From: an uncultured Sphingomonadaceae bacterium
Lineage (GTDB): Bacteria > Pseudomonadota > Alphaproteobacteria > Sphingomonadales > Sphingomonadaceae
Direction: 5' to 3'
Assembly (NCBI GenBank): GCA_938050045.1
Contig: CALLJS010000017.1
Coordinates: 124,001-188,000, forward strand
DNA: 64,000 nucleotides
Part shown: piece by piece, positions 1 through 64,000 of the stretch
Position numbering within the stretch: the stretch's first letter is position 1
Layout of the letters: each line of letters starts with the position of its first letter
Program-made: the position numbers and the translations under genes
Notes under the pieces: generated by a model
Databases searched by the model: none
The model's input: the letters and a program-made list of their open reading frames with translations, nothing else
Told to the model about the DNA's origin: nothing

Positions 1-684
1 GCGGCCCCACTCGGCCTTGTCATTGTTAATATCCACGCCGATAATTTTATTCGCGCCAACCATTTTGGCCGCTTGCAGCACATTGAGCCCTATGCCGCCT
101 AGGCCAAATATAATCACATTATCGCCCGCTTGAACCTTCGCTGTATTGACCACCGCGCCGACGCCCGTGGTAACGCCGCAGCCGATATAGCAGCTTTTGT
201 CAAAGGGCGCATCGCTGCGGATTTTGGCGATTGCAATTTCGGGCAGGACGGTGAAGTTGGAAAAGGTTGAACAGCCCATATAATGATAGATGCTCTCGCC
301 CTTATAGGAAAAACGCGACGTACCATCGGGCATTACCCCTTGGCCTTGGGTGGTGCGAATGGCGGTGCAGAGATTGGTTTTACCCGATAGGCAGCTTTTG
401 CATTTGCGGCATTCGGGGGTGTAGAGCGGGATGACATGATCGCCCACCGCAACATCGCTGACGCCCGCGCCAATTTCGCGCACTATCCCTGCGCCTTCAT
501 GGCCGAGTATCGATGGGAATAGCCCTTCGCTGTCATTGCCATCCAGCGTATAAGCATCGGTATGACAGATGCCCGTGGCCATAATCTCAACCAGCACCTC
601 GCCCGCTTTTGGCCCTTCGAGGTCTAGTTCGACAATCTCAAGCGGTTGTTTGGCGGCAAAGGCGACGGCGGCACGGGTCTTCAT
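1..684 (-). CDS. S-(hydroxymethyl)glutathione dehydrogenase / class III alcohol dehydrogenase (N-terminal part, truncated by window edge)
   Basis: Reverse strand reads [49 protein letters not shown]...HEGAGIV...[16 protein letters not shown]...[14 protein letters not shown]; zinc class III ADH signatures. Confidence 0.9.
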
Positions 685-724
685 AATCCACGGGTCTTCA
701 TAATCCAAGGGTCTTCATAGTCAA
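674..724 (-). repeat. 17-bp tandem repeat x3 spanning the ADH start codon
   Basis: cgggtcttcataatcca (674-690), cgggtcttcataatcca (691-707), agggtcttcatagtcaa (708-724). Confidence 0.9.
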
Positions 725-902
725 TGTCTTTCTTAACAGATGAAAAGGCCATGATACATGAAAGAATCAAATTGAAAAACCATTATTATCGATGGGGGTG
801 ACGGGCTTTGGTATCGAAATTAACCAGAGCAGCGCAAGATGGACAAAGATGCGGTGATTATCCGATAATAGGATGGTTATTCAGCCGATACGCGCGACAA
901 AT

Positions 903-1790
903 TTAGCCAAGCAATTTTAATTTGCGCATGATACGCCATGCCGTAGCGGACATCATATTGGTTGCGGGAAAGGCTTTGGGCGGCGTTGGATTTAACCCAA
1001 ATTTGCGCAAAACAGCATTTAATGCATGGGTGTCGGCGGCGCTATAGCTCCATTCAGATCGCCATGTAATCGACAAAGATATGGACGGTACATCACCATT
1101 GCGGACAAAATGCGGGGCCATGACAGGCACATAGACCGCATCGCCTGGGCTTAGGCTTTGTAGGGTTCCATGCTCTAAAAAACTATCATCCCATGGCAAA
1201 TTGCGATGGCCGCCGCGATGATAATGTTCATGCGCTTCCCATTGGGCAAAGCGCGGGTCATCAGGCGGAAAGACGATCATATCTTTTTGGCCGCTTAATT
1301 GCAGCAAAATATTATGCTCTGGGTCAAAATGAAAAGGCGTCATGGATTTGGGGGAAGAGATGAAAATATAGCATTGCGGCCGCAATATTGTGCCTGTGCT
1401 TTGCGTTATGCTGGCCGATAGTTCGCCCAAGAGCTGGTGCAATAGATCATGATAGGCTGTAATTTGCTCAACATTTTTTAGCACAGCCCATGATTGGGAT
1501 TTATCAATCTGGCGGATAGTGTCGGCAATAGTGCGTTGATTATGCGGTACGTCTTGCGCGGCGATACCAATGGGTAAATCACCAAGATTATACTCAACCG
1601 ATGATGCAGGTAGCGTTGCCGATAATGTCGCTAAGGCATCCAAAGACAAAAGCGGATGATCGCTAAGTTGGTGCATCAAAAGATGCGTTTGATTGGGATA
1701 ATGATGCTCAAATTGTCGTTTATTTTCATCGGAAAAAACATCATCATAGTGAGATTTTTGGTATGGATCGGAAATGGTCATGCGCCTCAC
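903..1790 (-). CDS. cupin-like / JmjC-domain protein
   Basis: 295 aa ORF; YIFISSPKSMTPFHFDPEHNILLQLSGQKDMIVFPP and GDAVYVPVMAPHFVRNG resemble the cupin_8/JmjC metal-binding fold. Confidence 0.75.
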   Translation of the reverse strand: MRRMTISDPYQKSHYDDVFSDENKRQFEHHYPNQTHLLMHQLSDHPLLSLDALATLSATLPASSVEYNLGDLPIGIAAQDVPHNQRTIADTIRQIDKSQSWAVLKNVEQITAYHDLLHQLLGELSASITQSTGTILRPQCYIFISSPKSMTPFHFDPEHNILLQLSGQKDMIVFPPDDPRFAQWEAHEHYHRGGHRNLPWDDSFLEHGTLQSLSPGDAVYVPVMAPHFVRNGDVPSISLSITWRSEWSYSAADTHALNAVLRKFGLNPTPPKAFPATNMMSATAWRIMRKLKLLG

Positions 1791-3031
1791 TGATGCCTTT
1801 TTGAATGATTATGTCTTTTATCCATCTGCCGTTCTGCAAAACGGACTATCTTAAAATAGCCTCTGTTTATGGCCCCCGATAATGCAATGGAGACGCTGCC
1901 TATTGTGCGCCGCTCTGACCAAATCTTATCAATCATTGGGTGGTTTTCGTCGGCGCAGCTATCAATATAATGCAGCCCATATTTTTCGTACAACGATAAA
2001 TTTTCTACTTGTAACAACACGCCAGGCGAATAGCGCGCATAATCTTCATCAAAAGCAGTCTTAAATGAAAACCCTGTTTTATTATCGATTAAACTTATCA
2101 GCATGGCCAGCGGCTGGCCATTCAAGCGCATTGAGGAAAGATGTAATTGCTGCTTTGCGTGGAGAGCCCACATAGCATCCCAAAAAAAGGCTTTAGTGTC
2201 GGCATTGCTCTCTAAGGAGGAGCCATTTTCTCCTTTCCAGCCAGCATGTTCTAAAGTTAAAAAATCGCCCAACCATGTATCGACCTCGTCATCGGATTTT
2301 TCATGGGATAAGCTCTCATCAAATGTAATGTCGCCCAATTCATCCAATCTGTTGCGCAGCCGCTGTATTTCTTTGCGCTTTTTCTTGCGTATATTTTGGG
2401 CATAATATGCCTTGCTAGACTGGGTGGTTTGAAGCTTGGCCCGTTCGCTTTTTTGTACGATGTCAAAACGCTGATTGCGTTTATGGCTTATGGTTTGAAG
2501 AGCATCAAATATGCGGCCATCGAGCGATAATTTGTCGAGATACACAAAATTAAAATTGGGAATATCATCATTGCTATAGTCTAAAAATTCATTCCAAAAT
2601 ACTTCCTCATATCCTTGCCAGATTAGCGGATTACCCAAAAAATTATTGGGATGCTGTGTATTTTTATAATGCGGTATTGGCCATCGGCTATATTGGGTCA
2701 TTTTACTAAGCGGCATGAGCGCGATCAAAATGTCTTCATCATCTTTTGGTGCAGGATTATTGGTTTTGCGCCAAAGGGTAAAAAATTGCGTCGCGTCAAA
2801 AATAGATAAATTCTTGATAGCTGATATGCACAGAGCACTGCGGTAAAATATATTCATTGTATCGCAATTATCGGCTAATTGATCCCAATGGGCTATCAAT
2901 CTATCGGAACAAATTTCTGATGGAGCTAATATTTTAACGTTCAATTTTACCGCATCATGCCCGCAATCATGATCAAATGATTCGATGATATTTGCTTCAA
3001 TATCTCTTTGATTATCAGCAATCTTGTTCAT
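1787..3031 (-). CDS. GNAT/FemAB-like acyltransferase
   Basis: 414 aa ORF overlapping the next gene by 4 bp (ATGA); C-terminal LHLSSMRLNGQPLAMLISLIDNKTGFSFKTAFDEDYARYSPGVLL resembles Acetyltransf_6 (BioF2-like). Confidence 0.7.
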   Translation of the reverse strand: MNKIADNQRDIEANIIESFDHDCGHDAVKLNVKILAPSEICSDRLIAHWDQLADNCDTMNIFYRSALCISAIKNLSIFDATQFFTLWRKTNNPAPKDDEDILIALMPLSKMTQYSRWPIPHYKNTQHPNNFLGNPLIWQGYEEVFWNEFLDYSNDDIPNFNFVYLDKLSLDGRIFDALQTISHKRNQRFDIVQKSERAKLQTTQSSKAYYAQNIRKKKRKEIQRLRNRLDELGDITFDESLSHEKSDDEVDTWLGDFLTLEHAGWKGENGSSLESNADTKAFFWDAMWALHAKQQLHLSSMRLNGQPLAMLISLIDNKTGFSFKTAFDEDYARYSPGVLLQVENLSLYEKYGLHYIDSCADENHPMIDKIWSERRTIGSVSIALSGAINRGYFKIVRFAERQMDKRHNHSKRHQ

Positions 3032-3445
3032 GATACGCCTACATTTTTGTAAGATTGATTATGTACACCCAAAGTTTATGGCCTGATAATAGGCGGATAT
3101 GGCTAATAAATCTAGCACATAACATATAATAAGAAGTGATAAAAATCTCGTTAAGTTGGATGAAAAATATTAAGTTTCAAAACCTTCTTATGTTACAATC
3201 TATGTTGTATTTTAGCGTCACTTATGGAATTTAATTATGCAATTAATATGTGCAACCTATTTTGAACGGAAGATAATTTTTTCCATTATTAAATTATATC
3301 AATATCTTAAATCGGCATGACCTGATTTTTCACCTATTTGATAATATGGCGATGGGATTGACATTATTGTTAATTGAGTTACCAATTTACTCAAACATGA
3401 GCTGAAAAATTCAGACATGTAAGAGAATTAACGGGAGGGAATATT

Positions 3446-6028
3446 ATGAGAATTATGAAATCTGCGATGGTTGCCATGCTATGCAGCAGCGCGATTACTA
3501 TGCCAGCTTATGCACAGGATGCACAAGAAGGAGTCGAAGAAGATGATTCAGATGTCATCATCGTTACAGCGACGCGCCGCGCGCAAGATGTCCAAGACAT
3601 TCCGCTAGCGGTGACTGCGGTCAGCCCAGAGCAGCTCGAGCAACAAGGCGTTGTGAACGTCCAAAATATTACGCAGGTTTCACCAAGCTTCTCTACTTCG
3701 AATGCGCAAATCGCATCGGGTTCGGTTGTGCTTCGTATTCGCGGTGTTGGCACGACTTCGAACAATATTGGCTTTGAGAGTGCGGTTGGTATTTTCATCG
3801 ATGGTGCTTATCAGTCGCGCCCAGGGATTGCTTTGTCAGAATTTGTCGATGTTGAACGTGTAGAAGTTTTGCGCGGTCCGCAAGGCACATTGTTCGGGCG
3901 CAATACCTCTGCGGGTGCGCTAAACATCACCAATGTGCGCCCAGATTTGAACGAATATGGCGGATTTGTGAATGCGACCTATGGCAATTATGACACTTTC
4001 AGCCTGCAAGGTGCTATCAACGCCCCGCTAGTGGAAGACACATTGGCGTTGCGTTTGACAGGGGCTTATCGCAAAGCCGATGGTACGGTTGATGTGGTCG
4101 ATCGTGATGGTAATTTTATTGGCGATTCCAATGATATTGACCAATATTTGGTGCGTGGTCAATTGGGCTTTGAATCGCCGAGCGGTATCAGAGGCCGTTT
4201 AATCGGTGATTATTCGAAAAGTACATCTAGCTGCTGCGTTGCGGTGGAAGTGCTGAGTGCTAGCGTTGAAAATGCGGGTTTCTTTAATCTTGTTGGATTG
4301 GGCCCAAGAGGCGGTCAAGCTGGCCCCAATGTACCATCCAATCCTTTTGATACAGCCGGCCTTAAAGATGCATTGAATGATCGCACAGCAACATCCAATT
4401 TTGTTCCTATTGTCGATGTCGATCAATGGGGTATTACGGGCGAGTTGGAAATTCCACTCGGTGATAGTGCCAATATATTCTATGTTGGTTCTTATCGTGA
4501 TTTTGAATCGCGTGAAACATATGACAGTGATTTTACAGGTTTGGATATTTTTGATATTGATTTGCTCAATACGCAAATTCAAACGCAAACGCATGAGCTT
4601 CGTATCCAAGGGGAGGCCCTTGATGATAGGTTAGATTGGTTGGTCGGTGTTTTCTATTCGAATGAAGATATTTTCTCGACCACTACAGCATCATTGGGCA
4701 ATGATTATGATGCGCTTGTAGGGGCATTATTTGGCGGTGCGGCTGGCCCTGCGCCATTGACATTATTCTCTGGTGGCATCAGCCCAGCGACTGTCTCTAA
4801 TACTAATCAATTTACCCAAGATAGCTCAAGCTTCTCTATCTTTACGCACAATACGTTCGCGCTGACCGAAGGATTAGATTTCACATTCGGTCTGCGTTAT
4901 TCGGATGAGAGTAAAGAAGGCAGCTTCTCGCAACCTGCGCTTAATAATACTCTGTGCTCAGCTATTTTGAGCAATTTAACGGGTAATCCACCAGCGGGTG
5001 CGCCGCCTGCGCCGCCATTGGGCACAGCTTTGGGTAATGGCTTATTTGGCCTAGGCTGTTTTGCCTTTACCGCTCCTGCTGATCTACCGACTTCTGGTGT
5101 CATACCAACACCCATTACATTTAATGGCACAGGGGATGATGAGTTTAACGACGATGAGCTGATCTGGACGTTGAAATTGGGTTATGAATTTCAAGCTGTT
5201 CCTGTCAATGTTTATGCCAGCTTTACGCATGGTTATAAATCGGGTGGTTTCAACTTGGATTCTACAGCGGCCATTGGCGGCGCAGATCCGCGTTTCGCAT
5301 CAGAAGAAGTCGATGCTTATGAGATTGGTCTGAAAGCTAAATTGCTCGATGATGTCGTCACCTTGAACATTGCAGGTTTTTATGAAGAGTTTACCGATTT
5401 CCAAGTCTTGGAATTTACCGGTGCTCAATTCCAAACCTTTAACGTGCCGCGCGCAGTGTCGCAGGGCGTTGAAATTGAATCTGTGATTAAACCCAGCGAT
5501 AATTTCACAATCAATGCTGCATTAACTTATACCGATGCAGAATATCCTGATAATTGTGCGGGTTCGCAAGCCAACGTACCCAATGTCGCAACATTATGCG
5601 GTAATTCGCTCACCAATGCTCCTGAATTTGTGGCTATTGCGGGGGCTACTTACAGCAAAGATTTCGGCTCTAATTTGAATTTCTTTTATAATGCGCAAAT
5701 GCGTATGGAGAGCGATCGCCGGACATCGACGCAAGCAACGGTTGTGCCTAATGCAGCCGCAATTGCAGCAGCAGGCGGTAATTTGCAAGCGGCTATCGCA
5801 GCCTCGCCATTGGTTCCATTTGATGTTCAAGACAGTACGGTGCAATTTAACATGCGCGCGGGTATTGGGGCGCAAGATCAAAAATGGGGTCTGGAATTCT
5901 TTGTGAACAATTTGACCGATATTAATACGCGCGGTGTTACTTTTAACACGGTGCTTCGCGGAACATCGCGTTCGGCATTTTTGCAAAATCCAAGAACATA
6001 TGGCGTTACATTGCGCAGCAAATTCTAA
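3446..6028 (+). CDS. TonB-dependent receptor
   Basis: 860 aa; signal peptide, TonB-box-like DVIIVTATRR, plug domain VEVLRGPQGTLFGRNTSAGALNI, C-terminal beta-barrel ending in F. Confidence 0.95.
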   Translation: MRIMKSAMVAMLCSSAITMPAYAQDAQEGVEEDDSDVIIVTATRRAQDVQDIPLAVTAVSPEQLEQQGVVNVQNITQVSPSFSTSNAQIASGSVVLRIRGVGTTSNNIGFESAVGIFIDGAYQSRPGIALSEFVDVERVEVLRGPQGTLFGRNTSAGALNITNVRPDLNEYGGFVNATYGNYDTFSLQGAINAPLVEDTLALRLTGAYRKADGTVDVVDRDGNFIGDSNDIDQYLVRGQLGFESPSGIRGRLIGDYSKSTSSCCVAVEVLSASVENAGFFNLVGLGPRGGQAGPNVPSNPFDTAGLKDALNDRTATSNFVPIVDVDQWGITGELEIPLGDSANIFYVGSYRDFESRETYDSDFTGLDIFDIDLLNTQIQTQTHELRIQGEALDDRLDWLVGVFYSNEDIFSTTTASLGNDYDALVGALFGGAAGPAPLTLFSGGISPATVSNTNQFTQDSSSFSIFTHNTFALTEGLDFTFGLRYSDESKEGSFSQPALNNTLCSAILSNLTGNPPAGAPPAPPLGTALGNGLFGLGCFAFTAPADLPTSGVIPTPITFNGTGDDEFNDDELIWTLKLGYEFQAVPVNVYASFTHGYKSGGFNLDSTAAIGGADPRFASEEVDAYEIGLKAKLLDDVVTLNIAGFYEEFTDFQVLEFTGAQFQTFNVPRAVSQGVEIESVIKPSDNFTINAALTYTDAEYPDNCAGSQANVPNVATLCGNSLTNAPEFVAIAGATYSKDFGSNLNFFYNAQMRMESDRRTSTQATVVPNAAAIAAAGGNLQAAIAASPLVPFDVQDSTVQFNMRAGIGAQDQKWGLEFFVNNLTDINTRGVTFNTVLRGTSRSAFLQNPRTYGVTLRSKF

Positions 6029-6052
6029 AACTAATAATATAATTTAATTGAG

Positions 6053-6083
6053 CGGGCTATTGGCAACAATAGTCCGTTTTTTT
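6053..6083 (+). terminator. intrinsic terminator after TonB receptor
   Basis: CGGGCTATTG-GCAA-CAATAGTCCG stem (one G.U) followed by TTTTTTT. Confidence 0.85.
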
Positions 6084-6201
6084 ATGCGTAATGGATTATG
6101 TAGCGGCAGCATGATTGTTTTTATATTCTGCTTTTATTTGTGATGAATATTGCGCATAGTGATGAAAGATTGTGAAATAAAATTTCAAAAGAGGGTTTTT
6201 T

Positions 6202-9099
6202 ATGATTAAAGCATTATTTTACAGCGGCGCGGCTGTTATGGCACTGACTGCCCCCCAAACTGCTGTCCTTAGCCAAGATATTGCCGCCGCTGAACCAGCA
6301 GAAAGCAGCATAGTTAAGCTTGATTATGAAAAATTCACGCTGGACAATGGCCTAGAGGTTATATTGCATGTTGATAAATCCGACCCAATAATAGCTATGA
6401 CGACCGTGGTGCATGTCGGCAGCAATAGAGAAAAGCCAGGGCGCACTGGTTTTGCGCATTTTTTTGAACATATGGCGTTTAACGATAGCGAAAATGTGCC
6501 GCGCGGATGGAACAGGAAAGCAATCCCTGAATGGGGTGGTTTGCGCAATGGCGGGACATGGCGCGATGGAACTATTTATTTCGAAGTCGTGCCCAAGGAT
6601 GCGTTCGATAAGCTTTTATGGATTGATAGCGATCGTCTGGGTTATATGATAAATACTGTCACCACCGCCGCTCTTGAGCGCGAAAAACAAGTGGTGAAAA
6701 ATGAGAAACGCCAGCGCGTTGATAATGCGCCTTATGGTTATACGGGCGAGGTTATCAGCAAGGCTCTTTATCCCGAAGGGCATCCTTATAATTGGTCAGT
6801 AATCGGGTCGCTGCCCGATTTACAAGCCGCGACATTGGGTGATTTGAAAGAATTTTATGGGCAATATTATGGCCCCAATAATGCGACTTTATCGATAACG
6901 GGTGATATTGATATTGCGCAGACCAAGGCAAAGGTTCAGCAATGGTTTGGTGAGATTGAGCGCGGTCAAAAAGTTGAAAAGCTCAAACCTCGGCCAGTAT
7001 CATTGGAGCAGAGCAAAATCCTCTATTTTGAAGATAATTTTGCCAAATTACCCGAATTACGCATGACCTTTCCAACCGTTGAGGCAGGGCATAAAGACGA
7101 AGTAGCCCTTGACTTATTGGCGCAAATAATTGCGGGAAGTAAAAATGCACCTTTATATAAGAAAATAGTCGATCGAGATAAATTAGCCCCGCGCGTTGCC
7201 AGCTTTAATAATAGTGGTGAAATAGCGGGTGAATTCACCTTTGTCGTGCGCGGCAAAGCCAATGTTGATTTGGACGATGTGAAAAATTCACTCCAATCGG
7301 CTTTGCGCGATTTTGAACAAAATGGCGTTGATCCAATTGATCTGAAACGCATTAAAGCCGAGCAAGAAACAATAGTTTATAATCGATTAGGCACTATATT
7401 GGGTAAAGGCCGAGCGTTGGCGCAAGGCAATGAATTTAGCAATGACCCTGCTGATAGTGTGAAAAGCATAGCGCGTATCAATGCGATTGGTGCCGATGAT
7501 ATTATGCGCGTTTATAATCAATATATCAAAAATAAACCATCGATTATCACAAGCTTTGTGCCCAAAGGACAAGCCGCTCTGGCGGTCAGCGATGCTGCGC
7601 TTGCGCATGTTTGGATAGAGCCAGTGAAAGCCGATGTAGCGAGCGAAGAAGTGAGCGCGGGCGCGGTTGCCAAATTTGATAAAACACCGAGTAAATTTGA
7701 TCGCAGCGAACCGCCATTTGGTGAACTGCCTCTCATCACAACTCCCGATATTTGGGAGCAAACTCTCGCTAATGATGTGCGGTTATTGGGCATCACTAAT
7801 GATGAAACACCCTTGATCAATTATGACATCACCATCGCTAGTAATAACCATGGTCAACGCGCCGAGAAACAGGGTATTGCCAATCTGTTAGGGCGCATCT
7901 TAAACGAAGGTACGGCGCGTAAAACACCAGCGCAATTAGAGCAAGCGATAGGGCTATTGGGCGCAGGAATTAGGGCTTCCTCTGGCGATGAAGATACGGT
8001 GATTAGCGTGACGACACCCAGCAAGAATTTTGAAGCTACCATAGATTTAGTGCATGAAATGCTCAGCAGCCCGCGCTTTGATTCTGCGAGTTTTGAGCGT
8101 CAAAAATCGGCGATGCTGACCCAAATTACGAGCAATAAAGGATCATCGGGGGCTATTTCGGCGCAAGTCTTTGATATATTAATTTATGGCAATAAAAGCC
8201 CGTTGGGACGCAGTGTGTTGGGTACGCAAGAGAGCGTGAGCGGATTAACCTTAGAGGATGTGAAATCGCGCCATGCACACTTACTCGACAGCAAGGCGCG
8301 CATTCATATCGCCGGGAATATAGGGCAAGATCAAGCCAAAGCCTTTGATAAGATTGCACAGCTTTTTTCTGCGCAGGATTCTCGCGCAATAGATTTGCCT
8401 ATAGAGCCGCACTTTCAATCGAAAATTTATTTCATTGATGTGCCTGGCAGCAAGCAAAGCATATTGCGTATCGGCAAATTGGTGCCATCAACCAGCGATG
8501 CTGATTTCAACAAGATTGATTATACCAATGAAAAATTGGGCGGCGGGATTAGCGGTAATTTATCGCAGGTGTTGCGCATTGAAAAAGGCTATACCTATGG
8601 TGCATTTTCGGGCGTGACGCGCGGTAATTCAAAACAAATATTCCGCGTTACAACTAGCGTCAGAGCCAATGCGACCAGAGCTTCGCTCGATATTATTCAT
8701 GATATGCTGGCCCATTATGGCCATCTATTTTCGGATGAAGATGCAGAAATTACCCGTCAAAAATTGCTAAAAGACAAGAGCCGTGCTTTTGAGAGTTTGG
8801 GGAATAAAAATTCTATATTGCGCACCATTAGCAAATTTGGAAAAGATAAAAATTATATTGAGAAAGAACAGCAAGAATTGCTCGCTATGACCACAGCCGA
8901 TTTTCAAAATATTGCGCAGCACTATCTCAAAGAAGATGAGATGATTTATTTGATTGTTGGTGATAAAGAAACGCAATTTTCAGAAGTCCAAGCCTTTGCT
9001 GATGAAACAGCAAAAGGTGAAGTGATATGGTTAGATATTGATGGCGCGCCAATATTCTCAATGCCTATTGATTCTAAGAAAAATGAGAGCAATAAATAA
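6202..9099 (+). CDS. M16 family metallopeptidase (two-domain, secreted)
   Basis: 965 aa; HXXEH-type HFFEHMAF motif, M16 architecture. Confidence 0.93.
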   Translation: MIKALFYSGAAVMALTAPQTAVLSQDIAAAEPAESSIVKLDYEKFTLDNGLEVILHVDKSDPIIAMTTVVHVGSNREKPGRTGFAHFFEHMAFNDSENVPRGWNRKAIPEWGGLRNGGTWRDGTIYFEVVPKDAFDKLLWIDSDRLGYMINTVTTAALEREKQVVKNEKRQRVDNAPYGYTGEVISKALYPEGHPYNWSVIGSLPDLQAATLGDLKEFYGQYYGPNNATLSITGDIDIAQTKAKVQQWFGEIERGQKVEKLKPRPVSLEQSKILYFEDNFAKLPELRMTFPTVEAGHKDEVALDLLAQIIAGSKNAPLYKKIVDRDKLAPRVASFNNSGEIAGEFTFVVRGKANVDLDDVKNSLQSALRDFEQNGVDPIDLKRIKAEQETIVYNRLGTILGKGRALAQGNEFSNDPADSVKSIARINAIGADDIMRVYNQYIKNKPSIITSFVPKGQAALAVSDAALAHVWIEPVKADVASEEVSAGAVAKFDKTPSKFDRSEPPFGELPLITTPDIWEQTLANDVRLLGITNDETPLINYDITIASNNHGQRAEKQGIANLLGRILNEGTARKTPAQLEQAIGLLGAGIRASSGDEDTVISVTTPSKNFEATIDLVHEMLSSPRFDSASFERQKSAMLTQITSNKGSSGAISAQVFDILIYGNKSPLGRSVLGTQESVSGLTLEDVKSRHAHLLDSKARIHIAGNIGQDQAKAFDKIAQLFSAQDSRAIDLPIEPHFQSKIYFIDVPGSKQSILRIGKLVPSTSDADFNKIDYTNEKLGGGISGNLSQVLRIEKGYTYGAFSGVTRGNSKQIFRVTTSVRANATRASLDIIHDMLAHYGHLFSDEDAEITRQKLLKDKSRAFESLGNKNSILRTISKFGKDKNYIEKEQQELLAMTTADFQNIAQHYLKEDEMIYLIVGDKETQFSEVQAFADETAKGEVIWLDIDGAPIFSMPIDSKKNESNK

Positions 9100-9210
9100 T
9101 GATAGGCGATAATTTTGTGCAGACCTATGCTGGCTTGCTGCCCATTTCAATCACAATAGTGTGCGCCGAGCCATGCGCGAGGCATTTATACTGAAATCTT
9201 AAGGACGGTT

Positions 9211-9780
9211 ATGAAAAGATTGGCGGTATATTGCGGCTCTCGCATGGGGGCAAAACCGCACTATGAACAATGCGCGCACGCGCTGGGTACGGCAATGGCA
9301 GAGCGCGATATTGATCTGGTTTATGGCGGCGGCAAGCTGGGACTTATGGGCGTGGTTGCGGATGCCGTTCTGTCCAATGGCGGGCAAGTCTTTGGCGTTA
9401 TTCCAGAGGCTCTGCGCGATTATGAAGTGGCGCATCAAGCTTTGAGCGAATTATATATTGTCAAAGATATGCACGAGCGCAAAGCCAAGATGACCGAATT
9501 AACCGATGCTTTTATTGCAATTCCAGGCGGTATCGGAACGCTTGATGAGCTATTCGAGGCATGGACTTGGCGGGCTTTGGCTTATCATCATAAGCCTTTT
9601 GCGCTGCTCGATGTTGATGGATATTGGCAGCATTTGAGCTTATTTTTAGATGGCGTTGCGCAGCAAAAATTTATGTCCGACGCACGCCGTGCATTGCTGA
9701 TTGAGACGGATGATATTAATGATGCATTGGATCAATTAACACGCGCTTGCGATGGTAAAAAATCACAGTTCATTTGGTGA
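9211..9780 (+). CDS. LOG family protein (TIGR00730-type Rossmann fold)
   Basis: 189 aa; YGGGKLGLMG, PGGIGTLDELFEAWTW motifs. Confidence 0.93.
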   Translation: MKRLAVYCGSRMGAKPHYEQCAHALGTAMAERDIDLVYGGGKLGLMGVVADAVLSNGGQVFGVIPEALRDYEVAHQALSELYIVKDMHERKAKMTELTDAFIAIPGGIGTLDELFEAWTWRALAYHHKPFALLDVDGYWQHLSLFLDGVAQQKFMSDARRALLIETDDINDALDQLTRACDGKKSQFIW

Positions 9781-9808
9781 ATTTAATAGGTCAATGAGAG
9801 AAGAATGT

Positions 9809-10735
9809 ATGGCAGAATTATCGTCTATATCGCTTGATTTGGATCAGAATAATCTGCCCATTTTGGCGCAAAAATTAGGGCAATCTTTTCACAATACGGG
9901 TTTTGCTCTTATCGACCATCATGGCATTGATGCAGACTTAATTGAGCGCGCCGAAGGCATATCGCGCCAATTTTTTGCGCTGCCAGAAGAGGTGAAACGC
10001 CGCTATCATCAGCACAATGGCGGCGCTCGCGGATATACGCCTTTTGGTATGGAAAAGGCCAAAGACGCTGATAAGGTGGATCTGAAGGAATTTTGGCATA
10101 TTGGCCGCGAATTACCAGCGGGGCATGCCTTTCAGCGCCTAATGCCAGCGAATATTTGGCCCAAAGAAGTGGATGAATTTCGCGCGATATGTCTGGAATT
10201 ATTCGCCGCCTTTGACCGTTGCGGATTAAGAATTTTGCGCGCTATCGCGCTATTTTTGAATATGGATATAGACTATTTTACCGATACGGTGCGCGATGGT
10301 AATTCTATTCTAAGATTGCTGCATTATCCGCCTGTGCCTGCCAATTCGCCGTCCGTTCGGGCGGCAGCGCACGAAGATATAAATTGCATCACCCTATTGT
10401 TGGGGGCGCAAGAGGCAGGGCTAGAATTGCTCGACCGCCATGGAGATTGGCAGGCAATCAAACCCACCGTTGGGCAATTGGTGGTCAATATTGGCGATAT
10501 GTTGCAACGATTGACCAATGATATACTGCCCTCGACAACGCATAGGGTTGTCAATCCAACGCCTGAGCGGGCATCGCATGCGCGCTATTCTATGCCTTAT
10601 TTTCTGCACTTTAGACCCGATTTTATGATCGAGACATTGGAGAATTGCAAAGCGGGTGGGATTAATCATTATCCCGATCCGATCCGCGCGCATGATTATT
10701 TGTTGCAGCGATTAAAAGAGATTAACCTGATATAA
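9809..10735 (+). CDS. isopenicillin N synthase-like 2OG-Fe(II) oxygenase
   Basis: ORF 9752-10735; start refined to ATG 9809 (gagagaag upstream). AAHEDINCITLLLGAQEAGLELLDRHGDW and HRV motif. Confidence 0.88.
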   Translation: MAELSSISLDLDQNNLPILAQKLGQSFHNTGFALIDHHGIDADLIERAEGISRQFFALPEEVKRRYHQHNGGARGYTPFGMEKAKDADKVDLKEFWHIGRELPAGHAFQRLMPANIWPKEVDEFRAICLELFAAFDRCGLRILRAIALFLNMDIDYFTDTVRDGNSILRLLHYPPVPANSPSVRAAAHEDINCITLLLGAQEAGLELLDRHGDWQAIKPTVGQLVVNIGDMLQRLTNDILPSTTHRVVNPTPERASHARYSMPYFLHFRPDFMIETLENCKAGGINHYPDPIRAHDYLLQRLKEINLI

Positions 10736-10852
10736 ATGCTGCGCAGCATTTGTGCAGCATATTGATGCTTGGCTTCATCATCATACTCTGTCACAATATA
10801 GCCCATATAGAGCGATTATAAAAATATTTTCAAAGCTTTATGGGAAGAAGAT

Positions 10853-12304
10853 ATGGTGAGCAATAAGGAAGATTCTAAAGCCACACATGCTGGCTTTACG
10901 CTGCCTTTTTGGAATAAATTTGCTTATGGCATCGGCTCCATTCCCTATGGGATAAAGGATGGTGGTTTCAGCTATTTTGTCCTGATATATTATTCTCAAG
11001 TCTTGGGATTACCCGCACAATATGTTGGATTAGCACTATTCATTGCCATGCTATTCGATGCAATATCTGATCCTTTAATTGGATATTGGAGCGATACTAT
11101 AAGCAGTCCGTTGGGCCGCAGGCATCCATTCATGTACGCAGCGGCTTTGCCCATTGCGATAAGCTATTATTTTTTATGGATACCGCCCGCAGGGTTAAGC
11201 GATGCGCATTTATTTTTATGGCTCTTAATTTTGTCGATAGCGATACGCACATTGATAACATTATATGAAATACCCTCATCAGCTTTGAGCGCAGAAATGA
11301 CCAATGATTATGATGAACGCACATCGATACTCTCTTACCGGCAATCATTTGCATGGATAGGCGGAACGGTGGTTGGTTCCATTGGTCTCGCTTTTTTCTT
11401 GGTGCCAACCGATATGATTGATCGCGGTATTATGAATGCAGCGGGTTATCAGAGCTTTGGCTTAGTGGCCGCGATAGCGATATTTATCTGTATTATGACG
11501 AGCGCGCTAGGCACGCATAGGCTGATCCCATATTTGCGCAATGCTCCAAAAAAATCGAGGCTCACGCTTAAACGGACATTTGCAGAGATTTTTGAGACAT
11601 TATCCGACAAAAATTTCATCGCGATATTTTTGACCACATTAGTGGGGGCGACGGCGACGGGTCTTTCTGCTGGATTAAATTATTATATCAATAATTTCTT
11701 TTGGGAATTTTCCACCGAGCAAGTGTCATTATTGCAAATTTCGGTGATAATTTCTGCGCTATTTGCTCTATTTATTGGCCCCTGGGCTTCGCGCAAATGG
11801 GGCAAAAAGCGCGCCGCTATCGGCATGGGTATCATTGCATTTAGCACAATGCCTATGCCCGTTGCTTTGCGCTTGATGTCGCTGATGCCAGCCAATGGCG
11901 ATCCGATATTATTTCCGATTATTGTCTCTCTCGCGGTGATTGATTTGACCCTAATCATTTGTTTCTTGGCGCTGAGCCAATCTATGGTTGCCGATGTGGT
12001 AGAAGCCAGCGAATTGCGCACCAAACGGCGCAGCGAGGGTGTATTATTTGCATCTATCACCTTTGCCCGTAAATTTTCACAAGGCAGCGGCGTTATGTTC
12101 GCATCGGTGATGCTCGCATTGATAGAATTTCCGCGCCAATCAAGCCCAGGGGAGATCCCAAGCGAGAATATCTATAATCTAGGGCTAATCTATGCCCCAA
12201 CATTATTCATCATTTGGATGGTCATGCTGTTTATGCTCGCGCGCTATAAGATTGATCGCGATAGCCATGCAAAAAATGTGGCCCTATTATCCGATCAGCC
12301 GTGA
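10853..12304 (+). CDS. MFS transporter, GPH (glycoside-pentoside-hexuronide:cation symporter) family
   Basis: 483 aa; DAISDPLIGYWSDTISSPLGRRHPFMYAAALP signature. Confidence 0.9.
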   Translation: MVSNKEDSKATHAGFTLPFWNKFAYGIGSIPYGIKDGGFSYFVLIYYSQVLGLPAQYVGLALFIAMLFDAISDPLIGYWSDTISSPLGRRHPFMYAAALPIAISYYFLWIPPAGLSDAHLFLWLLILSIAIRTLITLYEIPSSALSAEMTNDYDERTSILSYRQSFAWIGGTVVGSIGLAFFLVPTDMIDRGIMNAAGYQSFGLVAAIAIFICIMTSALGTHRLIPYLRNAPKKSRLTLKRTFAEIFETLSDKNFIAIFLTTLVGATATGLSAGLNYYINNFFWEFSTEQVSLLQISVIISALFALFIGPWASRKWGKKRAAIGMGIIAFSTMPMPVALRLMSLMPANGDPILFPIIVSLAVIDLTLIICFLALSQSMVADVVEASELRTKRRSEGVLFASITFARKFSQGSGVMFASVMLALIEFPRQSSPGEIPSENIYNLGLIYAPTLFIIWMVMLFMLARYKIDRDSHAKNVALLSDQP

Positions 12305-12312
12305 TGCTATAT

Positions 12313-13854
12313 TCATTGTTTGAGCAATTTCGGGCGCAGCGATAGCCAAAGCAGCACCATATTTAGCATAATGATAATGAACAGTGCAGGCAAGCCGCCC
12401 AAATTGGATAGCATCCTAACTCCATCGATTCCTGAATGGCTGACCATCACCCACGCAGCAATACCGATTAATCCAATCCAAATGGTTTTGATGATGACGC
12501 CTAATTTATTGCCGCTTTCTGTGTCTTCAGAAAAACTCTCCCCGTCCGTATCTTGCCCTTCTTGTTTTTGGCAAATCATCCGAATAGCTTCGCTATTGCT
12601 ATCGGCGGCGGTGACATAAGAAATAAAGGCCAGCAGCAATAGCGAGGCGATTAACAGGCCTCCCAATGGCAAAAATTCGAGGGCTGCAAAAGCAACCGAT
12701 TCCGCTCCATTGGTATCAAGGCTATGTTTTAATATCCCATCATTGGCGTCATTAATGGACATAGAAAATACGCCGAAAATGCTCATCCAGACGATGCTAA
12801 ATAGGGATGGTAATATCAAATTCATTATGATGAAGGCCCGCACGGTATAGCCGCGCGCAATCTTGCCCAAAAACATGGCGGTCACTGGGGCCCAAGCGAA
12901 CCAATTGGCCCAATAAAATATTGTCCAATCATTGGCCCATGCGCGATCATCCGCCACGCCCAATAATAATGATCTGGGAATAATCTCTTCGACATAACCG
13001 ACAAGCGCGCGCGACCCTTCGCTGACTATGGCCGCCGTTGGCCCAAAAATTAGGATGAATAATGCGAGGGCAAAAAAATATTTAATGTTGATGTCGGATA
13101 AAATTCTAATCCCTTTGGTGAGGCCCGTTATCGATGAAATAAGGACGGTTGTGACGATTAATAGAGCGACGATGGCCATAATGAGGGGAGAGCTTTCTAC
13201 GCCCGTAATTTCACCAAATCCGCCAGCTAGCATCAATAGGCCCGTCCCCATAGAGGCGGCCATGCCCATCACTAATGAGATGAGTATCAGCGCGTCCAAT
13301 ATATCGGTTATGTATTGCGGTATCTGGCCAAACAAAACCGATAATGGCCCTGATAATGAAATGTCTTTGCCTAGATTATAGATGGACAAAGCAAAGGCAA
13401 GCGATGCTATGGTATAGATAGCATAGGGCGATAATGTCCAATGCATGAACAGCGATATAAGACTGAATTGCCGCGCCGCATCGCTTTGCGCTTCTAAGCC
13501 TCTATTGCCGCTATCATAGAGATGGAACATAGGTTCTGCCATCGACCAAAATAATATGCCCGTTGCTATTGTTGTGCATAATGTGATGGCGAACCAATTC
13601 CAGCGCGATAACATCGGCACTGCTTCTTTTCCGCCGATTTTAATTTTACCAATGGGCGAGATATATATCCAAATACAGCTTAGCAAAAACCCAAAAACGG
13701 CATAAGCAAATAGCGAACCAAAACCGTCTAATATTGTGCTATTCAGAGCATTGGCAAAGGCAAAGAAACCAGCGCTATCTTTTAGCGACCAAGCAACGGC
13801 TGCGCATAATATGCTGATGGGGATGAAGAAAACGATAGGGCGAATAGATTGCAT
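12313..13854 (-). CDS. BCCT family transporter
   Basis: 513 aa; multi-TM, ...DWTIFYWANWFAWAPVTAMFLGKIARGYTVRAF... typical BCCT signature. Confidence 0.92.
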   Translation of the reverse strand: MQSIRPIVFFIPISILCAAVAWSLKDSAGFFAFANALNSTILDGFGSLFAYAVFGFLLSCIWIYISPIGKIKIGGKEAVPMLSRWNWFAITLCTTIATGILFWSMAEPMFHLYDSGNRGLEAQSDAARQFSLISLFMHWTLSPYAIYTIASLAFALSIYNLGKDISLSGPLSVLFGQIPQYITDILDALILISLVMGMAASMGTGLLMLAGGFGEITGVESSPLIMAIVALLIVTTVLISSITGLTKGIRILSDINIKYFFALALFILIFGPTAAIVSEGSRALVGYVEEIIPRSLLLGVADDRAWANDWTIFYWANWFAWAPVTAMFLGKIARGYTVRAFIIMNLILPSLFSIVWMSIFGVFSMSINDANDGILKHSLDTNGAESVAFAALEFLPLGGLLIASLLLLAFISYVTAADSNSEAIRMICQKQEGQDTDGESFSEDTESGNKLGVIIKTIWIGLIGIAAWVMVSHSGIDGVRMLSNLGGLPALFIIIMLNMVLLWLSLRPKLLKQ

Positions 13855-13907
13855 TGCAACATGGTAGCGAATTTATTGCAAAGTGCTAGGCCCTGACCCT
13901 AAATCAA

Positions 13908-13932
13908 TAAAAAAGGGAGCTCGAAAGCCCCC
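13908..13932 (-). terminator. intrinsic terminator for the downstream end of the TonB receptor gene
   Basis: minus strand GGGGGCT-TTCG-AGCTCCC then TTTTTT. Confidence 0.7.
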
Positions 13933-13955
13933 TCTAATTTTAGAGATATATGCAT

Positions 13956-16547
13956 TTAGAATTTATAGCGAATAACACCGCCATAAGTACGCGGTTGGTT
14001 AGGATAACCAGAAATTGTTCCTTGTTGCGCAACACCATCAAAAATGGTGCTGATGAATTGTGAGTCGGTTAAGTTACGCGCCCAAATACCAATATCAAAA
14101 CCATTTGCGAGCGATAAGGTTGCAGTAGCATTTAACAGATTAACCTCGCGGCGGAATGGCTCTGCCGCTGCACGCGCAGGCGCAAAAGGGTCGGCCAATG
14201 AGAAATCGATAAATGCAGGCAAACCATCTGCGATTTGAACATTGCTCTCATGCTGATAATCGGCATTCAATGTCAATATATTATCGCCGCCCAGTTCAAT
14301 AGCATAGGTAGCGCCGACAGTGAGAGCAAATTCGGCTATACCGGCTGGGCGCAGACCAGAGAGATCACCAACCGCAGAGTTAGGGAAATCATCATTTTCA
14401 GCATCAAGATATGTCAATGCCGCTTTGAAGGTTAAACCATCGGTTGGTGATACAGAGCCATCAAATTCAAAACCACGTACCGATGATTCGGGAGCATTGG
14501 CCAACACAAAGCCCGTACCCGTAAAGATGTTGCTTTGGAAATTGGTCAATGTTTGGTCAAATAAGGCAAGATTGAATGCAAACCCATCCCATTGGCCTTT
14601 GATACCAACTTCATAGACTTCGGCTTCTTCTGGTTCAGCAAACCGCGTACCGTTAGAACCATTTGTAACCGCAATACCAGCATTGGTAACATTGGATGGC
14701 GGTGCCGCAAAGGCACTGCCGCTTGGGCCTGGAACAAAGTCCGATGGTAATGGACGCGAATCGCGTGAGAGGTTGATTGACGATGCTTTAAAGCCCGTTG
14801 CATAAGTAGCATAAACATTAATATTATCATTCACTTCATAAGAAGCGCGAACGGAATATGACAAATCAGTATCGCTGGTACGGCCATCTTCTACCGCATT
14901 AGGAATAGCCAAGAACGGCGGTTGGAATTGAAACGCTCTCAAGCCGAATAGCGGGTTTGCCGCACTTTGCGCCGCTGCTAAGAGCCCAGCTTGCTGCGCT
15001 GCGGGTAATGCTTGGAACTGAGCGGGCGTCGTTACCGCGCCCATTGTCGCCCCAGTAATGAAAGCATCGACGAGATTGACCTGACCCAATTCATCCAATG
15101 CATTAATTTCTAGCGCAGATGATTTGCTATCGTCGGTATAGTTTGCGCCCAATGTAACGGTGAAACGATCGGTCAATTCAAAATCAAGCGTCCCAAAGAT
15201 TGAGAATGCTTCGTTGCTGAATGAGAAAATTTCATCGGTTAGTAACCCTGGGCTGAAGACACTATTAGCAGGAAGGCCCAGTCCAGCTTCAACGCCTGAG
15301 AATATATCGGCTGGCGAGCCAGCAGGGCCACCGCCCGCCAATAGGCTGAAGAATGACCGTGTGTCTTGGCCTGTGATTAACTGGCTGGTTTGATCGATAT
15401 CCTCGTTAAAATAGAAACCCCCTAATAGAAAGTTTAAGGGGCCATTAAAATCAGATGCTACGCGAAATTCAGTGGTAAAGGTTCTAAATTCTTGCTGCTG
15501 CGCTTCATTAACAATGTCGGCGCTAGAGAAATCAACATCTTGGAGCAAATCACGGTCAACCCCACGATAAGATGAGATATTGGTGAAGGTTAAATCCCCA
15601 GACGTATAATCTGTTTGTAAAGATACGCCATAATTGTCAATTTCATTGGTTGGTAATACGTTCAAAAATGTACTGAAACTAAATGGTGCTTCTGGATCAA
15701 GAGCACCACCGACGCCAAAAGTTGCGGGAACTGTCGGGCCTGCGGAGAGGTTTGCGGCTACGCAGCATTCCTCGTCAATACGGTCATAATCGCCGATTAA
15801 ACGGAAGCTTAAATCGCTGGTCGGTTCCCATAATAATTGGCCGCGTCCACCATAACGATTACGGTTATTGACATCATCGCCTGATGTTTGTTCGGTGACA
15901 TAGCCATCGCGGTTATTATATGTTCCGCCAAGGCTGAATGCTAATGTATCGGATAAAGGCCCAGTGATGCTGGCTTTTGCGATTACGGCATTGAAATTAC
16001 CATAACTAAATTCAGCTTTGCCGCCAAATTCAAACTGGGGTGCTTCGGTGATGATGCTGATAACGCCAGCCGATGCGTTTTTGCCGAATAATGTTGATTG
16101 AGGACCGCGCAATACCTCAACACGTTGAATGTTGGGAAGATCACCAATTTGCGCCGCTGAACGCGAACGATAAACACCATCGATGAAAACACCCACAGAA
16201 GGCTCAATGCCTGCATTATTGGCACCATTACCAAAACCACGGATGATGAAATTGGTGTTTGATGAATTTTGTAGCTGGTTGACACGCAGAGAAGGCGCAA
16301 CAGATTGCAGATCTTGTAGATCGCGAATAGCGGCATTCTCAATTGTTTCGGCACTGGTAACAGATACTGAAATAGGTAATTCTTGTAATGTGGTTTCACG
16401 CTTAGAGGCGGTAACAATGATAACATCGCTATCGTCTTCTTCTTCGGCAGCAGTTTCTTGGGCTATTGCGGTTGAAGCATATCCCACCGATGCCATGCTG
16501 ATGGATGTCATCAATGCCGTTTTAATGATTGATTTTCTAATTCTCAT
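13956..16547 (-). CDS. TonB-dependent receptor
   Basis: 863 aa; DVIIVTASKRETTLQELPISVSV, VEVLRGPQSTLFGKNASAGVI. Confidence 0.95.
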   Translation of the reverse strand: MRIRKSIIKTALMTSISMASVGYASTAIAQETAAEEEDDSDVIIVTASKRETTLQELPISVSVTSAETIENAAIRDLQDLQSVAPSLRVNQLQNSSNTNFIIRGFGNGANNAGIEPSVGVFIDGVYRSRSAAQIGDLPNIQRVEVLRGPQSTLFGKNASAGVISIITEAPQFEFGGKAEFSYGNFNAVIAKASITGPLSDTLAFSLGGTYNNRDGYVTEQTSGDDVNNRNRYGGRGQLLWEPTSDLSFRLIGDYDRIDEECCVAANLSAGPTVPATFGVGGALDPEAPFSFSTFLNVLPTNEIDNYGVSLQTDYTSGDLTFTNISSYRGVDRDLLQDVDFSSADIVNEAQQQEFRTFTTEFRVASDFNGPLNFLLGGFYFNEDIDQTSQLITGQDTRSFFSLLAGGGPAGSPADIFSGVEAGLGLPANSVFSPGLLTDEIFSFSNEAFSIFGTLDFELTDRFTVTLGANYTDDSKSSALEINALDELGQVNLVDAFITGATMGAVTTPAQFQALPAAQQAGLLAAAQSAANPLFGLRAFQFQPPFLAIPNAVEDGRTSDTDLSYSVRASYEVNDNINVYATYATGFKASSINLSRDSRPLPSDFVPGPSGSAFAAPPSNVTNAGIAVTNGSNGTRFAEPEEAEVYEVGIKGQWDGFAFNLALFDQTLTNFQSNIFTGTGFVLANAPESSVRGFEFDGSVSPTDGLTFKAALTYLDAENDDFPNSAVGDLSGLRPAGIAEFALTVGATYAIELGGDNILTLNADYQHESNVQIADGLPAFIDFSLADPFAPARAAAEPFRREVNLLNATATLSLANGFDIGIWARNLTDSQFISTIFDGVAQQGTISGYPNQPRTYGGVIRYKF

Positions 16548-16784
16548 AATTGCTCTCCTTGTGTAATGGGCATTTTTATGCCTCTTTCCCTTGGGGTACC
16601 TAAATCAAACTGACAACATTGGCGCAATATACAAGCATTTTTATGCATTATTGGCACAGACGGATAAGATATGATGTACTTGTGCAACTATAGAGGAGAG
16701 TTTTAATAAGATTGCATTGACCAATATACGCTACGTCAACATGGCTTTTCGCTATTGAATTATAGAGTAAAGCCAATGGCGGGG

Positions 16785-17942
16785 TTAAATAATATTGACC
16801 CCAGCGGAGGCTCTGGATATTAACATTTCGACCTTCTGATTATCATTTTTCTTATAGTGGCGGTGAATGGAATCGATAATATCGGCGATATGCTCATGCG
16901 GGGCGAGCGCAATGACGCAGCCCCCGAAGCCGCCGCCCGTCATACGCGCACCGCCTCTTCCATCGCAATAGTGCGCAATCGCATCGTTCATAATATCTGC
17001 TAATCGATCAATCTCAGCCACTGTTATTTCGAAATCATCGCGCATCGATGCATGCGATTGCTGCATCAACTGGCCTAGCTTGCTCAAATCATTTTGCCGC
17101 AATGCAATGGCTGCGGCCAATGTGCGCGCATTTTCGGTGACGACATGGCGCGCGCGCCTATAGCTTATATCGTCTAAGCCTGCTTTGCCCGCCTCTAACT
17201 GATTTTCATCAATATCACGCAGGGCTGCGACACCATAATGAAGCGCGGCTTTTTCGCATTGTGCGCGTCTTTCATTATAGGCACCATCGCTATTACTATG
17301 GATGATACCGCTGTTCACGATTAAAAGGCTAATATTTTCAGGGATCGGAATGGCGCTACACTCTAATGTTCGGCAATCAATCAGCAAGGCATGCTCTGCC
17401 GACGCTTTTGCGGATATAAGTTGATCCATAATGCCGCAAGCACAGCCGACAAATTGATTTTCTGCCTCTTGTCCAATCATCGCCAAATCGGTAAGTTTAA
17501 TCATCTGCCCTGATTGCTCTATCAAAGCTCTGCCAACCGCCATTTCAAGGGCGGCTGATGATGACAGACCAGAACCAAGCGGGACATCGCCGGCTATGCT
17601 AATCCGCGATGGTGCGAGGCTGTAGTCGCCAAGTAAGAGATGTTTGGCCATGCCGCGCACATAATTGGCCCATAATTGCGGCGATTCCACAATATCTCCA
17701 TCGATTGAAAATATATCGTGAGCATCATAATCAATCGATAAAGCTTCAATAATATCACCATCATGACGGCCAATAGCAACAACCGTATCTTTATCGATCG
17801 CGCAAGGGAGGACAAAACCATCATTATAATCGGTATGTTCGCCGATGATATTAACCCGTCCTGGGGCTCTAATTATATGCTCGGGTTTCTTATCATAGGC
17901 GCGAATATAGGCGTCTATGGCCCGTGTTTTTGCATCGCTCAT
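16785..17942 (-). CDS. galK: galactokinase
   Basis: 385 aa; RAPGRVNIIGEHTDYNDGFVLPCAI and GDVPLGSGLSSSAALEMA GHMP motifs; RMTGGGFGGC. Confidence 0.97.
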   Translation of the reverse strand: MSDAKTRAIDAYIRAYDKKPEHIIRAPGRVNIIGEHTDYNDGFVLPCAIDKDTVVAIGRHDGDIIEALSIDYDAHDIFSIDGDIVESPQLWANYVRGMAKHLLLGDYSLAPSRISIAGDVPLGSGLSSSAALEMAVGRALIEQSGQMIKLTDLAMIGQEAENQFVGCACGIMDQLISAKASAEHALLIDCRTLECSAIPIPENISLLIVNSGIIHSNSDGAYNERRAQCEKAALHYGVAALRDIDENQLEAGKAGLDDISYRRARHVVTENARTLAAAIALRQNDLSKLGQLMQQSHASMRDDFEITVAEIDRLADIMNDAIAHYCDGRGGARMTGGGFGGCVIALAPHEHIADIIDSIHRHYKKNDNQKVEMLISRASAGVNII

Positions 17943-18985
17943 AATCGGTCTCTTTGGTGGCCTTCTCTTAGACGACTAGCGGCTTGTTCGGGGGTTATGT
18001 CGCGTTGGCTTTCCGCCATCATTTCATAACCCACCATGAATTTGCGCACTGTAGCAGATCGCAATAATGGCGGATAAAAATGCGCATGTAATTGCCATGC
18101 CTTTGTATCGCGTTCATCAAAAGGCGCGCCATGCCACCCCATAGAATATGGAAATGAAACACCAAATAGAGCATCGTAGCAGCGCGTAAGTGATTGCATA
18201 ATAGCCCCCAAATTATCGCGCTGAGCGTCGTTTAATTCATCTAATCGTGCGGCTGAAAAGCGCGGCAATAATAATGTTTCAAATGGCCACTGCGCCCAAT
18301 AGGGAACAATGACGATCCAATCATCATTTTCGATCACTAATCTCTCTTTTTTCTCCCTTTCATATTGAACCACATCCAAGAGCATAGCGCGGCCATGCGT
18401 CGCGAAATAAGCGCGCTGCTTGTCATCTTCGGTCTGCGCTTCATCGGGCAGAAAATCAGTTGCCCATATCTGCCCGTGCGGATGCGGGTTAGAGCATCCC
18501 ATCATCGCGCCTTTATTTTCAAAAATTTGCACCCATTGATAATCCTTGCCCAGCTTTTGGCTCTCATCGCACCAACTATCGACAATTTCGCGCATAGCCG
18601 TGGGCGTTAAATCAGGCAGGGTCTGGCTATGGTCTGGCGAAAAGCAGATTACTTTGCAAACCCCAGCAATATTTTGAGATTGGAATAGGGGGTGCTTAGA
18701 TGGTTTTTGGCCTACGTGCGCTATATCCAATATCGCTGGAAAATCATTATCAAAAATATAGGTGGATTGATAATCGGGATTTTTATCGCCGCCGATACGC
18801 TCATTATCCGGACACAGATAGCATTTTGGATCATAGCTTGGTAAATCGCTGGCTTCGGCTGTGTCTTCTTGTCCAAGCCATGGGCGTTTTGCGCGGTGCG
18901 GTGATACCACGATATGACGCCCGGTAAGCGGGTTTAATCGGCGATGGGGGTGCTCGGCAGATGTTTCATTCTCATTATCGCTCAT
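17939..18985 (-). CDS. galT: galactose-1-phosphate uridylyltransferase
   Basis: 348 aa; RRLNPLTGRHIVVSPHRAKRPW, GCSNPHPHGQIWA active-site motif. Confidence 0.97.
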   Translation of the reverse strand: MSDNENETSAEHPHRRLNPLTGRHIVVSPHRAKRPWLGQEDTAEASDLPSYDPKCYLCPDNERIGGDKNPDYQSTYIFDNDFPAILDIAHVGQKPSKHPLFQSQNIAGVCKVICFSPDHSQTLPDLTPTAMREIVDSWCDESQKLGKDYQWVQIFENKGAMMGCSNPHPHGQIWATDFLPDEAQTEDDKQRAYFATHGRAMLLDVVQYEREKKERLVIENDDWIVIVPYWAQWPFETLLLPRFSAARLDELNDAQRDNLGAIMQSLTRCYDALFGVSFPYSMGWHGAPFDERDTKAWQLHAHFYPPLLRSATVRKFMVGYEMMAESQRDITPEQAASRLREGHQRDRL

Positions 18986-19085
18986 ATATTTGTTCCGTCT
19001 GTAGCGTGACTTATGTCGAATGAATATTTCACTATATTATAGGCAGCAATATAATGCATAATTTGTGCTGTTATGAATTATAGTA

Positions 19086-19118
19086 TAAAAATAGGCGAGA
19101 CATTTCTGCCCCGCCTAT
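19086..19118 (-). terminator. intrinsic terminator
   Basis: minus strand ATAGGCGGGGC-AGAAAT-GTCTCGCCTAT followed by TTTTT. Confidence 0.8.
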
Positions 19119-19136
19119 CAATTTTATCAGATGAAA

Positions 19137-21953
19137 TTAGAAGTTAGCGCGAACGCCAAACAACCAACGTGCCCCATTATCGATATATGATTCTAGGAAA
19201 GAATCACGCTCTGAGAATGTGAAGCTTTGTTCGTTAAAAATATTGATACCTTCACCAAATACAGTGAAATTCTCTGTGACATCATAGCTTAGCGAGACAT
19301 CAACTTGTGTGAATGTATCCACAATCTCAGCAAAGCCACCTTCACCAGCAGTGGAGCCTAAATAGTCACCGCGTTGATTGACAGAAGCACGCGCTTGAAT
19401 GCCATTGCCTTCATAAAATACAGAAGCATTGAATGAAACATCAGAAATATTTTCTAATTGCGATGACTCGCCGCCTTGCGTTGAATTACTATCTGCTAGG
19501 GTTATGTTTCCAGAGACACCAAACCCATTATCCAGCAAATATTGCGCTGACATTTCGAGACCAAATACTTCTGCAGTATCACCATTTTGCGGGCCAGAGA
19601 TAAGGAAGTCAATGGTTTGATCGGGCAAAGCAGCGCCTGTAACAGCGTCGGTTGCATTGGGAATTGTGAGCGGCGTTACCGTGTTCACATTGGTGATGAA
19701 ATTGCTAATATCTTTATAGAAGCCTGCGGCTGACAATGATAGTCCATTATCACCATAATATTCTATTGAGAAATCCAGATTGTTAGACAAGACAGGGTCC
19801 AGCAATGGGTTCGAACCCGCGGCTTGCTCTTGTCCCGCATTGATCTGTGTTACCGCAAATACGGTTGACAAATCGTTGAAGGTTGGACGGCTCAATGAGC
19901 GTGAAAAACCCGCACGGATAAAGATATTAGGCGTCGCTTCTAGGCTGATGTTAAACGTTGGAAGGACCTCGAAATAATCATTATCCTCTACGCGAACCGA
20001 TGCGGTATTTTGCGTAATATTATTATTACCAGATACATCATCGATTACGATAGCGGTTAAAGCCGTTGCTACACCAGAGGATTGTAAATCGGTGTAGGCA
20101 AAGCGCACGCCAGCATTTGCTTTAAATGGTGCATTGCCAATATCACCTTCAAAATCAGCAGCAATATAACCAGAGAAAATTGTTTCATCAATTTGGTTAG
20201 ATTGCGTCGCATTAAATACGGGTGTTAAGAAACTTGGTTGGCCAATTTCACCACCAAGGTTAGCAAATGCGCGCTCTACAATGTCAATATTGACCGTTTG
20301 GAAATTACGCGGGATACTAGCATTTGAATTGCTCAAAAAGCCTGCTGCCTCGCCATCAAATGGCGTAAGAAGCTGTCCTAATTCTCCCGCTGATAAGAAG
20401 TCAGAGAAGAGCAATGAACGATCACAAAAGAATGCGTTCGCACCAGCGCCAAGACGCGGAATTGCTGCAGTGGTATCACCGCAAACGGTATTGCTATTAT
20501 CAAATACGCTATTGTCTTTGCTGCGATCGGTATAATTCACACCAAATTTCAAATTGGAACTATCGCCAATTTCATATTCGAAATCAGCGCGCGCCGTGAA
20601 TACTTCATCAACAATATCATTCGATGAATTGCGCGAGAAGTGCATACGCGCCCCGCTTGCTGGTAATTGATTGAGCGCGACAGTAGATGTAGCCGCAACA
20701 TCTGGTAATGCGGTAAAGCTTATATCAGGAACACGATTGCCTGTATTGGTTTGGGTGAAATTGGCACCAGGAAAACTTACCACAAAAAAGCTTCCGCTTC
20801 CTGCATCTGATCCAATATTATCGCGTGTACCGCTGGCCCGCGAATATGAAACGTCCAGATTAGCCTTTAGATTATCCTGTAAGGTTGCTTTTACGTTACC
20901 ACCGATTTGGAATGTATCCGTATCTGACTCGGTACGGCGTGCCACAAAGTCAAAAATATTGCTAAATGGGTTGGCAGGATCGAAATTAGCTGTCTGCGCC
21001 GTTACATCATTATTTCCATCAACCGTAGCATTGGTTACAATGCCTGGATTGGGGAAATATGAATAGGATGACGATAATGATGGGCTTTTATAGCTTGTAT
21101 AAAGACCATCAATGGTCACTTCTAAATCTTCATGCGGTGAATATTGCAGCACTAAAGTTGCACCAATGCGTTCACGATCTTCTTCGTTGATGTTCGCATT
21201 GAATGAATTTAGACGGTCATCATCGTCATCGCCATTAAAATCGGTTGATTGGTCAATAGCAATGGATTCCGCTGTATCTGTGCGAATATCGCGTTGTTGA
21301 TATGCAAATGATGCCAATATACCAAAAGTATCTCCAGCCCAAGTATTGCTTATCAAAGCCGAGCCTTTGATGCCCACATCTTCACCCAAGCTCTCATATT
21401 GACCAGCCAATGATCCTGCTAGTTGAAGTCCTGGGTTACTAAGCGGTTTAGGCGTTTGAATATTGACCAAACCACCAATCGAGCCGTCGACTTGATCGGC
21501 CGTGGTAGATTTGAAAATTTGCGCACCCGAGATGAGCTCTGACGGCAACACGTCGAATGAAAATTCACGGCCTTCATTCTCTGTGGCAAGGCGGCGACCA
21601 TTATAAGTGAGAAGGTTAAATTCTTGCCCAAGACCACGAACCGTGACAAAACGACCTTCACCACCGCGATCGCGGGTAATAGCAATACCCGTTATACGTT
21701 GAAGCGATTCAGCGACATTTGTATCTGGGAATTTGCCCAATTCTTCTGCTGAAATTGCATCAACAATCGATCCAGCATTCCTCTTAACCTCTAATCCACG
21801 CTCAAGCGAGCCGCGAATACCAGTGACCACAATAGCATCATCTTCATCTTCGATAGATGCGTCCTGCGGTGCCTGTGTCTCTTGAGCATGCGCTGGCATA
21901 GCCAATGCTAAACCAAATGCAGCCCCTATTAATAGTTTTGATTTTATTTTCAT
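19137..21953 (-). CDS. TonB-dependent receptor
   Basis: ORF 19137-21986; start refined to ATG 21953 preceded by GGAGGA; DDAIVVTGIRGSLERGLEVKRNAGSIVDAISAEELGKFPDTNVAESLQRITG typical of carbohydrate-type TBDRs. Confidence 0.95.
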   Translation of the reverse strand: MKIKSKLLIGAAFGLALAMPAHAQETQAPQDASIEDEDDAIVVTGIRGSLERGLEVKRNAGSIVDAISAEELGKFPDTNVAESLQRITGIAITRDRGGEGRFVTVRGLGQEFNLLTYNGRRLATENEGREFSFDVLPSELISGAQIFKSTTADQVDGSIGGLVNIQTPKPLSNPGLQLAGSLAGQYESLGEDVGIKGSALISNTWAGDTFGILASFAYQQRDIRTDTAESIAIDQSTDFNGDDDDDRLNSFNANINEEDRERIGATLVLQYSPHEDLEVTIDGLYTSYKSPSLSSSYSYFPNPGIVTNATVDGNNDVTAQTANFDPANPFSNIFDFVARRTESDTDTFQIGGNVKATLQDNLKANLDVSYSRASGTRDNIGSDAGSGSFFVVSFPGANFTQTNTGNRVPDISFTALPDVAATSTVALNQLPASGARMHFSRNSSNDIVDEVFTARADFEYEIGDSSNLKFGVNYTDRSKDNSVFDNSNTVCGDTTAAIPRLGAGANAFFCDRSLLFSDFLSAGELGQLLTPFDGEAAGFLSNSNASIPRNFQTVNIDIVERAFANLGGEIGQPSFLTPVFNATQSNQIDETIFSGYIAADFEGDIGNAPFKANAGVRFAYTDLQSSGVATALTAIVIDDVSGNNNITQNTASVRVEDNDYFEVLPTFNISLEATPNIFIRAGFSRSLSRPTFNDLSTVFAVTQINAGQEQAAGSNPLLDPVLSNNLDFSIEYYGDNGLSLSAAGFYKDISNFITNVNTVTPLTIPNATDAVTGAALPDQTIDFLISGPQNGDTAEVFGLEMSAQYLLDNGFGVSGNITLADSNSTQGGESSQLENISDVSFNASVFYEGNGIQARASVNQRGDYLGSTAGEGGFAEIVDTFTQVDVSLSYDVTENFTVFGEGINIFNEQSFTFSERDSFLESYIDNGARWLFGVRANF

Positions 21954-21982
21954 ATCTTCCTCCAACTCAGATTCATAGAAAT

Positions 21983-23470
21983 TCACGCAACATTTTTAAG
22001 AGAAAACCGATTTGATAAAGTTTTGATTTGCTCTGGGTTCATTTGAAGCCCGATTTTAGATCGGCGCCACAAAATATCTTCTGCACTTTGTGCAAATTCA
22101 TATTGGATCAAATAATTGATCTCTGCATCATATAAGCCTTGCCCATAATGTTGACCAAGGTCAGATATGCTACTCATTCCCGTTAAAATAGCGTTGACCC
22201 TTGTCCCATAGGCATCGATCATACGGTGCAATATATTTTTATCTAACCACGGATATTCGGCTTCCATGCTCAATGTATAGGATGATAATGCCTCATATTT
22301 AATATCACCCCCTGGCAAAGATGCATCCATTGTCCAATCACCTGACATTGTCGGGAAAATATGGTTTATTTTTTCCATAGCATGTTCGGAAAGTTTTCGA
22401 TAAGTTGTTAATTTCCCGCCATATATTGACAAAATAGGCGCATTATCCTGCTCGTTAAGATCAAAAACATAATCGCGCGTGACAACGCTGGTTGATTCCG
22501 AATTATCATCATATAATGGCCGAACACCCGCATAAGACCATCGAACATCATTGGGTTCAATTTGCTTCTTAAAATATTCATTCACAGCAGAGCATAGATA
22601 ATTTGTTTCTGCATCGGAAATAACCACAGGGCCATTATCTAATTCCCATTTGGTCTCGGTGGTGCCGATAAGAGTATAATCTTTTTCATAAGGCATCGCA
22701 AAAATCACGCGGCCATCGGCGGATTGGAATAAATAAGCATGCTCGCCATCGTATAATTTATCGACTGCGATATGGCTTCCTTTTACCAAACGGACGCTGC
22801 TTTGATTTTTGATCTGCCCCGAGAGGCCCAAAATTTTATTGACCCATGGACCCGCTGCATTGACGAGTAATTTGGTCTCGCAATATGTGGCAACGCCATT
22901 TTTGTCTCTTAATTCTACTTGCCAATGGTCAACATGCCTTTTTATCCCAACGCATTCTGTATGCGTCATTATATCGGCGCCTTTTTCTTGTGCATCCATG
23001 GCATTTAGCACGACCAATCTTGCATCATCTGCCCAACAGTCGGAATATTCAAAGCCTATTTTCAGATGGTCTTTTAGCCCTTCACCTTGGAGGGATTTGC
23101 GTAGATTCAATGTTTTAGTCGCTGGCAGCAAGGCTCTTTTTGCAAGATGGTCATATATAAAAAGACCCGCGCGCAACATCCAAGCAGGGCGCATATCTTT
23201 TTCAACAGGCAGGACAATCCTAATAGGCCATATGATATGCGGAGCAGCACGCAACAAAGTTTCACGCTCGCCCAGCGATTCCCTCACTAGCTTAAATTCA
23301 TAATTCTCTAAATAGCGCAAACCGCCATGAATCAATTTAGAGCTGGCCGAAGAAGTATGATTGGCTAGGTCATCTTTTTCGCACAATCCAACTTTAAGGC
23401 CGCGTCCAGCAGCGTCGCGGGCAATACCCACGCCATTTATGCCGCCGCCGATGACCAAAATATCATACAT
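21983..23470 (-). CDS. glpD: aerobic glycerol-3-phosphate dehydrogenase
   Basis: 495 aa; DILVIGGGINGVGIARDAAGRGLKVGLCEKDDLA, SSASSKLIHGGLRYLENYEF. Confidence 0.96.
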   Translation of the reverse strand: MYDILVIGGGINGVGIARDAAGRGLKVGLCEKDDLANHTSSASSKLIHGGLRYLENYEFKLVRESLGERETLLRAAPHIIWPIRIVLPVEKDMRPAWMLRAGLFIYDHLAKRALLPATKTLNLRKSLQGEGLKDHLKIGFEYSDCWADDARLVVLNAMDAQEKGADIMTHTECVGIKRHVDHWQVELRDKNGVATYCETKLLVNAAGPWVNKILGLSGQIKNQSSVRLVKGSHIAVDKLYDGEHAYLFQSADGRVIFAMPYEKDYTLIGTTETKWELDNGPVVISDAETNYLCSAVNEYFKKQIEPNDVRWSYAGVRPLYDDNSESTSVVTRDYVFDLNEQDNAPILSIYGGKLTTYRKLSEHAMEKINHIFPTMSGDWTMDASLPGGDIKYEALSSYTLSMEAEYPWLDKNILHRMIDAYGTRVNAILTGMSSISDLGQHYGQGLYDAEINYLIQYEFAQSAEDILWRRSKIGLQMNPEQIKTLSNRFSLKNVA

Positions 23471-23559
23471 ATTTGTTAAAATCGCTCCTCACGCCTATAA
23501 TTACTTAAACGAACATTCCATGTTCGCAATCGAAATTTACAAGAATTGATATTTTCTAA

Positions 23560-24345
23560 TTATTTTGTGACATTTTTGCATAAGCGGACGTCGACATTAT
23601 TATGAGCGAGAAGATCTTCATAATGTCTATTGGGTATAGCATCGGTGAATAATCGTGTTATTTGGGATAAATGGCCAAATTTTGTCATAGCACGCCGACC
23701 AAATTTACTATGATCTGCGGCTAATAATGTTTCATTTGAATTGGCAATAATTGCTTCTGCATTGCGCGTTTCTTGATAGTCAAAATCGACAAGACTGCCA
23801 TCTTCGTCAATACCGCTGACGCCGATAACCCCGAAGTCGAGTCTAAATTGTTTGATGAAGTCGGTTGTCGCGGGGCCGACAATCCCGCCATCGCGGCTGC
23901 GTAATTGGCCGCCAGCGATCATAATTTCAAAATCCTTATTGTTGGATAATATGCTGGCTACGTTGAGATTATTGGTAACAATTCGTAAGTCTTTATGGTT
24001 CAATAAAGCTTTGGCTACCATTTCTGTAGTCGTGCCAATATTTAGGAACAGGGAGCTGCCATTAGGAATATAAGTGGCCAATATATGCCCAATATTTTTT
24101 TTCGCCGATGCCAATGCATGCAAACGATCGGTATAGGGCTCATTCTCTGTACTTTTGACCAATCCTGCGCCGCCATGGAATCGCTGTAGTAAATTTTTTT
24201 CGCACAATATATTAATATCGCGGCGGATCGTTTGCGGCGTGACATTAAATATTTCTACCAATTGATCCGTCGCAACAAAACCTTGGTCTTTAACAAGGTT
24301 CAATATATCATCTTGGCGTTTGCTAATTTCTATAGACACAATCAA
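23560..24345 (-). CDS. DeoR/GlpR family transcriptional regulator
   Basis: 261 aa; N-terminal HTH FVATDQLVEIFNVTPQTIRRDINILCEKNLLQRFHGGAGL, C-terminal DeoRC sensor. Confidence 0.95.
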   Translation of the reverse strand: MIVSIEISKRQDDILNLVKDQGFVATDQLVEIFNVTPQTIRRDINILCEKNLLQRFHGGAGLVKSTENEPYTDRLHALASAKKNIGHILATYIPNGSSLFLNIGTTTEMVAKALLNHKDLRIVTNNLNVASILSNNKDFEIMIAGGQLRSRDGGIVGPATTDFIKQFRLDFGVIGVSGIDEDGSLVDFDYQETRNAEAIIANSNETLLAADHSKFGRRAMTKFGHLSQITRLFTDAIPNRHYEDLLAHNNVDVRLCKNVTK

Positions 24346-26480
24346 TCCTCTTTTTTGAGATGCAATAGATGGACTGTTTCAGGAAATGAAGGCGGTAATT
24401 GCATCCCTAAATTTTGCAATATTGTTCCACTATAATATCCGTCAATGCTTATTTCTTTTCCAACTGATATTGGAGTAGATTTAGAATTATTTGGCCATAT
24501 GGCGTTCATCTTATAATTATAGCGGGCCTCCAGACCCAAAAAGGGCATCATGATAGGGTGGGTGTCATGATAGCCCGTTAAAAAGGCCACAGAATATAGA
24601 GCCTCGCTTTTGTCGCGCGATACTATTCCCATTGCATTGATATATTGGGGCGTATCAATACGATAGAGATCGCCGCTATGGATGAGCGCACGATGTTTTT
24701 TATACAGCGCAATGGCTATTGCAAGCTCTTCCAAATCTTCTTGTGGTTCGGTTAAGAGATTAAGCTCTGTTCCCATATGGCCCATTAAGGCCGTAGCGGC
24801 GCGCATAGCCATAGAGATAGTGCGGCCCGTTATATGGCATTTTTTCGGCCCAACATGCGATCCTAATATATTAAGCGGCAAGAAAAAACTCGCGCCTTTT
24901 TGTATATTTTGCCTGTCAATCGCATCATTATTATCCGATGTCCAAACACGGTCTGTATGCGCTAATATGCCAAAATCAGGGCGGCCACCACCCGATGCAC
25001 AGCTTTCTATTTCCACAGTAGGATGGGCTATTCTGATGCGTTCAATTAATGCATATAGGGCCAAAACATGCGCGTGCGGGCGGGCATAACCCTGTACATT
25101 GCCTGGATGATTGAGGTCGCGATTCATATCCCATTTAACATAGCCAATATCATGATCGCGCAGCACGGCATCAATTTGCTGAAATAAATAATCTGCAACA
25201 TCTTGCCGAGAAATATCAAGCACATATTGATTGCGAAAGGGCAATTGCTCTCTTGCCCGCAGATGCAATACCCAATCAGGATGCGCCCGATAGAGGGCGC
25301 TGTCAGGGTTGACCATCTCGGGTTCAAACCAAATACCCATTTCCATGCCCAAGCCCGTCACATGATCTATCAAGGGCTTTAACCCATCGGGATATATTGC
25401 GTCAGACACGACCCAATCACCAAGGCCAGATTTTTCGCTTCTGCGCGATCCAAACCAACCATCATCAAGCACAAATCGCTCAACGCCGATGGCGGCGGCT
25501 TTGTCGGCCATGGCCTTCAACTCTTCTATATCATGATCGAAATAAACCGCTTCCCAGCTATTATAATGTACGGGGCGAGGGCGTTCTCTAACCGCTGGGG
25601 CGATGAGGTTTTGGCGCACATGGTCATGATATTGCCGGCTCAAGGCTGATAAGCCATTATTGCTATAGCCAGCTATAATAGTGGGGCTGTGAAATGTTTC
25701 ACCCGCTTTGAGCCTAATCTCACCAGGGAAAAATAAAGCCCCCATAGAGGCTAAGAGGCGGCCATCCATTAAACTGTCGACGCGCACACTATGGTTTCCG
25801 CTCCACGCCAGATGCAAACCATAAGCTTCGCCTGATTTTTCGCACGTGTTGGGGCGCGCCAATATAACACCAGGGAAGCTATCATGAGATGTTCTTCCGC
25901 GTTTATTTTCGCGCACATAAGACCCTGAAAAACGCTTGATTCTCTCGCGGCGAAATTCATCGGCCCATCGTCCTGAAAAACCAATCAGCTCTGTCATGCG
26001 CCCTGCAATGGGCAGCACAGCGGTTGCCATTTTATTGATTGTCAAAATAGTATGATGGTCATCGCCTGTCGCTAAATTGGTAACAGAGGATGAAAATTGG
26101 ATAAGCCCTGTTTTTGGATTGACCTTAATATCATATGTTAATTCTATTTGTGTTTCTGTATCGCGGCATTGGATTTGCGCGCTATCGTTATATTTTATGG
26201 CTGAAAATACAGTGAAATGGCTGTCCCAAGCGCGTCCTTCGCGGTGAGCCTCAAACCCAGAAGGGGCGCAATAGCCCAGACCAACCTCCATTGCTAAAGA
26301 GGGTTCGATGATAATATCGGCTCCGCCAGAGACAATTTGCCGCTCGGTCAAAGCGCGAATATCATCGATATTGCTGCCTTCATCCAATATTTCCCCCCAA
26401 TAGGCGACAGCCGGCGCCGAACCAACCTTGCACGCGATTATTAAGGTCATCTCACCTGCATCAAAGCGGATATAGTCCAT
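24342..26480 (-). CDS. alpha-galactosidase, GH36 family
   Basis: 712 aa; FVLDDGWFGSRR, GIWFEPEMVNPDS, YVKWDMNRDLN, IESCASGGGRPDFGIL. Confidence 0.95.
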   Translation of the reverse strand: MDYIRFDAGEMTLIIACKVGSAPAVAYWGEILDEGSNIDDIRALTERQIVSGGADIIIEPSLAMEVGLGYCAPSGFEAHREGRAWDSHFTVFSAIKYNDSAQIQCRDTETQIELTYDIKVNPKTGLIQFSSSVTNLATGDDHHTILTINKMATAVLPIAGRMTELIGFSGRWADEFRRERIKRFSGSYVRENKRGRTSHDSFPGVILARPNTCEKSGEAYGLHLAWSGNHSVRVDSLMDGRLLASMGALFFPGEIRLKAGETFHSPTIIAGYSNNGLSALSRQYHDHVRQNLIAPAVRERPRPVHYNSWEAVYFDHDIEELKAMADKAAAIGVERFVLDDGWFGSRRSEKSGLGDWVVSDAIYPDGLKPLIDHVTGLGMEMGIWFEPEMVNPDSALYRAHPDWVLHLRAREQLPFRNQYVLDISRQDVADYLFQQIDAVLRDHDIGYVKWDMNRDLNHPGNVQGYARPHAHVLALYALIERIRIAHPTVEIESCASGGGRPDFGILAHTDRVWTSDNNDAIDRQNIQKGASFFLPLNILGSHVGPKKCHITGRTISMAMRAATALMGHMGTELNLLTEPQEDLEELAIAIALYKKHRALIHSGDLYRIDTPQYINAMGIVSRDKSEALYSVAFLTGYHDTHPIMMPFLGLEARYNYKMNAIWPNNSKSTPISVGKEISIDGYYSGTILQNLGMQLPPSFPETVHLLHLKKED

Positions 26481-26620
26481 GGGCTGTTCCTTAAATTCTA
26501 TAATAATGATTTAATGTTCGAATTTGATACTTGTGTTTTCGAAAAAGGAAAGTAGCTTTATGCCATTATGCTCAAAAAAATGAAAATAATATAAGAGCAA
26601 CATATCGGGAGAATGGGCCA

Positions 26621-28222
26621 ATGCCAGAAAATACAATGCCAGAAAATACAATGTTAGAAACAGGCAATTTTGCGGTGCAATTTGGTGTTTTTGTCTCCAT
26701 CATGGTTTTTGTTGCCTATTTGACATGGCGCAAAGTGCGCCTGCAAAAATCAGCGAGCAAAGGCAGCGCAGATAAAGGCAGCGCGGATAAAGAAATATTT
26801 TTGGCGGGCGGCGGCCTTAGTTGGTTTTTTATCGCTGGGGCTATTACATTAACCAATCTCTCCACCGATCAATTGGTGGGGATGAACGGCGCGCAAATGT
26901 TGCTCTTAGCGTGGTGGGAAATCGCAGGTTTCATTGGGCTTATGATGCTCGCCTTTATTTTTGTGCCGATCTATTATCGTAATAATTGCACGACCGTGAC
27001 AGAGCTTTTGGAAAAACGGTTTAATGGCGCAAGCGTTAGAACGGTGATTTCTGGACTATTTCTATTAGGGAATATCCTGATATATCTGCCGGCTGTAATA
27101 TATAGCGGTGCCTTATTCATGCAGAGCCTCTTTGGCATTACGACGTCGATCATTGTAATCGCTGGAATATTCGCACTTGCGGGCGCAGCTTATGCCATAT
27201 TGGGCGGCCTTCGTGCTGTTGCTGTGTTGGATACATATAGCGGTTTAGGCATATTGGCGCTGGCCCTTGTCGTTGTCTTTTTGGCCCTACAAGCGGTTGG
27301 CTTTAACCTTAGCGATGGCGTGCCATCGGAGCGTGTTTCGATGATTGGCGGACAAGATTCGCAAATTCCATTTCATACACTGTTCACGGGTATGATCTTC
27401 ATTCAGATATTTTATTGGTCAACCAATCAAAATATCACGCAAAAAGCATTGGCCGCACCGACGGTAAAAGAAGCCCAAAAAGGCATTATAGCCGCTGCAT
27501 TTGTGCGTATTTTAATAGTCCCCCCCATTGTTGTGATACCAGGCGTGGTGGCTTATAAATTATACGGGCTTGTGCCCGATGATAAAGCTTATGGACTATT
27601 GGTGGGCAATATTATGCCATCGTGGACGGCGGGTATTTTTGCGGCGATGATCGCGGCGGCGGTGTTGACCACGTATAGCGCGATTATGAATGCTACTATC
27701 ACGCTATGGTCGGTTGATTTTCACCGCAAATTTATCGATAAAAATGTCAATGTGGTCACGCTTAATCAAGGCGTTGGCATCATCGCGATGCTCGTTTCAA
27801 TAATATTGGTGCCAATTTATGCGGATGCCGAAAGTATCATTGATTTGATTCAGCAATTAAATGGTCTTTTATCTATGCCGATATTATCGGCCTTTGCCGC
27901 CGCTTTATTATTTCGCAATATGGATGCAAGAGCGGCTGTGGTTGGTCTCGTCTATGGTGTGATGATATATGCAATCCATACATTTTATTTGGGCAAGGAT
28001 AAAATAGTCATTGGCGATATAGAATATAATATTTGGGGCGGCGGCGATTATTATGACAGCATTGGCCTAAATTGGGTGCATTATATCGATGTGATGGTGT
28101 TTGTATTATTCTCATCGATTGGCGTGGCGCTGGCGACTAACCGCTTCCTATTTGGCCATCGGGCGGTCTTTATGTTCAGCGCAGAGGGCAAAAAATTGCG
28201 TGCGCAAGAAGATGCGGGCTAG
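26621..28222 (+). CDS. sodium:solute symporter (SSS/SGLT family)
   Basis: ORF 26531-28222; probable start within the MPENTMPENTM stretch; FLAGGGLSWFFIAGAITLTNLSTDQLVGMNG. Confidence 0.93.
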   Translation: MPENTMPENTMLETGNFAVQFGVFVSIMVFVAYLTWRKVRLQKSASKGSADKGSADKEIFLAGGGLSWFFIAGAITLTNLSTDQLVGMNGAQMLLLAWWEIAGFIGLMMLAFIFVPIYYRNNCTTVTELLEKRFNGASVRTVISGLFLLGNILIYLPAVIYSGALFMQSLFGITTSIIVIAGIFALAGAAYAILGGLRAVAVLDTYSGLGILALALVVVFLALQAVGFNLSDGVPSERVSMIGGQDSQIPFHTLFTGMIFIQIFYWSTNQNITQKALAAPTVKEAQKGIIAAAFVRILIVPPIVVIPGVVAYKLYGLVPDDKAYGLLVGNIMPSWTAGIFAAMIAAAVLTTYSAIMNATITLWSVDFHRKFIDKNVNVVTLNQGVGIIAMLVSIILVPIYADAESIIDLIQQLNGLLSMPILSAFAAALLFRNMDARAAVVGLVYGVMIYAIHTFYLGKDKIVIGDIEYNIWGGGDYYDSIGLNWVHYIDVMVFVLFSSIGVALATNRFLFGHRAVFMFSAEGKKLRAQEDAG

Positions 28223-28816
28223 AGGCGCGTCAACAGTCAGAGCGTTTCGCTAAGCTTGCTACGCTTTGCCCCAAAGAAATGGGCAAGCAATGATGTTGCA
28301 ATTATCGTGATTTTGCATTGAGTGATGAGGGTGGGGAGACGAATCGTAATTCAAATATTGAAAGAGCAAAGCGTTGACTCTGATGGAGTGGATAGAGGAT
28401 TTTAGCGGATTAATACCTTTTTAACGCATTTTTTAATGTAAAAGCTTCTATTCATTACTCCGTAATTTGCGCCGATTTCAAATATTTTGTGTTATATGAA
28501 TAGCTATAAGTTGGCATGTGTAAATTAATGATCGTTGCGTTATGCATGGAATTTCTTACTAATAAATTTTGTCTATTTGCTTGTTATTGTGCAAGGTTCG
28601 TTCGCCATAATAATAATTAATCTACATATTAATCATAACATTGCTTTACAATATCTGTTGGTATCAAATGTATCAAATGTATCAAGGGGTGGATAAATTT
28701 TGCACTTTAGAGAGGCAGCAATGGGAAAATAACATTTGAAATGCAAATTGACTCTTTTTTTTTTGAGTATAATGGTTATACGCAAGCAACAGAAATTCAA
28801 AAAATTAAGGTCAAAA

Positions 28817-29905
28817 ATGACAAAAGTACGTATTGCAGTTATCGGTCTAGGCAACTGCGCAAGCTCTCTTATTCAAGGCCTTAAATTTTATCAAAATTCT
28901 GATAAGATGGACGGTTTAATCCACAAAAATATCGGGGGCTATGGTGCAGAAGACATAGATGTTGTTCTTGCTTATGATATAGATGAGCGCAAAGTGGGTA
29001 AGGATGTCTCGGATGCGATTTTCGAGCCTCCCAATAACACATTTGAATTCAACAGAAATCTCCCATCCATCGGCACAAAGGTTCGTATGGGCGCTGTGCT
29101 TGATGGTGTGGCGCCGCATATGCTTACGGCTGGTAATCGCGGTTTTTGCCTCTCTGAAGCGGCGGAGCCTGCGGCTGAAGAAGTTAGGGATGCACTCGTA
29201 GAAGCAAAAGCTGATATTTTGCTGAACTTTCTTCCTGTAGGCTCTCAAAAAGCAACCGAATTTTATGTTGATTGTGCTTTGCAGGCTGGCGTTGCAGTGG
29301 TTAACTGTATTCCTGTATTCATAGCAAGCGATCCTGTATGGGCGGAAAAATTTAGAGCCGCCAACCTACCGATTGTAGGGGATGATATTAAGGCGCAAAT
29401 CGGCGCAACAATCATTCATCGTAGGCTGTCGGATTTATTTGCCTCTAGGGGGGTTACGGTGAATCGCACATATCAGCTCAACACCGGTGGTAATACCGAT
29501 TTTATGAACATGTTGGACCGCTCGCGACTTCAGAATAAAAAAGAGTCTAAAACCGAAGCTGTGCAAGCGGCATTGGCGGAACGGCTTGAGGATGAGAATA
29601 TTTTGATCGGTCCGGCTGAATATGTTCCTTGGCAAAAGGATAATAAAATTTGTTTTTTGCGCATCGAAGGTGAGCATTGGGGTGGTTCTAAAGTTGATGT
29701 TGAAATGCGGCTCTCTGTTGAAGATAGCCCAAATTCTGCCGCCTGTGTCTTTGATGCCATTCGTTTTGCCAAGCTGGCGCTCGACCATAATATAGGCGGC
29801 CCCTTGATCGCGCCATCTGCTTATTATTGTAAGCATCCACCAGAGCAGATGGATGAGGGGGATGCGTCTCGACTGCTTGCTGATATGATAAGTGAAAAAC
29901 TTTGA
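28817..29905 (+). CDS. inositol-3-phosphate synthase
   Basis: ORF 28736-29905, start refined to MTKVRIAVIGLGNCASSLIQGL; NTGGNTDFMNMLDRSRLQNKKESKTEAVQ typical of MIPS. Confidence 0.95.
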   Translation: MTKVRIAVIGLGNCASSLIQGLKFYQNSDKMDGLIHKNIGGYGAEDIDVVLAYDIDERKVGKDVSDAIFEPPNNTFEFNRNLPSIGTKVRMGAVLDGVAPHMLTAGNRGFCLSEAAEPAAEEVRDALVEAKADILLNFLPVGSQKATEFYVDCALQAGVAVVNCIPVFIASDPVWAEKFRAANLPIVGDDIKAQIGATIIHRRLSDLFASRGVTVNRTYQLNTGGNTDFMNMLDRSRLQNKKESKTEAVQAALAERLEDENILIGPAEYVPWQKDNKICFLRIEGEHWGGSKVDVEMRLSVEDSPNSAACVFDAIRFAKLALDHNIGGPLIAPSAYYCKHPPEQMDEGDASRLLADMISEKL

Positions 29906-29935
29906 GTGTCTTGCTAAAGCGAGAGAGGTTCATTA

Positions 29936-30673
29936 ATGGATAGCATAATAATTGCAGCAGGTCTTGGCAGCAGGCTTAGAAGCGTTGCACAATCAAAGCC
30001 TTTGGCGAGAGTATGCGGTATTTCATTAATAGAAATTGCAGTGCGGCAATTGGCTGTGGCGGGTGTAAGCCGCGTGGTTGTCGTTACGGGCTATATGGCT
30101 GATGAAATTGAAGCTGTCCTTCCTGCATTGGCGGTTTTGACAAAGGTAGAGATTGAAGCGGTTAGAGTTGAGGATTGGACATTGGCCAATGGACATTCCG
30201 TAATTGCGGGGGCTAAGCACGTTGAGGGAGATTATCTTTTGGTAATGGCAGATCATATTTTAACGTCTGAAATCTTTGATGCTCTTTGCGCTACAGACGT
30301 ACCAGTAGATGGGGTCGTTTTAGGTGTCGATCATAAGTTGGAAAACCCTCTGGTAGATCCTGATGATGCGACATATGTTTGTATAGATGATTCTAAAAAT
30401 ATAACGGAAATTGGCAAAGGAATTGATGGGGCAGATGCTATTGATTGCGGTGCTTTTTTTGCAACTTCGGGGCTTGCTGATGCCATCGCTGCGACAATTG
30501 TTGATGGCAAACCAGGCAGCCTTTCTGATGGAATGCAATGGTTAGCCGATCGCGGGAAAGCAAAAGTTATAGATATAGGTCAATTATGGTGGATGGATGT
30601 AGATGATCCTGTCGCCCATTCTGTTGCGCAACGTGAATTGCCGAGTCAGTTGCCGCATCTGCTTGAGGCGTGA
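29936..30673 (+). CDS. NTP transferase, probable CTP:inositol-1-phosphate cytidylyltransferase-like
   Basis: 245 aa; IIAAGLGSRLRSVAQSKPLARVCGISLIEIAVRQLAVAG; adjacent to MIPS gene. Confidence 0.75.
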   Translation: MDSIIIAAGLGSRLRSVAQSKPLARVCGISLIEIAVRQLAVAGVSRVVVVTGYMADEIEAVLPALAVLTKVEIEAVRVEDWTLANGHSVIAGAKHVEGDYLLVMADHILTSEIFDALCATDVPVDGVVLGVDHKLENPLVDPDDATYVCIDDSKNITEIGKGIDGADAIDCGAFFATSGLADAIAATIVDGKPGSLSDGMQWLADRGKAKVIDIGQLWWMDVDDPVAHSVAQRELPSQLPHLLEA

Positions 30674-31959
30674 TGACCCTAACTCGGCCTATATTATTCG
30701 ACGTTACCCGGTTAATCTCGACGGGTTGGGTGAAAAGGCACCCCACAGGCATTGACCGTGTTTGTGATGCTTATTTGTCGCACTATAAAAAAAATGCGCA
30801 TGCCGTTATTCAGCATAAAGGTGCGTTTCGCGTATTATCCGAAAAGCATTCCGATAAATTATTTGCGCTATTGGCTGATCGCGCAGGTGGGTTTCGCTAT
30901 AAATTGGCAAAATTGCTACCTAGCATCATGGCAGCAGATCGCGCGATAGTTCGAGGGGGCGGTCGTAAATATCTAAATGTTGGACACACGGACTTTGACT
31001 TGTCGAGCCATCAAAGATGGGTAAAGCGTTGTGATTTAAAGCCTATCTATATGATACATGACTTAATTCCTATCAACGCCCAACCTTATTGTTTGCCGCA
31101 CGCAACCAAGCGCCATAAGGGCAGGGTAATCAGCTCTCTCAATAATGCTGCTGGTATTATCGTCAACTCAAACGCAACTGCGTCCGAGCTTAACGATTTT
31201 GCTGCGCATCAAAAATTAAATATACCCCCAATAATTGCCGCGCATTTAGGGGTTGAAGATTTTGGCTGCGCTGTCGATATATCTGAGCAATCGAAGCCGC
31301 ATTTTGTTTGCATTGGCACAATTGAACCACGCAAAAACCATTTGATGCTTTTGCGGGTCTGGAAAAAATTAATTTCACAGATGCAAGATAAAACCCCGCA
31401 ATTAATTATTATAGGGCGCTGGGGACGCCAGTCGAAGCCAGTTAGAGATATGTTGAGTTCCGACCTTCGATTGTCTAAACATGTTACTATGCTTGATGAT
31501 TGTAATGATACAGATATGTTGGAATGGACCCAGTCGGCAAAAGCTGTATTACTGCCAAGCTTAGCAGAAGGTTATGGCTTGCCTTTAATTGAAGCTATGG
31601 CCATGCAAACGCCTGTGATTGCCAGCGATTTGCCTTGTTTTAGAGAAATTGGGAAAAATGTGCCTTTGCTTTTATCGCCTCATGATGAGGCTGCGTGGAA
31701 AGATGCCATCATTGCTCTTTTTACGCAGGATAAAGAGTTGAAAAGGCAGAAGCGGCTATTGCAGAATTTTTCTGCGCCAAAATGGGCGCATCATTTTGTA
31801 AAAATTGACCGCTGGCTTGAACAGCTCGATAATGAGGAATTTTTGGGCAATGCAAAGCATCTTTCCATGCTTCCGCATGCGAGCAATAACCACAGCCTGG
31901 TGCCAGAGGGCGTTGGCCATAGTGAAGGCCTCTCAGATGAAAAAGTGTCTTCATTATGA
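30670..31959 (+). CDS. glycosyltransferase family 4
   Basis: 429 aa; VCIGTIEPRKNHLMLLRVW, LLPSLAEGYGLPLIEAMAMQTPVIASDLPCFREI. Confidence 0.92.
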   Translation: MMTLTRPILFDVTRLISTGWVKRHPTGIDRVCDAYLSHYKKNAHAVIQHKGAFRVLSEKHSDKLFALLADRAGGFRYKLAKLLPSIMAADRAIVRGGGRKYLNVGHTDFDLSSHQRWVKRCDLKPIYMIHDLIPINAQPYCLPHATKRHKGRVISSLNNAAGIIVNSNATASELNDFAAHQKLNIPPIIAAHLGVEDFGCAVDISEQSKPHFVCIGTIEPRKNHLMLLRVWKKLISQMQDKTPQLIIIGRWGRQSKPVRDMLSSDLRLSKHVTMLDDCNDTDMLEWTQSAKAVLLPSLAEGYGLPLIEAMAMQTPVIASDLPCFREIGKNVPLLLSPHDEAAWKDAIIALFTQDKELKRQKRLLQNFSAPKWAHHFVKIDRWLEQLDNEEFLGNAKHLSMLPHASNNHSLVPEGVGHSEGLSDEKVSSL

Positions 31960-33119
31960 CCGATAAATTAGAGGACATAGCATCGGATAATGATGGCTTC
32001 ATGAATAGAAAGACTGGAAGTAGTGAGTTTTGGTCGGTCTTTTTACGCCCGTTGTTTTTAATAATTGTTGCTTTCCCAACGCTATTATCCATACTTTATT
32101 TCGGTGTTTTGGCCAGTCCAATCTATATTTCTGAATCTAATTTCGTCGTTCGTACGCCTGATCGGGCTAAGGCCTCTCCCTTAGGGGCCATCTTTGGTTC
32201 GACGGGTCTTTCTTCATCTAGTGAAGAGACCAATGCAGTGATGGAATATGTGAGGTCGCGCGATGCTATGGACGCAACCAATACCGATGATTTAGTCAGC
32301 AAAGCTTATAGCGCAACTTATATTAGTTGGTTTGATCGATTTGGCGGATTATTCGGAAATAATAGTAAAGAGCATCTCTATTCTTATTTTCAAGACAAAG
32401 TAGCGATTACGCTGCAACCAACGACGCAAATTGGCAAATTGACGGTTCGCGCTTATTCTCCCAAAGATGCATTGATGATAAATCAGCGCCTCTTGAGCCA
32501 GTCTGAAAATCTAGTAAATCAATTATCTCAGCGCGCGCAAAAGGATGAAATATCGGTCGCTGAAAAAGAGGTTGAAGAAGCAAAAAAACTCTCACGTGAT
32601 GCTTCGATTGCTGTGGCCCAACTTCGTACAAAGGAAGGTATAATAAATCCAGAACAGGAAGCAGCCATTCGTTTGCAAATGATCTCTAAGCTGCAAGATG
32701 AGTTAATTTCAACTCGAACTCAATTACAGCAAATGAGAGTATTTACCCCAAAGGCTTCGCAAATCCCATTCTTACGCGCTCGATTAAAATCGCTTGAAAG
32801 CGAAGTTAAAGAACAAACGAGTTTGATTGCTGGTGGTGGCCGTTCTTTGTCGCGGTCTGCTGTGCGCTTTCAAGAGCTGAGGCTTGCATCGGAAACAGCG
32901 GACAAATTATTAACCGCAAAATTGACTTCGCTAGAACAAGCGCAAGCCGATTCTCGTCGCAAGCGAGCTTATGTGCAGCGCGTTTCACAACCCAGTTTAC
33001 CCGATTATGCGCTTGAGCCAAGACGTATAAGGGGCATTTTAGCGACGCTATTGTTAAGTCTTCTCGCTTGGGGAATATTATCGACATTATTAGCGGGAAT
33101 TAGGGAGCATCGGGACTAG
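31956..33119 (+). CDS. capsule polysaccharide export inner-membrane protein (KpsE-like)
   Basis: 387 aa; Wzz/KpsE-like two TM segments flanking coiled coil; YISESNFVVRTPDRAK, followed by ABC permease and ATPase genes. Confidence 0.88.
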   Translation: MTDKLEDIASDNDGFMNRKTGSSEFWSVFLRPLFLIIVAFPTLLSILYFGVLASPIYISESNFVVRTPDRAKASPLGAIFGSTGLSSSSEETNAVMEYVRSRDAMDATNTDDLVSKAYSATYISWFDRFGGLFGNNSKEHLYSYFQDKVAITLQPTTQIGKLTVRAYSPKDALMINQRLLSQSENLVNQLSQRAQKDEISVAEKEVEEAKKLSRDASIAVAQLRTKEGIINPEQEAAIRLQMISKLQDELISTRTQLQQMRVFTPKASQIPFLRARLKSLESEVKEQTSLIAGGGRSLSRSAVRFQELRLASETADKLLTAKLTSLEQAQADSRRKRAYVQRVSQPSLPDYALEPRRIRGILATLLLSLLAWGILSTLLAGIREHRD

Positions 33120-33925
33120 TGGCTGATAGTCCTTACAGCGTAAATCAAGGGTTTCGGCATAGTCTAGCTGTGCAAATCCGCGTTTTGGGCGCTCTTTTAT
33201 TGCGCGAAACGCTAACGCGCTATGGACGGCATAATATAGGCTTTCTATGGTTATTTGCAGAACCAATGCTATTCACTTTGGGGATAACCGCATTATGGAC
33301 AGCAACGAAGTCAGTACATGGCAGTGATTTACCTATTGTTGCCTTTGCCTTGACGGGTTATTCTAGTGTATTGCTGTGGCGCAATATGCCAGGGCGCGTT
33401 ATAGGTTCATTAATGGCTAACTTAGCCTTGATGTATCATCGGAATATTAAAGTCTTTGATATATTTTTAGCCCGAGTGATCTTAGAATTTGGTGGAGCGA
33501 CGATGTCTTTTGCCATTTTAGGGCTATTATTTGTGAGTATAGGGATTTTGGAGCCTCCAGAAGATATTTTAAAAGTATTTGCTGGTTGGCATTTGCTCGC
33601 ATGGTTTGGAGCATCGCTTGCGATATGGCTTGGAGCTTTATCGCATGAATATGAAATCGTTGATAAATTATGGCATCCCTTCTCTTATATATTATTTCCG
33701 CTATCGGGAGCTGGTTTTTTAGTGGCCGCTCTCCCTTATGCTGCACAGGAAGTTATTTTATATTTTCCGATAGTGCATGGCACTGAAATGATAAGAGAGG
33801 GCTGGTTTGGAGAACGAGCAAGGGCTATTTATGATATTCCATATTTAGCTATTTTCAATACTATATTGACGAGTTTGGCGGTCTTGCAAGTTCATAAATT
33901 ATCATCGCGCGTGGTGCCAGAATGA
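33119..33925 (+). CDS. ABC-2 type polysaccharide export permease (KpsM-like), GTG start overlapping upstream stop
   Basis: 268 aa; ALLLRETLTRYGRHNIGFLWLFAEPMLFTLGI typical. Confidence 0.92.
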   Translation: MADSPYSVNQGFRHSLAVQIRVLGALLLRETLTRYGRHNIGFLWLFAEPMLFTLGITALWTATKSVHGSDLPIVAFALTGYSSVLLWRNMPGRVIGSLMANLALMYHRNIKVFDIFLARVILEFGGATMSFAILGLLFVSIGILEPPEDILKVFAGWHLLAWFGASLAIWLGALSHEYEIVDKLWHPFSYILFPLSGAGFLVAALPYAAQEVILYFPIVHGTEMIREGWFGERARAIYDIPYLAIFNTILTSLAVLQVHKLSSRVVPE

Positions 33926-35352
33926 TTTGTGTCGAAGATGTTCATAAAATTTATAAAACGCAACTTGGCAGTAATCATGTGTTGAGCAATGTTTCTTTCA
34001 AACTGCACAAAGGAGAGAAACTTGGTATTATTGGACGCAATGGTGCTGGTAAATCAACATTAGTGCGCTTGGTGAGTGGTGCGGAAATGCCGACATCTGG
34101 GATAATAACGCGCAGCATGTCTGTATCTTGGCCACTGGCTTTTGGCGGCGCGTTTCAATTGAATCTAACGGGTAAAGATAATGTTCGATTCATTAGCCGG
34201 ATTTACAAGCAAGACTTTGAGCATAATCTAGCATTTGTAGAAGAATTTGCTGAATTAGGGGCATATCTTAAAGAACCAGTCCGTACATATTCATCTGGTA
34301 TGCGAGCTAGGCTCGCTTTTGCTATCTCAATGATTACTGAATTTGACTGTTTTTTAATCGATGAAGTTGGCGCGGTTGGAGATGCGCGATTTCATGAAAA
34401 ATGTAATTATGAACTATTTCAAAAACGCGCCGATCGGGCAATGATTATTATTTCTCATGATGCAGCCTATATCCGAGATCATTGCACTAAATATGCTGTA
34501 TTGCATGATTCAAGATTTACGCCATATGATGATTTTGAAGTCGCCTATAGCGATTATGCGGATATGGTAGCAATAACCAAGGTGCCTGTATCAAAAAATA
34601 TTGCACAATATAACCAAACATCACAGCTTGATGTGCGTTATCGTGCTTCAATTGAGGATGAACGTTTTCGCATATTGGTTCAACGAGGTGATTGGGCAAG
34701 AGATAGAGGTGATTGGGAATTAGCGCAAATCGAGTATGAGGCAGCCTTAGACCTACATCCCTATGAAAGGACATATTGGGCGCAGCATGGTCATGTTGTT
34801 AGGGCGCAAAAAAAATATGTTGCAGCAGAGATATCCTATCGCAATGCATGCGCTCTTGGCATACCAATATTGGATGTTCGTCCGTTCTTTCGTGATGTTA
34901 TGAAGCACCAGTCCATGGATGAGCAAGAGTTTCCTCTACATCCGCTGGGCAAAGGAAATGTTAGTTTACAGCCACCATCTTCGCAACATATTAAAGTTTT
35001 GGCAAAGGCAATTTGGGGTGTTCATTCGCTTAACCTTTCCGAGACATTAGACTTGATGCGCAAAAATTCAAGCATGGATAACCTTGTTTATTCCATGCTG
35101 ACGAACAAGGAAAAATTCACCTTCTCAGCGCCCTTAGAAGAAAATGATGATCCACCACATTCCAAGACTGTTTCGGAAAAGGATAGCGATTGGATTATAG
35201 AATTATGTCAAATAGCACAGCCTAATTTGAATTATAGTAATCCTGAAGCAGCGATAGCACAGTTTCAGCAGTTGGATGGGGTAATTTCTACCATTATTAG
35301 GGCAGGCGGTTTCAATGATTGGAAGAAGGTGCAGCAGCTATTTATGACTTAA
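33922..35352 (+). CDS. polysaccharide export ABC ATPase (KpsT-like) with extra C-terminal TPR-like domain
   Basis: 476 aa; Walker A GRNGAGKST, YSSGMRARLAFAISM signature, D-loop; residues after ~220 form an additional repeat-containing region. Confidence 0.93.
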   Translation: MICVEDVHKIYKTQLGSNHVLSNVSFKLHKGEKLGIIGRNGAGKSTLVRLVSGAEMPTSGIITRSMSVSWPLAFGGAFQLNLTGKDNVRFISRIYKQDFEHNLAFVEEFAELGAYLKEPVRTYSSGMRARLAFAISMITEFDCFLIDEVGAVGDARFHEKCNYELFQKRADRAMIIISHDAAYIRDHCTKYAVLHDSRFTPYDDFEVAYSDYADMVAITKVPVSKNIAQYNQTSQLDVRYRASIEDERFRILVQRGDWARDRGDWELAQIEYEAALDLHPYERTYWAQHGHVVRAQKKYVAAEISYRNACALGIPILDVRPFFRDVMKHQSMDEQEFPLHPLGKGNVSLQPPSSQHIKVLAKAIWGVHSLNLSETLDLMRKNSSMDNLVYSMLTNKEKFTFSAPLEENDDPPHSKTVSEKDSDWIIELCQIAQPNLNYSNPEAAIAQFQQLDGVISTIIRAGGFNDWKKVQQLFMT

Positions 35353-35408
35353 ATATGGAATAGTTTCGCTAGAGTGTCCCTGAATTTATAAGATGGTATG
35401 TTGATTAT

Positions 35409-36245
35409 ATGAATGATTTAAAAAAAATATTGTTAAACCAAGCAAGGCATAAAGCTGAACGCTATTTTGCAAACAACACACGTTGTGAATATTTAGGCAA
35501 TGATAGGGTTATTTGTCAGATTTTGGGGAATGAAAAGATATTTGCCATCGGAAGCGATGTCGGTTTAACGCCACATTTGATTTTTGAGGGCTATTGGGAA
35601 TTTTGGCTTACATTGCACTTTGCCAGAATGATTAAGCCTGGCGATACCGTTATCGATGTTGGAGCAAATTTGGGCTATTATACTTTATTAGCAGCCAATT
35701 TAACAGGCCCTGAAGGATATATTCTAGCGATTGAACCTAACCCCCATATTCATGGTCTGTTGCAAAGCAGCATAAGAGTGAATGGTTATAATTCCTATGC
35801 AAGAGCTGAAAACATAGCAATCTCTTCGGCCACATCAGGAGCCAAGCTCCCATTTTTTGTGCCAAAAGGAGAGCCGAAAAATGGACGTATTATCGGTAGC
35901 AAGGACAATATTGAACATTTAGAAAAGCATGGCAATATATCCGAAGTACGGAGCGGTGCGCTTAACATCGGTCAATTTTCCAAAGTTGACTTTATCAAAA
36001 TTGATGTGGAAGGTGCTGAATTGCAAGTATTAGAGCATCTGCGTCCGATAATTGAGCAATTTTCTCCGCATATCATATGCGAAGTTAATTTTCGCAGAGG
36101 TTATTCTTATGAAGATGTTCAGCAGGCATTAGGAACAAATCAGATATTGCAATTCCTTGACTATGATGGGGAGGTTAAACCCCTTAGTAAATCTCAAGTT
36201 AAGAATGAGCGTGTTGGTGATGATTGGTTGATCGCTTATGGTTAA
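35409..36245 (+). CDS. FkbM family methyltransferase
   Basis: 278 aa; PGDTVIDVGANLGYYTLLAANL, FIKIDVEGAELQVLEHL. Confidence 0.92.
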   Translation: MNDLKKILLNQARHKAERYFANNTRCEYLGNDRVICQILGNEKIFAIGSDVGLTPHLIFEGYWEFWLTLHFARMIKPGDTVIDVGANLGYYTLLAANLTGPEGYILAIEPNPHIHGLLQSSIRVNGYNSYARAENIAISSATSGAKLPFFVPKGEPKNGRIIGSKDNIEHLEKHGNISEVRSGALNIGQFSKVDFIKIDVEGAELQVLEHLRPIIEQFSPHIICEVNFRRGYSYEDVQQALGTNQILQFLDYDGEVKPLSKSQVKNERVGDDWLIAYG

Positions 36246-36459
36246 TTAATAGATAAATTTATTTATTAATAACAATGGCTTAATAGGTTCTTGACGAAAT
36301 GCAAATTATATATATATCGAACAGGCTGAACGAGATGGCTGACACCATCAAACATGTTCAAAAATATATGCAATTTATCAGCGATATTGTAATCTTTTTT
36401 CTGCCATTCATGATAAATAGTTTTAATCTTCAATTGCCTAAACTTTAAATATAATAAAA

Positions 36460-37140
36460 ATGGACTTCTTGGTAGCAAAAAAGGAATTAATGATGAAAAA
36501 TGGTAAGGCATTGATTGGGGCGATAGGTAATCGTGTCGACAAAGCACGCGCGAAGACCATAACAGCGCCAGTCTTATTGTTAACCAATCGCGCCCATTGG
36601 ATTGAGTCATCCCAGCATGCTGCAATGGCCGATAACGATTTTAAGGCATTTGTCCTACGAGGTGATGAATTTCGTGACCAAGGCCGTTGGCAAGAAGCTG
36701 AAGCTGGTTATGCTGATGCGTTGCGGCTTTTTCCGTATGAGCGATCCTATTGGATTCAGCACGGACATATGGCAAAGGAACAAGGCAAACATGACCGTGC
36801 AGAGTTATCTTATCGCACGGCTTGCGCCCTAGGAGCACGACCTTCCGATGTCTTGCCACATTTTAACCATGTGATGGTGCGGCAAAATGTGGACCATGGC
36901 AAATTTCCTATGCACTTTTATCGCGACGGTTCAACCGCAAATCAGGTTCCTGCTCAACCCGATATCATGTTATTCGCTAGGCTATTTTGGGGCGTGCGCG
37001 GAATGGCTGATGAAGACATGTTGAGCTATCTTCGTCGGTATAATAGATGTGATGCGTTGGCCTCAGCCATGTGCTGCGATCCAAGGTTTGAACGCGCAAA
37101 CAGGGTATGGCTCGAAGTTGTACAGGAGAATGAACTATGA
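36460..37140 (+). CDS. TPR-like protein paralogous to the C-terminal domain of the upstream KpsT-like ATPase
   Basis: 226 aa; YERSYWIQHGHMAKEQGKHDRAELSYRTACALGA aligns to YERTYWAQHGHVVRAQKKYVAAEISYRNACALGI of ORF 33922-35352. Confidence 0.8.
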   Translation: MDFLVAKKELMMKNGKALIGAIGNRVDKARAKTITAPVLLLTNRAHWIESSQHAAMADNDFKAFVLRGDEFRDQGRWQEAEAGYADALRLFPYERSYWIQHGHMAKEQGKHDRAELSYRTACALGARPSDVLPHFNHVMVRQNVDHGKFPMHFYRDGSTANQVPAQPDIMLFARLFWGVRGMADEDMLSYLRRYNRCDALASAMCCDPRFERANRVWLEVVQENEL

Positions 37141-39383
37141 ATTTATTTCTACCTAGTGATGAAACACCAAGCTTTTCTGTGGTTATAAACACATTTAATC
37201 GTGCTAATCTGTTAGGCGATGCGATTAGTGGGGTTCTTCAACTTGACTATCCTAAGTTTGAATTGATTGTCGTAAATGGGCCTTCTACCGACAATTCTGA
37301 AGAAGTGCTTAAGCGCTGGCATGGCCAGATCAAACATTTGCATTGTGACGCGCCGAACCTATCTGAATCACGAAACGTAGGCATTGAAGCAGCTTCTGGC
37401 GATATAGTCGCCTATCTTGATGATGATGCTGTGCCGCATCCACTTTGGCTTCGTTATCTAGCACGCCATTATGCCAATCCGGCTATTGGCGGCGTAGGGG
37501 GGTTTACAGTCGATAATACTGGCATGCGTTGGCAAGTTCGTAAAACTGTTTGTGATAGATTTGGCAATGCACATTACCCCGACGATTTTTTTGATGAACG
37601 AGCACTTAATTTTCCAGGGACACCATATTACCCAAGTTTGTTAGGCACTAATTCCAGTTTCCGCCGGAGAGCTCTCTTTGAGATTGGTGGTTTCGATCAT
37701 ACATTTGCCTATTTACTCGATGAAACAGATGTTTGTCTGCGGCTGGTCGATGCTGGTTGGCAAGTGGTTTATGAACCCTCTGCTATGATTTTTCATCAAT
37801 TTGCCGAGAGTCATATTCGCTCGGTAAATAATAAACCCAAAACACTCTATCCATCAGTGGTCAGTAAAAGCTATTTTATCAATCGGCATGGTCAAGTCGA
37901 AGGATATGGTGAGGCAGCCGATGCGTTAAGATCGTATCGTGAAGAGGTTTTTAGGGCCAATGCTTGGCTGGAAGAGCATGGTAATATCTCTTCTAGTCAC
38001 CGTGTAAACCTCGATAATGACTTGGAGTCTGGCATGTCCGCAGGGATTGAACGTGCCAATCATGCAACAATCGAAAATAAAATGTTTGGGGATATGGATG
38101 TTGACAATATTGCCGAACCATTTTTACAAGCCGAGCGAGCGGATCAAATGCGCATTGTGTTGGTATCGCAGGGATTACCTCCAGAAAATGACGCAGGAAT
38201 TGCGCGTTGGACAAAGCTGTTAGCGCAGGGGTTGCGTGATCTGGGTATCGCAGTGCACCTCGTAAGCAGAGCGCAATCCGAGCCGTTGCGTCGCTTTCGC
38301 GATGGCATGTGGTTTCATGAAATCGTTAGAAATACGACGGATATGTCCCGGATAGCAGCCCAATATCAGGTGCCGGAATCGGGAATGGCGGACTGGATGT
38401 CGGCGGTTTCGCGTGAATTGGACTTTATCAAGACGTTTGGATTAGATTTGGTATCCTTCCCTATATGGGATTTAGAAGCTTTACCTGTTCTAGACGACCC
38501 GGAACTGGCTAGTGTGATAAGTTTGCATACTACCTACAAGCTAGCAAAGCAGTTTAAACCCGAATGGAGTTCGCGTGTCATCTATGGTCGAACCTTTGTT
38601 GATAAAGTGATTGCCGCTGAGACCCGCGCACTAAAACAAGTACCTGCAATTCTTGCCAACAGTCAGGCCGTTATCGATGAAATCGAAAATGGCTATGATA
38701 TCGAAATCGCTGACAAGTGTCGCATTGTTCCTCATGGCACTCCTGATATTCTCAAGAGTCAGAACATCACAATAGCTGACAAAGTTATGCGGCACGAATA
38801 TGATGGAATAATACGTGTTTTATTTGCTGGAAGGTTTGAACCGCGAAAAGGGTATGACCTCGCTCTTCAGGTAGCTGATAAATTACAGGAGGAGAGGCAA
38901 ATTGAATTTGTTTTTGCGGGAGCAGAAGTAAATCCTGATACTGCTAGGGGAATTAAAGCTCAATTGGGGATTGATCCTATGCAACTAAGTAATGCTAAGT
39001 TTCATGGTGAAGTAGATCGTGCTACTTTAGACTCCCTATTTGCAGAAAGTGATGTTGTGTTGATGCCAAGCCGGTTCGAATCATTTGGTTTAGTCGCAAT
39101 TGAGGCTATGTCAGCGGGCTCACCTGTATTGGCACTCGCTTCTGGTGGATTGAAAGAAGTTGTTACAGAAGGTGTGTCGGGCTTCCTCTACAAGAACGAT
39201 CAGCAATTTGTGAAAGGTGCGGTAGAAAAGCTCGTTGAATTGGCCAACAATTCAGTGCAGCTTTCCCGCTTACAAGAATCGAGTCACGTGACTTTCAGCG
39301 ATCATTTCTCCATTGATGTGATGGCCAAAAGTGCGGCTCAATTCTATCGTGATATTATAATTAAGCGAGAGGAAACCGCATGA
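37137..39383 (+). CDS. bifunctional glycosyltransferase (N-terminal GT2 + C-terminal GT4)
   Basis: 748 aa; SVVINTFNRANLLGDAISGVLQLDYP...AYLDDDAVPHP (GT-A) and RVLFAGRFEPRKGYDLAL...VVLMPSRFESFGLVAIEAMSAGSPVLA (GT-B). Confidence 0.92.
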   Translation: MNLFLPSDETPSFSVVINTFNRANLLGDAISGVLQLDYPKFELIVVNGPSTDNSEEVLKRWHGQIKHLHCDAPNLSESRNVGIEAASGDIVAYLDDDAVPHPLWLRYLARHYANPAIGGVGGFTVDNTGMRWQVRKTVCDRFGNAHYPDDFFDERALNFPGTPYYPSLLGTNSSFRRRALFEIGGFDHTFAYLLDETDVCLRLVDAGWQVVYEPSAMIFHQFAESHIRSVNNKPKTLYPSVVSKSYFINRHGQVEGYGEAADALRSYREEVFRANAWLEEHGNISSSHRVNLDNDLESGMSAGIERANHATIENKMFGDMDVDNIAEPFLQAERADQMRIVLVSQGLPPENDAGIARWTKLLAQGLRDLGIAVHLVSRAQSEPLRRFRDGMWFHEIVRNTTDMSRIAAQYQVPESGMADWMSAVSRELDFIKTFGLDLVSFPIWDLEALPVLDDPELASVISLHTTYKLAKQFKPEWSSRVIYGRTFVDKVIAAETRALKQVPAILANSQAVIDEIENGYDIEIADKCRIVPHGTPDILKSQNITIADKVMRHEYDGIIRVLFAGRFEPRKGYDLALQVADKLQEERQIEFVFAGAEVNPDTARGIKAQLGIDPMQLSNAKFHGEVDRATLDSLFAESDVVLMPSRFESFGLVAIEAMSAGSPVLALASGGLKEVVTEGVSGFLYKNDQQFVKGAVEKLVELANNSVQLSRLQESSHVTFSDHFSIDVMAKSAAQFYRDIIIKREETA

Positions 39384-39781
39384 TAGACCGTAACTGGTTT
39401 GAACAGGTAATCTGTATGACTGAAGCGAAAGTGCCAAGTGATATGATTGATCATTTATGTCGTGAATTGGGCGATGAGGCTGAATTACTTCCCTATATTC
39501 TACTTAACTCAGAGGCTTTTTCAGCATGGCCAGAAACGCTTGAGACTCTTCGCCAAGCAATTCGAGGAGTAATACGTCCTCGTGTTTTGCCAATTCGTAA
39601 AGGTCATGAAGCAACAGACGTAGAGCGCGAACATCTGCGTAACTCACTGTTTAGCCTTTTTGAAGCATCCGAGAATGATAGTGAACATAAGCCATCAACT
39701 TGGGCTGCTGTGTCCGTCATTGGGAAGTTTCGCTCTTGCCAGTCGGGCGCAAAAAAAGACCCGCGTTGGTTCATTGACTGA
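39380..39781 (+). CDS. hypothetical protein in surface-glycan operon
   Basis: 133 aa ORF overlapping upstream stop by 4 bp; no recognised motif. Confidence 0.6.
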   Translation: MIDRNWFEQVICMTEAKVPSDMIDHLCRELGDEAELLPYILLNSEAFSAWPETLETLRQAIRGVIRPRVLPIRKGHEATDVEREHLRNSLFSLFEASENDSEHKPSTWAAVSVIGKFRSCQSGAKKDPRWFID

Positions 39782-39847
39782 TGCTGTATATTGCTAAATG
39801 TTCTTTGAGATTTTTTTGAAGAGCATATTGAATATAATATTAAAAGA

Positions 39848-40735
39848 TTGGAAAGTTCATTGGAAGATGAGAACGAGAAATTAGTTTCACCAACTATTGA
39901 ATCCCTTGATAAAAAAATAGATTTATTAAGCGAAAAAATATCTGAAATCCGTCAATTGGTTGGCCCCTTTTCAGCATTTCTTCCTGATGGTTCTGTGCTT
40001 ACACAATCTATTCATGGAGTAAAATATTTCGTGGATCCTGATGATTTGGTGATTACGCCGCAAATGATTGTCTATCGTCAGTGGGAAGCAGACTTATCTC
40101 AGGCTTTTCGGCATATTTGTGGAAAAGACACGGTGGTAGTCGATGTTGGTGCAAACTTTGGTTATTTTTCAGTCCTTGCGGCAAATCTAATTGGAAACAT
40201 TGGAAGTGGCCAAATATATGCATTCGAACCCAATCCCAAACTTGCTAAATTATTCCGACGTAATATGGAAATAAATTGGTCCATTGCGCCTATTACTCTG
40301 CACGAGGCTGCAGTGACCGATAATGATGGTGAGGTTATTTTGCATGTTCCAGAAAGCCATGGCGCAAATGCAAGTCTGTCGGCACCAGAAGAATATATAT
40401 GCTCTTCAGTAACTGTCCCTGCAGTAAGGTTAGATGACGCTATTCCTGAAGATATAGTAGTCGATTTGATTAAGATTGATGTTGAAGGCCATGAAGCCTC
40501 AGTATTAAGGGGTGCCCAGTCCATAATTGCAAGAAGCCCGAATTTGCGTCTTATTTTGGAATGGTCACGAAAGCAAATGGAGCAAGCAGAGATTGACCCT
40601 GAAGAGATTATTACACTGCTCGATGGGTTTTTGCCATATCGTATAGAAGTTGGTTCAGGTCTATATGACCATCCTGAGACGTTTGATTGGCTTCGGCAGC
40701 AAGATTATACGGATGTGCTATTTCAAAGACCTTAA
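39848..40735 (+). CDS. FkbM family methyltransferase
   Basis: 295 aa; DTVVVDVGANFGYFSVLAANLIG, LIKIDVEGHEASVLRGA. Confidence 0.9.
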   Translation: MESSLEDENEKLVSPTIESLDKKIDLLSEKISEIRQLVGPFSAFLPDGSVLTQSIHGVKYFVDPDDLVITPQMIVYRQWEADLSQAFRHICGKDTVVVDVGANFGYFSVLAANLIGNIGSGQIYAFEPNPKLAKLFRRNMEINWSIAPITLHEAAVTDNDGEVILHVPESHGANASLSAPEEYICSSVTVPAVRLDDAIPEDIVVDLIKIDVEGHEASVLRGAQSIIARSPNLRLILEWSRKQMEQAEIDPEEIITLLDGFLPYRIEVGSGLYDHPETFDWLRQQDYTDVLFQRP

Positions 40736-40752
40736 AAAATATTGATATTATA

Positions 40753-42030
40753 ATGAAAATTTCTATTGATGCCTATAATATCGCGCTAACGCATGGCACT
40801 GGGGTCGCCACCTACGGCCGTAATTTGGCGCGTGCCGTGGGAAATATGGGGCATGATATTTCGGTGCTCTTCGGAACGAAAGCCAGTCATTCAAAGGTGC
40901 CGATCCTTAATGAAATAGCAATTGCCGATGATATCAATACAGGGGATAATAATACTAAATTTCATATGTTTGGTATTGTTGCGCAGGCCGCTCAAGGCGT
41001 GATTACATCGCGAAAGGCCCATGAGATAATAGTCTCTGGGCAAGTAATCATGCCCAAAGGGTTGCAATTGGATGGTGCTCAATTTTGGAATACACAGCGG
41101 CTCTATAGTTCTGCAAATGGTGCTTTTCGTGCCACCGGGGCTTTTACCAATGTTTCGCTACCAAAAACTGACATAGCGCATTGGACATATCCGCTTCCGC
41201 TTAAAATTCCAGGAGCCTGTAATATATATACATTGCATGATTTGGTTCCTTTGCGATTACCCTATACAACCGCAGATACTAAGCGCGCTTATTACAAATT
41301 ATGTAAGAAAGTTGCGCGGGATGCGGACCATATTCTTACGGTGTCGGAATGTTCGCGCCGCGATATTATTAATATTTTGAATGTTGATGAAGCACGGGTT
41401 ACAAACCTATATCAATCTAGCAATATAGCCAGTGTGGTAACAGATGTCCCTCGCAAAGAAATGGTGCGCCGAATTAGAGGTTTGATAAATGTCTCCGATA
41501 GAGAATATTATTTATTTTTTGGTGCGATCGAGCCTAAAAAAAATGTTGCCCGTATTATTGAAAGTTATTTAGCAAGCGGTTCATCATTTCCCTTAGTGAT
41601 AGTTGGAGCGCCAGGTTGGGGGAGCGACAGTGATATAAAGCTTCTCAAATCCTTTAAATCATTTGATAAGTTAAATAGAATAATCTGGCTTAACTATCTT
41701 CCGCGTGATATGCTAGCGATGATGATTATGTGTGCCAGAGCTACTCTTTTTCCATCGCTTTATGAAGGTTTCGGTCTTCCCGTTTTGGAATCTATGGAGC
41801 TTGGTACTCCAGTCATTACCAGCAATATATCTTCGATTCCAGAGGTCGCAGGCGATGCTGCTTTGCTTGTAGATCCTTATGATGTTCAATCCATTACCCG
41901 CGCCATTATCACATTAGATAATGATGCAGATTTACGGGCGGATATGCAGCAAAAAGGTTCGTTGCAAGCAGGCAAATTTAGCACGGATGTCTACCAAAAT
42001 CGACTTATCGAATTTTATAAACAATTTTGA
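40753..42030 (+). CDS. glycosyltransferase family 4
   Basis: ORF 40687-42030; start refined to MKISIDAYNIALTHGTGVATYGRNLARA; YEGFGLPVLESMELGTPVITSNISSIPEVAGDAALLVDPYD. Confidence 0.92.
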   Translation: MKISIDAYNIALTHGTGVATYGRNLARAVGNMGHDISVLFGTKASHSKVPILNEIAIADDINTGDNNTKFHMFGIVAQAAQGVITSRKAHEIIVSGQVIMPKGLQLDGAQFWNTQRLYSSANGAFRATGAFTNVSLPKTDIAHWTYPLPLKIPGACNIYTLHDLVPLRLPYTTADTKRAYYKLCKKVARDADHILTVSECSRRDIINILNVDEARVTNLYQSSNIASVVTDVPRKEMVRRIRGLINVSDREYYLFFGAIEPKKNVARIIESYLASGSSFPLVIVGAPGWGSDSDIKLLKSFKSFDKLNRIIWLNYLPRDMLAMMIMCARATLFPSLYEGFGLPVLESMELGTPVITSNISSIPEVAGDAALLVDPYDVQSITRAIITLDNDADLRADMQQKGSLQAGKFSTDVYQNRLIEFYKQF

Positions 42031-42084
42031 TATTATGATAATATCTATTACGATTATGTGCCTTATTAGAGGAAATTTTTTACG

Positions 42085-43302
42085 ATGATGAAAGCTATGG
42101 CGCACACAATTCGGATGGAATCTAATAAGCGGCGGGTATTTTGGCAATCGCTTGTTGCAGTTATGATGGCTTCTATAGTATCGGGCTGCGCTAGTTTTGG
42201 TGCCTCTGGTCCATCGTCAAAAAATATTAATAAAATTGATCAAACAGAATATGCCAACCACCCTATATCTTTGGTTGATCTCAACAAAAGTGCGGTTAAT
42301 CGTATTGGATTATTTGAACAGTCGAGAAGCTTTTCTGCCTTGTTGGGCGATGCTACCCAACGGGCACCAGTGATCGGAATTGGTGATACAGTGGATATTT
42401 CAATTTGGGAAGCACCACCAGCAGTATTATTTGGTGCCGCTGGAGATACATCTGGAATAAGTGGGGGAGCGCAAAATAGAACAATATTGCAACGCGCTGT
42501 TGGTTCCGATGGCACATTGGCAGTGCCGTTTGTTGGACGTATTAATGTAGCGGGACGATCATCGGCAGAGATTGAGCGTGAGATTATTCAAAAGTTAAAT
42601 GGGCGAGCCAATGACCCTCAAGTATCTGTTCGTGTTACAAAGAATGACGCAAGCAATGTTACGGTCCTAGGCGAAGTGGCCTTAAGCAGACGTGTCCCTC
42701 TGGGACCAAGAGGCGAGAGATTGCTTGATATTATTGCTGATGCTGGTGGGACACGCCAGCCTGTTGGGCAGACAACCGTCCAACTTAGCAGAGGGACGAC
42801 CACTGCTGCTATGGCTCTTGAAAGAGTCATACAAGATCCATCACAGAATATCCGCATGCAAGCCAATGATGTGGTTACGGTCTTACATCAACCATATAGC
42901 TTCATAGCTTTGGGGGCACTCTCGCAAAATGCAGAGATACCATTTGAAGGAAAAGGGATATCATTGGCCCAAGCCCTAGGGCGAACTGGCGGTTTGCGTA
43001 ATGATCTTGCCAATATCAAGGGTGTGTTTATTTTTCGTCTTGAATCTCCAGACGCCCTTGACCCAACAGCCGCAACTAACGCACAGCAAACCGAAGATGG
43101 AAAGATCCCAGTCGTATACCGGCTTAACCTAGCCGATGCCAAGGGCTTTTTTGTCGCACAAGACTTTGAAATCCGCGATAAAGATGTATTATATGTCTCA
43201 ACGGCCCCAGGGGCGGATATCCAACGTTTCTTATCAACAGTAACCAGTTTGGCATTTTCGGCAATTTCAATCGGCAATGTCGTCGATGGAAGAAGAAATT
43301 AA
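42085..43302 (+). CDS. polysaccharide export outer-membrane protein (Wza/KpsD-like, lipoprotein)
   Basis: 405 aa; lipobox IVSGCASF; GIGDTVDISIWEAPP, GTLAVPFVGRINVAGRSSAEIEREI SLBB/Poly_export motifs. Confidence 0.93.
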   Translation: MMKAMAHTIRMESNKRRVFWQSLVAVMMASIVSGCASFGASGPSSKNINKIDQTEYANHPISLVDLNKSAVNRIGLFEQSRSFSALLGDATQRAPVIGIGDTVDISIWEAPPAVLFGAAGDTSGISGGAQNRTILQRAVGSDGTLAVPFVGRINVAGRSSAEIEREIIQKLNGRANDPQVSVRVTKNDASNVTVLGEVALSRRVPLGPRGERLLDIIADAGGTRQPVGQTTVQLSRGTTTAAMALERVIQDPSQNIRMQANDVVTVLHQPYSFIALGALSQNAEIPFEGKGISLAQALGRTGGLRNDLANIKGVFIFRLESPDALDPTAATNAQQTEDGKIPVVYRLNLADAKGFFVAQDFEIRDKDVLYVSTAPGADIQRFLSTVTSLAFSAISIGNVVDGRRN

Positions 43303-43362
43303 ACCATGCTAATATATATAAATTAACGGCTCAATAATTGTGCTAAATCAAATAGGTGATGA

Positions 43363-44490
43363 TTGAAACGTATATGTATTGATTGTCGCTATATTAATGG
43401 CAGGCCTAGCGGTATTGGTGAAATGGTATCTGCATTGATAGAGCATGTTCCCCGGCTAGCTCCCGATATATATTTTCGTTTTCTAGTCAGCCCCGATGCT
43501 AGAGATAGTCTTAGTGATAATAAAAATGTTGAACATGTCACGGTAAATTCTCCGGCAAACGGCCCTGGAACAATGTGGTGGTTGCCCACTCTGACAGATA
43601 TTAGTGATGTTGATCTGTTCCATGCAACCTATAATATAATGCCTGCTGGCTTGCATATGCCCTGTCTTACAACAATCCATGACCTGATGTGGGTAAATCA
43701 ACCCCATTGGTGCGATGATAGCTGGAAGCGTTCTTTTCGGAAGATATTTTTTAGCCATGGTATCAATCGAGCACTTAAATATTCTGATGCCATTGCTACT
43801 GTCAGTAAAGCCACTCTTCAATCGGTTGTTGCCGCGCGACCAGATGCCAAGGAGCGCAGTTTTGTAACGCAGTCCGGAGTTAGCGATATATTTTGTCCCG
43901 TGGCAAGAGACCATAATGCTCTCGCATCTCTTGGATTGAATCCTAATAATAAAATAATATTAACCGTTGGACAATATGCACCTTATAAAAACCATGAAGC
44001 GGTTATTCAATCATTTGCCCATTCCTGTTCAAATCGACAAGATGTTGATCTTGTGTTGGTGCAGCGCCAAGGCCCTCAAGCCAATAGATTATTGAATATT
44101 GCAGAAAATTTAGGCGTGCGCGATAGAGTATATATCTTGCGCGACCTGCAACTTGATGAGTTAATTCATTTATACTCATCGTCAGCCATATTGCTACACC
44201 CCTCACTGTGCGAAGGTTTTGGTAATCCGCTAGCAGAGGCCATGGCATGTGGTTGCCCGATTATTACCAGCGATAGATCCGCTATGCCAGAGGTCACAGC
44301 AGGTGCTGCATTGTTAATAGATCCAGAAAATATTGTTGAAATTGCTTCGGCAATCAACCGTGTATTGGATGATGCTAGTTTAGCAGCATCAATGGTCTCC
44401 AGTGGTTATGAACGTAAAGCTCAATTGAGCTGGGATAGTTTTGCAAGGGCAAACCTTAAATTATACAGACATTTATTGGATGGAAATTAA
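43363..44490 (+). CDS. glycosyltransferase family 4 (TTG start)
   Basis: 375 aa; LLHPSLCEGFGNPLAEAMACGCPIITSDRSAMPEVTAGAALLIDPEN. Confidence 0.92.
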   Translation: MKRICIDCRYINGRPSGIGEMVSALIEHVPRLAPDIYFRFLVSPDARDSLSDNKNVEHVTVNSPANGPGTMWWLPTLTDISDVDLFHATYNIMPAGLHMPCLTTIHDLMWVNQPHWCDDSWKRSFRKIFFSHGINRALKYSDAIATVSKATLQSVVAARPDAKERSFVTQSGVSDIFCPVARDHNALASLGLNPNNKIILTVGQYAPYKNHEAVIQSFAHSCSNRQDVDLVLVQRQGPQANRLLNIAENLGVRDRVYILRDLQLDELIHLYSSSAILLHPSLCEGFGNPLAEAMACGCPIITSDRSAMPEVTAGAALLIDPENIVEIASAINRVLDDASLAASMVSSGYERKAQLSWDSFARANLKLYRHLLDGN

Positions 44491-44499
44491 TTTAGATGA

Positions 44500-45414
44500 C
44501 TATATTGTAATTGCATCTTTGAAACGCTTTATTGCGTGCTTATGGCGTCTTAAAGACCAGAGAAAAATAATATTAAGTAATATGATCTCATATAAGAAAT
44601 ATAATAAAGGATGGCCTAATATCATAGCGATTCCGAGAGCAATTGTGCGATAATTTGCACTTAACAAAGTGATGGATTTCAGATGAGGCAGTAAGTGGTT
44701 GCGTAACGCTTTTGATACTATGTTTCGCTTTTCAACACTATTTTTGGTTTCGCCAAGCAATACATCTATGTTGTCCGAATAAGAATTGTTTCGACTTGCG
44801 ATGACCATATATAATTTTGAGACCCAAATGGCGATGCTCTCCCACATATTATGTGCTTGTAATGGCTTATGTTTTAGCCATGATTTGCCATAAGCCCACC
44901 ATTGATATTGGCGTCGCGATACTTCGTAATGATTGGCTTGCATTATCCGACTAAGTCCAGCCCCTATAGCGGCGGCCCATGCAATCAAAGGGCCAGCTTG
45001 CGCCGATAAAGAGTGGGCAATCATACAATAGAGAATGATATGCGATAGATAATCACTTAATCCATCGACTATTTCTCCAAGAGGCCCTGATTTACCCGTT
45101 AGATGGGCAAGATCGCCGTCTGTTCCATCGATTACATGCCAAGACATGTGCAGCAAAAGAGCCAAAACAGGTGATAATGCCCAATTTGATATAGTATAAA
45201 TATAAGCGGATAAAATGACAATTAAACCACCAGCGACCGAGACTAAATTGGGCGTTATACGCGTTTTAGATAGTTTTTGTGCTAATTGAAATGCGAGGGG
45301 ATGATATAAATTTCGATTCAGCCAATCTTCGATTTCTTCATGACGCCGACCCTTATTTTTTGCTGTGTGAGCATCGCTATCGATTTGTAAGTTATGAGGT
45401 TCTGAATCATCCAT
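44500..45414 (-). CDS. CDP-alcohol phosphatidyltransferase family protein
   Basis: 304 aa; DGTDGDLAHLTGKSGPLGEIVDGLSD resembles the CDP-AP signature DGxxAR(x8)GxxxDxxxD. Confidence 0.88.
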   Translation of the reverse strand: MDDSEPHNLQIDSDAHTAKNKGRRHEEIEDWLNRNLYHPLAFQLAQKLSKTRITPNLVSVAGGLIVILSAYIYTISNWALSPVLALLLHMSWHVIDGTDGDLAHLTGKSGPLGEIVDGLSDYLSHIILYCMIAHSLSAQAGPLIAWAAAIGAGLSRIMQANHYEVSRRQYQWWAYGKSWLKHKPLQAHNMWESIAIWVSKLYMVIASRNNSYSDNIDVLLGETKNSVEKRNIVSKALRNHLLPHLKSITLLSANYRTIALGIAMILGHPLLYFLYEIILLNIIFLWSLRRHKHAIKRFKDAITI

Positions 45415-45567
45415 AAAGCTTATATCACTCTCTGCTACCCGCTAAACACGCCCTATTAAGATGCGTTGCCAATCTATAATTATCCATGTAAATTATGAAC
45501 CAAGCGGTTTAATCGGCTGGATTATAATATCCATTAAAAAGCTATATGGTTCAAATGAAGCCATTAT

Positions 45568-46653
45568 CTAATCACGTATAACCGTAAAGATAGCAACCAA
45601 AAGCCATAATATTGAACCGACCGCAAATATTTGTAAAAATATAATGCCCATTCCTAAAACAACCATCACCGCGCTTATTAATGCTAAAAAATCGCGCATT
45701 GTGATCCATATCAACCAATCAGCAAATGGTATTTCCCTCTGGCGAAGCATATGTTTCAGACCATCAAAATTAACATGTTCCCCAGAGGAAACTGCATTTC
45801 TACCCAGTAAAAACATACCCAGACCTAAGCAAATAGACCCTATGAGCGACATTGTAATAGCATGGTCTGATCCTTGTACAGACAGGCTGATGCCTAACCC
45901 TATTATAAAGAATAAATTTGTTGCAGCATCAGTCATTGAATCAAGGGATGCACCAAATTCACTGCTTCGAAAAGTAGCGCGTGCGATTTCCCCATCTACA
46001 CCATCAAGCATAGATGCAGTTTGGAATAAAATGGCACCAATTACCATGCCTTCATAACTTCCCGTTAAGAAGTAAAACAGCATTATAATTGCGGTAATGG
46101 CTGTTGCTATTGTGGCATGAATTGGGCGAATAAAATTGCTGCGGAGAAGCAAGCCGCTTATGGTCATAGATATGGGTCGATTGATTTTACGCGATACGAT
46201 TCCATCGCTCGTTTTGCTTGTTGCCCGCAATATTATTTTGCTTAATTTACGCGATTTTCTAATTAATTCTTCGACATTATTAATGCTATAATATGAAATT
46301 ATATCATCATAATTATTTGAAATATCGCTTTTTTTATCTGATATATGCATATTGGCTTCGATAGATTTAGCATCATTTAAGCTCTCGCCAATAATCAAAA
46401 TATCATCAGGGCTATTATGAAATTCATCGATAGTGCTGATATGTTGCGCATTGGGGGCCAAACGATTAATCTCGGAAAGACACCAATCAGATAGTAAAGA
46501 ACCATTATAGATAAAAAATTTTACATTGGGGCCATTGGGCAATGATTGCGCAGCAATATGCGCCTCTAACATTGCGCGCGCTGCTAATGGGATGCCTGCA
46601 ACTTTTGCCATTGCTGTTTGCTCAGAAGCAAAGAAAACAATGATATGCCGCAT
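45568..46653 (-). CDS. CDP-alcohol phosphatidyltransferase with N-terminal nucleotidyltransferase-like region
   Basis: 361 aa; DGVDGEIARATFRSSEFGASLDSMTD motif; N-terminal ~110 aa resembles a degenerate NTP-transferase fold. Confidence 0.85.
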   Translation of the reverse strand: MRHIIVFFASEQTAMAKVAGIPLAARAMLEAHIAAQSLPNGPNVKFFIYNGSLLSDWCLSEINRLAPNAQHISTIDEFHNSPDDILIIGESLNDAKSIEANMHISDKKSDISNNYDDIISYYSINNVEELIRKSRKLSKIILRATSKTSDGIVSRKINRPISMTISGLLLRSNFIRPIHATIATAITAIIMLFYFLTGSYEGMVIGAILFQTASMLDGVDGEIARATFRSSEFGASLDSMTDAATNLFFIIGLGISLSVQGSDHAITMSLIGSICLGLGMFLLGRNAVSSGEHVNFDGLKHMLRQREIPFADWLIWITMRDFLALISAVMVVLGMGIIFLQIFAVGSILWLLVAIFTVIRD

Positions 46654-46811
46654 ATATTACCTTCTGCTATATGGGTATAAATAGCATTTAGAGACTATGA
46701 TAAAATTCTATTGAGAATGATGAACACCGCCTATAATCCTTAAACTTATACGATAATATTATCAAGCATACATATTATCATATCCTGCACCATTGGTATT
46801 TTTAATGAGGG

Positions 46812-47573
46812 GTGATAGCTGGATCGTGATTTCTAATATGCTATAGTAAAAATATAGGACATATAATTGTTGACTATGTTATAGCTGGACCGTGATTTCT
46901 AATATGCTATAGTCGAGCACATTCAGGCAAATTTGATTAAGCAGTTATAGCTGGACCGTGATTTCTAATATGCTATAGTGTTTTGTTGAGTAGGTCACGT
47001 ATTAATGTAGTTATAGCTGGACCGTGATTTCTAATATGCTATAGTTCAAATATTCGCGCACTTTGATGCCAAGCGGTTATAGCTGGACCGTGATTTCTAA
47101 TATGCTATAGTGAAGCGGCTGCAAAATATAACAATATACCAGTTATAGCTGGACCGTGATTTCTAATATGCTATAGTGTTGCTTGGTGGGACATCTGCCG
47201 TTGCTAGGTTATAGCTGGACCGTGATTTCTAATATGCTATAGTTTCGGATATACCGTAGCACACGTGGTATTTGTTATAGCTGGACCGTGATTTCTAATA
47301 TGCTATAGTGTTTCGGATATACCGTAGCACACGTGGTTTGTTATAGCTGGACCGTGATTTCTAATATGCTATAGTGTTTCGGATATACCGTAGCACACGT
47401 GGTTTGTTATAGCTGGACTGTGATTTCTAATATGCTATAGTTCAATATTTCCATCTAAAAACCCTGTATCAGTTATAGCTGGACTGTGATTTCTAATATG
47501 CTATAGTAGCCTGTAGCAATACATCCTCATAAAATGGGTTATAGCTGGACTGTGATTTCTAATATGCTATAGT
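46812..47573 (+). CRISPR. type II-C CRISPR array, 12 repeats of 36 bp, 11 spacers all 30 bp
   Basis: Consensus GTTATAGCTGGACCGTGATTTCTAATATGCTATAGT; repeats start at 46812 (degenerate, 2 mismatches), 46878, 46944, 47010, 47076, 47142, 47208, 47274, 47340, 47406, 47472, 47538; the last three carry C->T at position 14. Confidence 0.99.
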
Positions 47574-47648
47574 GGATATGGTACTAATTCATTGATATAT
47601 AATGGGTTAATATCATATTCACTTAGCATGAAATGCATCGAATCACCC

Positions 47649-48032
47649 TTAAAATAATGCAAGTTGACCCGGATTTTTCCGCTGTCTTTTGCGGCTCTGC
47701 CCTGAAAAGCGTATGATGTTTGCATATTGTTTGTCCGTAAATCCTAAAATATGGATGTCGCCTTTATCGGGTAAATTTGATTCTATGTGCCGAATATATG
47801 TTTCAAACTGTTCTTTGCCCGAACAGAATCGGGCATAAATAGAAAATTGCGCCATTTCATAGCCTTCGTCCAGTAAAAATTCACGAAATTTTGATGCCGC
47901 TTTGGCTTCCTCGCGGGTTCCAACGGGAATATCGAACATGACCAAAATCCACATTATTTGATAACCGCTATAATGACCAGTTTCGACTGGTGGGGTAGTT
48001 TTCGGCGCGCTGAATTTTGCGGAACCATTCAT
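47649..48032 (-). CDS. cas2: CRISPR-associated endonuclease Cas2
   Basis: 127 aa; MWILVMFDIPVGTREEAKAASKFREFLLDEGYEMAQFSIYARFC; adjacent to array and cas1. Confidence 0.97.
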   Translation of the reverse strand: MNGSAKFSAPKTTPPVETGHYSGYQIMWILVMFDIPVGTREEAKAASKFREFLLDEGYEMAQFSIYARFCSGKEQFETYIRHIESNLPDKGDIHILGFTDKQYANIIRFSGQSRKRQRKNPGQLALF

Positions 48033-48967
48033 CTGGTCTCCCCATCGGGAACATGCCTTGCTATTGCCATCCAGCCTAATGCTGTTGGTGGCTCGAACAA
48101 AGCGAGTGATAAATTATTATTGTCAAAACTTTTTGCTAAGCTTTGGCATAATCTTTGTGCCGCAATTGTTGTCGGTGACGTCATGCCGTGCAATGTTAAA
48201 TCAGCGCAAATAAGCGCAGCAAGCCGTTGTTTGACTATTGAGTCTATATCTTCCAGTCCCTCTTTTATCATTTGATACACAAGCGCGTCGACCAGGGGAC
48301 GAAAAGGCTCAACCAAATCATCTGCAAGGGCAAAAGCGTTAAGCCGATTGGCGTGATGCAGCCCAATGGTTGGGTGCAAACCCGATGCAACAATGTTACG
48401 TGCAATTAAGGAGCGCATGATCGTATAACCATAATTTAGCATAGCATTCGCGCCATGGGCATCGCGATTGCGCCGAAAGTCTTTGCCCATAAGAGCAGGC
48501 CAATAGCGGCGGGCTGCTTGCGCCTCCATATTATTGGGATCGCCCGATTTTACGCGGCCCGCCATAAAATTAAGCGCCTCGGCCTCGGGGTGATTATGTG
48601 CGGCTAGTAGGCTGGCTTGCATCTTTATTTTTGCAATGACGATGGCTTTCCAAGCCCGTTTCATCAAAGGTCGCGAAGCATCCCATTGGGCCCTGAACCG
48701 AGCATTTTGTTCATGATTGCCATCAATGGGAATGGTCATGGCAACGGGGGCATGATTGGCGGCGCATAACACCATCATCGCGCCGCGCTCTGCCAATTTC
48801 ACCACCAAATTGGTGGTCCATGTCACGCCGTGGGCATGCACTATGATGGCGGCGATGTCGTCTAATGCCACCCGTCCAATTTCACTATGATCGCGCGATA
48901 ATATTAATAGACCGCGATGCACAGATAGATGCACCTTGTCTGTTGAGACGTCAACAATACGATCCAT
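48029..48967 (-). CDS. cas1: CRISPR-associated endonuclease Cas1 (type II)
   Basis: 312 aa; LLILSRDHSEIGRVALDDIAAIIVHAHGVTWTTNLVVKLAERGAMMVLC...NAMLNYGYTIMRSLIARNIVASGLHPTIGLHH. Confidence 0.98.
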   Translation of the reverse strand: MDRIVDVSTDKVHLSVHRGLLILSRDHSEIGRVALDDIAAIIVHAHGVTWTTNLVVKLAERGAMMVLCAANHAPVAMTIPIDGNHEQNARFRAQWDASRPLMKRAWKAIVIAKIKMQASLLAAHNHPEAEALNFMAGRVKSGDPNNMEAQAARRYWPALMGKDFRRNRDAHGANAMLNYGYTIMRSLIARNIVASGLHPTIGLHHANRLNAFALADDLVEPFRPLVDALVYQMIKEGLEDIDSIVKQRLAALICADLTLHGMTSPTTIAAQRLCQSLAKSFDNNNLSLALFEPPTALGWMAIARHVPDGETR

Positions 48968-49016
48968 AAGTCACCATCCTCAGTGATAAAGATAGCAATT
49001 TATGGATAATATTTGG

Positions 49017-52000
49017 TTAATCGAGCGGTCCAGGATCGAATATATGGCCCAATTCATTAATGCCTATTTGCCGGGCCTTCATTTTTTGCAGGCCGCTAGC
49101 CGAAGTGTTTATATATTTAAAAGGATCGATAGCATCTGCATCTCTTGCTTTTAATGAACCTGCTTCATTATCGGGGGCAAGCTGGATAGCCCCCGATGCA
49201 GCAAATTTGACCACGCGGGCAATAATATTCTCGCCATCGCGTTCGATGGCCATCATATCATTTTGACGCAGGCTTAAGATGCGTTTGGCTGCGGGATGCG
49301 GTTTTATCTCGGCCATACCGCTCTGATGGGCATCAAACATTGATATGATGCTGTTATGCGCCGCGCCATCACGGTCTTTCCATTTGGTGATCCATTTGCC
49401 ATTTGGCATTCTCCACACATCAAAGCGTGCATTGGCATCGCCTTTATACGCTTTATAGGCTTTGCCATGCTTGTCTGTAATCGGAATGACTTTGAGCGCT
49501 TCACACAGCCTTACCCGCCTAATCCCTTTATAGGGGCCATCGCGCTTAGCAAAGGCGCGCAAGGCACTTTCAAACGCTTTGCCGCTGGTATCGCGTGTTG
49601 CAGTGTATAAGGCGTCTTGCAGGACATGATCGCTCATACGCTCTGGGTTGGTGAGATCTTTGGGTTGGAGCGATAATAATGGTTTGCGCGTCACCACAAT
49701 CGGCGCGCCCTTGGCATTGGTGCGCCCTGTTAAACCATAAGCGGTTTCATTGTGCAGCCGTCCTGAAGTATTATCTTTACCGGGTTCAGGCTTTTTTCTG
49801 CGGCCATGATCGGCTTTGTGGCTGATTGTCGTGGCCAATAATGCAGTGCGTAAGTCGTCTCGAAATCCCTTCCAAGGTTGCGGCAGACCATCAAATTTTT
49901 TATCTAAATTTTGGGTTTCGGCGCGCCCCGCAGCGGTCGCAATTTTTTGAATCATGGCTCGGTCGGTCGCGCCAACAACGGCGGCATCAATCGCATGGTG
50001 GCGATGATCGAGCCGGTTTTTGGGCGCATTGCTATGTTCATTTTCGACCCAATTATGATCGGCTAAAATATCGTTTAATCCCCACAAACGGCGCAGCATC
50101 GATGTCATACGGCCCGTAACAGCATAGACGCGGCAGCCTTCGTCGGGTGTATATAATGCACCGACATATTTGGCGGCAAGGCGCGCCAGATATTGGGTAT
50201 CGGTTAATTGGCGCGCGATGAACCCGCCGTCTTTTTCAACTTTTTCCATGGCATTAGGGCCAAAGCGCCATTGCTTTGATGTGTGCATACGCGCCACTTG
50301 CGCTTGAATTATGGGCCAGCGATCCGTTTTGCCCCAACGGCCCCACGGCGTTTGTTGTCCTTTTTCTCTGTTGCAATGGCTATGGCAAATGATTTTATTC
50401 GCCGCGCCATCATCCAAACATTTGGAATAGGGAATGATATGATCAACATCGGCTTCGCTGTTCATCAGCATTTCTATCGTCACCTGCTCGCCGCAATAGG
50501 GGCAACGGCGGTCAAGAGCGTTTTTAGGATTGAGTTCCTCCCAAAGGCGCAGCAACATGCGGTTGCCGCCATTGTCGCGTTGCCCCATCGATTCTAATAT
50601 TTCCCCGCGTGCTTTCGCAGCATCGGTATTGCGTTTAATACGGCGATTTTGTTCGGCCTTTTGTTTGTCGTTTAACTTTAATTCGCGGGCGAGTTCGACA
50701 TAAATATAATCGGGCCGTCCATGGATTTTGATAATCGCATTGATAAGCTTGCGCAATTGGTTCATGCCAATATGCACGGTGGGGTTGGTTATTTTGCCAT
50801 ATTGGCGTTCGGTATCATCCCTATATTCCTCTTTACCAGGGGCAATGTCGCGCGTTAATATTTCCCCATAATAAGGGAGCTGCGTTATATTTTTGCCCGT
50901 GCGCTGATCGCTATGGTTAAATCCTGCGCGCTTTGCAGCCTCGGCATAGGTTATCACCTCTTGTTTCAGCTCTTTGAGCAGCATTTGGGTGGCCATAATT
51001 CCAAAACGGCCATAACCCTCTGGCAGGCGAACATTAGCAATATTGGTTGCTGTTTCTGCGTCTAATTGATGCTGCTCCATCAACCAATGGAGCAATTTTT
51101 CTGTATTTTCCTCTTCTGTTAATTGATGGATAATCGCTAATTGGTCTTGGGTGGAAAAAGCACCCCATTGGCCATTAAAACATTTTTTGGCGTTCATGGC
51201 GGCGCGCACTTCATCGCCCAATAGGTCTTTGCGGTTTTCGCTTTCTTTGTTAAATCTCTCGCCGCTGGCCAATTTAAGGGTCTTGGCCAAAGATTTGAAA
51301 GTGACTTTTTTCGAGTTTTGCAACTTCATGATTAACGCATCGCGCTCATCCATTGTCAATTTGCGCGATGATGCGCCGGCTATTTCAATTTCTAGCTGAT
51401 TTACTTCCTCATATAATCGGCGCTGCTGGAACAAAGGATGGGCTTTGGCAATGCGCCGCTCATCAGCAGGGACACCGTTCCAGCCTGAAAATGTGCAAAA
51501 TCCGACTACTTGCGCTTTTAATGGCCTTTGAAAAAATATTATGCGCGCAATGGCATCATGCGCTTCTTGGGTTAATATAGCGCGATGATATTTTTGCTGC
51601 GCTTGCCAAATTTGGGCAAATTCATCTTGATAATGTCTGCGATCGGGATAAAAATCATAGCCATCGCCTTCGGGTCGCATGCGCACCCGTTTGCCGATGC
51701 TTATTGTTTTTGTTTTACCGTTTTTGCTCGCTCCTTTGACGGTTTGGCTGACATCGCGTTTCAATAAAAATTCGCCCAAGGTGCGTGCTTGTAATCGCTC
51801 CATTTCGGCATCAAGGGCTTTGGTGCCGCTGGCGATTTTACCATCCTCTCCCGCAACACGGTCTGCTTTACGATTAGACTTAAAACCGCGCCGCTGGTTG
51901 AGATGAAATAGCGCGCGGCCAAGCTGATGCAGCGTGATTTCTTCATCCAATGCTGTGACGCGCAATATATAAGGATCAAATATCTCTAATGCCTTTGCCG

Positions 52001-52253
52001 CCATTTGATCGCGCGGCAACAGGCCATAGTGCCGTAATGCTTTTAACAGGGCAGTACGACGCCCTTTATAGCGGTCTCTGCGGCGGCGCATCGCGCGGGC
52101 ATCGCGCCGATCAACCGCGAGGCTTGCCCCTGATTTGGGATCGCGGCCATCGGAAAATATACGAACCCCGATATCACGAATAATATCACCATCATAATAG
52201 CACCAACCGATTGAATTGGTCCCAATATCCAGCCCAAGCTTTGTGCTAACCAT
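49017..52253 (-). CDS. cas9: type II-C Cas9 endonuclease (about 1078 aa)
   Basis: ORF 49017-52274; start refined to ATG 52253 preceded by GGAGGTGAAA; RuvC-I LGLDIGTNSIGW, HNH CPYCGEQVTIEMLMNSEADVDHIIPYSKCLDDGAANKIICHSHCNREKG, RuvC-III HRHHAIDAAVVG; no csn2 or cas4 next to it. Confidence 0.99.
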   Translation of the reverse strand: MVSTKLGLDIGTNSIGWCYYDGDIIRDIGVRIFSDGRDPKSGASLAVDRRDARAMRRRRDRYKGRRTALLKALRHYGLLPRDQMAAKALEIFDPYILRVTALDEEITLHQLGRALFHLNQRRGFKSNRKADRVAGEDGKIASGTKALDAEMERLQARTLGEFLLKRDVSQTVKGASKNGKTKTISIGKRVRMRPEGDGYDFYPDRRHYQDEFAQIWQAQQKYHRAILTQEAHDAIARIIFFQRPLKAQVVGFCTFSGWNGVPADERRIAKAHPLFQQRRLYEEVNQLEIEIAGASSRKLTMDERDALIMKLQNSKKVTFKSLAKTLKLASGERFNKESENRKDLLGDEVRAAMNAKKCFNGQWGAFSTQDQLAIIHQLTEEENTEKLLHWLMEQHQLDAETATNIANVRLPEGYGRFGIMATQMLLKELKQEVITYAEAAKRAGFNHSDQRTGKNITQLPYYGEILTRDIAPGKEEYRDDTERQYGKITNPTVHIGMNQLRKLINAIIKIHGRPDYIYVELARELKLNDKQKAEQNRRIKRNTDAAKARGEILESMGQRDNGGNRMLLRLWEELNPKNALDRRCPYCGEQVTIEMLMNSEADVDHIIPYSKCLDDGAANKIICHSHCNREKGQQTPWGRWGKTDRWPIIQAQVARMHTSKQWRFGPNAMEKVEKDGGFIARQLTDTQYLARLAAKYVGALYTPDEGCRVYAVTGRMTSMLRRLWGLNDILADHNWVENEHSNAPKNRLDHRHHAIDAAVVGATDRAMIQKIATAAGRAETQNLDKKFDGLPQPWKGFRDDLRTALLATTISHKADHGRRKKPEPGKDNTSGRLHNETAYGLTGRTNAKGAPIVVTRKPLLSLQPKDLTNPERMSDHVLQDALYTATRDTSGKAFESALRAFAKRDGPYKGIRRVRLCEALKVIPITDKHGKAYKAYKGDANARFDVWRMPNGKWITKWKDRDGAAHNSIISMFDAHQSGMAEIKPHPAAKRILSLRQNDMMAIERDGENIIARVVKFAASGAIQLAPDNEAGSLKARDADAIDPFKYINTSASGLQKMKARQIGINELGHIFDPGPLD

Positions 52254-52273
52254 TTTCACCTCCAAATTTAACA

Positions 52274-52304
52274 CCCTACAATAAAAATCAATGCCCTACA
52301 ATAA
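52274..52304. repeat. two direct copies of CCCTACAATAA in the cas9 5' region, 20 bp apart
   Basis: 52274-52284 and 52294-52304, exact. Confidence 0.9.
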
Positions 52305-52326
52305 GATATACATTGACTTCTGACTT

Positions 52327-52355
52327 ATTATAGTTTAGGCAGCTTTTAGTGCTAA
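52327..52355 (-). promoter_or_regulatory. predicted cas9 promoter
   Basis: minus strand TTAGCA (52355-52350) - 17 bp - TATAAT (52332-52327); implied start near 52320. Confidence 0.6.
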
Positions 52356-52362
52356 GAAATTT

Positions 52363-52402
52363 ACTCACTCTCAGTAGGATTCAAACCTAATTGAGAGTGA
52401 GT
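52363..52402. repeat. hairpin between cas9 promoter and tracrRNA locus
   Basis: ACTCACTCTCA / TGAGAGTGAGT perfect 11-bp inverted repeat with inner TAGG/CCTA and loop ATTCAAA. Confidence 0.85.
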
Positions 52403-52544
52403 TAGCAATCATTTAGAAGTGTTGTGAAAGAATATTAGCACAAGAGGATGGTGTCCACAACTATCTTCGAACATACAATATTTGATATTATACGATTAAT
52501 TAGTAGACATCTTATTGTAGTTTCAGTTGGGCCGTGATTTTTAT

Positions 52545-52570
52545 TTGACAATAATGGTCAAATCTATAGT
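52545..52570 (+). promoter_or_regulatory. predicted short tracrRNA promoter
   Basis: TTGACA (52545-52550) and TATAGT (52565-52570); spacing only 14 bp. Confidence 0.55.
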
Positions 52571-52576
52571 TATAGA

Positions 52577-52653
52577 TTATTAGAAATCACGGTCCAGTTG
52601 TTAACAAGCAGCTTGACTGCACCAAATAAGGCAGAGGCTACGGCCTCTGTTTT
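52577..52653 (+). ncRNA. tracrRNA (short form)
   Basis: anti-repeat TATTAGAAATCACGGTCCAG (52578-52597) is the exact reverse complement of 20 nt of the CRISPR repeat; GCAG-CTTGA-CTGC hairpin; terminator CAGAGGC-TACG-GCCTCTG then TTTT. Confidence 0.92.
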
Positions 52654-52893
52654 CATATTGGCCTGATATTTTTATCATGACATGTTCGTTCTAAACAGTG
52701 CAATCATTCAAATTGACGCCGCTTCATTGACGCCGCTTCATTGATCCTGTGGTATTGTTTTTCGTATGCCCTTCCGTGCGGCTCTTGCGCGCGACATGCC
52801 GATATTCTGTATGAATTTTGATGAAACTCCGTGCATGAATATGCCAATGGGCCTTAATCAGACTTATATGGGAGAGACAGGGATAGGAAAAAA

Positions 52894-52969
52894 TGGTGCC
52901 GAATATCCGACTCGAACGGATGACCTACCGCTTACAAGGCGGTTGCTCTACCAGCTGAGCTAATTCGGC
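52894..52969 (-). tRNA. tRNA-Thr (anticodon TGT)
   Basis: reverse strand GCCGAATTAGCTCAGCTGGTAGAGCAACCGCCTTGTAAGCGGTAGGTCATCCGTTCGAGTCGGATATTCGGCACCA folds as a cloverleaf with encoded CCA. Confidence 0.97.
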
Positions 52970-53027
52970 ACATAAAACGGAAAATCTGGTATATTCCGAT
53001 TCAAACTTTATGCATGCGCCCTTAGCC

Positions 53028-53942
53028 TTAAATCACACCAAAGGTCCAGCCCTCTTGTGCAGCAATTTCACTTTTCATCGCATTTGGTGACCAAAATTGA
53101 TGGTTTGAGGCGGCGAGACGCATCCAAGCTGCGGTAATGATCGCATCGGTGCTATGATCGTCATAGTTGGTTAATATTTCGCTAATGGGGCTATGTAAAT
53201 TTATCAGCGCCGCGTCTAAATGTGCTTTATCGCGTATTTTGCTATATCCTTTTGGCACGCCCGCAGCCCGAGCGGCGATGCTGGTATAAATTTCGACAAT
53301 CATCGGGCCGTGTTTTGGAATAGGGTCAAAGGGCCATATCGGGATAGCACCGCTCAATTGATGCAGCACGCGCATCCCCGTCAGGCTAGATTTTCCGACT
53401 TGCGCTGCACCTACGAGATTAAAGCAGCTCGCGCTCTGAGCGCGTGAGGGGGCATGGGGGGTAATGCGTTGGTGTTTTTCAACGCGGCGCAGGCGTCCTA
53501 GCCCTTTGTTATGCGCTTTAGGATCATCCCCAAATAAATCACCGACATATTCTTTGCTATGGCGAAAATGCCGAGCAGCCTCTGGATGGCTCAGCATTGA
53601 GAAGGCGGATAGAAAGGGATCATCGGCGCATATTTTATCGACTAAGGCCCATAAAGATTTGGGGTCGCTTGGGCTGACGTTCCATTGCGGGAAATAAGCG
53701 CCTTTATCGGCAAAGGGCAGGGCGAAGGAGAGATCAAGGCCGATGAGTATGTCATTGCTCTGAGCGGCTTGTTTGAGCATCCAATCGCGCAGTTCCGCGC
53801 GCGACCAATATTTATGCTGCGTGGGGCGCATCAATTGCGGGGCATTATCCCCGCTAGCAACAGCAAGGGCCAATCCTTTTGGATGCGCGACATTTTGCCC
53901 CGACCAATCGATACAAGCGAAAGAGGAGAAATTTCTGTTCAT
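53028..53942 (-). CDS. DUF429-like predicted RNase H-fold protein / hypothetical
   Basis: 304 aa; FACIDWSGQN, ILIGLDLSFALPF, HSTDAIITAAWMR. Confidence 0.6.
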   Translation of the reverse strand: MNRNFSSFACIDWSGQNVAHPKGLALAVASGDNAPQLMRPTQHKYWSRAELRDWMLKQAAQSNDILIGLDLSFALPFADKGAYFPQWNVSPSDPKSLWALVDKICADDPFLSAFSMLSHPEAARHFRHSKEYVGDLFGDDPKAHNKGLGRLRRVEKHQRITPHAPSRAQSASCFNLVGAAQVGKSSLTGMRVLHQLSGAIPIWPFDPIPKHGPMIVEIYTSIAARAAGVPKGYSKIRDKAHLDAALINLHSPISEILTNYDDHSTDAIITAAWMRLAASNHQFWSPNAMKSEIAAQEGWTFGVI

Positions 53943-54040
53943 TTTGCAGTGATAAAGGTCAATGCGCGTAAAGCCTAGAGTAATTGGCTGTGATGCACAA
54001 GAAATGCTAAAATTGCCCCAAAAAAGACTTCTGCAAAAAA

Positions 54041-54082
54041 GGCCCGAAAAAAAAGGCCCAAAAAAAAAGGCCCAAAAAAAAA
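54041..54082. repeat. 14-bp tandem repeat GGCCC(A/G)AAAAAAAA x3
   Basis: 54041-54054, 54055-54068, 54069-54082. Confidence 0.9.
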
Positions 54083-54102
54083 GGCAAGGCCTAAGCCCTG
54101 CC
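54083..54102 (-). terminator. intrinsic terminator downstream of mechanosensitive channel gene
   Basis: minus strand GGCAGGGC-TTAG-GCCTTGCC followed by T9. Confidence 0.8.
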
Positions 54103-54123
54103 TCTCTTTACTATAGCCGATGC

Positions 54124-55329
54124 TTATTTCTTTTTAGCCGCTGGTTTTTTAGCCGCTGGTTTTTTAGCCACTGGTTTATCACCTTGCATATTATCTAATA
54201 CTCTAGATGCTGCATCGCGGCCACCAAGACCAAAGGCGATGGCCCCTGCAACCGTAGCACCAATGATAATCGCTAATGGGCCATATTGCGTGATTGGCCC
54301 GCCGACTTCCATATAAGATAGGCCCATTGCTGCGAATACGAATACTGTACCATAACGAATGATCTTAGCCGAACCTTCGCTTGCAAAATTCGCAAGGATG
54401 TTGGCAATAAAGAAGCCTGCTGCGATAATTACCGCACCAAATAATACTTTGCCGCCCAGCGCCAACACTGTTTTCAATATGTTGGTCAATTCTGGGAAGT
54501 TAAGAAGTTTGGTTGCTGCAATCGCGCCAAAAATCATAATGGCAACGGTAACGGCTTTGCTGATAAGGCTGCTTGCTGTCATACCGTTTGGCAAGATACC
54601 TATTGCGCCAACGGATTGGTCAAGGCCTAGGCCTGGCAATACATCTTCGATAAGATCCGCAATCCAACGCGCGATGAAGAATGCAATTCCAAGGACAAGA
54701 GCCGCGCCGATGACCAATGGAATAGCACCAGCAATGGTTTCTAATAATTCAATGGCTGGCCCGCTGATGGATTCAATACCCAATTGATCGAGGGCTGCGA
54801 TAGCCACTGGAACAATGATAAGAACATAGACAATTGTGCCGATAACACCGCTAATTTTGCTATTGCCCGTGACATCATCAACGCCGCCTTTATTGGCCCA
54901 TTTGTCGAAATTCACTGTGCTTAATGTTGTTTCGATCAATTGTTTAACAATGCGCGCTACCATAGCACCCACAAAGAAGATCAATCCAGCACCAATTAAA
55001 TTAGGGATGAAGCCCATGATATTATTGAGCAGCGTTTGAACGGGTTCAATCACGCTGGTGAGTTGGAAAATAGTCAAAACAGCAATCAGACCAAAGAGCC
55101 AGATTAACAGACCAACTATTTTACTGAGCGATTGTCCGACGGACTCGCCAGAGCCAGATACATTTTGAAGAAATCCAATTCTGTCAACCAAACGGGCAAA
55201 TACCCATTTGGCGACCTTGGCCAAAACCCATGTTACCAAGATTGTGATAGCCGCTAATGCAATTTGTTTTGCCGTTGCTGGGTCAAATTCATACCCACCA
55301 AGCGCCTCTAGATTAAAATTATCTAACAT
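54124..55329 (-). CDS. mechanosensitive ion channel family protein with TM-helix repeats and Lys/Ala/Pro tail
   Basis: 401 aa; repeated GFIPNLIGAGLIFFVGAMVARIVKQL / GAIPLVIGAALVLGIAFFIARWIADLIEDVLPGLG modules; C-terminal AKKPAAKKPAAKKK. Confidence 0.85.
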   Translation of the reverse strand: MLDNFNLEALGGYEFDPATAKQIALAAITILVTWVLAKVAKWVFARLVDRIGFLQNVSGSGESVGQSLSKIVGLLIWLFGLIAVLTIFQLTSVIEPVQTLLNNIMGFIPNLIGAGLIFFVGAMVARIVKQLIETTLSTVNFDKWANKGGVDDVTGNSKISGVIGTIVYVLIIVPVAIAALDQLGIESISGPAIELLETIAGAIPLVIGAALVLGIAFFIARWIADLIEDVLPGLGLDQSVGAIGILPNGMTASSLISKAVTVAIMIFGAIAATKLLNFPELTNILKTVLALGGKVLFGAVIIAAGFFIANILANFASEGSAKIIRYGTVFVFAAMGLSYMEVGGPITQYGPLAIIIGATVAGAIAFGLGGRDAASRVLDNMQGDKPVAKKPAAKKPAAKKK

Positions 55330-55586
55330 TTTATCCCCTTACTTTTATCAAAAAGAACAGACTAAGTCCATGCGAGAGTGTTAGCAGCTTCTTCAGAATT
55401 TGAATAGGTGTAAATCTTGTGATTCAGAGTATGGTAACAATATCATGCGTAAAGAGTTGTAAACTAAATCGTTTGCCGTTGTGATTTTGATCAAAAGCCA
55501 GCGATACAGCCGATAAATTTATCGCAGCTATGCATAAAAAGAGCAAGATAGCGGGAAAAGTCTGCAAGGCAGCCGATAAAGCTGTA

Positions 55587-56129
55587 TCATTTGCTCCAAT
55601 CGGCGTTCAGATACCCAATTAAACCCTGCAAGGGCTGCACATCCGAAGCAAAAGGCTGTTGATATTTGTCATCATCGGGATTGCAGGAAAATGCCACTAA
55701 GGCTTGAAAGGCTGGTGTTTGCGCGCGTTGCCATTGCCCAATTTGAAATTGAACATCTGGATTTTCTATTATGTTATTATCTTGGTCATATTGTTTAAGG
55801 CTGCGTATTGTATAAGATTGTGCGTCGCAATTTATAGTCACCTTCATTCGGCTATCGATAATGACCATTTGCAAATGTCTATCGGTTTTCACTTCACCAA
55901 AATTTAAGTTAGAAATCGATAGGCTTGGATATTCCGCCGAGCCGCTTAAGCTATTTTTATCGGCAAATAATAATTGGCTAGAAAGATTATTGCTCTCACC
56001 ACTCATGCGCTCATCTATCAATAACCATTGGCTCATGCTCTGATAAGCTGAGACGGCGGACATAGGAAATTGCAAGGCGGCTATTAAGGCAGCGCTTCCG
56101 ATGCAATATTTAGCTTTGTTTTTTTGCAC
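55587..56129 (-). CDS. hypothetical secreted protein
   Basis: 180 aa; N-terminal hydrophobic segment CIGSAALIAALQFPMSAVSAY. Confidence 0.7.
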   Translation of the reverse strand: MQKNKAKYCIGSAALIAALQFPMSAVSAYQSMSQWLLIDERMSGESNNLSSQLLFADKNSLSGSAEYPSLSISNLNFGEVKTDRHLQMVIIDSRMKVTINCDAQSYTIRSLKQYDQDNNIIENPDVQFQIGQWQRAQTPAFQALVAFSCNPDDDKYQQPFASDVQPLQGLIGYLNADWSK

Positions 56130-57441
56130 GTAATTCGCTCCAATAGTTTAATCTTTCTCGGACTTTTCTCTCAAACCCTCTGGCAACGGGTTGGTAAAAT
56201 TCGGCACTGTCCATGCCCTCTGGCCAATAATTATCGCCAGAAAACCCATCGTCATCATTATGATCATAGCTATAATCTTTACCATAGCCAATATTTTTCA
56301 TCAATTGGGTCGGCGCGTTCAATATATTGCGGGGCGGGATAAGCGATCCAGTTTCTCTAGCGGATTTGAAAGAGGATTTTTGCGCGGCATAAAGCGCATT
56401 AGATTTGGGCGCGGTGGCACAATAGAGACAGGCCTGCACAATCGCCAATTCGCCCTCGGGCGAACCAAGAAAATTATAAGCCTCTTTGGCAGCGATGCAT
56501 TGGCTTAGGGCATTGGGATCGGCCAACCCAATATCCTCGCTGGCAAAACGCACAATGCGGCGTAATATATATAGCGGTTCTTCGCCCGCGACTAACATTC
56601 GGGCTAGCCAGTATAGCGCGGCTTGAGGGTCGCTGCCGCGCATGGATTTATGCAAGGCGGAAATAAGATTATAATGGCCATCACCGCTTTTGTCATAGAC
56701 CGCGACGCGGCGTTGCAGAAATTTAGCTAGAGCAGCAGAGTCGAGCGGCGTGTCAATTTTGACCGAAAATAATGTCTCCGCTTGGTTGAGCAAAAAACGC
56801 CCATCGCCATCCGCCGATGCAACCATAGCATCGCGTGCTTCATCGGTGAGCGGCAATTTTTGCTGCATCAATGTCTCGGCCCGCACGAGCAGACCCGATA
56901 ATGCAATAGGGTCGAGCCGATTCAATATTACGATTTGAGCGCGGCTTAGCAAAGCTGCATTGAGTTCAAAGCTAGGGTTTTCGGTGGTAGCCCCAACCAA
57001 TGTGACAATGCCTTGCTCGACAAAGGGCAGAAACCCATCTTGCTGCGCTTTGTTAAACCTGTGGATTTCATCGACAAATAATAGGGTTTTTTTACCCGTC
57101 AGAGCTATTTTCTCTGCTTCGCTAAATGCTTTTTTGAGATCCGCGACCCCCGAAAAAACCGCACTCAGCGGCTTATAATGCATATGCGTTTCGGCTGCTA
57201 ATAATCTTGCGATGCTTGTTTTGCCAGTGCCAGGAGGCCCCCATAATATGATCGAAGATAATTTCCCAGCGGCCACCATACGGCCAATCGATCCATCCTC
57301 ACCTGTGATATGGTCTTGGCCGATGATTTGCGATAATGAATTGGGCCGTAGCCTATCCGCCAGCGGCGCATCATCGCGCAAGCTCTCGGCATGGCGTGTG
57401 CTTTGTTCGGTTGGCGGATCATTTTGGAACAAATCGCTCAT
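56110..57441 (-). CDS. rarA: replication-associated recombination protein A (RarA/MgsA AAA+ ATPase)
   Basis: 443 aa; PLADRLRPNSLSQIIGQDHI, ILWGPPGTGKTSIARLLA, VDEIHRFNKAQQDGFLPFVE, LVGATTENPSFELNAALLSR. Confidence 0.96.
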   Translation of the reverse strand: MSDLFQNDPPTEQSTRHAESLRDDAPLADRLRPNSLSQIIGQDHITGEDGSIGRMVAAGKLSSIILWGPPGTGKTSIARLLAAETHMHYKPLSAVFSGVADLKKAFSEAEKIALTGKKTLLFVDEIHRFNKAQQDGFLPFVEQGIVTLVGATTENPSFELNAALLSRAQIVILNRLDPIALSGLLVRAETLMQQKLPLTDEARDAMVASADGDGRFLLNQAETLFSVKIDTPLDSAALAKFLQRRVAVYDKSGDGHYNLISALHKSMRGSDPQAALYWLARMLVAGEEPLYILRRIVRFASEDIGLADPNALSQCIAAKEAYNFLGSPEGELAIVQACLYCATAPKSNALYAAQKSSFKSARETGSLIPPRNILNAPTQLMKNIGYGKDYSYDHNDDDGFSGDNYWPEGMDSAEFYQPVARGFERKVRERLNYWSELRAKKQS

Positions 57442-57534
57442 ATATTCGTCTGTAAATATTTACGCAAAAAAATCCAGCGGCAAGTCGGCCAAACTATCAT
57501 GAAGCATGAAAGATAGCGGCACTTAGATACGCTA

Positions 57535-58683
57535 TTATCTGTTTCTCGCGGATATAATTTTAATATATTTATCGGCCAACACTTGGTTGATATTATCCCA
57601 ATCATAGGTGCGCGATAAAGCCTCGCCTGCTCGACCATGCGTATCTCTGAGCGCAGGGTTTTCGATATAATTTTCTAATGCGTGCGCAAATTTTTGGGCT
57701 TTCCCAGGCGTTATCAACATACCATTATGATTATCAACAACCAAGCTCACACTGCCTGCCGCGCGCGCCGCCACTATGGGAACGCCGCTCGCCATGGCTT
57801 CTAATGTGACATTGCCAAATGTTTCGGTAATGGATGGATTGAATAATATATCCATCGATGCAACCGCGCGGCCTAAATCTGACCCGCTTTGAAATCCTAC
57901 GAAAATAGCTTCGGGTATTTTTTGCGCAAACCAATTTTTGGCAGGGCCTTTTCCAATCACCAAAATTTTGAACTTGTGCGGGCCGCTGCGCAATTTCTCA
58001 ATCGTTTTGGCAAAAATGTCCAATCCTTTTTCCATGACCAAACGGCCCAAAAATCCAATGACAATATCACCCTCTTTTATGCCAAGAGAAGCGCGCCATG
58101 CATCGCTACGTTTGCTGGGATCAAATATTTCACGGTCAATCCCGCGCGACCAAATGCTAATATCATCGTGCATTTTTTGTTCACGCAATATGGTCGCCAT
58201 GGATTCTGATGGCACAACCAACGCATCACAGCGCTGATAATAGCGTCTTAGCAATGTTATCATTAATGGTTCGATAAACCCCATTCCATAATAATGCGCA
58301 TAGCTATCAAAACGTGTGTGCACAGATGATAATATCGGCAGCGCCCTGCTACGCGCCCATGTAACGGCCCGATGCCCGACCAAATCAGGGCTCGATGTAT
58401 GGACTATATTGGGGTTAAATTCGCTTAAATTCCTTTTAATATGGGGTGTAATCGCAAGCGGGAAACGATATTCCTCTCGGCCAGGTATGGCAAAGGATGG
58501 GATCGAAATAAGCTCGCCTGTTGCGCGAAATGCGGGTTTTGAAATTGTGGGTGAATAGATTCTGACCTTTGCGCCTTTATTGAGCAAATAACCCACCAAT
58601 TGATTAAGTGCTTTATTGGCTCCATCTCGAACATAATTATAATTACCGCTGAATAGAGCAATTCTTAGTTCGTCGATTTGCAT
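57535..58683 (-). CDS. glycosyltransferase family 4
   Basis: 382 aa; GFLGRLVMEKGLDIFAKTIEKL, FNPSITETFGNVTLEAMASGVPIVAARAAGSVSLV. Confidence 0.93.
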   Translation of the reverse strand: MQIDELRIALFSGNYNYVRDGANKALNQLVGYLLNKGAKVRIYSPTISKPAFRATGELISIPSFAIPGREEYRFPLAITPHIKRNLSEFNPNIVHTSSPDLVGHRAVTWARSRALPILSSVHTRFDSYAHYYGMGFIEPLMITLLRRYYQRCDALVVPSESMATILREQKMHDDISIWSRGIDREIFDPSKRSDAWRASLGIKEGDIVIGFLGRLVMEKGLDIFAKTIEKLRSGPHKFKILVIGKGPAKNWFAQKIPEAIFVGFQSGSDLGRAVASMDILFNPSITETFGNVTLEAMASGVPIVAARAAGSVSLVVDNHNGMLITPGKAQKFAHALENYIENPALRDTHGRAGEALSRTYDWDNINQVLADKYIKIISARNR

Positions 58684-58785
58684 TCATACAGATCCTAAAT
58701 AGAGTAAGCCCCAGCCAGGCCTGACCCTAGACTCAATATCCATCATTTCAATAGTAATTTTTACTGAATCGACTATGGCTGCTGC

Positions 58786-59433
58786 ATGATAAAATCAAAA
58801 ATATCGCATATATTTATAGGCCAGCCGCGCCGCTTTCGCGCTGATGTGTTTAGCAGTATGAACAAAAAGGAATGCAGCGACCCCATATTATTAACGCATA
58901 TGGGACTAGAGGGCGATGCATGTGCCGATACAGAAAATCATGGCGGCGTCGATAAAGCACTGCATATTTATCCATCGGAACATTATGCTCTCTGGCACGC
59001 GCTAATCGGGGATCATCCTATGCTCGGTAAAGGATGCGCTTTTGGCGAAAATATATCTGCGCGTGGTATGACAGAAAATAAGATAAAAGTAGGCGATAAA
59101 TTTACCATAGGCGAGGCTCTTATAGAATGTTCGCATGGCCGCCAACCTTGTTGGAAAATTGAACATAATTTCGGTTTGAAAAATATGGTTATTAAAATCA
59201 TCAAACATGGCCATTGCGGATTATATTTTCGGGTGTTGAAAGACGGGCTCATCAAACAAGGGGATGTCATCGAACAAGTGCATAGCCCTGCGCATGATTG
59301 GACAATTTCAAAAATATTCTCTTTATTATTTCAAGGCCGCCATAAAAAACACCCAGAGCAATTAGAGCAATTAATCGCGCTTGAGCCATTGGCAGAGGAT
59401 TGGAAAAGGCGGGCCAAATCGTTAATCATGTGA
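58786..59433 (+). CDS. MOSC domain-containing protein (YiiM-like)
   Basis: 215 aa; MGLEGDACADTENHGGVDKALHIYPSEHYALW, FGENISARGMTENKIKVGD. Confidence 0.93.
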   Translation: MIKSKISHIFIGQPRRFRADVFSSMNKKECSDPILLTHMGLEGDACADTENHGGVDKALHIYPSEHYALWHALIGDHPMLGKGCAFGENISARGMTENKIKVGDKFTIGEALIECSHGRQPCWKIEHNFGLKNMVIKIIKHGHCGLYFRVLKDGLIKQGDVIEQVHSPAHDWTISKIFSLLFQGRHKKHPEQLEQLIALEPLAEDWKRRAKSLIM

Positions 59434-59619
59434 TGATATTTGCCCAGAATATAGATAAAAATCGGGCAATTTTTTGTAACAACTCTTAATTTTATCTAAA
59501 ATTTTGTATCATTTTTAATTATTTTCAAATTATTTTTTTTCAATTTACCCCGCTTAAACCCGCAGAAATGAGTCATTTATTGGCCTACGTGATGCTTGCG
59601 ACTCGCTAATTTACCTTAG

Positions 59620-59635
59620 TTAACGAGAAATTAAC
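59620..59635. promoter_or_regulatory. CtrA-box-like site upstream of ctrA
   Basis: TTAA-CGAGAAA-TTAAC (TTAA-N7-TTAA). Confidence 0.7.
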
Positions 59636-59738
59636 CTTTTCAGTTCATCTATCTTATGGTTAATTAAATATAAGGATTAACGCGCAGCTAATTTTTTTTA
59701 CGTGTTAATTATGGTTGAAGAATAAAAAGGATTGCCAA

Positions 59739-60443
59739 ATGCGGGTACTGCTAATTGAAGATGAGCCATCGACGGCGAAAGCCATTGAGATGATGCTCAC
59801 AACAGAGGGCTTTAATGTATATACAACCGATCTGGGCGAAGAAGGCTTAGATTTGGGCAAGCTCTATGATTATGACATTATTTGTCTCGACCTTAATCTT
59901 CCAGACATGCATGGCTATGATGTTTTGAAAAAACTACGTGTAGCAAAAGTTCAAACGCCCGTGCTCATTCTTTCTGGTATCAGCGAAATGGACAGCAAAG
60001 TGCGTTCATTTGGCTTTGGCGCCGATGATTATGTTACTAAACCTTTCCATCGTGAAGAATTAGTTGCTCGCATTCATGCCGTTGTGCGCCGCTCAAAAGG
60101 GCATTCGCAATCTGTTATTCGTACGGGCAAATTATCAGTCAATTTGGACGCTAAAACTGTTGAGGTTGATGGCGTGCGTGTTCATCTGACGGGTAAAGAA
60201 TATGCGATGCTAGAATTATTATCGTTACGCAAAGGCACAACACTCACCAAAGAAATGTTCCTAAACCATCTTTATGGTGGAATGGACGAACCTGAATTAA
60301 AAATCATCGATGTCTTCATTTGTAAGCTACGCAAGAAATTAGTCCTTGCTTGTGGTGGCGAAAATTATATCGAAACCGTCTGGGGTCGCGGCTATGTTCT
60401 GCGGGATATAGAAGAAAGCGAAGACCATGCGAAAGTAGCATAA
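59739..60443 (+). CDS. ctrA: cell-cycle response regulator CtrA
   Basis: ORF 59715-60443, start refined to [52 protein letters not shown]; OmpR/PhoB HTH. Confidence 0.96.
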
Positions 60444-60471
60444 AATAAAATACCCACGCATAAATATTCGA

Positions 60472-60504
60472 GTGGCAGTGCTTTATCGTGCTGCCACTTT
60501 TTTA
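60472..60504 (+). terminator. intrinsic terminator after ctrA
   Basis: AGTGGCAG...CTGCCACT followed by T-run. Confidence 0.85.
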
Positions 60505-60519
60505 TCGGCCCTATCCTAA

Positions 60520-61860
60520 TTATCTGCTGCGTTGTGGCAACCCTGCAAAGGTGATGATGCTCTCATGCCCCTCTGGCGAAACAGACGCTACCCCAAAAAA
60601 CATATCATCGACGATCATATTTTCAAATATAGCACTGCTGCCAGTAACTAATCGGCTTCCAGCCCAATCGCGCTTATCATTGCGGCGATAATAGACGCGA
60701 TAATGTGTCGCATCTTTGACGGGCGTCCATGATATGGTGGTGTCAGATGATAGCGCACCAGCCAATGATGCGCTGCTTGGTGCTGTTGGAGCATTGCCAA
60801 GCTGCTTTATGGTTGCGATATTGAGCGCGGTTACGCGGCTAAGATACTCAAAATCCATCCTGTCTACGGTATCGCCATAGTCGATACCATCTTCGGTACG
60901 CAGGTCTTGATGCTGATATTTATAATTTTCAGCACCTACGCTAAACCGTATAGCAGGAAACCCCATTTGCAAGGCTGGTAAATGATCGCCGCCACGGCGA
61001 AAACGGTCTGGACGGCGCACGCCAAATACGTCTAAATTTAAGGCAGGATTTTTGGCACTCACCGCTTTAACCGCCCGCATTAAAGAACGCGATGGTCCAT
61101 CATCTTCCCCGCCGCTGCCGCGCCGCGCGAGATTTTGGGCATGATTTTCTGAAATTCTTATACCTTCGCTAAATATGCGCACACGATCATCGACAATCGT
61201 CCCATTGTTAGCAACTGTATTGCCGACAATGTCATTATTGAGCATGGCCGAAACATTCCATCCGCGCGCCCGTGCCGTTTCGGCCAATAATGTGCCGCCC
61301 CATAAACCCTGTTCCTCGCCCGATAAGAGGGCATAAACGATCGTGGCTTTGAATTTTTGTTTGGATAAAAGGCGCGCTGCTTCAATCACTAATGCTGTGC
61401 CTGAGCCATCATCATTGGCACCCGGGGCATCTGATTCGTAATCGAGAGCATCTGTTACGCGGCTGTCAATATGTCCTGCTATAATGATAACATGATCAAA
61501 TCCCGCGCTCCCTTTTTGAATGGCCAGCACATCCACTACAGTCACGCCATCGGGCGCACGCGGCCCTGTAAAGATGCGCGATAAATCTTCTTGGATCAGA
61601 CAATTACCGCATTTTTTAGAGAATTTCTGAAATTCAAGCGCAGCCCATTTTCGTGCAGCTCCGATACCGCGTGTGGGGTGATCGGGCGATGATAATGTAT
61701 GGCGCGTGCCAAAGCTGACCAATGTCTCAACATAATTTTTCAGCGATGCTGGGTCGGGCGTATCCATGCTTTGCGCATGCAGGGAGGTGGGGAATGCAAT
61801 AGCAGATAGAGCCATTGGAGCGGCGGCGCACAGCGCGATGGTTTTCAATAGCGTGGTCAT
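60520..61860 (-). CDS. M28 family metallopeptidase, secreted
   Basis: 446 aa; IIIAGHIDSR, APGANDDGSGTALVIEAARLL, LLSGEEQGLWGG. Confidence 0.93.
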   Translation of the reverse strand: MTTLLKTIALCAAAPMALSAIAFPTSLHAQSMDTPDPASLKNYVETLVSFGTRHTLSSPDHPTRGIGAARKWAALEFQKFSKKCGNCLIQEDLSRIFTGPRAPDGVTVVDVLAIQKGSAGFDHVIIIAGHIDSRVTDALDYESDAPGANDDGSGTALVIEAARLLSKQKFKATIVYALLSGEEQGLWGGTLLAETARARGWNVSAMLNNDIVGNTVANNGTIVDDRVRIFSEGIRISENHAQNLARRGSGGEDDGPSRSLMRAVKAVSAKNPALNLDVFGVRRPDRFRRGGDHLPALQMGFPAIRFSVGAENYKYQHQDLRTEDGIDYGDTVDRMDFEYLSRVTALNIATIKQLGNAPTAPSSASLAGALSSDTTISWTPVKDATHYRVYYRRNDKRDWAGSRLVTGSSAIFENMIVDDMFFGVASVSPEGHESIITFAGLPQRSR

Positions 61861-61894
61861 GATGGTAAGTTTGTATCATGCGCAAAAAATATTC

Positions 61895-61932
61895 AAGCCC
61901 AGAATTATAAGCCCAGAATTATAAGCCCAGAC
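61895..61932. repeat. 14-bp tandem repeat AAGCCCAGAATTAT, 2 full + partial
   Basis: 61895-61908, 61909-61922, partial 61923-61932. Confidence 0.85.
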
Positions 61933-61976
61933 TTACCAGAATTATAAGATGAATCGAAGGATGAAATAAAAGAAGG

Positions 61977-62750
61977 TTATGCGTCTAATTGCGATTGTAG
62001 ATACCAGCGTTCATCGCCTTCAAGGCCAATCGCCGTCAGCACTCCATTTTTATAAGCCCCCGTATCAATCCCAATATATGTGTTTTTCTCTCTTACGTCT
62101 TCAAAAATAGTATGACCAAAAATAATGATTTTACCGTGAGAGCCTCTATGGTCGATGAAATCCTCTCTTATCCAGCGTAAATGTTTTGGTTCTTGTTCAT
62201 CGAGCGGGACGCCAGGTTTCACCCCCGCATGGACGAACATATAATCACCAATTGTGATATGGTCATCAAAATTTTCAACGAAATCGATATGGTTTTGTGG
62301 GACTAATTGCGGGATATAATCGCATAATTCGTCTATATCCATATTGATGAAATCGGATTTTAATATGTCATAGCTTAGCAAAGTTTCCGTGCCGCCAATA
62401 CGCAAAAAGAAGCGCATTATTTTGGGCTGTCTTATCGTAACGGCATCCAAAAATACCTCTTCGTGATTACCCATTAGAAAATGAATATTGGCATTCACCT
62501 TTTTCAGCTCAATTGCCAAATCTAAAACGCCAGCACTTTCTGGGCCGCGATCAATTAGATCGCCCAAGAAGATAATATCGGTTTTGGCCAGGCCGCGATC
62601 GCTATTATCCTCTTCTATTTGGCGCAGCAAATCTTCGAGCAAAGATTTACAGCCATGCACATCGCCAATGGCATAGACGCGCCTGCCCTCTGGCACAGAA
62701 GGTTTTTTCTTTTTAACAGGGGGTTTACTCTTGAATAATTTACCAATCAT
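61977..62750 (-). CDS. metallophosphoesterase (serine/threonine phosphatase-like)
   Basis: 257 aa; YAIGDVHGCKSLLEDLL, FLGDLIDRGPESAGVLDLA, FLMGNHEEVFLDA. Confidence 0.94.
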   Translation of the reverse strand: MIGKLFKSKPPVKKKKPSVPEGRRVYAIGDVHGCKSLLEDLLRQIEEDNSDRGLAKTDIIFLGDLIDRGPESAGVLDLAIELKKVNANIHFLMGNHEEVFLDAVTIRQPKIMRFFLRIGGTETLLSYDILKSDFINMDIDELCDYIPQLVPQNHIDFVENFDDHITIGDYMFVHAGVKPGVPLDEQEPKHLRWIREDFIDHRGSHGKIIIFGHTIFEDVREKNTYIGIDTGAYKNGVLTAIGLEGDERWYLQSQLDA

Positions 62751-62765
62751 AACAAGACTATTCTA

Positions 62766-63935
62766 TCATCCCTCTAAGGTAAAAGTAAGTCCTGCATTGG
62801 CTTCTAAGCGCATGATTAAAGGCTCGCCCAATGCTGATCCAGGCGTGTGAATACCGCCAGCACAATCGCTGTCTAGCAGCGCCATTGCCGTTTCGGCTAT
62901 CATTTTAGAGGTAGAGCCATATCCTGGGTCTTTATCGCCCTTTACGGATAACATTGTCCGCGCTCCATCTGCCATTTCTGCGATAAACAAAATGTCATAA
63001 AATCCATTTTCGCGCTCTTCTTTGCTTGGGCCTTCGCCGGGTTTGGGCGCATCATCACCGCCCATTGGGTCTGATTTGGTAACAAAATTAGCCATTTTTT
63101 CGCCTTGTTCACCATCACCAGTGAGCATCATTTCATCATAGACAAAATCTTCGCCATATTCATGGCCAAGCAATGCATTGGTGCGATGCACATTTTTGGT
63201 ATTGATGGGGGCCATGATGAATGGTGCGGCCCAGCTTTTCAAATCTTCTTCATATAGCGGTTTATTGCCCAATGGTTGCTCTGGCCCATCAAAGCCAGGC
63301 GCAAGGCTGAACGGGTTGGTGAGATATTTTATCACCATCGGGTCTTTGGCCGCAGCGGCCATCGTAGCTTTTAAGCTTGCTGCTGTGCCGCCAGAAAATG
63401 TACCCTGCATAGCGCGAACACGGCCCTTTATGCGCGGGGCGGCTTGGCCATAGCGGTTGAAACATTCTTTTTGCAGCATCAACACACCCAAATCAAAGGG
63501 GATAGAATCAAAACCGCTGGAAAATATGATACGTGCACCGCTCTCTTTGGCTTGCGCTTCATGCGCATCAATTTTCATGCGCATCCAAGCCGGTTCACCA
63601 GAAAGATCGCAATAATCAGTGCCATATTCTGCGCAAGCCGCGACCAATTCATTGCCATAAAGTTGATAGGGGCCAACGGTGGTAATGATAACCTTTGCGC
63701 GCTTTACCATAGCTATCAAAGAATCGGCATCGTTGGCATTGGCCACGATTAGAGGTGTATCAGATGGAACGCCCATTTCATCGCGCACCGATTCTAATTT
63801 CTCTTGCGAACGACCTGCCATGGCCCATTTGGGTGCATCGTTGCCATATTGGTTTGACAGATATTCGGCGACCAAACGCCCCGTAAATCCAGTGGCACCG
63901 TATATAATGATGTCAAATTCGCGTTCTTGTGTCAT
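62766..63935 (-). CDS. saccharopine dehydrogenase-like / trans-acting enoyl reductase family protein
   Basis: ORF 62766-63953, start refined to MTQEREFDIIIYGATGFTGRLVAEYLS; TVGPYQLYGNELVAACAEYGTDYCDLSGEPAWM. Confidence 0.92.
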   Translation of the reverse strand: MTQEREFDIIIYGATGFTGRLVAEYLSNQYGNDAPKWAMAGRSQEKLESVRDEMGVPSDTPLIVANANDADSLIAMVKRAKVIITTVGPYQLYGNELVAACAEYGTDYCDLSGEPAWMRMKIDAHEAQAKESGARIIFSSGFDSIPFDLGVLMLQKECFNRYGQAAPRIKGRVRAMQGTFSGGTAASLKATMAAAAKDPMVIKYLTNPFSLAPGFDGPEQPLGNKPLYEEDLKSWAAPFIMAPINTKNVHRTNALLGHEYGEDFVYDEMMLTGDGEQGEKMANFVTKSDPMGGDDAPKPGEGPSKEERENGFYDILFIAEMADGARTMLSVKGDKDPGYGSTSKMIAETAMALLDSDCAGGIHTPGSALGEPLIMRLEANAGLTFTLEG

Positions 63936-64000
63936 AATGATTTCCCTGTTCAATTTTGCCCGATTATGCAGTTAAGTCAGCATAAGTCACGCATAAAACA

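Follow-up and report, generated by a model that had tools for sequence, protein, structure and literature searches.

The closest described counterpart of the locus reported here is the long tracrRNA (tracr-L) of Streptococcus type II-A systems, which serves as a natural single guide, as related in the passages that later papers devote to it (Workman et al. 2021, via PMC8616872, PMC8730458, PMC11417352, and PMC12216829). Its guide match in S. pyogenes is reported as 11 nt, and a 2021 review held the extended tracrRNA form to be absent from subtypes other than II-A (PMC8616872). In the literature that we searched, which comprised open-licence papers only, we found no report of a natural single-guide tracrRNA in type II-C. 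Two other kinds of RNA invite comparison: the CreR RNAs of type I and V-A systems, which provide an analogous autoregulation of cas genes (reviewed in PMC12737573), and the scaRNAs of the type II-B system of Francisella novicida and the type II-C system of Neisseria meningitidis (PMC8730458, PMC13431127).

We analyzed a 64-kb stretch of DNA (the window) from an uncultured Sphingomonadaceae bacterium, a Sphingorhabdus-like alphaproteobacterium, that carries cas9, cas1, and cas2, followed by a 12-repeat array, and a tracrRNA gene. Because csn2, the II-A hallmark, was not found at this cas locus, the gene order identifies it as type II-C. The tracrRNA gene is divergent from cas9 and includes, fused 5' of its anti-repeat, a degenerate CRISPR repeat with a guide directly 5' of it. 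The features are as follows.

46812 to 47573, plus strand: CRISPR array, 12 repeats of GTTATAGCTGGACCGTGATTTCTAATATGCTATAGT with a 66-bp period
47649 to 48032, minus strand: cas2 (TIGR01573, E = 1.1e-20)
48029 to 48967, minus strand: cas1 of type II (NMENI; TIGR03639, E = 3.1e-76)
49017 to 52253, minus strand: cas9, 1,078 aa, with ATG at 52253 (TIGR01865, E = 2.4e-178)
52277 to 52284, minus strand: predicted operator 2, 8-nt seed match TTATTGTA, with flank GGGTGTTA at 52276-52269
52289 to 52296, minus strand: PAM-like flank GGGCATTG of operator 1, fitting NGRNNT
52297 to 52307, minus strand: predicted operator 1, 11-nt protospacer ATCTTATTGTA, an exact guide match
52327 to 52355, minus strand: predicted cas9 promoter TTAGCA-N17-TATAAT (10/12 consensus positions)
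52509 to 52519, plus strand: 11-nt guide segment ATCTTATTGTA of the predicted long tracrRNA
52520 to 52555, plus strand: degenerate CRISPR repeat, 36 nt, no gaps in its alignment with the array repeat of the same length (19/24 in the 5' part)
52545 to 52550, plus strand: TTGACA, candidate -35 element of a short-form tracrRNA promoter
52578 to 52605, plus strand: anti-repeat
52632 to 52653, plus strand: terminator-like hairpin and T run, tracrRNA 3' end
52509 to 52653, plus strand: predicted long tracrRNA or natural single guide, with a repeat:anti-repeat hairpin (MFE -55.3 kcal/mol, z -7.6)

The RuvC motif LGLDIGTNSIGW and the HNH-region motifs DVDHIIPYSK and HHAIDAA of Cas9 are intact in an alignment to a solved Cas9 (9ar4). 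Translation most likely starts at the ATG at 52253, preceded by GGAGGTG, rather than at the GTG at 52274. The closest Cas9 relatives come from Sphingorhabdus MAGs and are 88 to 90% identical.

The first-pass annotation had described an 11- to 12-nt match between a guide-like segment and the region just downstream of the cas9 promoter, which it took for an autorepression target. The shared word ATCTTATTGTAG indeed occurs at 52509-52520 on the plus strand and at 52307-52296 on the minus strand and, allowing up to one mismatch, nowhere else in the window; in shuffled versions of the window it had a mean of 0.31 copies, and two were reached in 5 of 100 shuffles. The match itself stands, and its length needed correction: the array repeat aligns from G52520, nucleotide 1 of the degenerate repeat, which leaves a guide of only 11 nt. 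We also considered whether the guide could be part of a Neisseria-like CRISPR repeat with an ATTGTAG end and rejected this, as the array repeat starts with GTTATAG and aligns from G52520. The second, 8-nt copy at 52284-52277 and both flanks are as the annotation gave them; this copy matches the last 8 nt of the guide and lies 20 bp downstream of the first, nearer to cas9. In the 2.42-Mb genome the 8-nt seed followed by NGGNNT (TTATTGTANGGNNT) is nearly unique, occurring twice, both times upstream of cas9 (reversed-pattern control, 4). The promoter call was likewise reproduced, and the target lies at roughly +14 to +24 relative to the predicted transcription start. Its location just downstream of the promoter therefore holds for the window, and the target in the relative L006, a locus of Altericroceibacterium indicum DSM 18604, also lies downstream of the predicted start, but position relative to the promoter varies among the relatives.

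Two features by which a tracr-L is recognized are present here, namely, a 5' guide of about 11 nt with a match in the cas promoter region and a repeat-like segment upstream of the anti-repeat that folds onto it. A sigma-70-like consensus scan of the plus strand called a promoter for neither the long nor the short form of the tracrRNA, and an Rfam search matched no CRISPR RNA family. A TTGAC element recurs in many relatives, placed after the degenerate repeat (or cas9) and before the anti-repeat.

To place the window among its relatives, we drew cas9 loci from two sources, named genomes and surveys of genomes at the family, order, class, phylum, and genus levels. The loci were oriented, the array repeat was read, and the stretch most like a repeat on the 5' side of the anti-repeat was picked blind to guide matches. 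In 16 loci (the window and 15 others, all alphaproteobacterial), a guide that ends at the degenerate repeat matches the upstream region of its own cas9. The guides differ in wording, and nearly all of the other 15 match over 9 to 13 nt at the seed end, a cluster resembling the 11 nt of S. pyogenes (PMC8616872). The match covers 11 nt in the window, L005, L053, L086, and L189; 12 nt in L047, L064, and L093; 13 nt in L004; 10 nt in L052; and 9 nt in L196. One mismatch falls within the first 11 to 12 nt in L001, L006, L087, and L167, and L056 aligns over 20 nt, with positions 3, 5, and 14 and the PAM-distal end mismatched; several of the residual mismatches (in L006, L087, L056, and L196) place a guide G against a protospacer A, i.e., an rG:dT wobble. 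L001 and L005, whose sites are homologous, differ by one A/T substitution that is present on guide and target alike. In L046, L057, and L085 the degenerate repeat is present and no good target was found. Among 20 blindly processed long-intergenic Sphingomonadales loci, matches greatly exceeded the within-locus null (Fisher p = 9e-10). In a swap test on the same loci, guides scored a mean of 8.4 on their own promoters versus 4.3 (maximum, 8) on others, and 0 of 100,000 permutations came up to the own-promoter mean. Simulated guides gave a combined p of 7e-22 over the catalogue; since this was partly completed after matches had been seen (e.g., L056 and L087, in the latter of which the right degenerate repeat was the second-best repeat-like stretch), more trust should be placed in the blind figures. 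In the beta- and gammaproteobacterial Cas9 loci of the phylum sample, cas9 and the anti-repeat lie close together, and those with a readable repeat show no guide; other alphaproteobacterial loci of the class survey mostly lack the guide anatomy; short spacing goes with guide absence in the loci surveyed.

Target flanks played no part in the match search. In the window's Cas9 branch, G at position 2 and T at position 6 are found at 13/13 sites, G at position 3 at 12/13, and T at position 7 at 11/13, so that all 13 sites share a PAM-like consensus, NGRNNT (mostly NGGNNTT), deduced from the targets. The more distant Cas9s of L064, L093, L167, and L196 have other flanks, as would be expected if their PAMs differ. 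Array spacers compared with phage and plasmid collections and with viral contigs gave one usable match, an L047 spacer in phage PaMx28, and this protospacer is followed by CGAGCTC, in agreement with NGRNNT. Several relatives have a TTGAC-like -35 element just 3' of the protospacer, so placed that the PAM-like flank leads into it. Covariation of guide and target in relatives, on which the annotation had staked its reading beforehand, is seen: guides vary, yet each fits the upstream region of its own cas9, and the flanks agree on one PAM-like motif. Both observations support its proposal of autorepression by a tracrRNA-borne guide.

We consider it very probable that a tracr-L-like natural single-guide tracrRNA directs Cas9 to bind, without cutting, its own promoter and so exerts feedback on Cas9. 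The divergent tracrRNA gene would yield both an ordinary tracrRNA and a longer RNA starting upstream of 52509, in which the degenerate repeat would fold back on its own anti-repeat and thereby form a single-guide RNA that needs no crRNA. Once loaded into Cas9, the 11-nt guide would pair with the template strand at 52307-52297, beside the PAM-like NGGNNT, and more weakly through the 8-nt seed at 52284-52277. As these matches would be too short for cleavage, the catalytically intact Cas9 would stay on the cas9 5' region and repress transcription of cas9-cas1-cas2, a negative feedback on the Cas9 level. In CRISPRi, a guide that pairs with the template strand blocks elongation poorly; given such pairing and a target downstream of the predicted start, repression in the window could only come about at initiation or from a different start site.

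This arrangement resembles the Streptococcus tracr-L in its predicted long tracrRNA beside cas9, whose 5' guide of about 11 nt matches the cas promoter over a stretch that would be too short for cutting. The Streptococcus target is PAM flanked, and the flank here is PAM-like, with NGRNNT deduced in place of NGG. Separate promoters for the long and short forms, reported for Streptococcus, are suggested here, and the repression known from II-A is a prediction in our case. Unlike the II-A systems, the locus is a II-C one without csn2, from Alphaproteobacteria, and its Cas9 is only distantly related; moreover, the window has two predicted operators, and even close relatives show turnover of guide and operator. 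With CreR it shares a crRNA-like RNA whose partial match would send the effector to its own cas promoter, but the CreR effector is of type I or V-A, whereas here it is Cas9, and the tracrRNA itself holds the repeat joined to the anti-repeat, which sets it apart from CreR. Like scaRNAs, which work with or bind Cas9, it would be a CRISPR-associated small RNA not derived from the array. However, the scaRNA of F. novicida is a molecule of its own that depends on tracrRNA in trans and represses genes for lipoproteins, and the Neisseria scaRNA acts posttranscriptionally on efeUOB. The RNA described here departs from the scaRNA pattern of a separate RNA with non-cas targets, in that its guide is fused to the tracrRNA and both genomic seed-plus-PAM sites lie upstream of cas9.

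When the 16 loci with a guide are mapped on an 81-row Cas9 tree, 13 state changes are required, at least 12 of them forced by well-supported branches (shuffled mean, 14.8), a scatter indicating that the guide trait was gained or lost often. The guide and operator of the window are unlike those of its relatives with 88 to 90% Cas9 identity. In L006 the homology between guide and promoter extends over about 22 nt with one indel, and in L046 an 18-nt identity, AAATCGGGAAGCGTGATG, links the region of the guide to that upstream of cas9, with a misfit at the PAM and at the two final bases of the seed. A genome of the same genus, G1364, carries a solitary long-tracrRNA-like gene with guide, degenerate repeat, anti-repeat, and terminator (L205:1483-1650); neither cas9 nor cas1 was detected in this one-contig genome, and no seed-plus-NGRNNT target was found for the orphan's guide. 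Such an orphan, and homologies longer than a working guide requires, are what one might expect of nonfunctional relics, the degenerate repeat being the scar of a tracrRNA duplication and the match a leftover of sequence duplication. We nonetheless regard this as very unlikely, because in most loci the match is limited to 9 to 13 nt at the seed end next to a PAM-like motif, with diverged surroundings, and random decay would not preserve that combination in 16 loci.

That the shared word is instead the binding site of a conventional regulator, with copies flanking a divergent promoter region, would accord with the two copies of TTATTGTAGGG 20 bp apart upstream of cas9 and with the fact that divergent genes commonly share operators. 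A protein operator would, however, keep its sequence across relatives; here the word changes in nearly every one, always stopping exactly at the degenerate-repeat boundary, and flank conservation is on the target side only, which makes this account hardly credible. Pairing of a tracrRNA leader with the cas9 mRNA as antisense would be allowed by the target strand in L086, L056, and L189, but in the other 13 of the 16 loci the protospacer is on the cas9-sense strand and the guide has the sequence of the mRNA, so that binding to DNA is required there; antisense action, which moreover would not predict PAM-like flanks, is excluded for the window by strand and has almost no probability overall. A chance match in AT-rich intergenic DNA, for which the window alone would allow a p of only 7e-4 (about 7 per 10,000 simulated guides reach a seed-anchored match as long), is refuted across loci by the swap test and the combined p values and is practically nil as an explanation.

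The longer homologies in L006 and L046 may be snapshots of guide capture. We tentatively entertain, as a possibility somewhat short of even, that self-repression in type II-C arises repeatedly, with guides captured from the system's own cas9 promoter (by copying or as a self-derived spacer) and kept at about 11 nt for binding without cutting, that guide and operator are exchanged together within short evolutionary times, and that the sites display the PAMs of uncharacterized Cas9s. A self-repression trick previously described for Cas9 of subtype II-A appears to be present in II-C across Alphaproteobacteria, and its occurrence there with many different guide-operator pairs suggests that such feedback recurs as a response to the burden of carrying Cas9. 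The predicted operators would also provide a cheap PAM prediction, NGRNNT for the window's Cas9 branch, and these systems should acquire more spacers once the guide is removed.

Several minor observations were also made. Within the array of the window (47240-47402), one protospacer (TTCGGATATACCGTAGCACACGTGG...) is covered by three spacers, two identical and one shifted by two bases; their shared core had no exact match in viral contigs. In genome G235, a solitary CRISPR repeat-like stretch off the array (L209:1500-1532) lies beside an IS transposase-like ORF. A tRNA gene (52897-52969, minus strand) follows just past the tracrRNA terminator. An 11-bp inverted repeat (ACTCACTCTCA/TGAGAGTGAGT) at 52363-52402 separates the predicted cas9 promoter from the tracrRNA leader; hairpins occupy a similar place in L006 and L086 and are found in the cas9 5' leader in other relatives.

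Follow-up and report, generated by a model that had tools for sequence, protein, structure and literature searches.

What is a degenerate CRISPR repeat doing upstream of a complete tracrRNA, in the same orientation, in the type II-C CRISPR-Cas locus of an uncultured sphingomonad? We consider it likely that the two form a natural single-guide RNA (sgRNA), similar to the tracr-L of Streptococcus type II-A systems, by which the II-C Cas9 would repress its own operon. The degenerate repeat, its pairing in cis, a unique seed match upstream of cas9 and the recurrence of this arrangement with concerted changes in related loci are demonstrated below, and the regulatory activity is inferred from them.

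The stretch of DNA analysed here (64 kb, hereafter the window) is part of a 264-kb contig from a 2.42-Mb genome. The nearest named relatives of its Cas9 are those of uncultured Sphingorhabdus, with 88–90% identity. On the minus strand, cas9 (49017–52253, with an ATG at 52253), cas1 (48029–48967) and cas2 (47649–48032) correspond to the NCBIfam profiles for Cas9 (TIGR01865), Cas1 of the NMENI type (TIGR03639) and Cas2, and no additional cas gene was seen among them. Since the locus contains cas9, cas1 and cas2 only and its Cas1 is of the NMENI type, it belongs to type II-C and not to type II-A. Alignment with solved Cas9 structures showed that the catalytic motifs of RuvC (LDIGTNSIGW, HHAIDAA) and HNH (VDHIIPYS) are kept; the protein should therefore be cutting-competent, as far as can be inferred from sequence alone. 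The CRISPR array (about 46812–47573, crRNA on the plus strand) comprises about 12 repeats of 36 nt, reading GTTATAGCTGGACCGTGATTTCTAATATGCTATAGT on the plus strand, and spacers of 30 nt. None of these spacers is directed at the cas9 region beyond what chance would give. Consecutive spacers at 47208–47405 are near-identical (TTCGGATATACCGTAGCACACGTGGTATTT, then GTTTCGGATATACCGTAGCACACGTGGTTT twice), a case of spacer duplication with slippage. Rfam returned only tRNA at the gathering threshold, and chance miRNA matches in permissive mode.

The tracrRNA is encoded on the plus strand, divergently from cas9. Its anti-repeat (52581–52600) is complementary to both the array repeat and the degenerate repeat, and its body (52601–52653), which is conserved in sphingomonad relatives, consists of a nexus (GTTAACAAGCAGCTTGACTGC) and a terminator hairpin (CAGAGGC-TACG-GCCTCTG followed by a T run, the stem being scored on the opposite strand). 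The degenerate repeat, GTTTCAGTTGGGCCGTGATTTTTA, lies at 52520–52543 on the plus strand, 5′ of the complete tracrRNA. A preliminary description, made from the sequence without database searches, had proposed that this repeat pairs in cis with the anti-repeat and that its substitutions preserve the pairing, and both claims held. Positions 52524–52543 form 20 uninterrupted pairs with 52600–52581, four of them G-U, and 52520–52522 can pair with 52605–52603, as had also been stated. Within the stretch that pairs with the anti-repeat, the degenerate repeat departs from the array repeat by three substitutions (C to T, A to G and C to T), all of which become G-U wobbles, so that pairing is kept. The duplex reaches −26.2 kcal/mol, against −8.7 ± 2.7 for shuffled sequences, none of which was as good (0/200). 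The same description had suggested folding 52498–52653; the segment that we folded, 52498–52655, is far more stable than its shuffles (z = −6.3). A BLAST search of the region against the genome found no further copies besides the array repeats.

The promoters are less clear. For the short tracrRNA, TTGACA (52545–52550) is followed after 17 nt by AGTTAT (52568–52573), the whole element spanning 52545–52573 on the plus strand. The TTGACA/TATAGT pair originally put forward held only in part: TATAGT (52565–52570) stands just 14 nt from TTGACA and the hexamer at 17 nt is AGTTAT, which makes the promoter weaker than claimed. A TTGAC- element is also found upstream of the tracrRNA in relatives. The candidate promoter of the long form, an extended −10 (TGATATTAT, 52483–52491, plus strand), is present as described, its −10 ending 28 nt before the repeat, but it lacks a good −35 at the usual distance. 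A start inferred 7 nt after this element would give a predicted full guide of about 22 nt (52498–52519, plus strand). Promoter scoring in the relatives gave a weak signal, with a promoter-like pair whose −10 ends at −25 to −31 from the repeat in about half of them. The self-contained, tracr-L-like sgRNA of the preliminary description is supported by the sequence, but its long transcript is inferred from sequence alone: the evidence for a long-form promoter is weak and no expression data stand behind the RNA.

The preliminary description missed a match between the guide and the cas9 upstream region. The 11 nt directly 5′ of the degenerate repeat, which we call the guide seed (ATCTTATTGTA, 52509–52519, plus strand), recur exactly once elsewhere in the window, at 52307–52297 on the minus strand, within the cas9 leader or promoter. 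This site precedes the cas9 start codon by about 45 nt and closely follows a candidate cas9 promoter, TTAGCA-17-TATAAT (52327–52355, minus strand), whose start site is not established. The predicted protospacer (52297–52318, minus strand) agrees with the guide at 11/11 seed positions and at only 4/9 PAM-distal ones. Beside the seed is a PAM-like flank (GGGCATTG, 52289–52296, minus strand) beginning with GGG, the consensus over relatives being RGGNRTTG. The seed together with an NGG (ATCTTATTGTANGG) is unique in the 2.42-Mb genome, occurring only upstream of cas9. In 20,000 first-order Markov shuffles of the cas9 upstream region, an exact 11-mer match appeared ten times, and never with a GG PAM. 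A second, shorter target-like copy (TTATTGTA, then GGG, with an 8-nt seed) was noticed in the sequence at 52274–52284 on the minus strand; it is another occurrence of TTATTGTAGGG, placed between the cas9 start codon and the main target, and could offer an additional, weaker site.

Relatives of this Cas9 were gathered from the family, the order, three genera, the class, GTDB species genomes, metagenomes and plasmids, and their cas9 upstream regions were compared in one common orientation. According to the preliminary description, the lack of a conserved degenerate repeat or pairing in homologous loci would refute the proposal. The feature survived this comparison: a degenerate repeat is present in the cas9–tracrRNA region of 21 Sphingomonadales II-C loci, and its duplex with the anti-repeat is better than about 98.5% of shuffles in 14 of the 19 testable ones. 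Approximately 18 related II-C systems display the arrangement with matching changes in guide and target. Across the 21 loci, the last 11 nt of the guide match the upstream region of their own cas9 at 9.67/11 positions on average (11/11 in eight loci, 10/11 in six). When guides were swapped between loci, the mean best match fell to 7.32/11, and none of 100,000 permutations reached the observed sum. Sliding the 11-nt query along each locus produced a peak at the repeat boundary (9.67 at offset 0) and a flat level of about 7.4 beyond 5 nt on its downstream side and 15 nt on its upstream side. The extent of the match is equally sharp. In the 17 loci counted by position, matches at PAM-proximal positions 1 to 11 number 17, 17, 14, 17, 15, 17, 16, 17, 15, 15 and 14, and those at positions 12 to 20 number 7, 5, 5, 3, 5, 5, 6, 4 and 2, that is, the chance level (27%).

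Even among close relatives, whose Cas9s are 88–91% identical, the seeds differ and the targets differ along with them. Guide and target are identical in locus L013 (AAACGTTACTA, flank GGGTGTTG), just as they are in the window with ATCTTATTGTA, and L009 pairs the guide AATCGTTATTA with the target AATCGTTAATA. The Porphyrobacter locus L012 shares 13 nt (ATGGATATGAGAT, target flank AGGAATTG). Shared guide ends with their target flanks were likewise read in L028 (AAGAGTGGTAG, GGGGATTG), L048 (ATTGGCTCTTA, again GGGGATTG, on the other strand), L027 (AGCACTACGT, AGGCATTG) and L078 (ATGCGCTAGGT, AGCGATTG). A single seed mismatch is found in each of L009, L018, L049, L064 and L067. Two loci with much more diverged Cas9s, L055 and L041, have 12-nt matches with other flanks (AGAAGGTA and GAAAACAT, respectively); the L041 match was read by eye and left out of the statistics.

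A referee may object to the way in which the boundaries were set. Automatic local alignment overlooked degenerate repeats that were short or bulged, and boundaries were consequently placed by eye from homology to the 5′ end of the repeat (GTTGC...), in some loci with the target already known. This bias is limited, but not removed, by the swap and offset tests. There are also exceptions. In L021, an 18-nt match between guide and target ends 2 nt before the repeat and has no NGG; L047 and L068 keep the degenerate repeat and have no target; and for L018, L068, L069 and L078 only poor or short pairing in cis is predicted.

The flanks of the targets provide a hint of the PAM. For matches chosen without any PAM rule, GG occupies positions +2 and +3 in 14/19 cases, against a background of 6.7% (P ~3e-13). 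Independent support from protospacers was sought with 930 spacers extracted from related arrays. The arrays of four loci gave no usable match in phages, and one array compared with plasmids gave mainly an IS element within the array region. When spacers or an array were compared with about 600 genomes, a single convincing protospacer was recovered, with two mismatches and the flank TGGTCGTT; its TGG fits NGG, but the longer consensus is not matched. The target flanks suggest an NGG-type PAM for this Cas9, which is not independently established, as protospacers are too few.

These observations can be assembled into a putative mechanism. Transcription from about 52498 to 52653 would yield one long RNA made up of a guide of some 22 nt, the degenerate repeat folded onto the anti-repeat, and the tracrRNA body, and Cas9 could load this RNA without a crRNA. 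The 11-nt seed, and not the remainder of the guide, matches the cas9 leader or promoter beside a putative NGG-type PAM. Because only the seed matches, Cas9 would be expected to bind its target without cutting it. Guides targeting up to 16 nt have indeed been reported to retain binding without cleavage (PMC10495392), and complementarity that is high for 11 nt and then drops to chance is what a binding-only guide would require, an inference that no experiment yet supports here. Bound Cas9 may in turn block transcription of cas9-cas1-cas2, closing a negative feedback loop. Many of the targets adjoin or overlap a −35 of the TTGAC type (RGGNAT-TGAC), and we therefore infer, as the simplest route to such a block, that RNA polymerase would be occluded.

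The alternative that survives best, although we regard it as unlikely, is a CreTA-like or dual module in which the guide mainly silences a divergent structured RNA, cas9 repression being a by-product or absent. Two hairpins with loops ATTCAAA and GTCCACA (52359–52467, plus strand) lie between target and guide in the window, as in some relatives. A strong hairpin with an RTYCAAA loop occupies this place in the window and in L018, L021, L031, L048, L069 and L041, the exact loop T[CT]CAAAC being present in 6/7 of these loci; a second hairpin often follows (loops UCCACAA/UCCAAA), and the stems are unrelated in sequence. These recurrent hairpins could possibly represent an additional conserved RNA. 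Besides their presence in the window and six relatives, the CreTA-like reading is favoured by the position of the target, between or over divergent promoter-like sites, and by the loci without a guide, which mostly lack the long intergenic region. Against it, no ORF or transcript is known in the hairpin region, no toxin-like feature was identified, and cas9 is the constant downstream gene, as about ten other loci have their strong hairpins on the cas9 side of the target, within the 5′ leader of that gene. Such leader hairpins were noted in L009, L013, L022, L027, L028, L049, L064, L067 and L078, and in several loci CTGGTGG(N)CC precedes them on the mRNA strand. A CreTA-like silencing of a structured RNA, as an additional or even the main role of the guide, is not excluded. 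A bolder version, for which we likewise see little probability, combines the natural sgRNA, a site between divergent promoters and the two-hairpin RNA into a three-part cassette. If true, a structured RNA would be under the control of Cas9 together with cas9 itself (through CreTA-like addiction or leader control), and types II-A and II-C would have evolved the 11-nt binding-only rule separately.

The remaining alternatives appear very improbable. The 11-mers could be binding sites of a transcription factor common to the cas9 and tracrRNA promoters, with the degenerate repeat as a relic; short motifs repeated near two divergent promoters are a typical sign of operators. However, the 11-mer ends exactly at the start of the degenerate repeat in nearly all loci, its other copy is followed by GG, and close relatives differ in the 11-mer and yet match within each locus, where operators would be conserved. 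The repeat could otherwise be a functionless remnant of an array, or a scar of the repeat duplication that founded the tracrRNA. Its retention without a target in L047 and L068 and its patchy distribution on the Cas9 tree (14 changes) speak for such a relic, but the preserved pairing and the concerted changes of guide and target would then be unexpected. The swap, offset and GG-flank controls are hard to reconcile with either an operator or a relic. Finally, partial guides can reach several sites, but an action of the long RNA in trans on other genes, like that of the Francisella novicida scaRNA, is scarcely tenable as the genome holds a single copy of the seed with NGG, the one upstream of cas9.

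The self-repressing sgRNA that we favour follows a logic already known from tracr-L of the type II-A systems of Streptococcus (Workman et al. 2021, cited in PMC8616872, PMC11417352 and PMC8730458). In S. pyogenes, tracr-L has an 11-nt match beside a PAM at the cas promoter, cleavage apparently being prevented, and it was reported not to be found outside some II-A systems (PMC8616872). Both elements unite a guide, a repeat-like segment, an anti-repeat and a tracr body in one RNA, with a complementarity of 11 nt to the region of the cas promoter, next to a PAM (in the window, a PAM-like flank), a catalytically competent Cas9, and a long and a short form of tracrRNA (the long form being inferred here). 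In contrast to tracr-L, the element of the window accompanies a II-C Cas9 (about 1,080 aa) in a locus limited to cas9-cas1-cas2 and has a different tracrRNA, its guides diverge between close relatives, there are extra intergenic hairpins, and no experiment has yet been done. No tracr-L outside type II-A was found in the literature searched (PMC11417352, PMC8730458, PMC12216829), which mostly did not include subscription papers, so that an earlier report is not excluded. A natural sgRNA acting on cas9 in type II-C, a function inferred here, thus appears to be new.

Likenesses to other regulators are more partial. CreR RNAs of types I-B, I-E and V-A (PMC13131331, PMC12737573) are also partially complementary to a cas promoter and mediate autorepression, which is inferred in our case; CreR is a crRNA-like RNA, whereas the window element belongs to a Cas9 system and has the single-guide form, and CreR was encountered only in types I and V-A in the literature searched (PMC13131331, PMC12737573). 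CreTA (PMC12737573) similarly uses a partial-match guide to repress a promoter in the cas locus, as we infer here, but no counterpart of its toxin was identified in the window, where cas9 is the gene adjoining the target. The F. novicida scaRNA (PMC8730458) shares a diverged non-array repeat, a partial guide and the use of an active Cas9 for repression (again inferred for the window), but it is a molecule separate from tracrRNA, with which it acts in trans on genes for lipoproteins, and cas9 is not its target; a partial guide directed at genes other than cas9, as in the Francisella type, was not found, the seed with NGG being confined to the cas9 upstream region. The scaRNA of Neisseria meningitidis (PMC13431127) is likewise a small RNA from outside the array that is associated with a II-C locus and binds Cas9 (a binding inferred here), but it acts post-transcriptionally on efeO mRNA and is not a natural sgRNA on the cas9 promoter.

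If our reading is true, Cas9 self-repression by a natural sgRNA extends from Streptococcus II-A to II-C systems of Alphaproteobacteria, which would correct the published statement on the range of tracr-L (PMC8616872). The 11-nt limit common to such distant Cas9s would suggest a general design rule for binding without cutting. It would also provide about 18 natural guide/target pairs with concerted changes, directly testable, as well as native sgRNA scaffolds and a hint of the PAM used by an uncharacterised family of compact Cas9s.

The module is scattered on a Cas9 tree of 56 rows, with 14 changes of state, and loci without it usually have a short cas9–tracrRNA region. Among cultured relatives, Altericroceibacterium indicum DSM 18604 carries the module. 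Repeated loss of the module is inferred from L047 and L068, where a degenerate repeat persists but the target is missing. Beyond the order, no degenerate repeat was seen upstream of tracrRNA in class-level relatives or in two plasmid loci. The tracrRNA of L079 is inverted, leaving the degenerate repeat and its guide-like 5′ flank to stand alone, and the arrangement resembles a crRNA-like, CreR-style version. Its target, AGCTA then TGGCATTG, is a weak match, and such an RNA would be a crRNA-like regulator in trans. Plasmids of many Pseudosulfitobacter pseudonitzschiae strains were also seen to carry a related cas9 (L198), flanked there by IS21 and IS66 elements.
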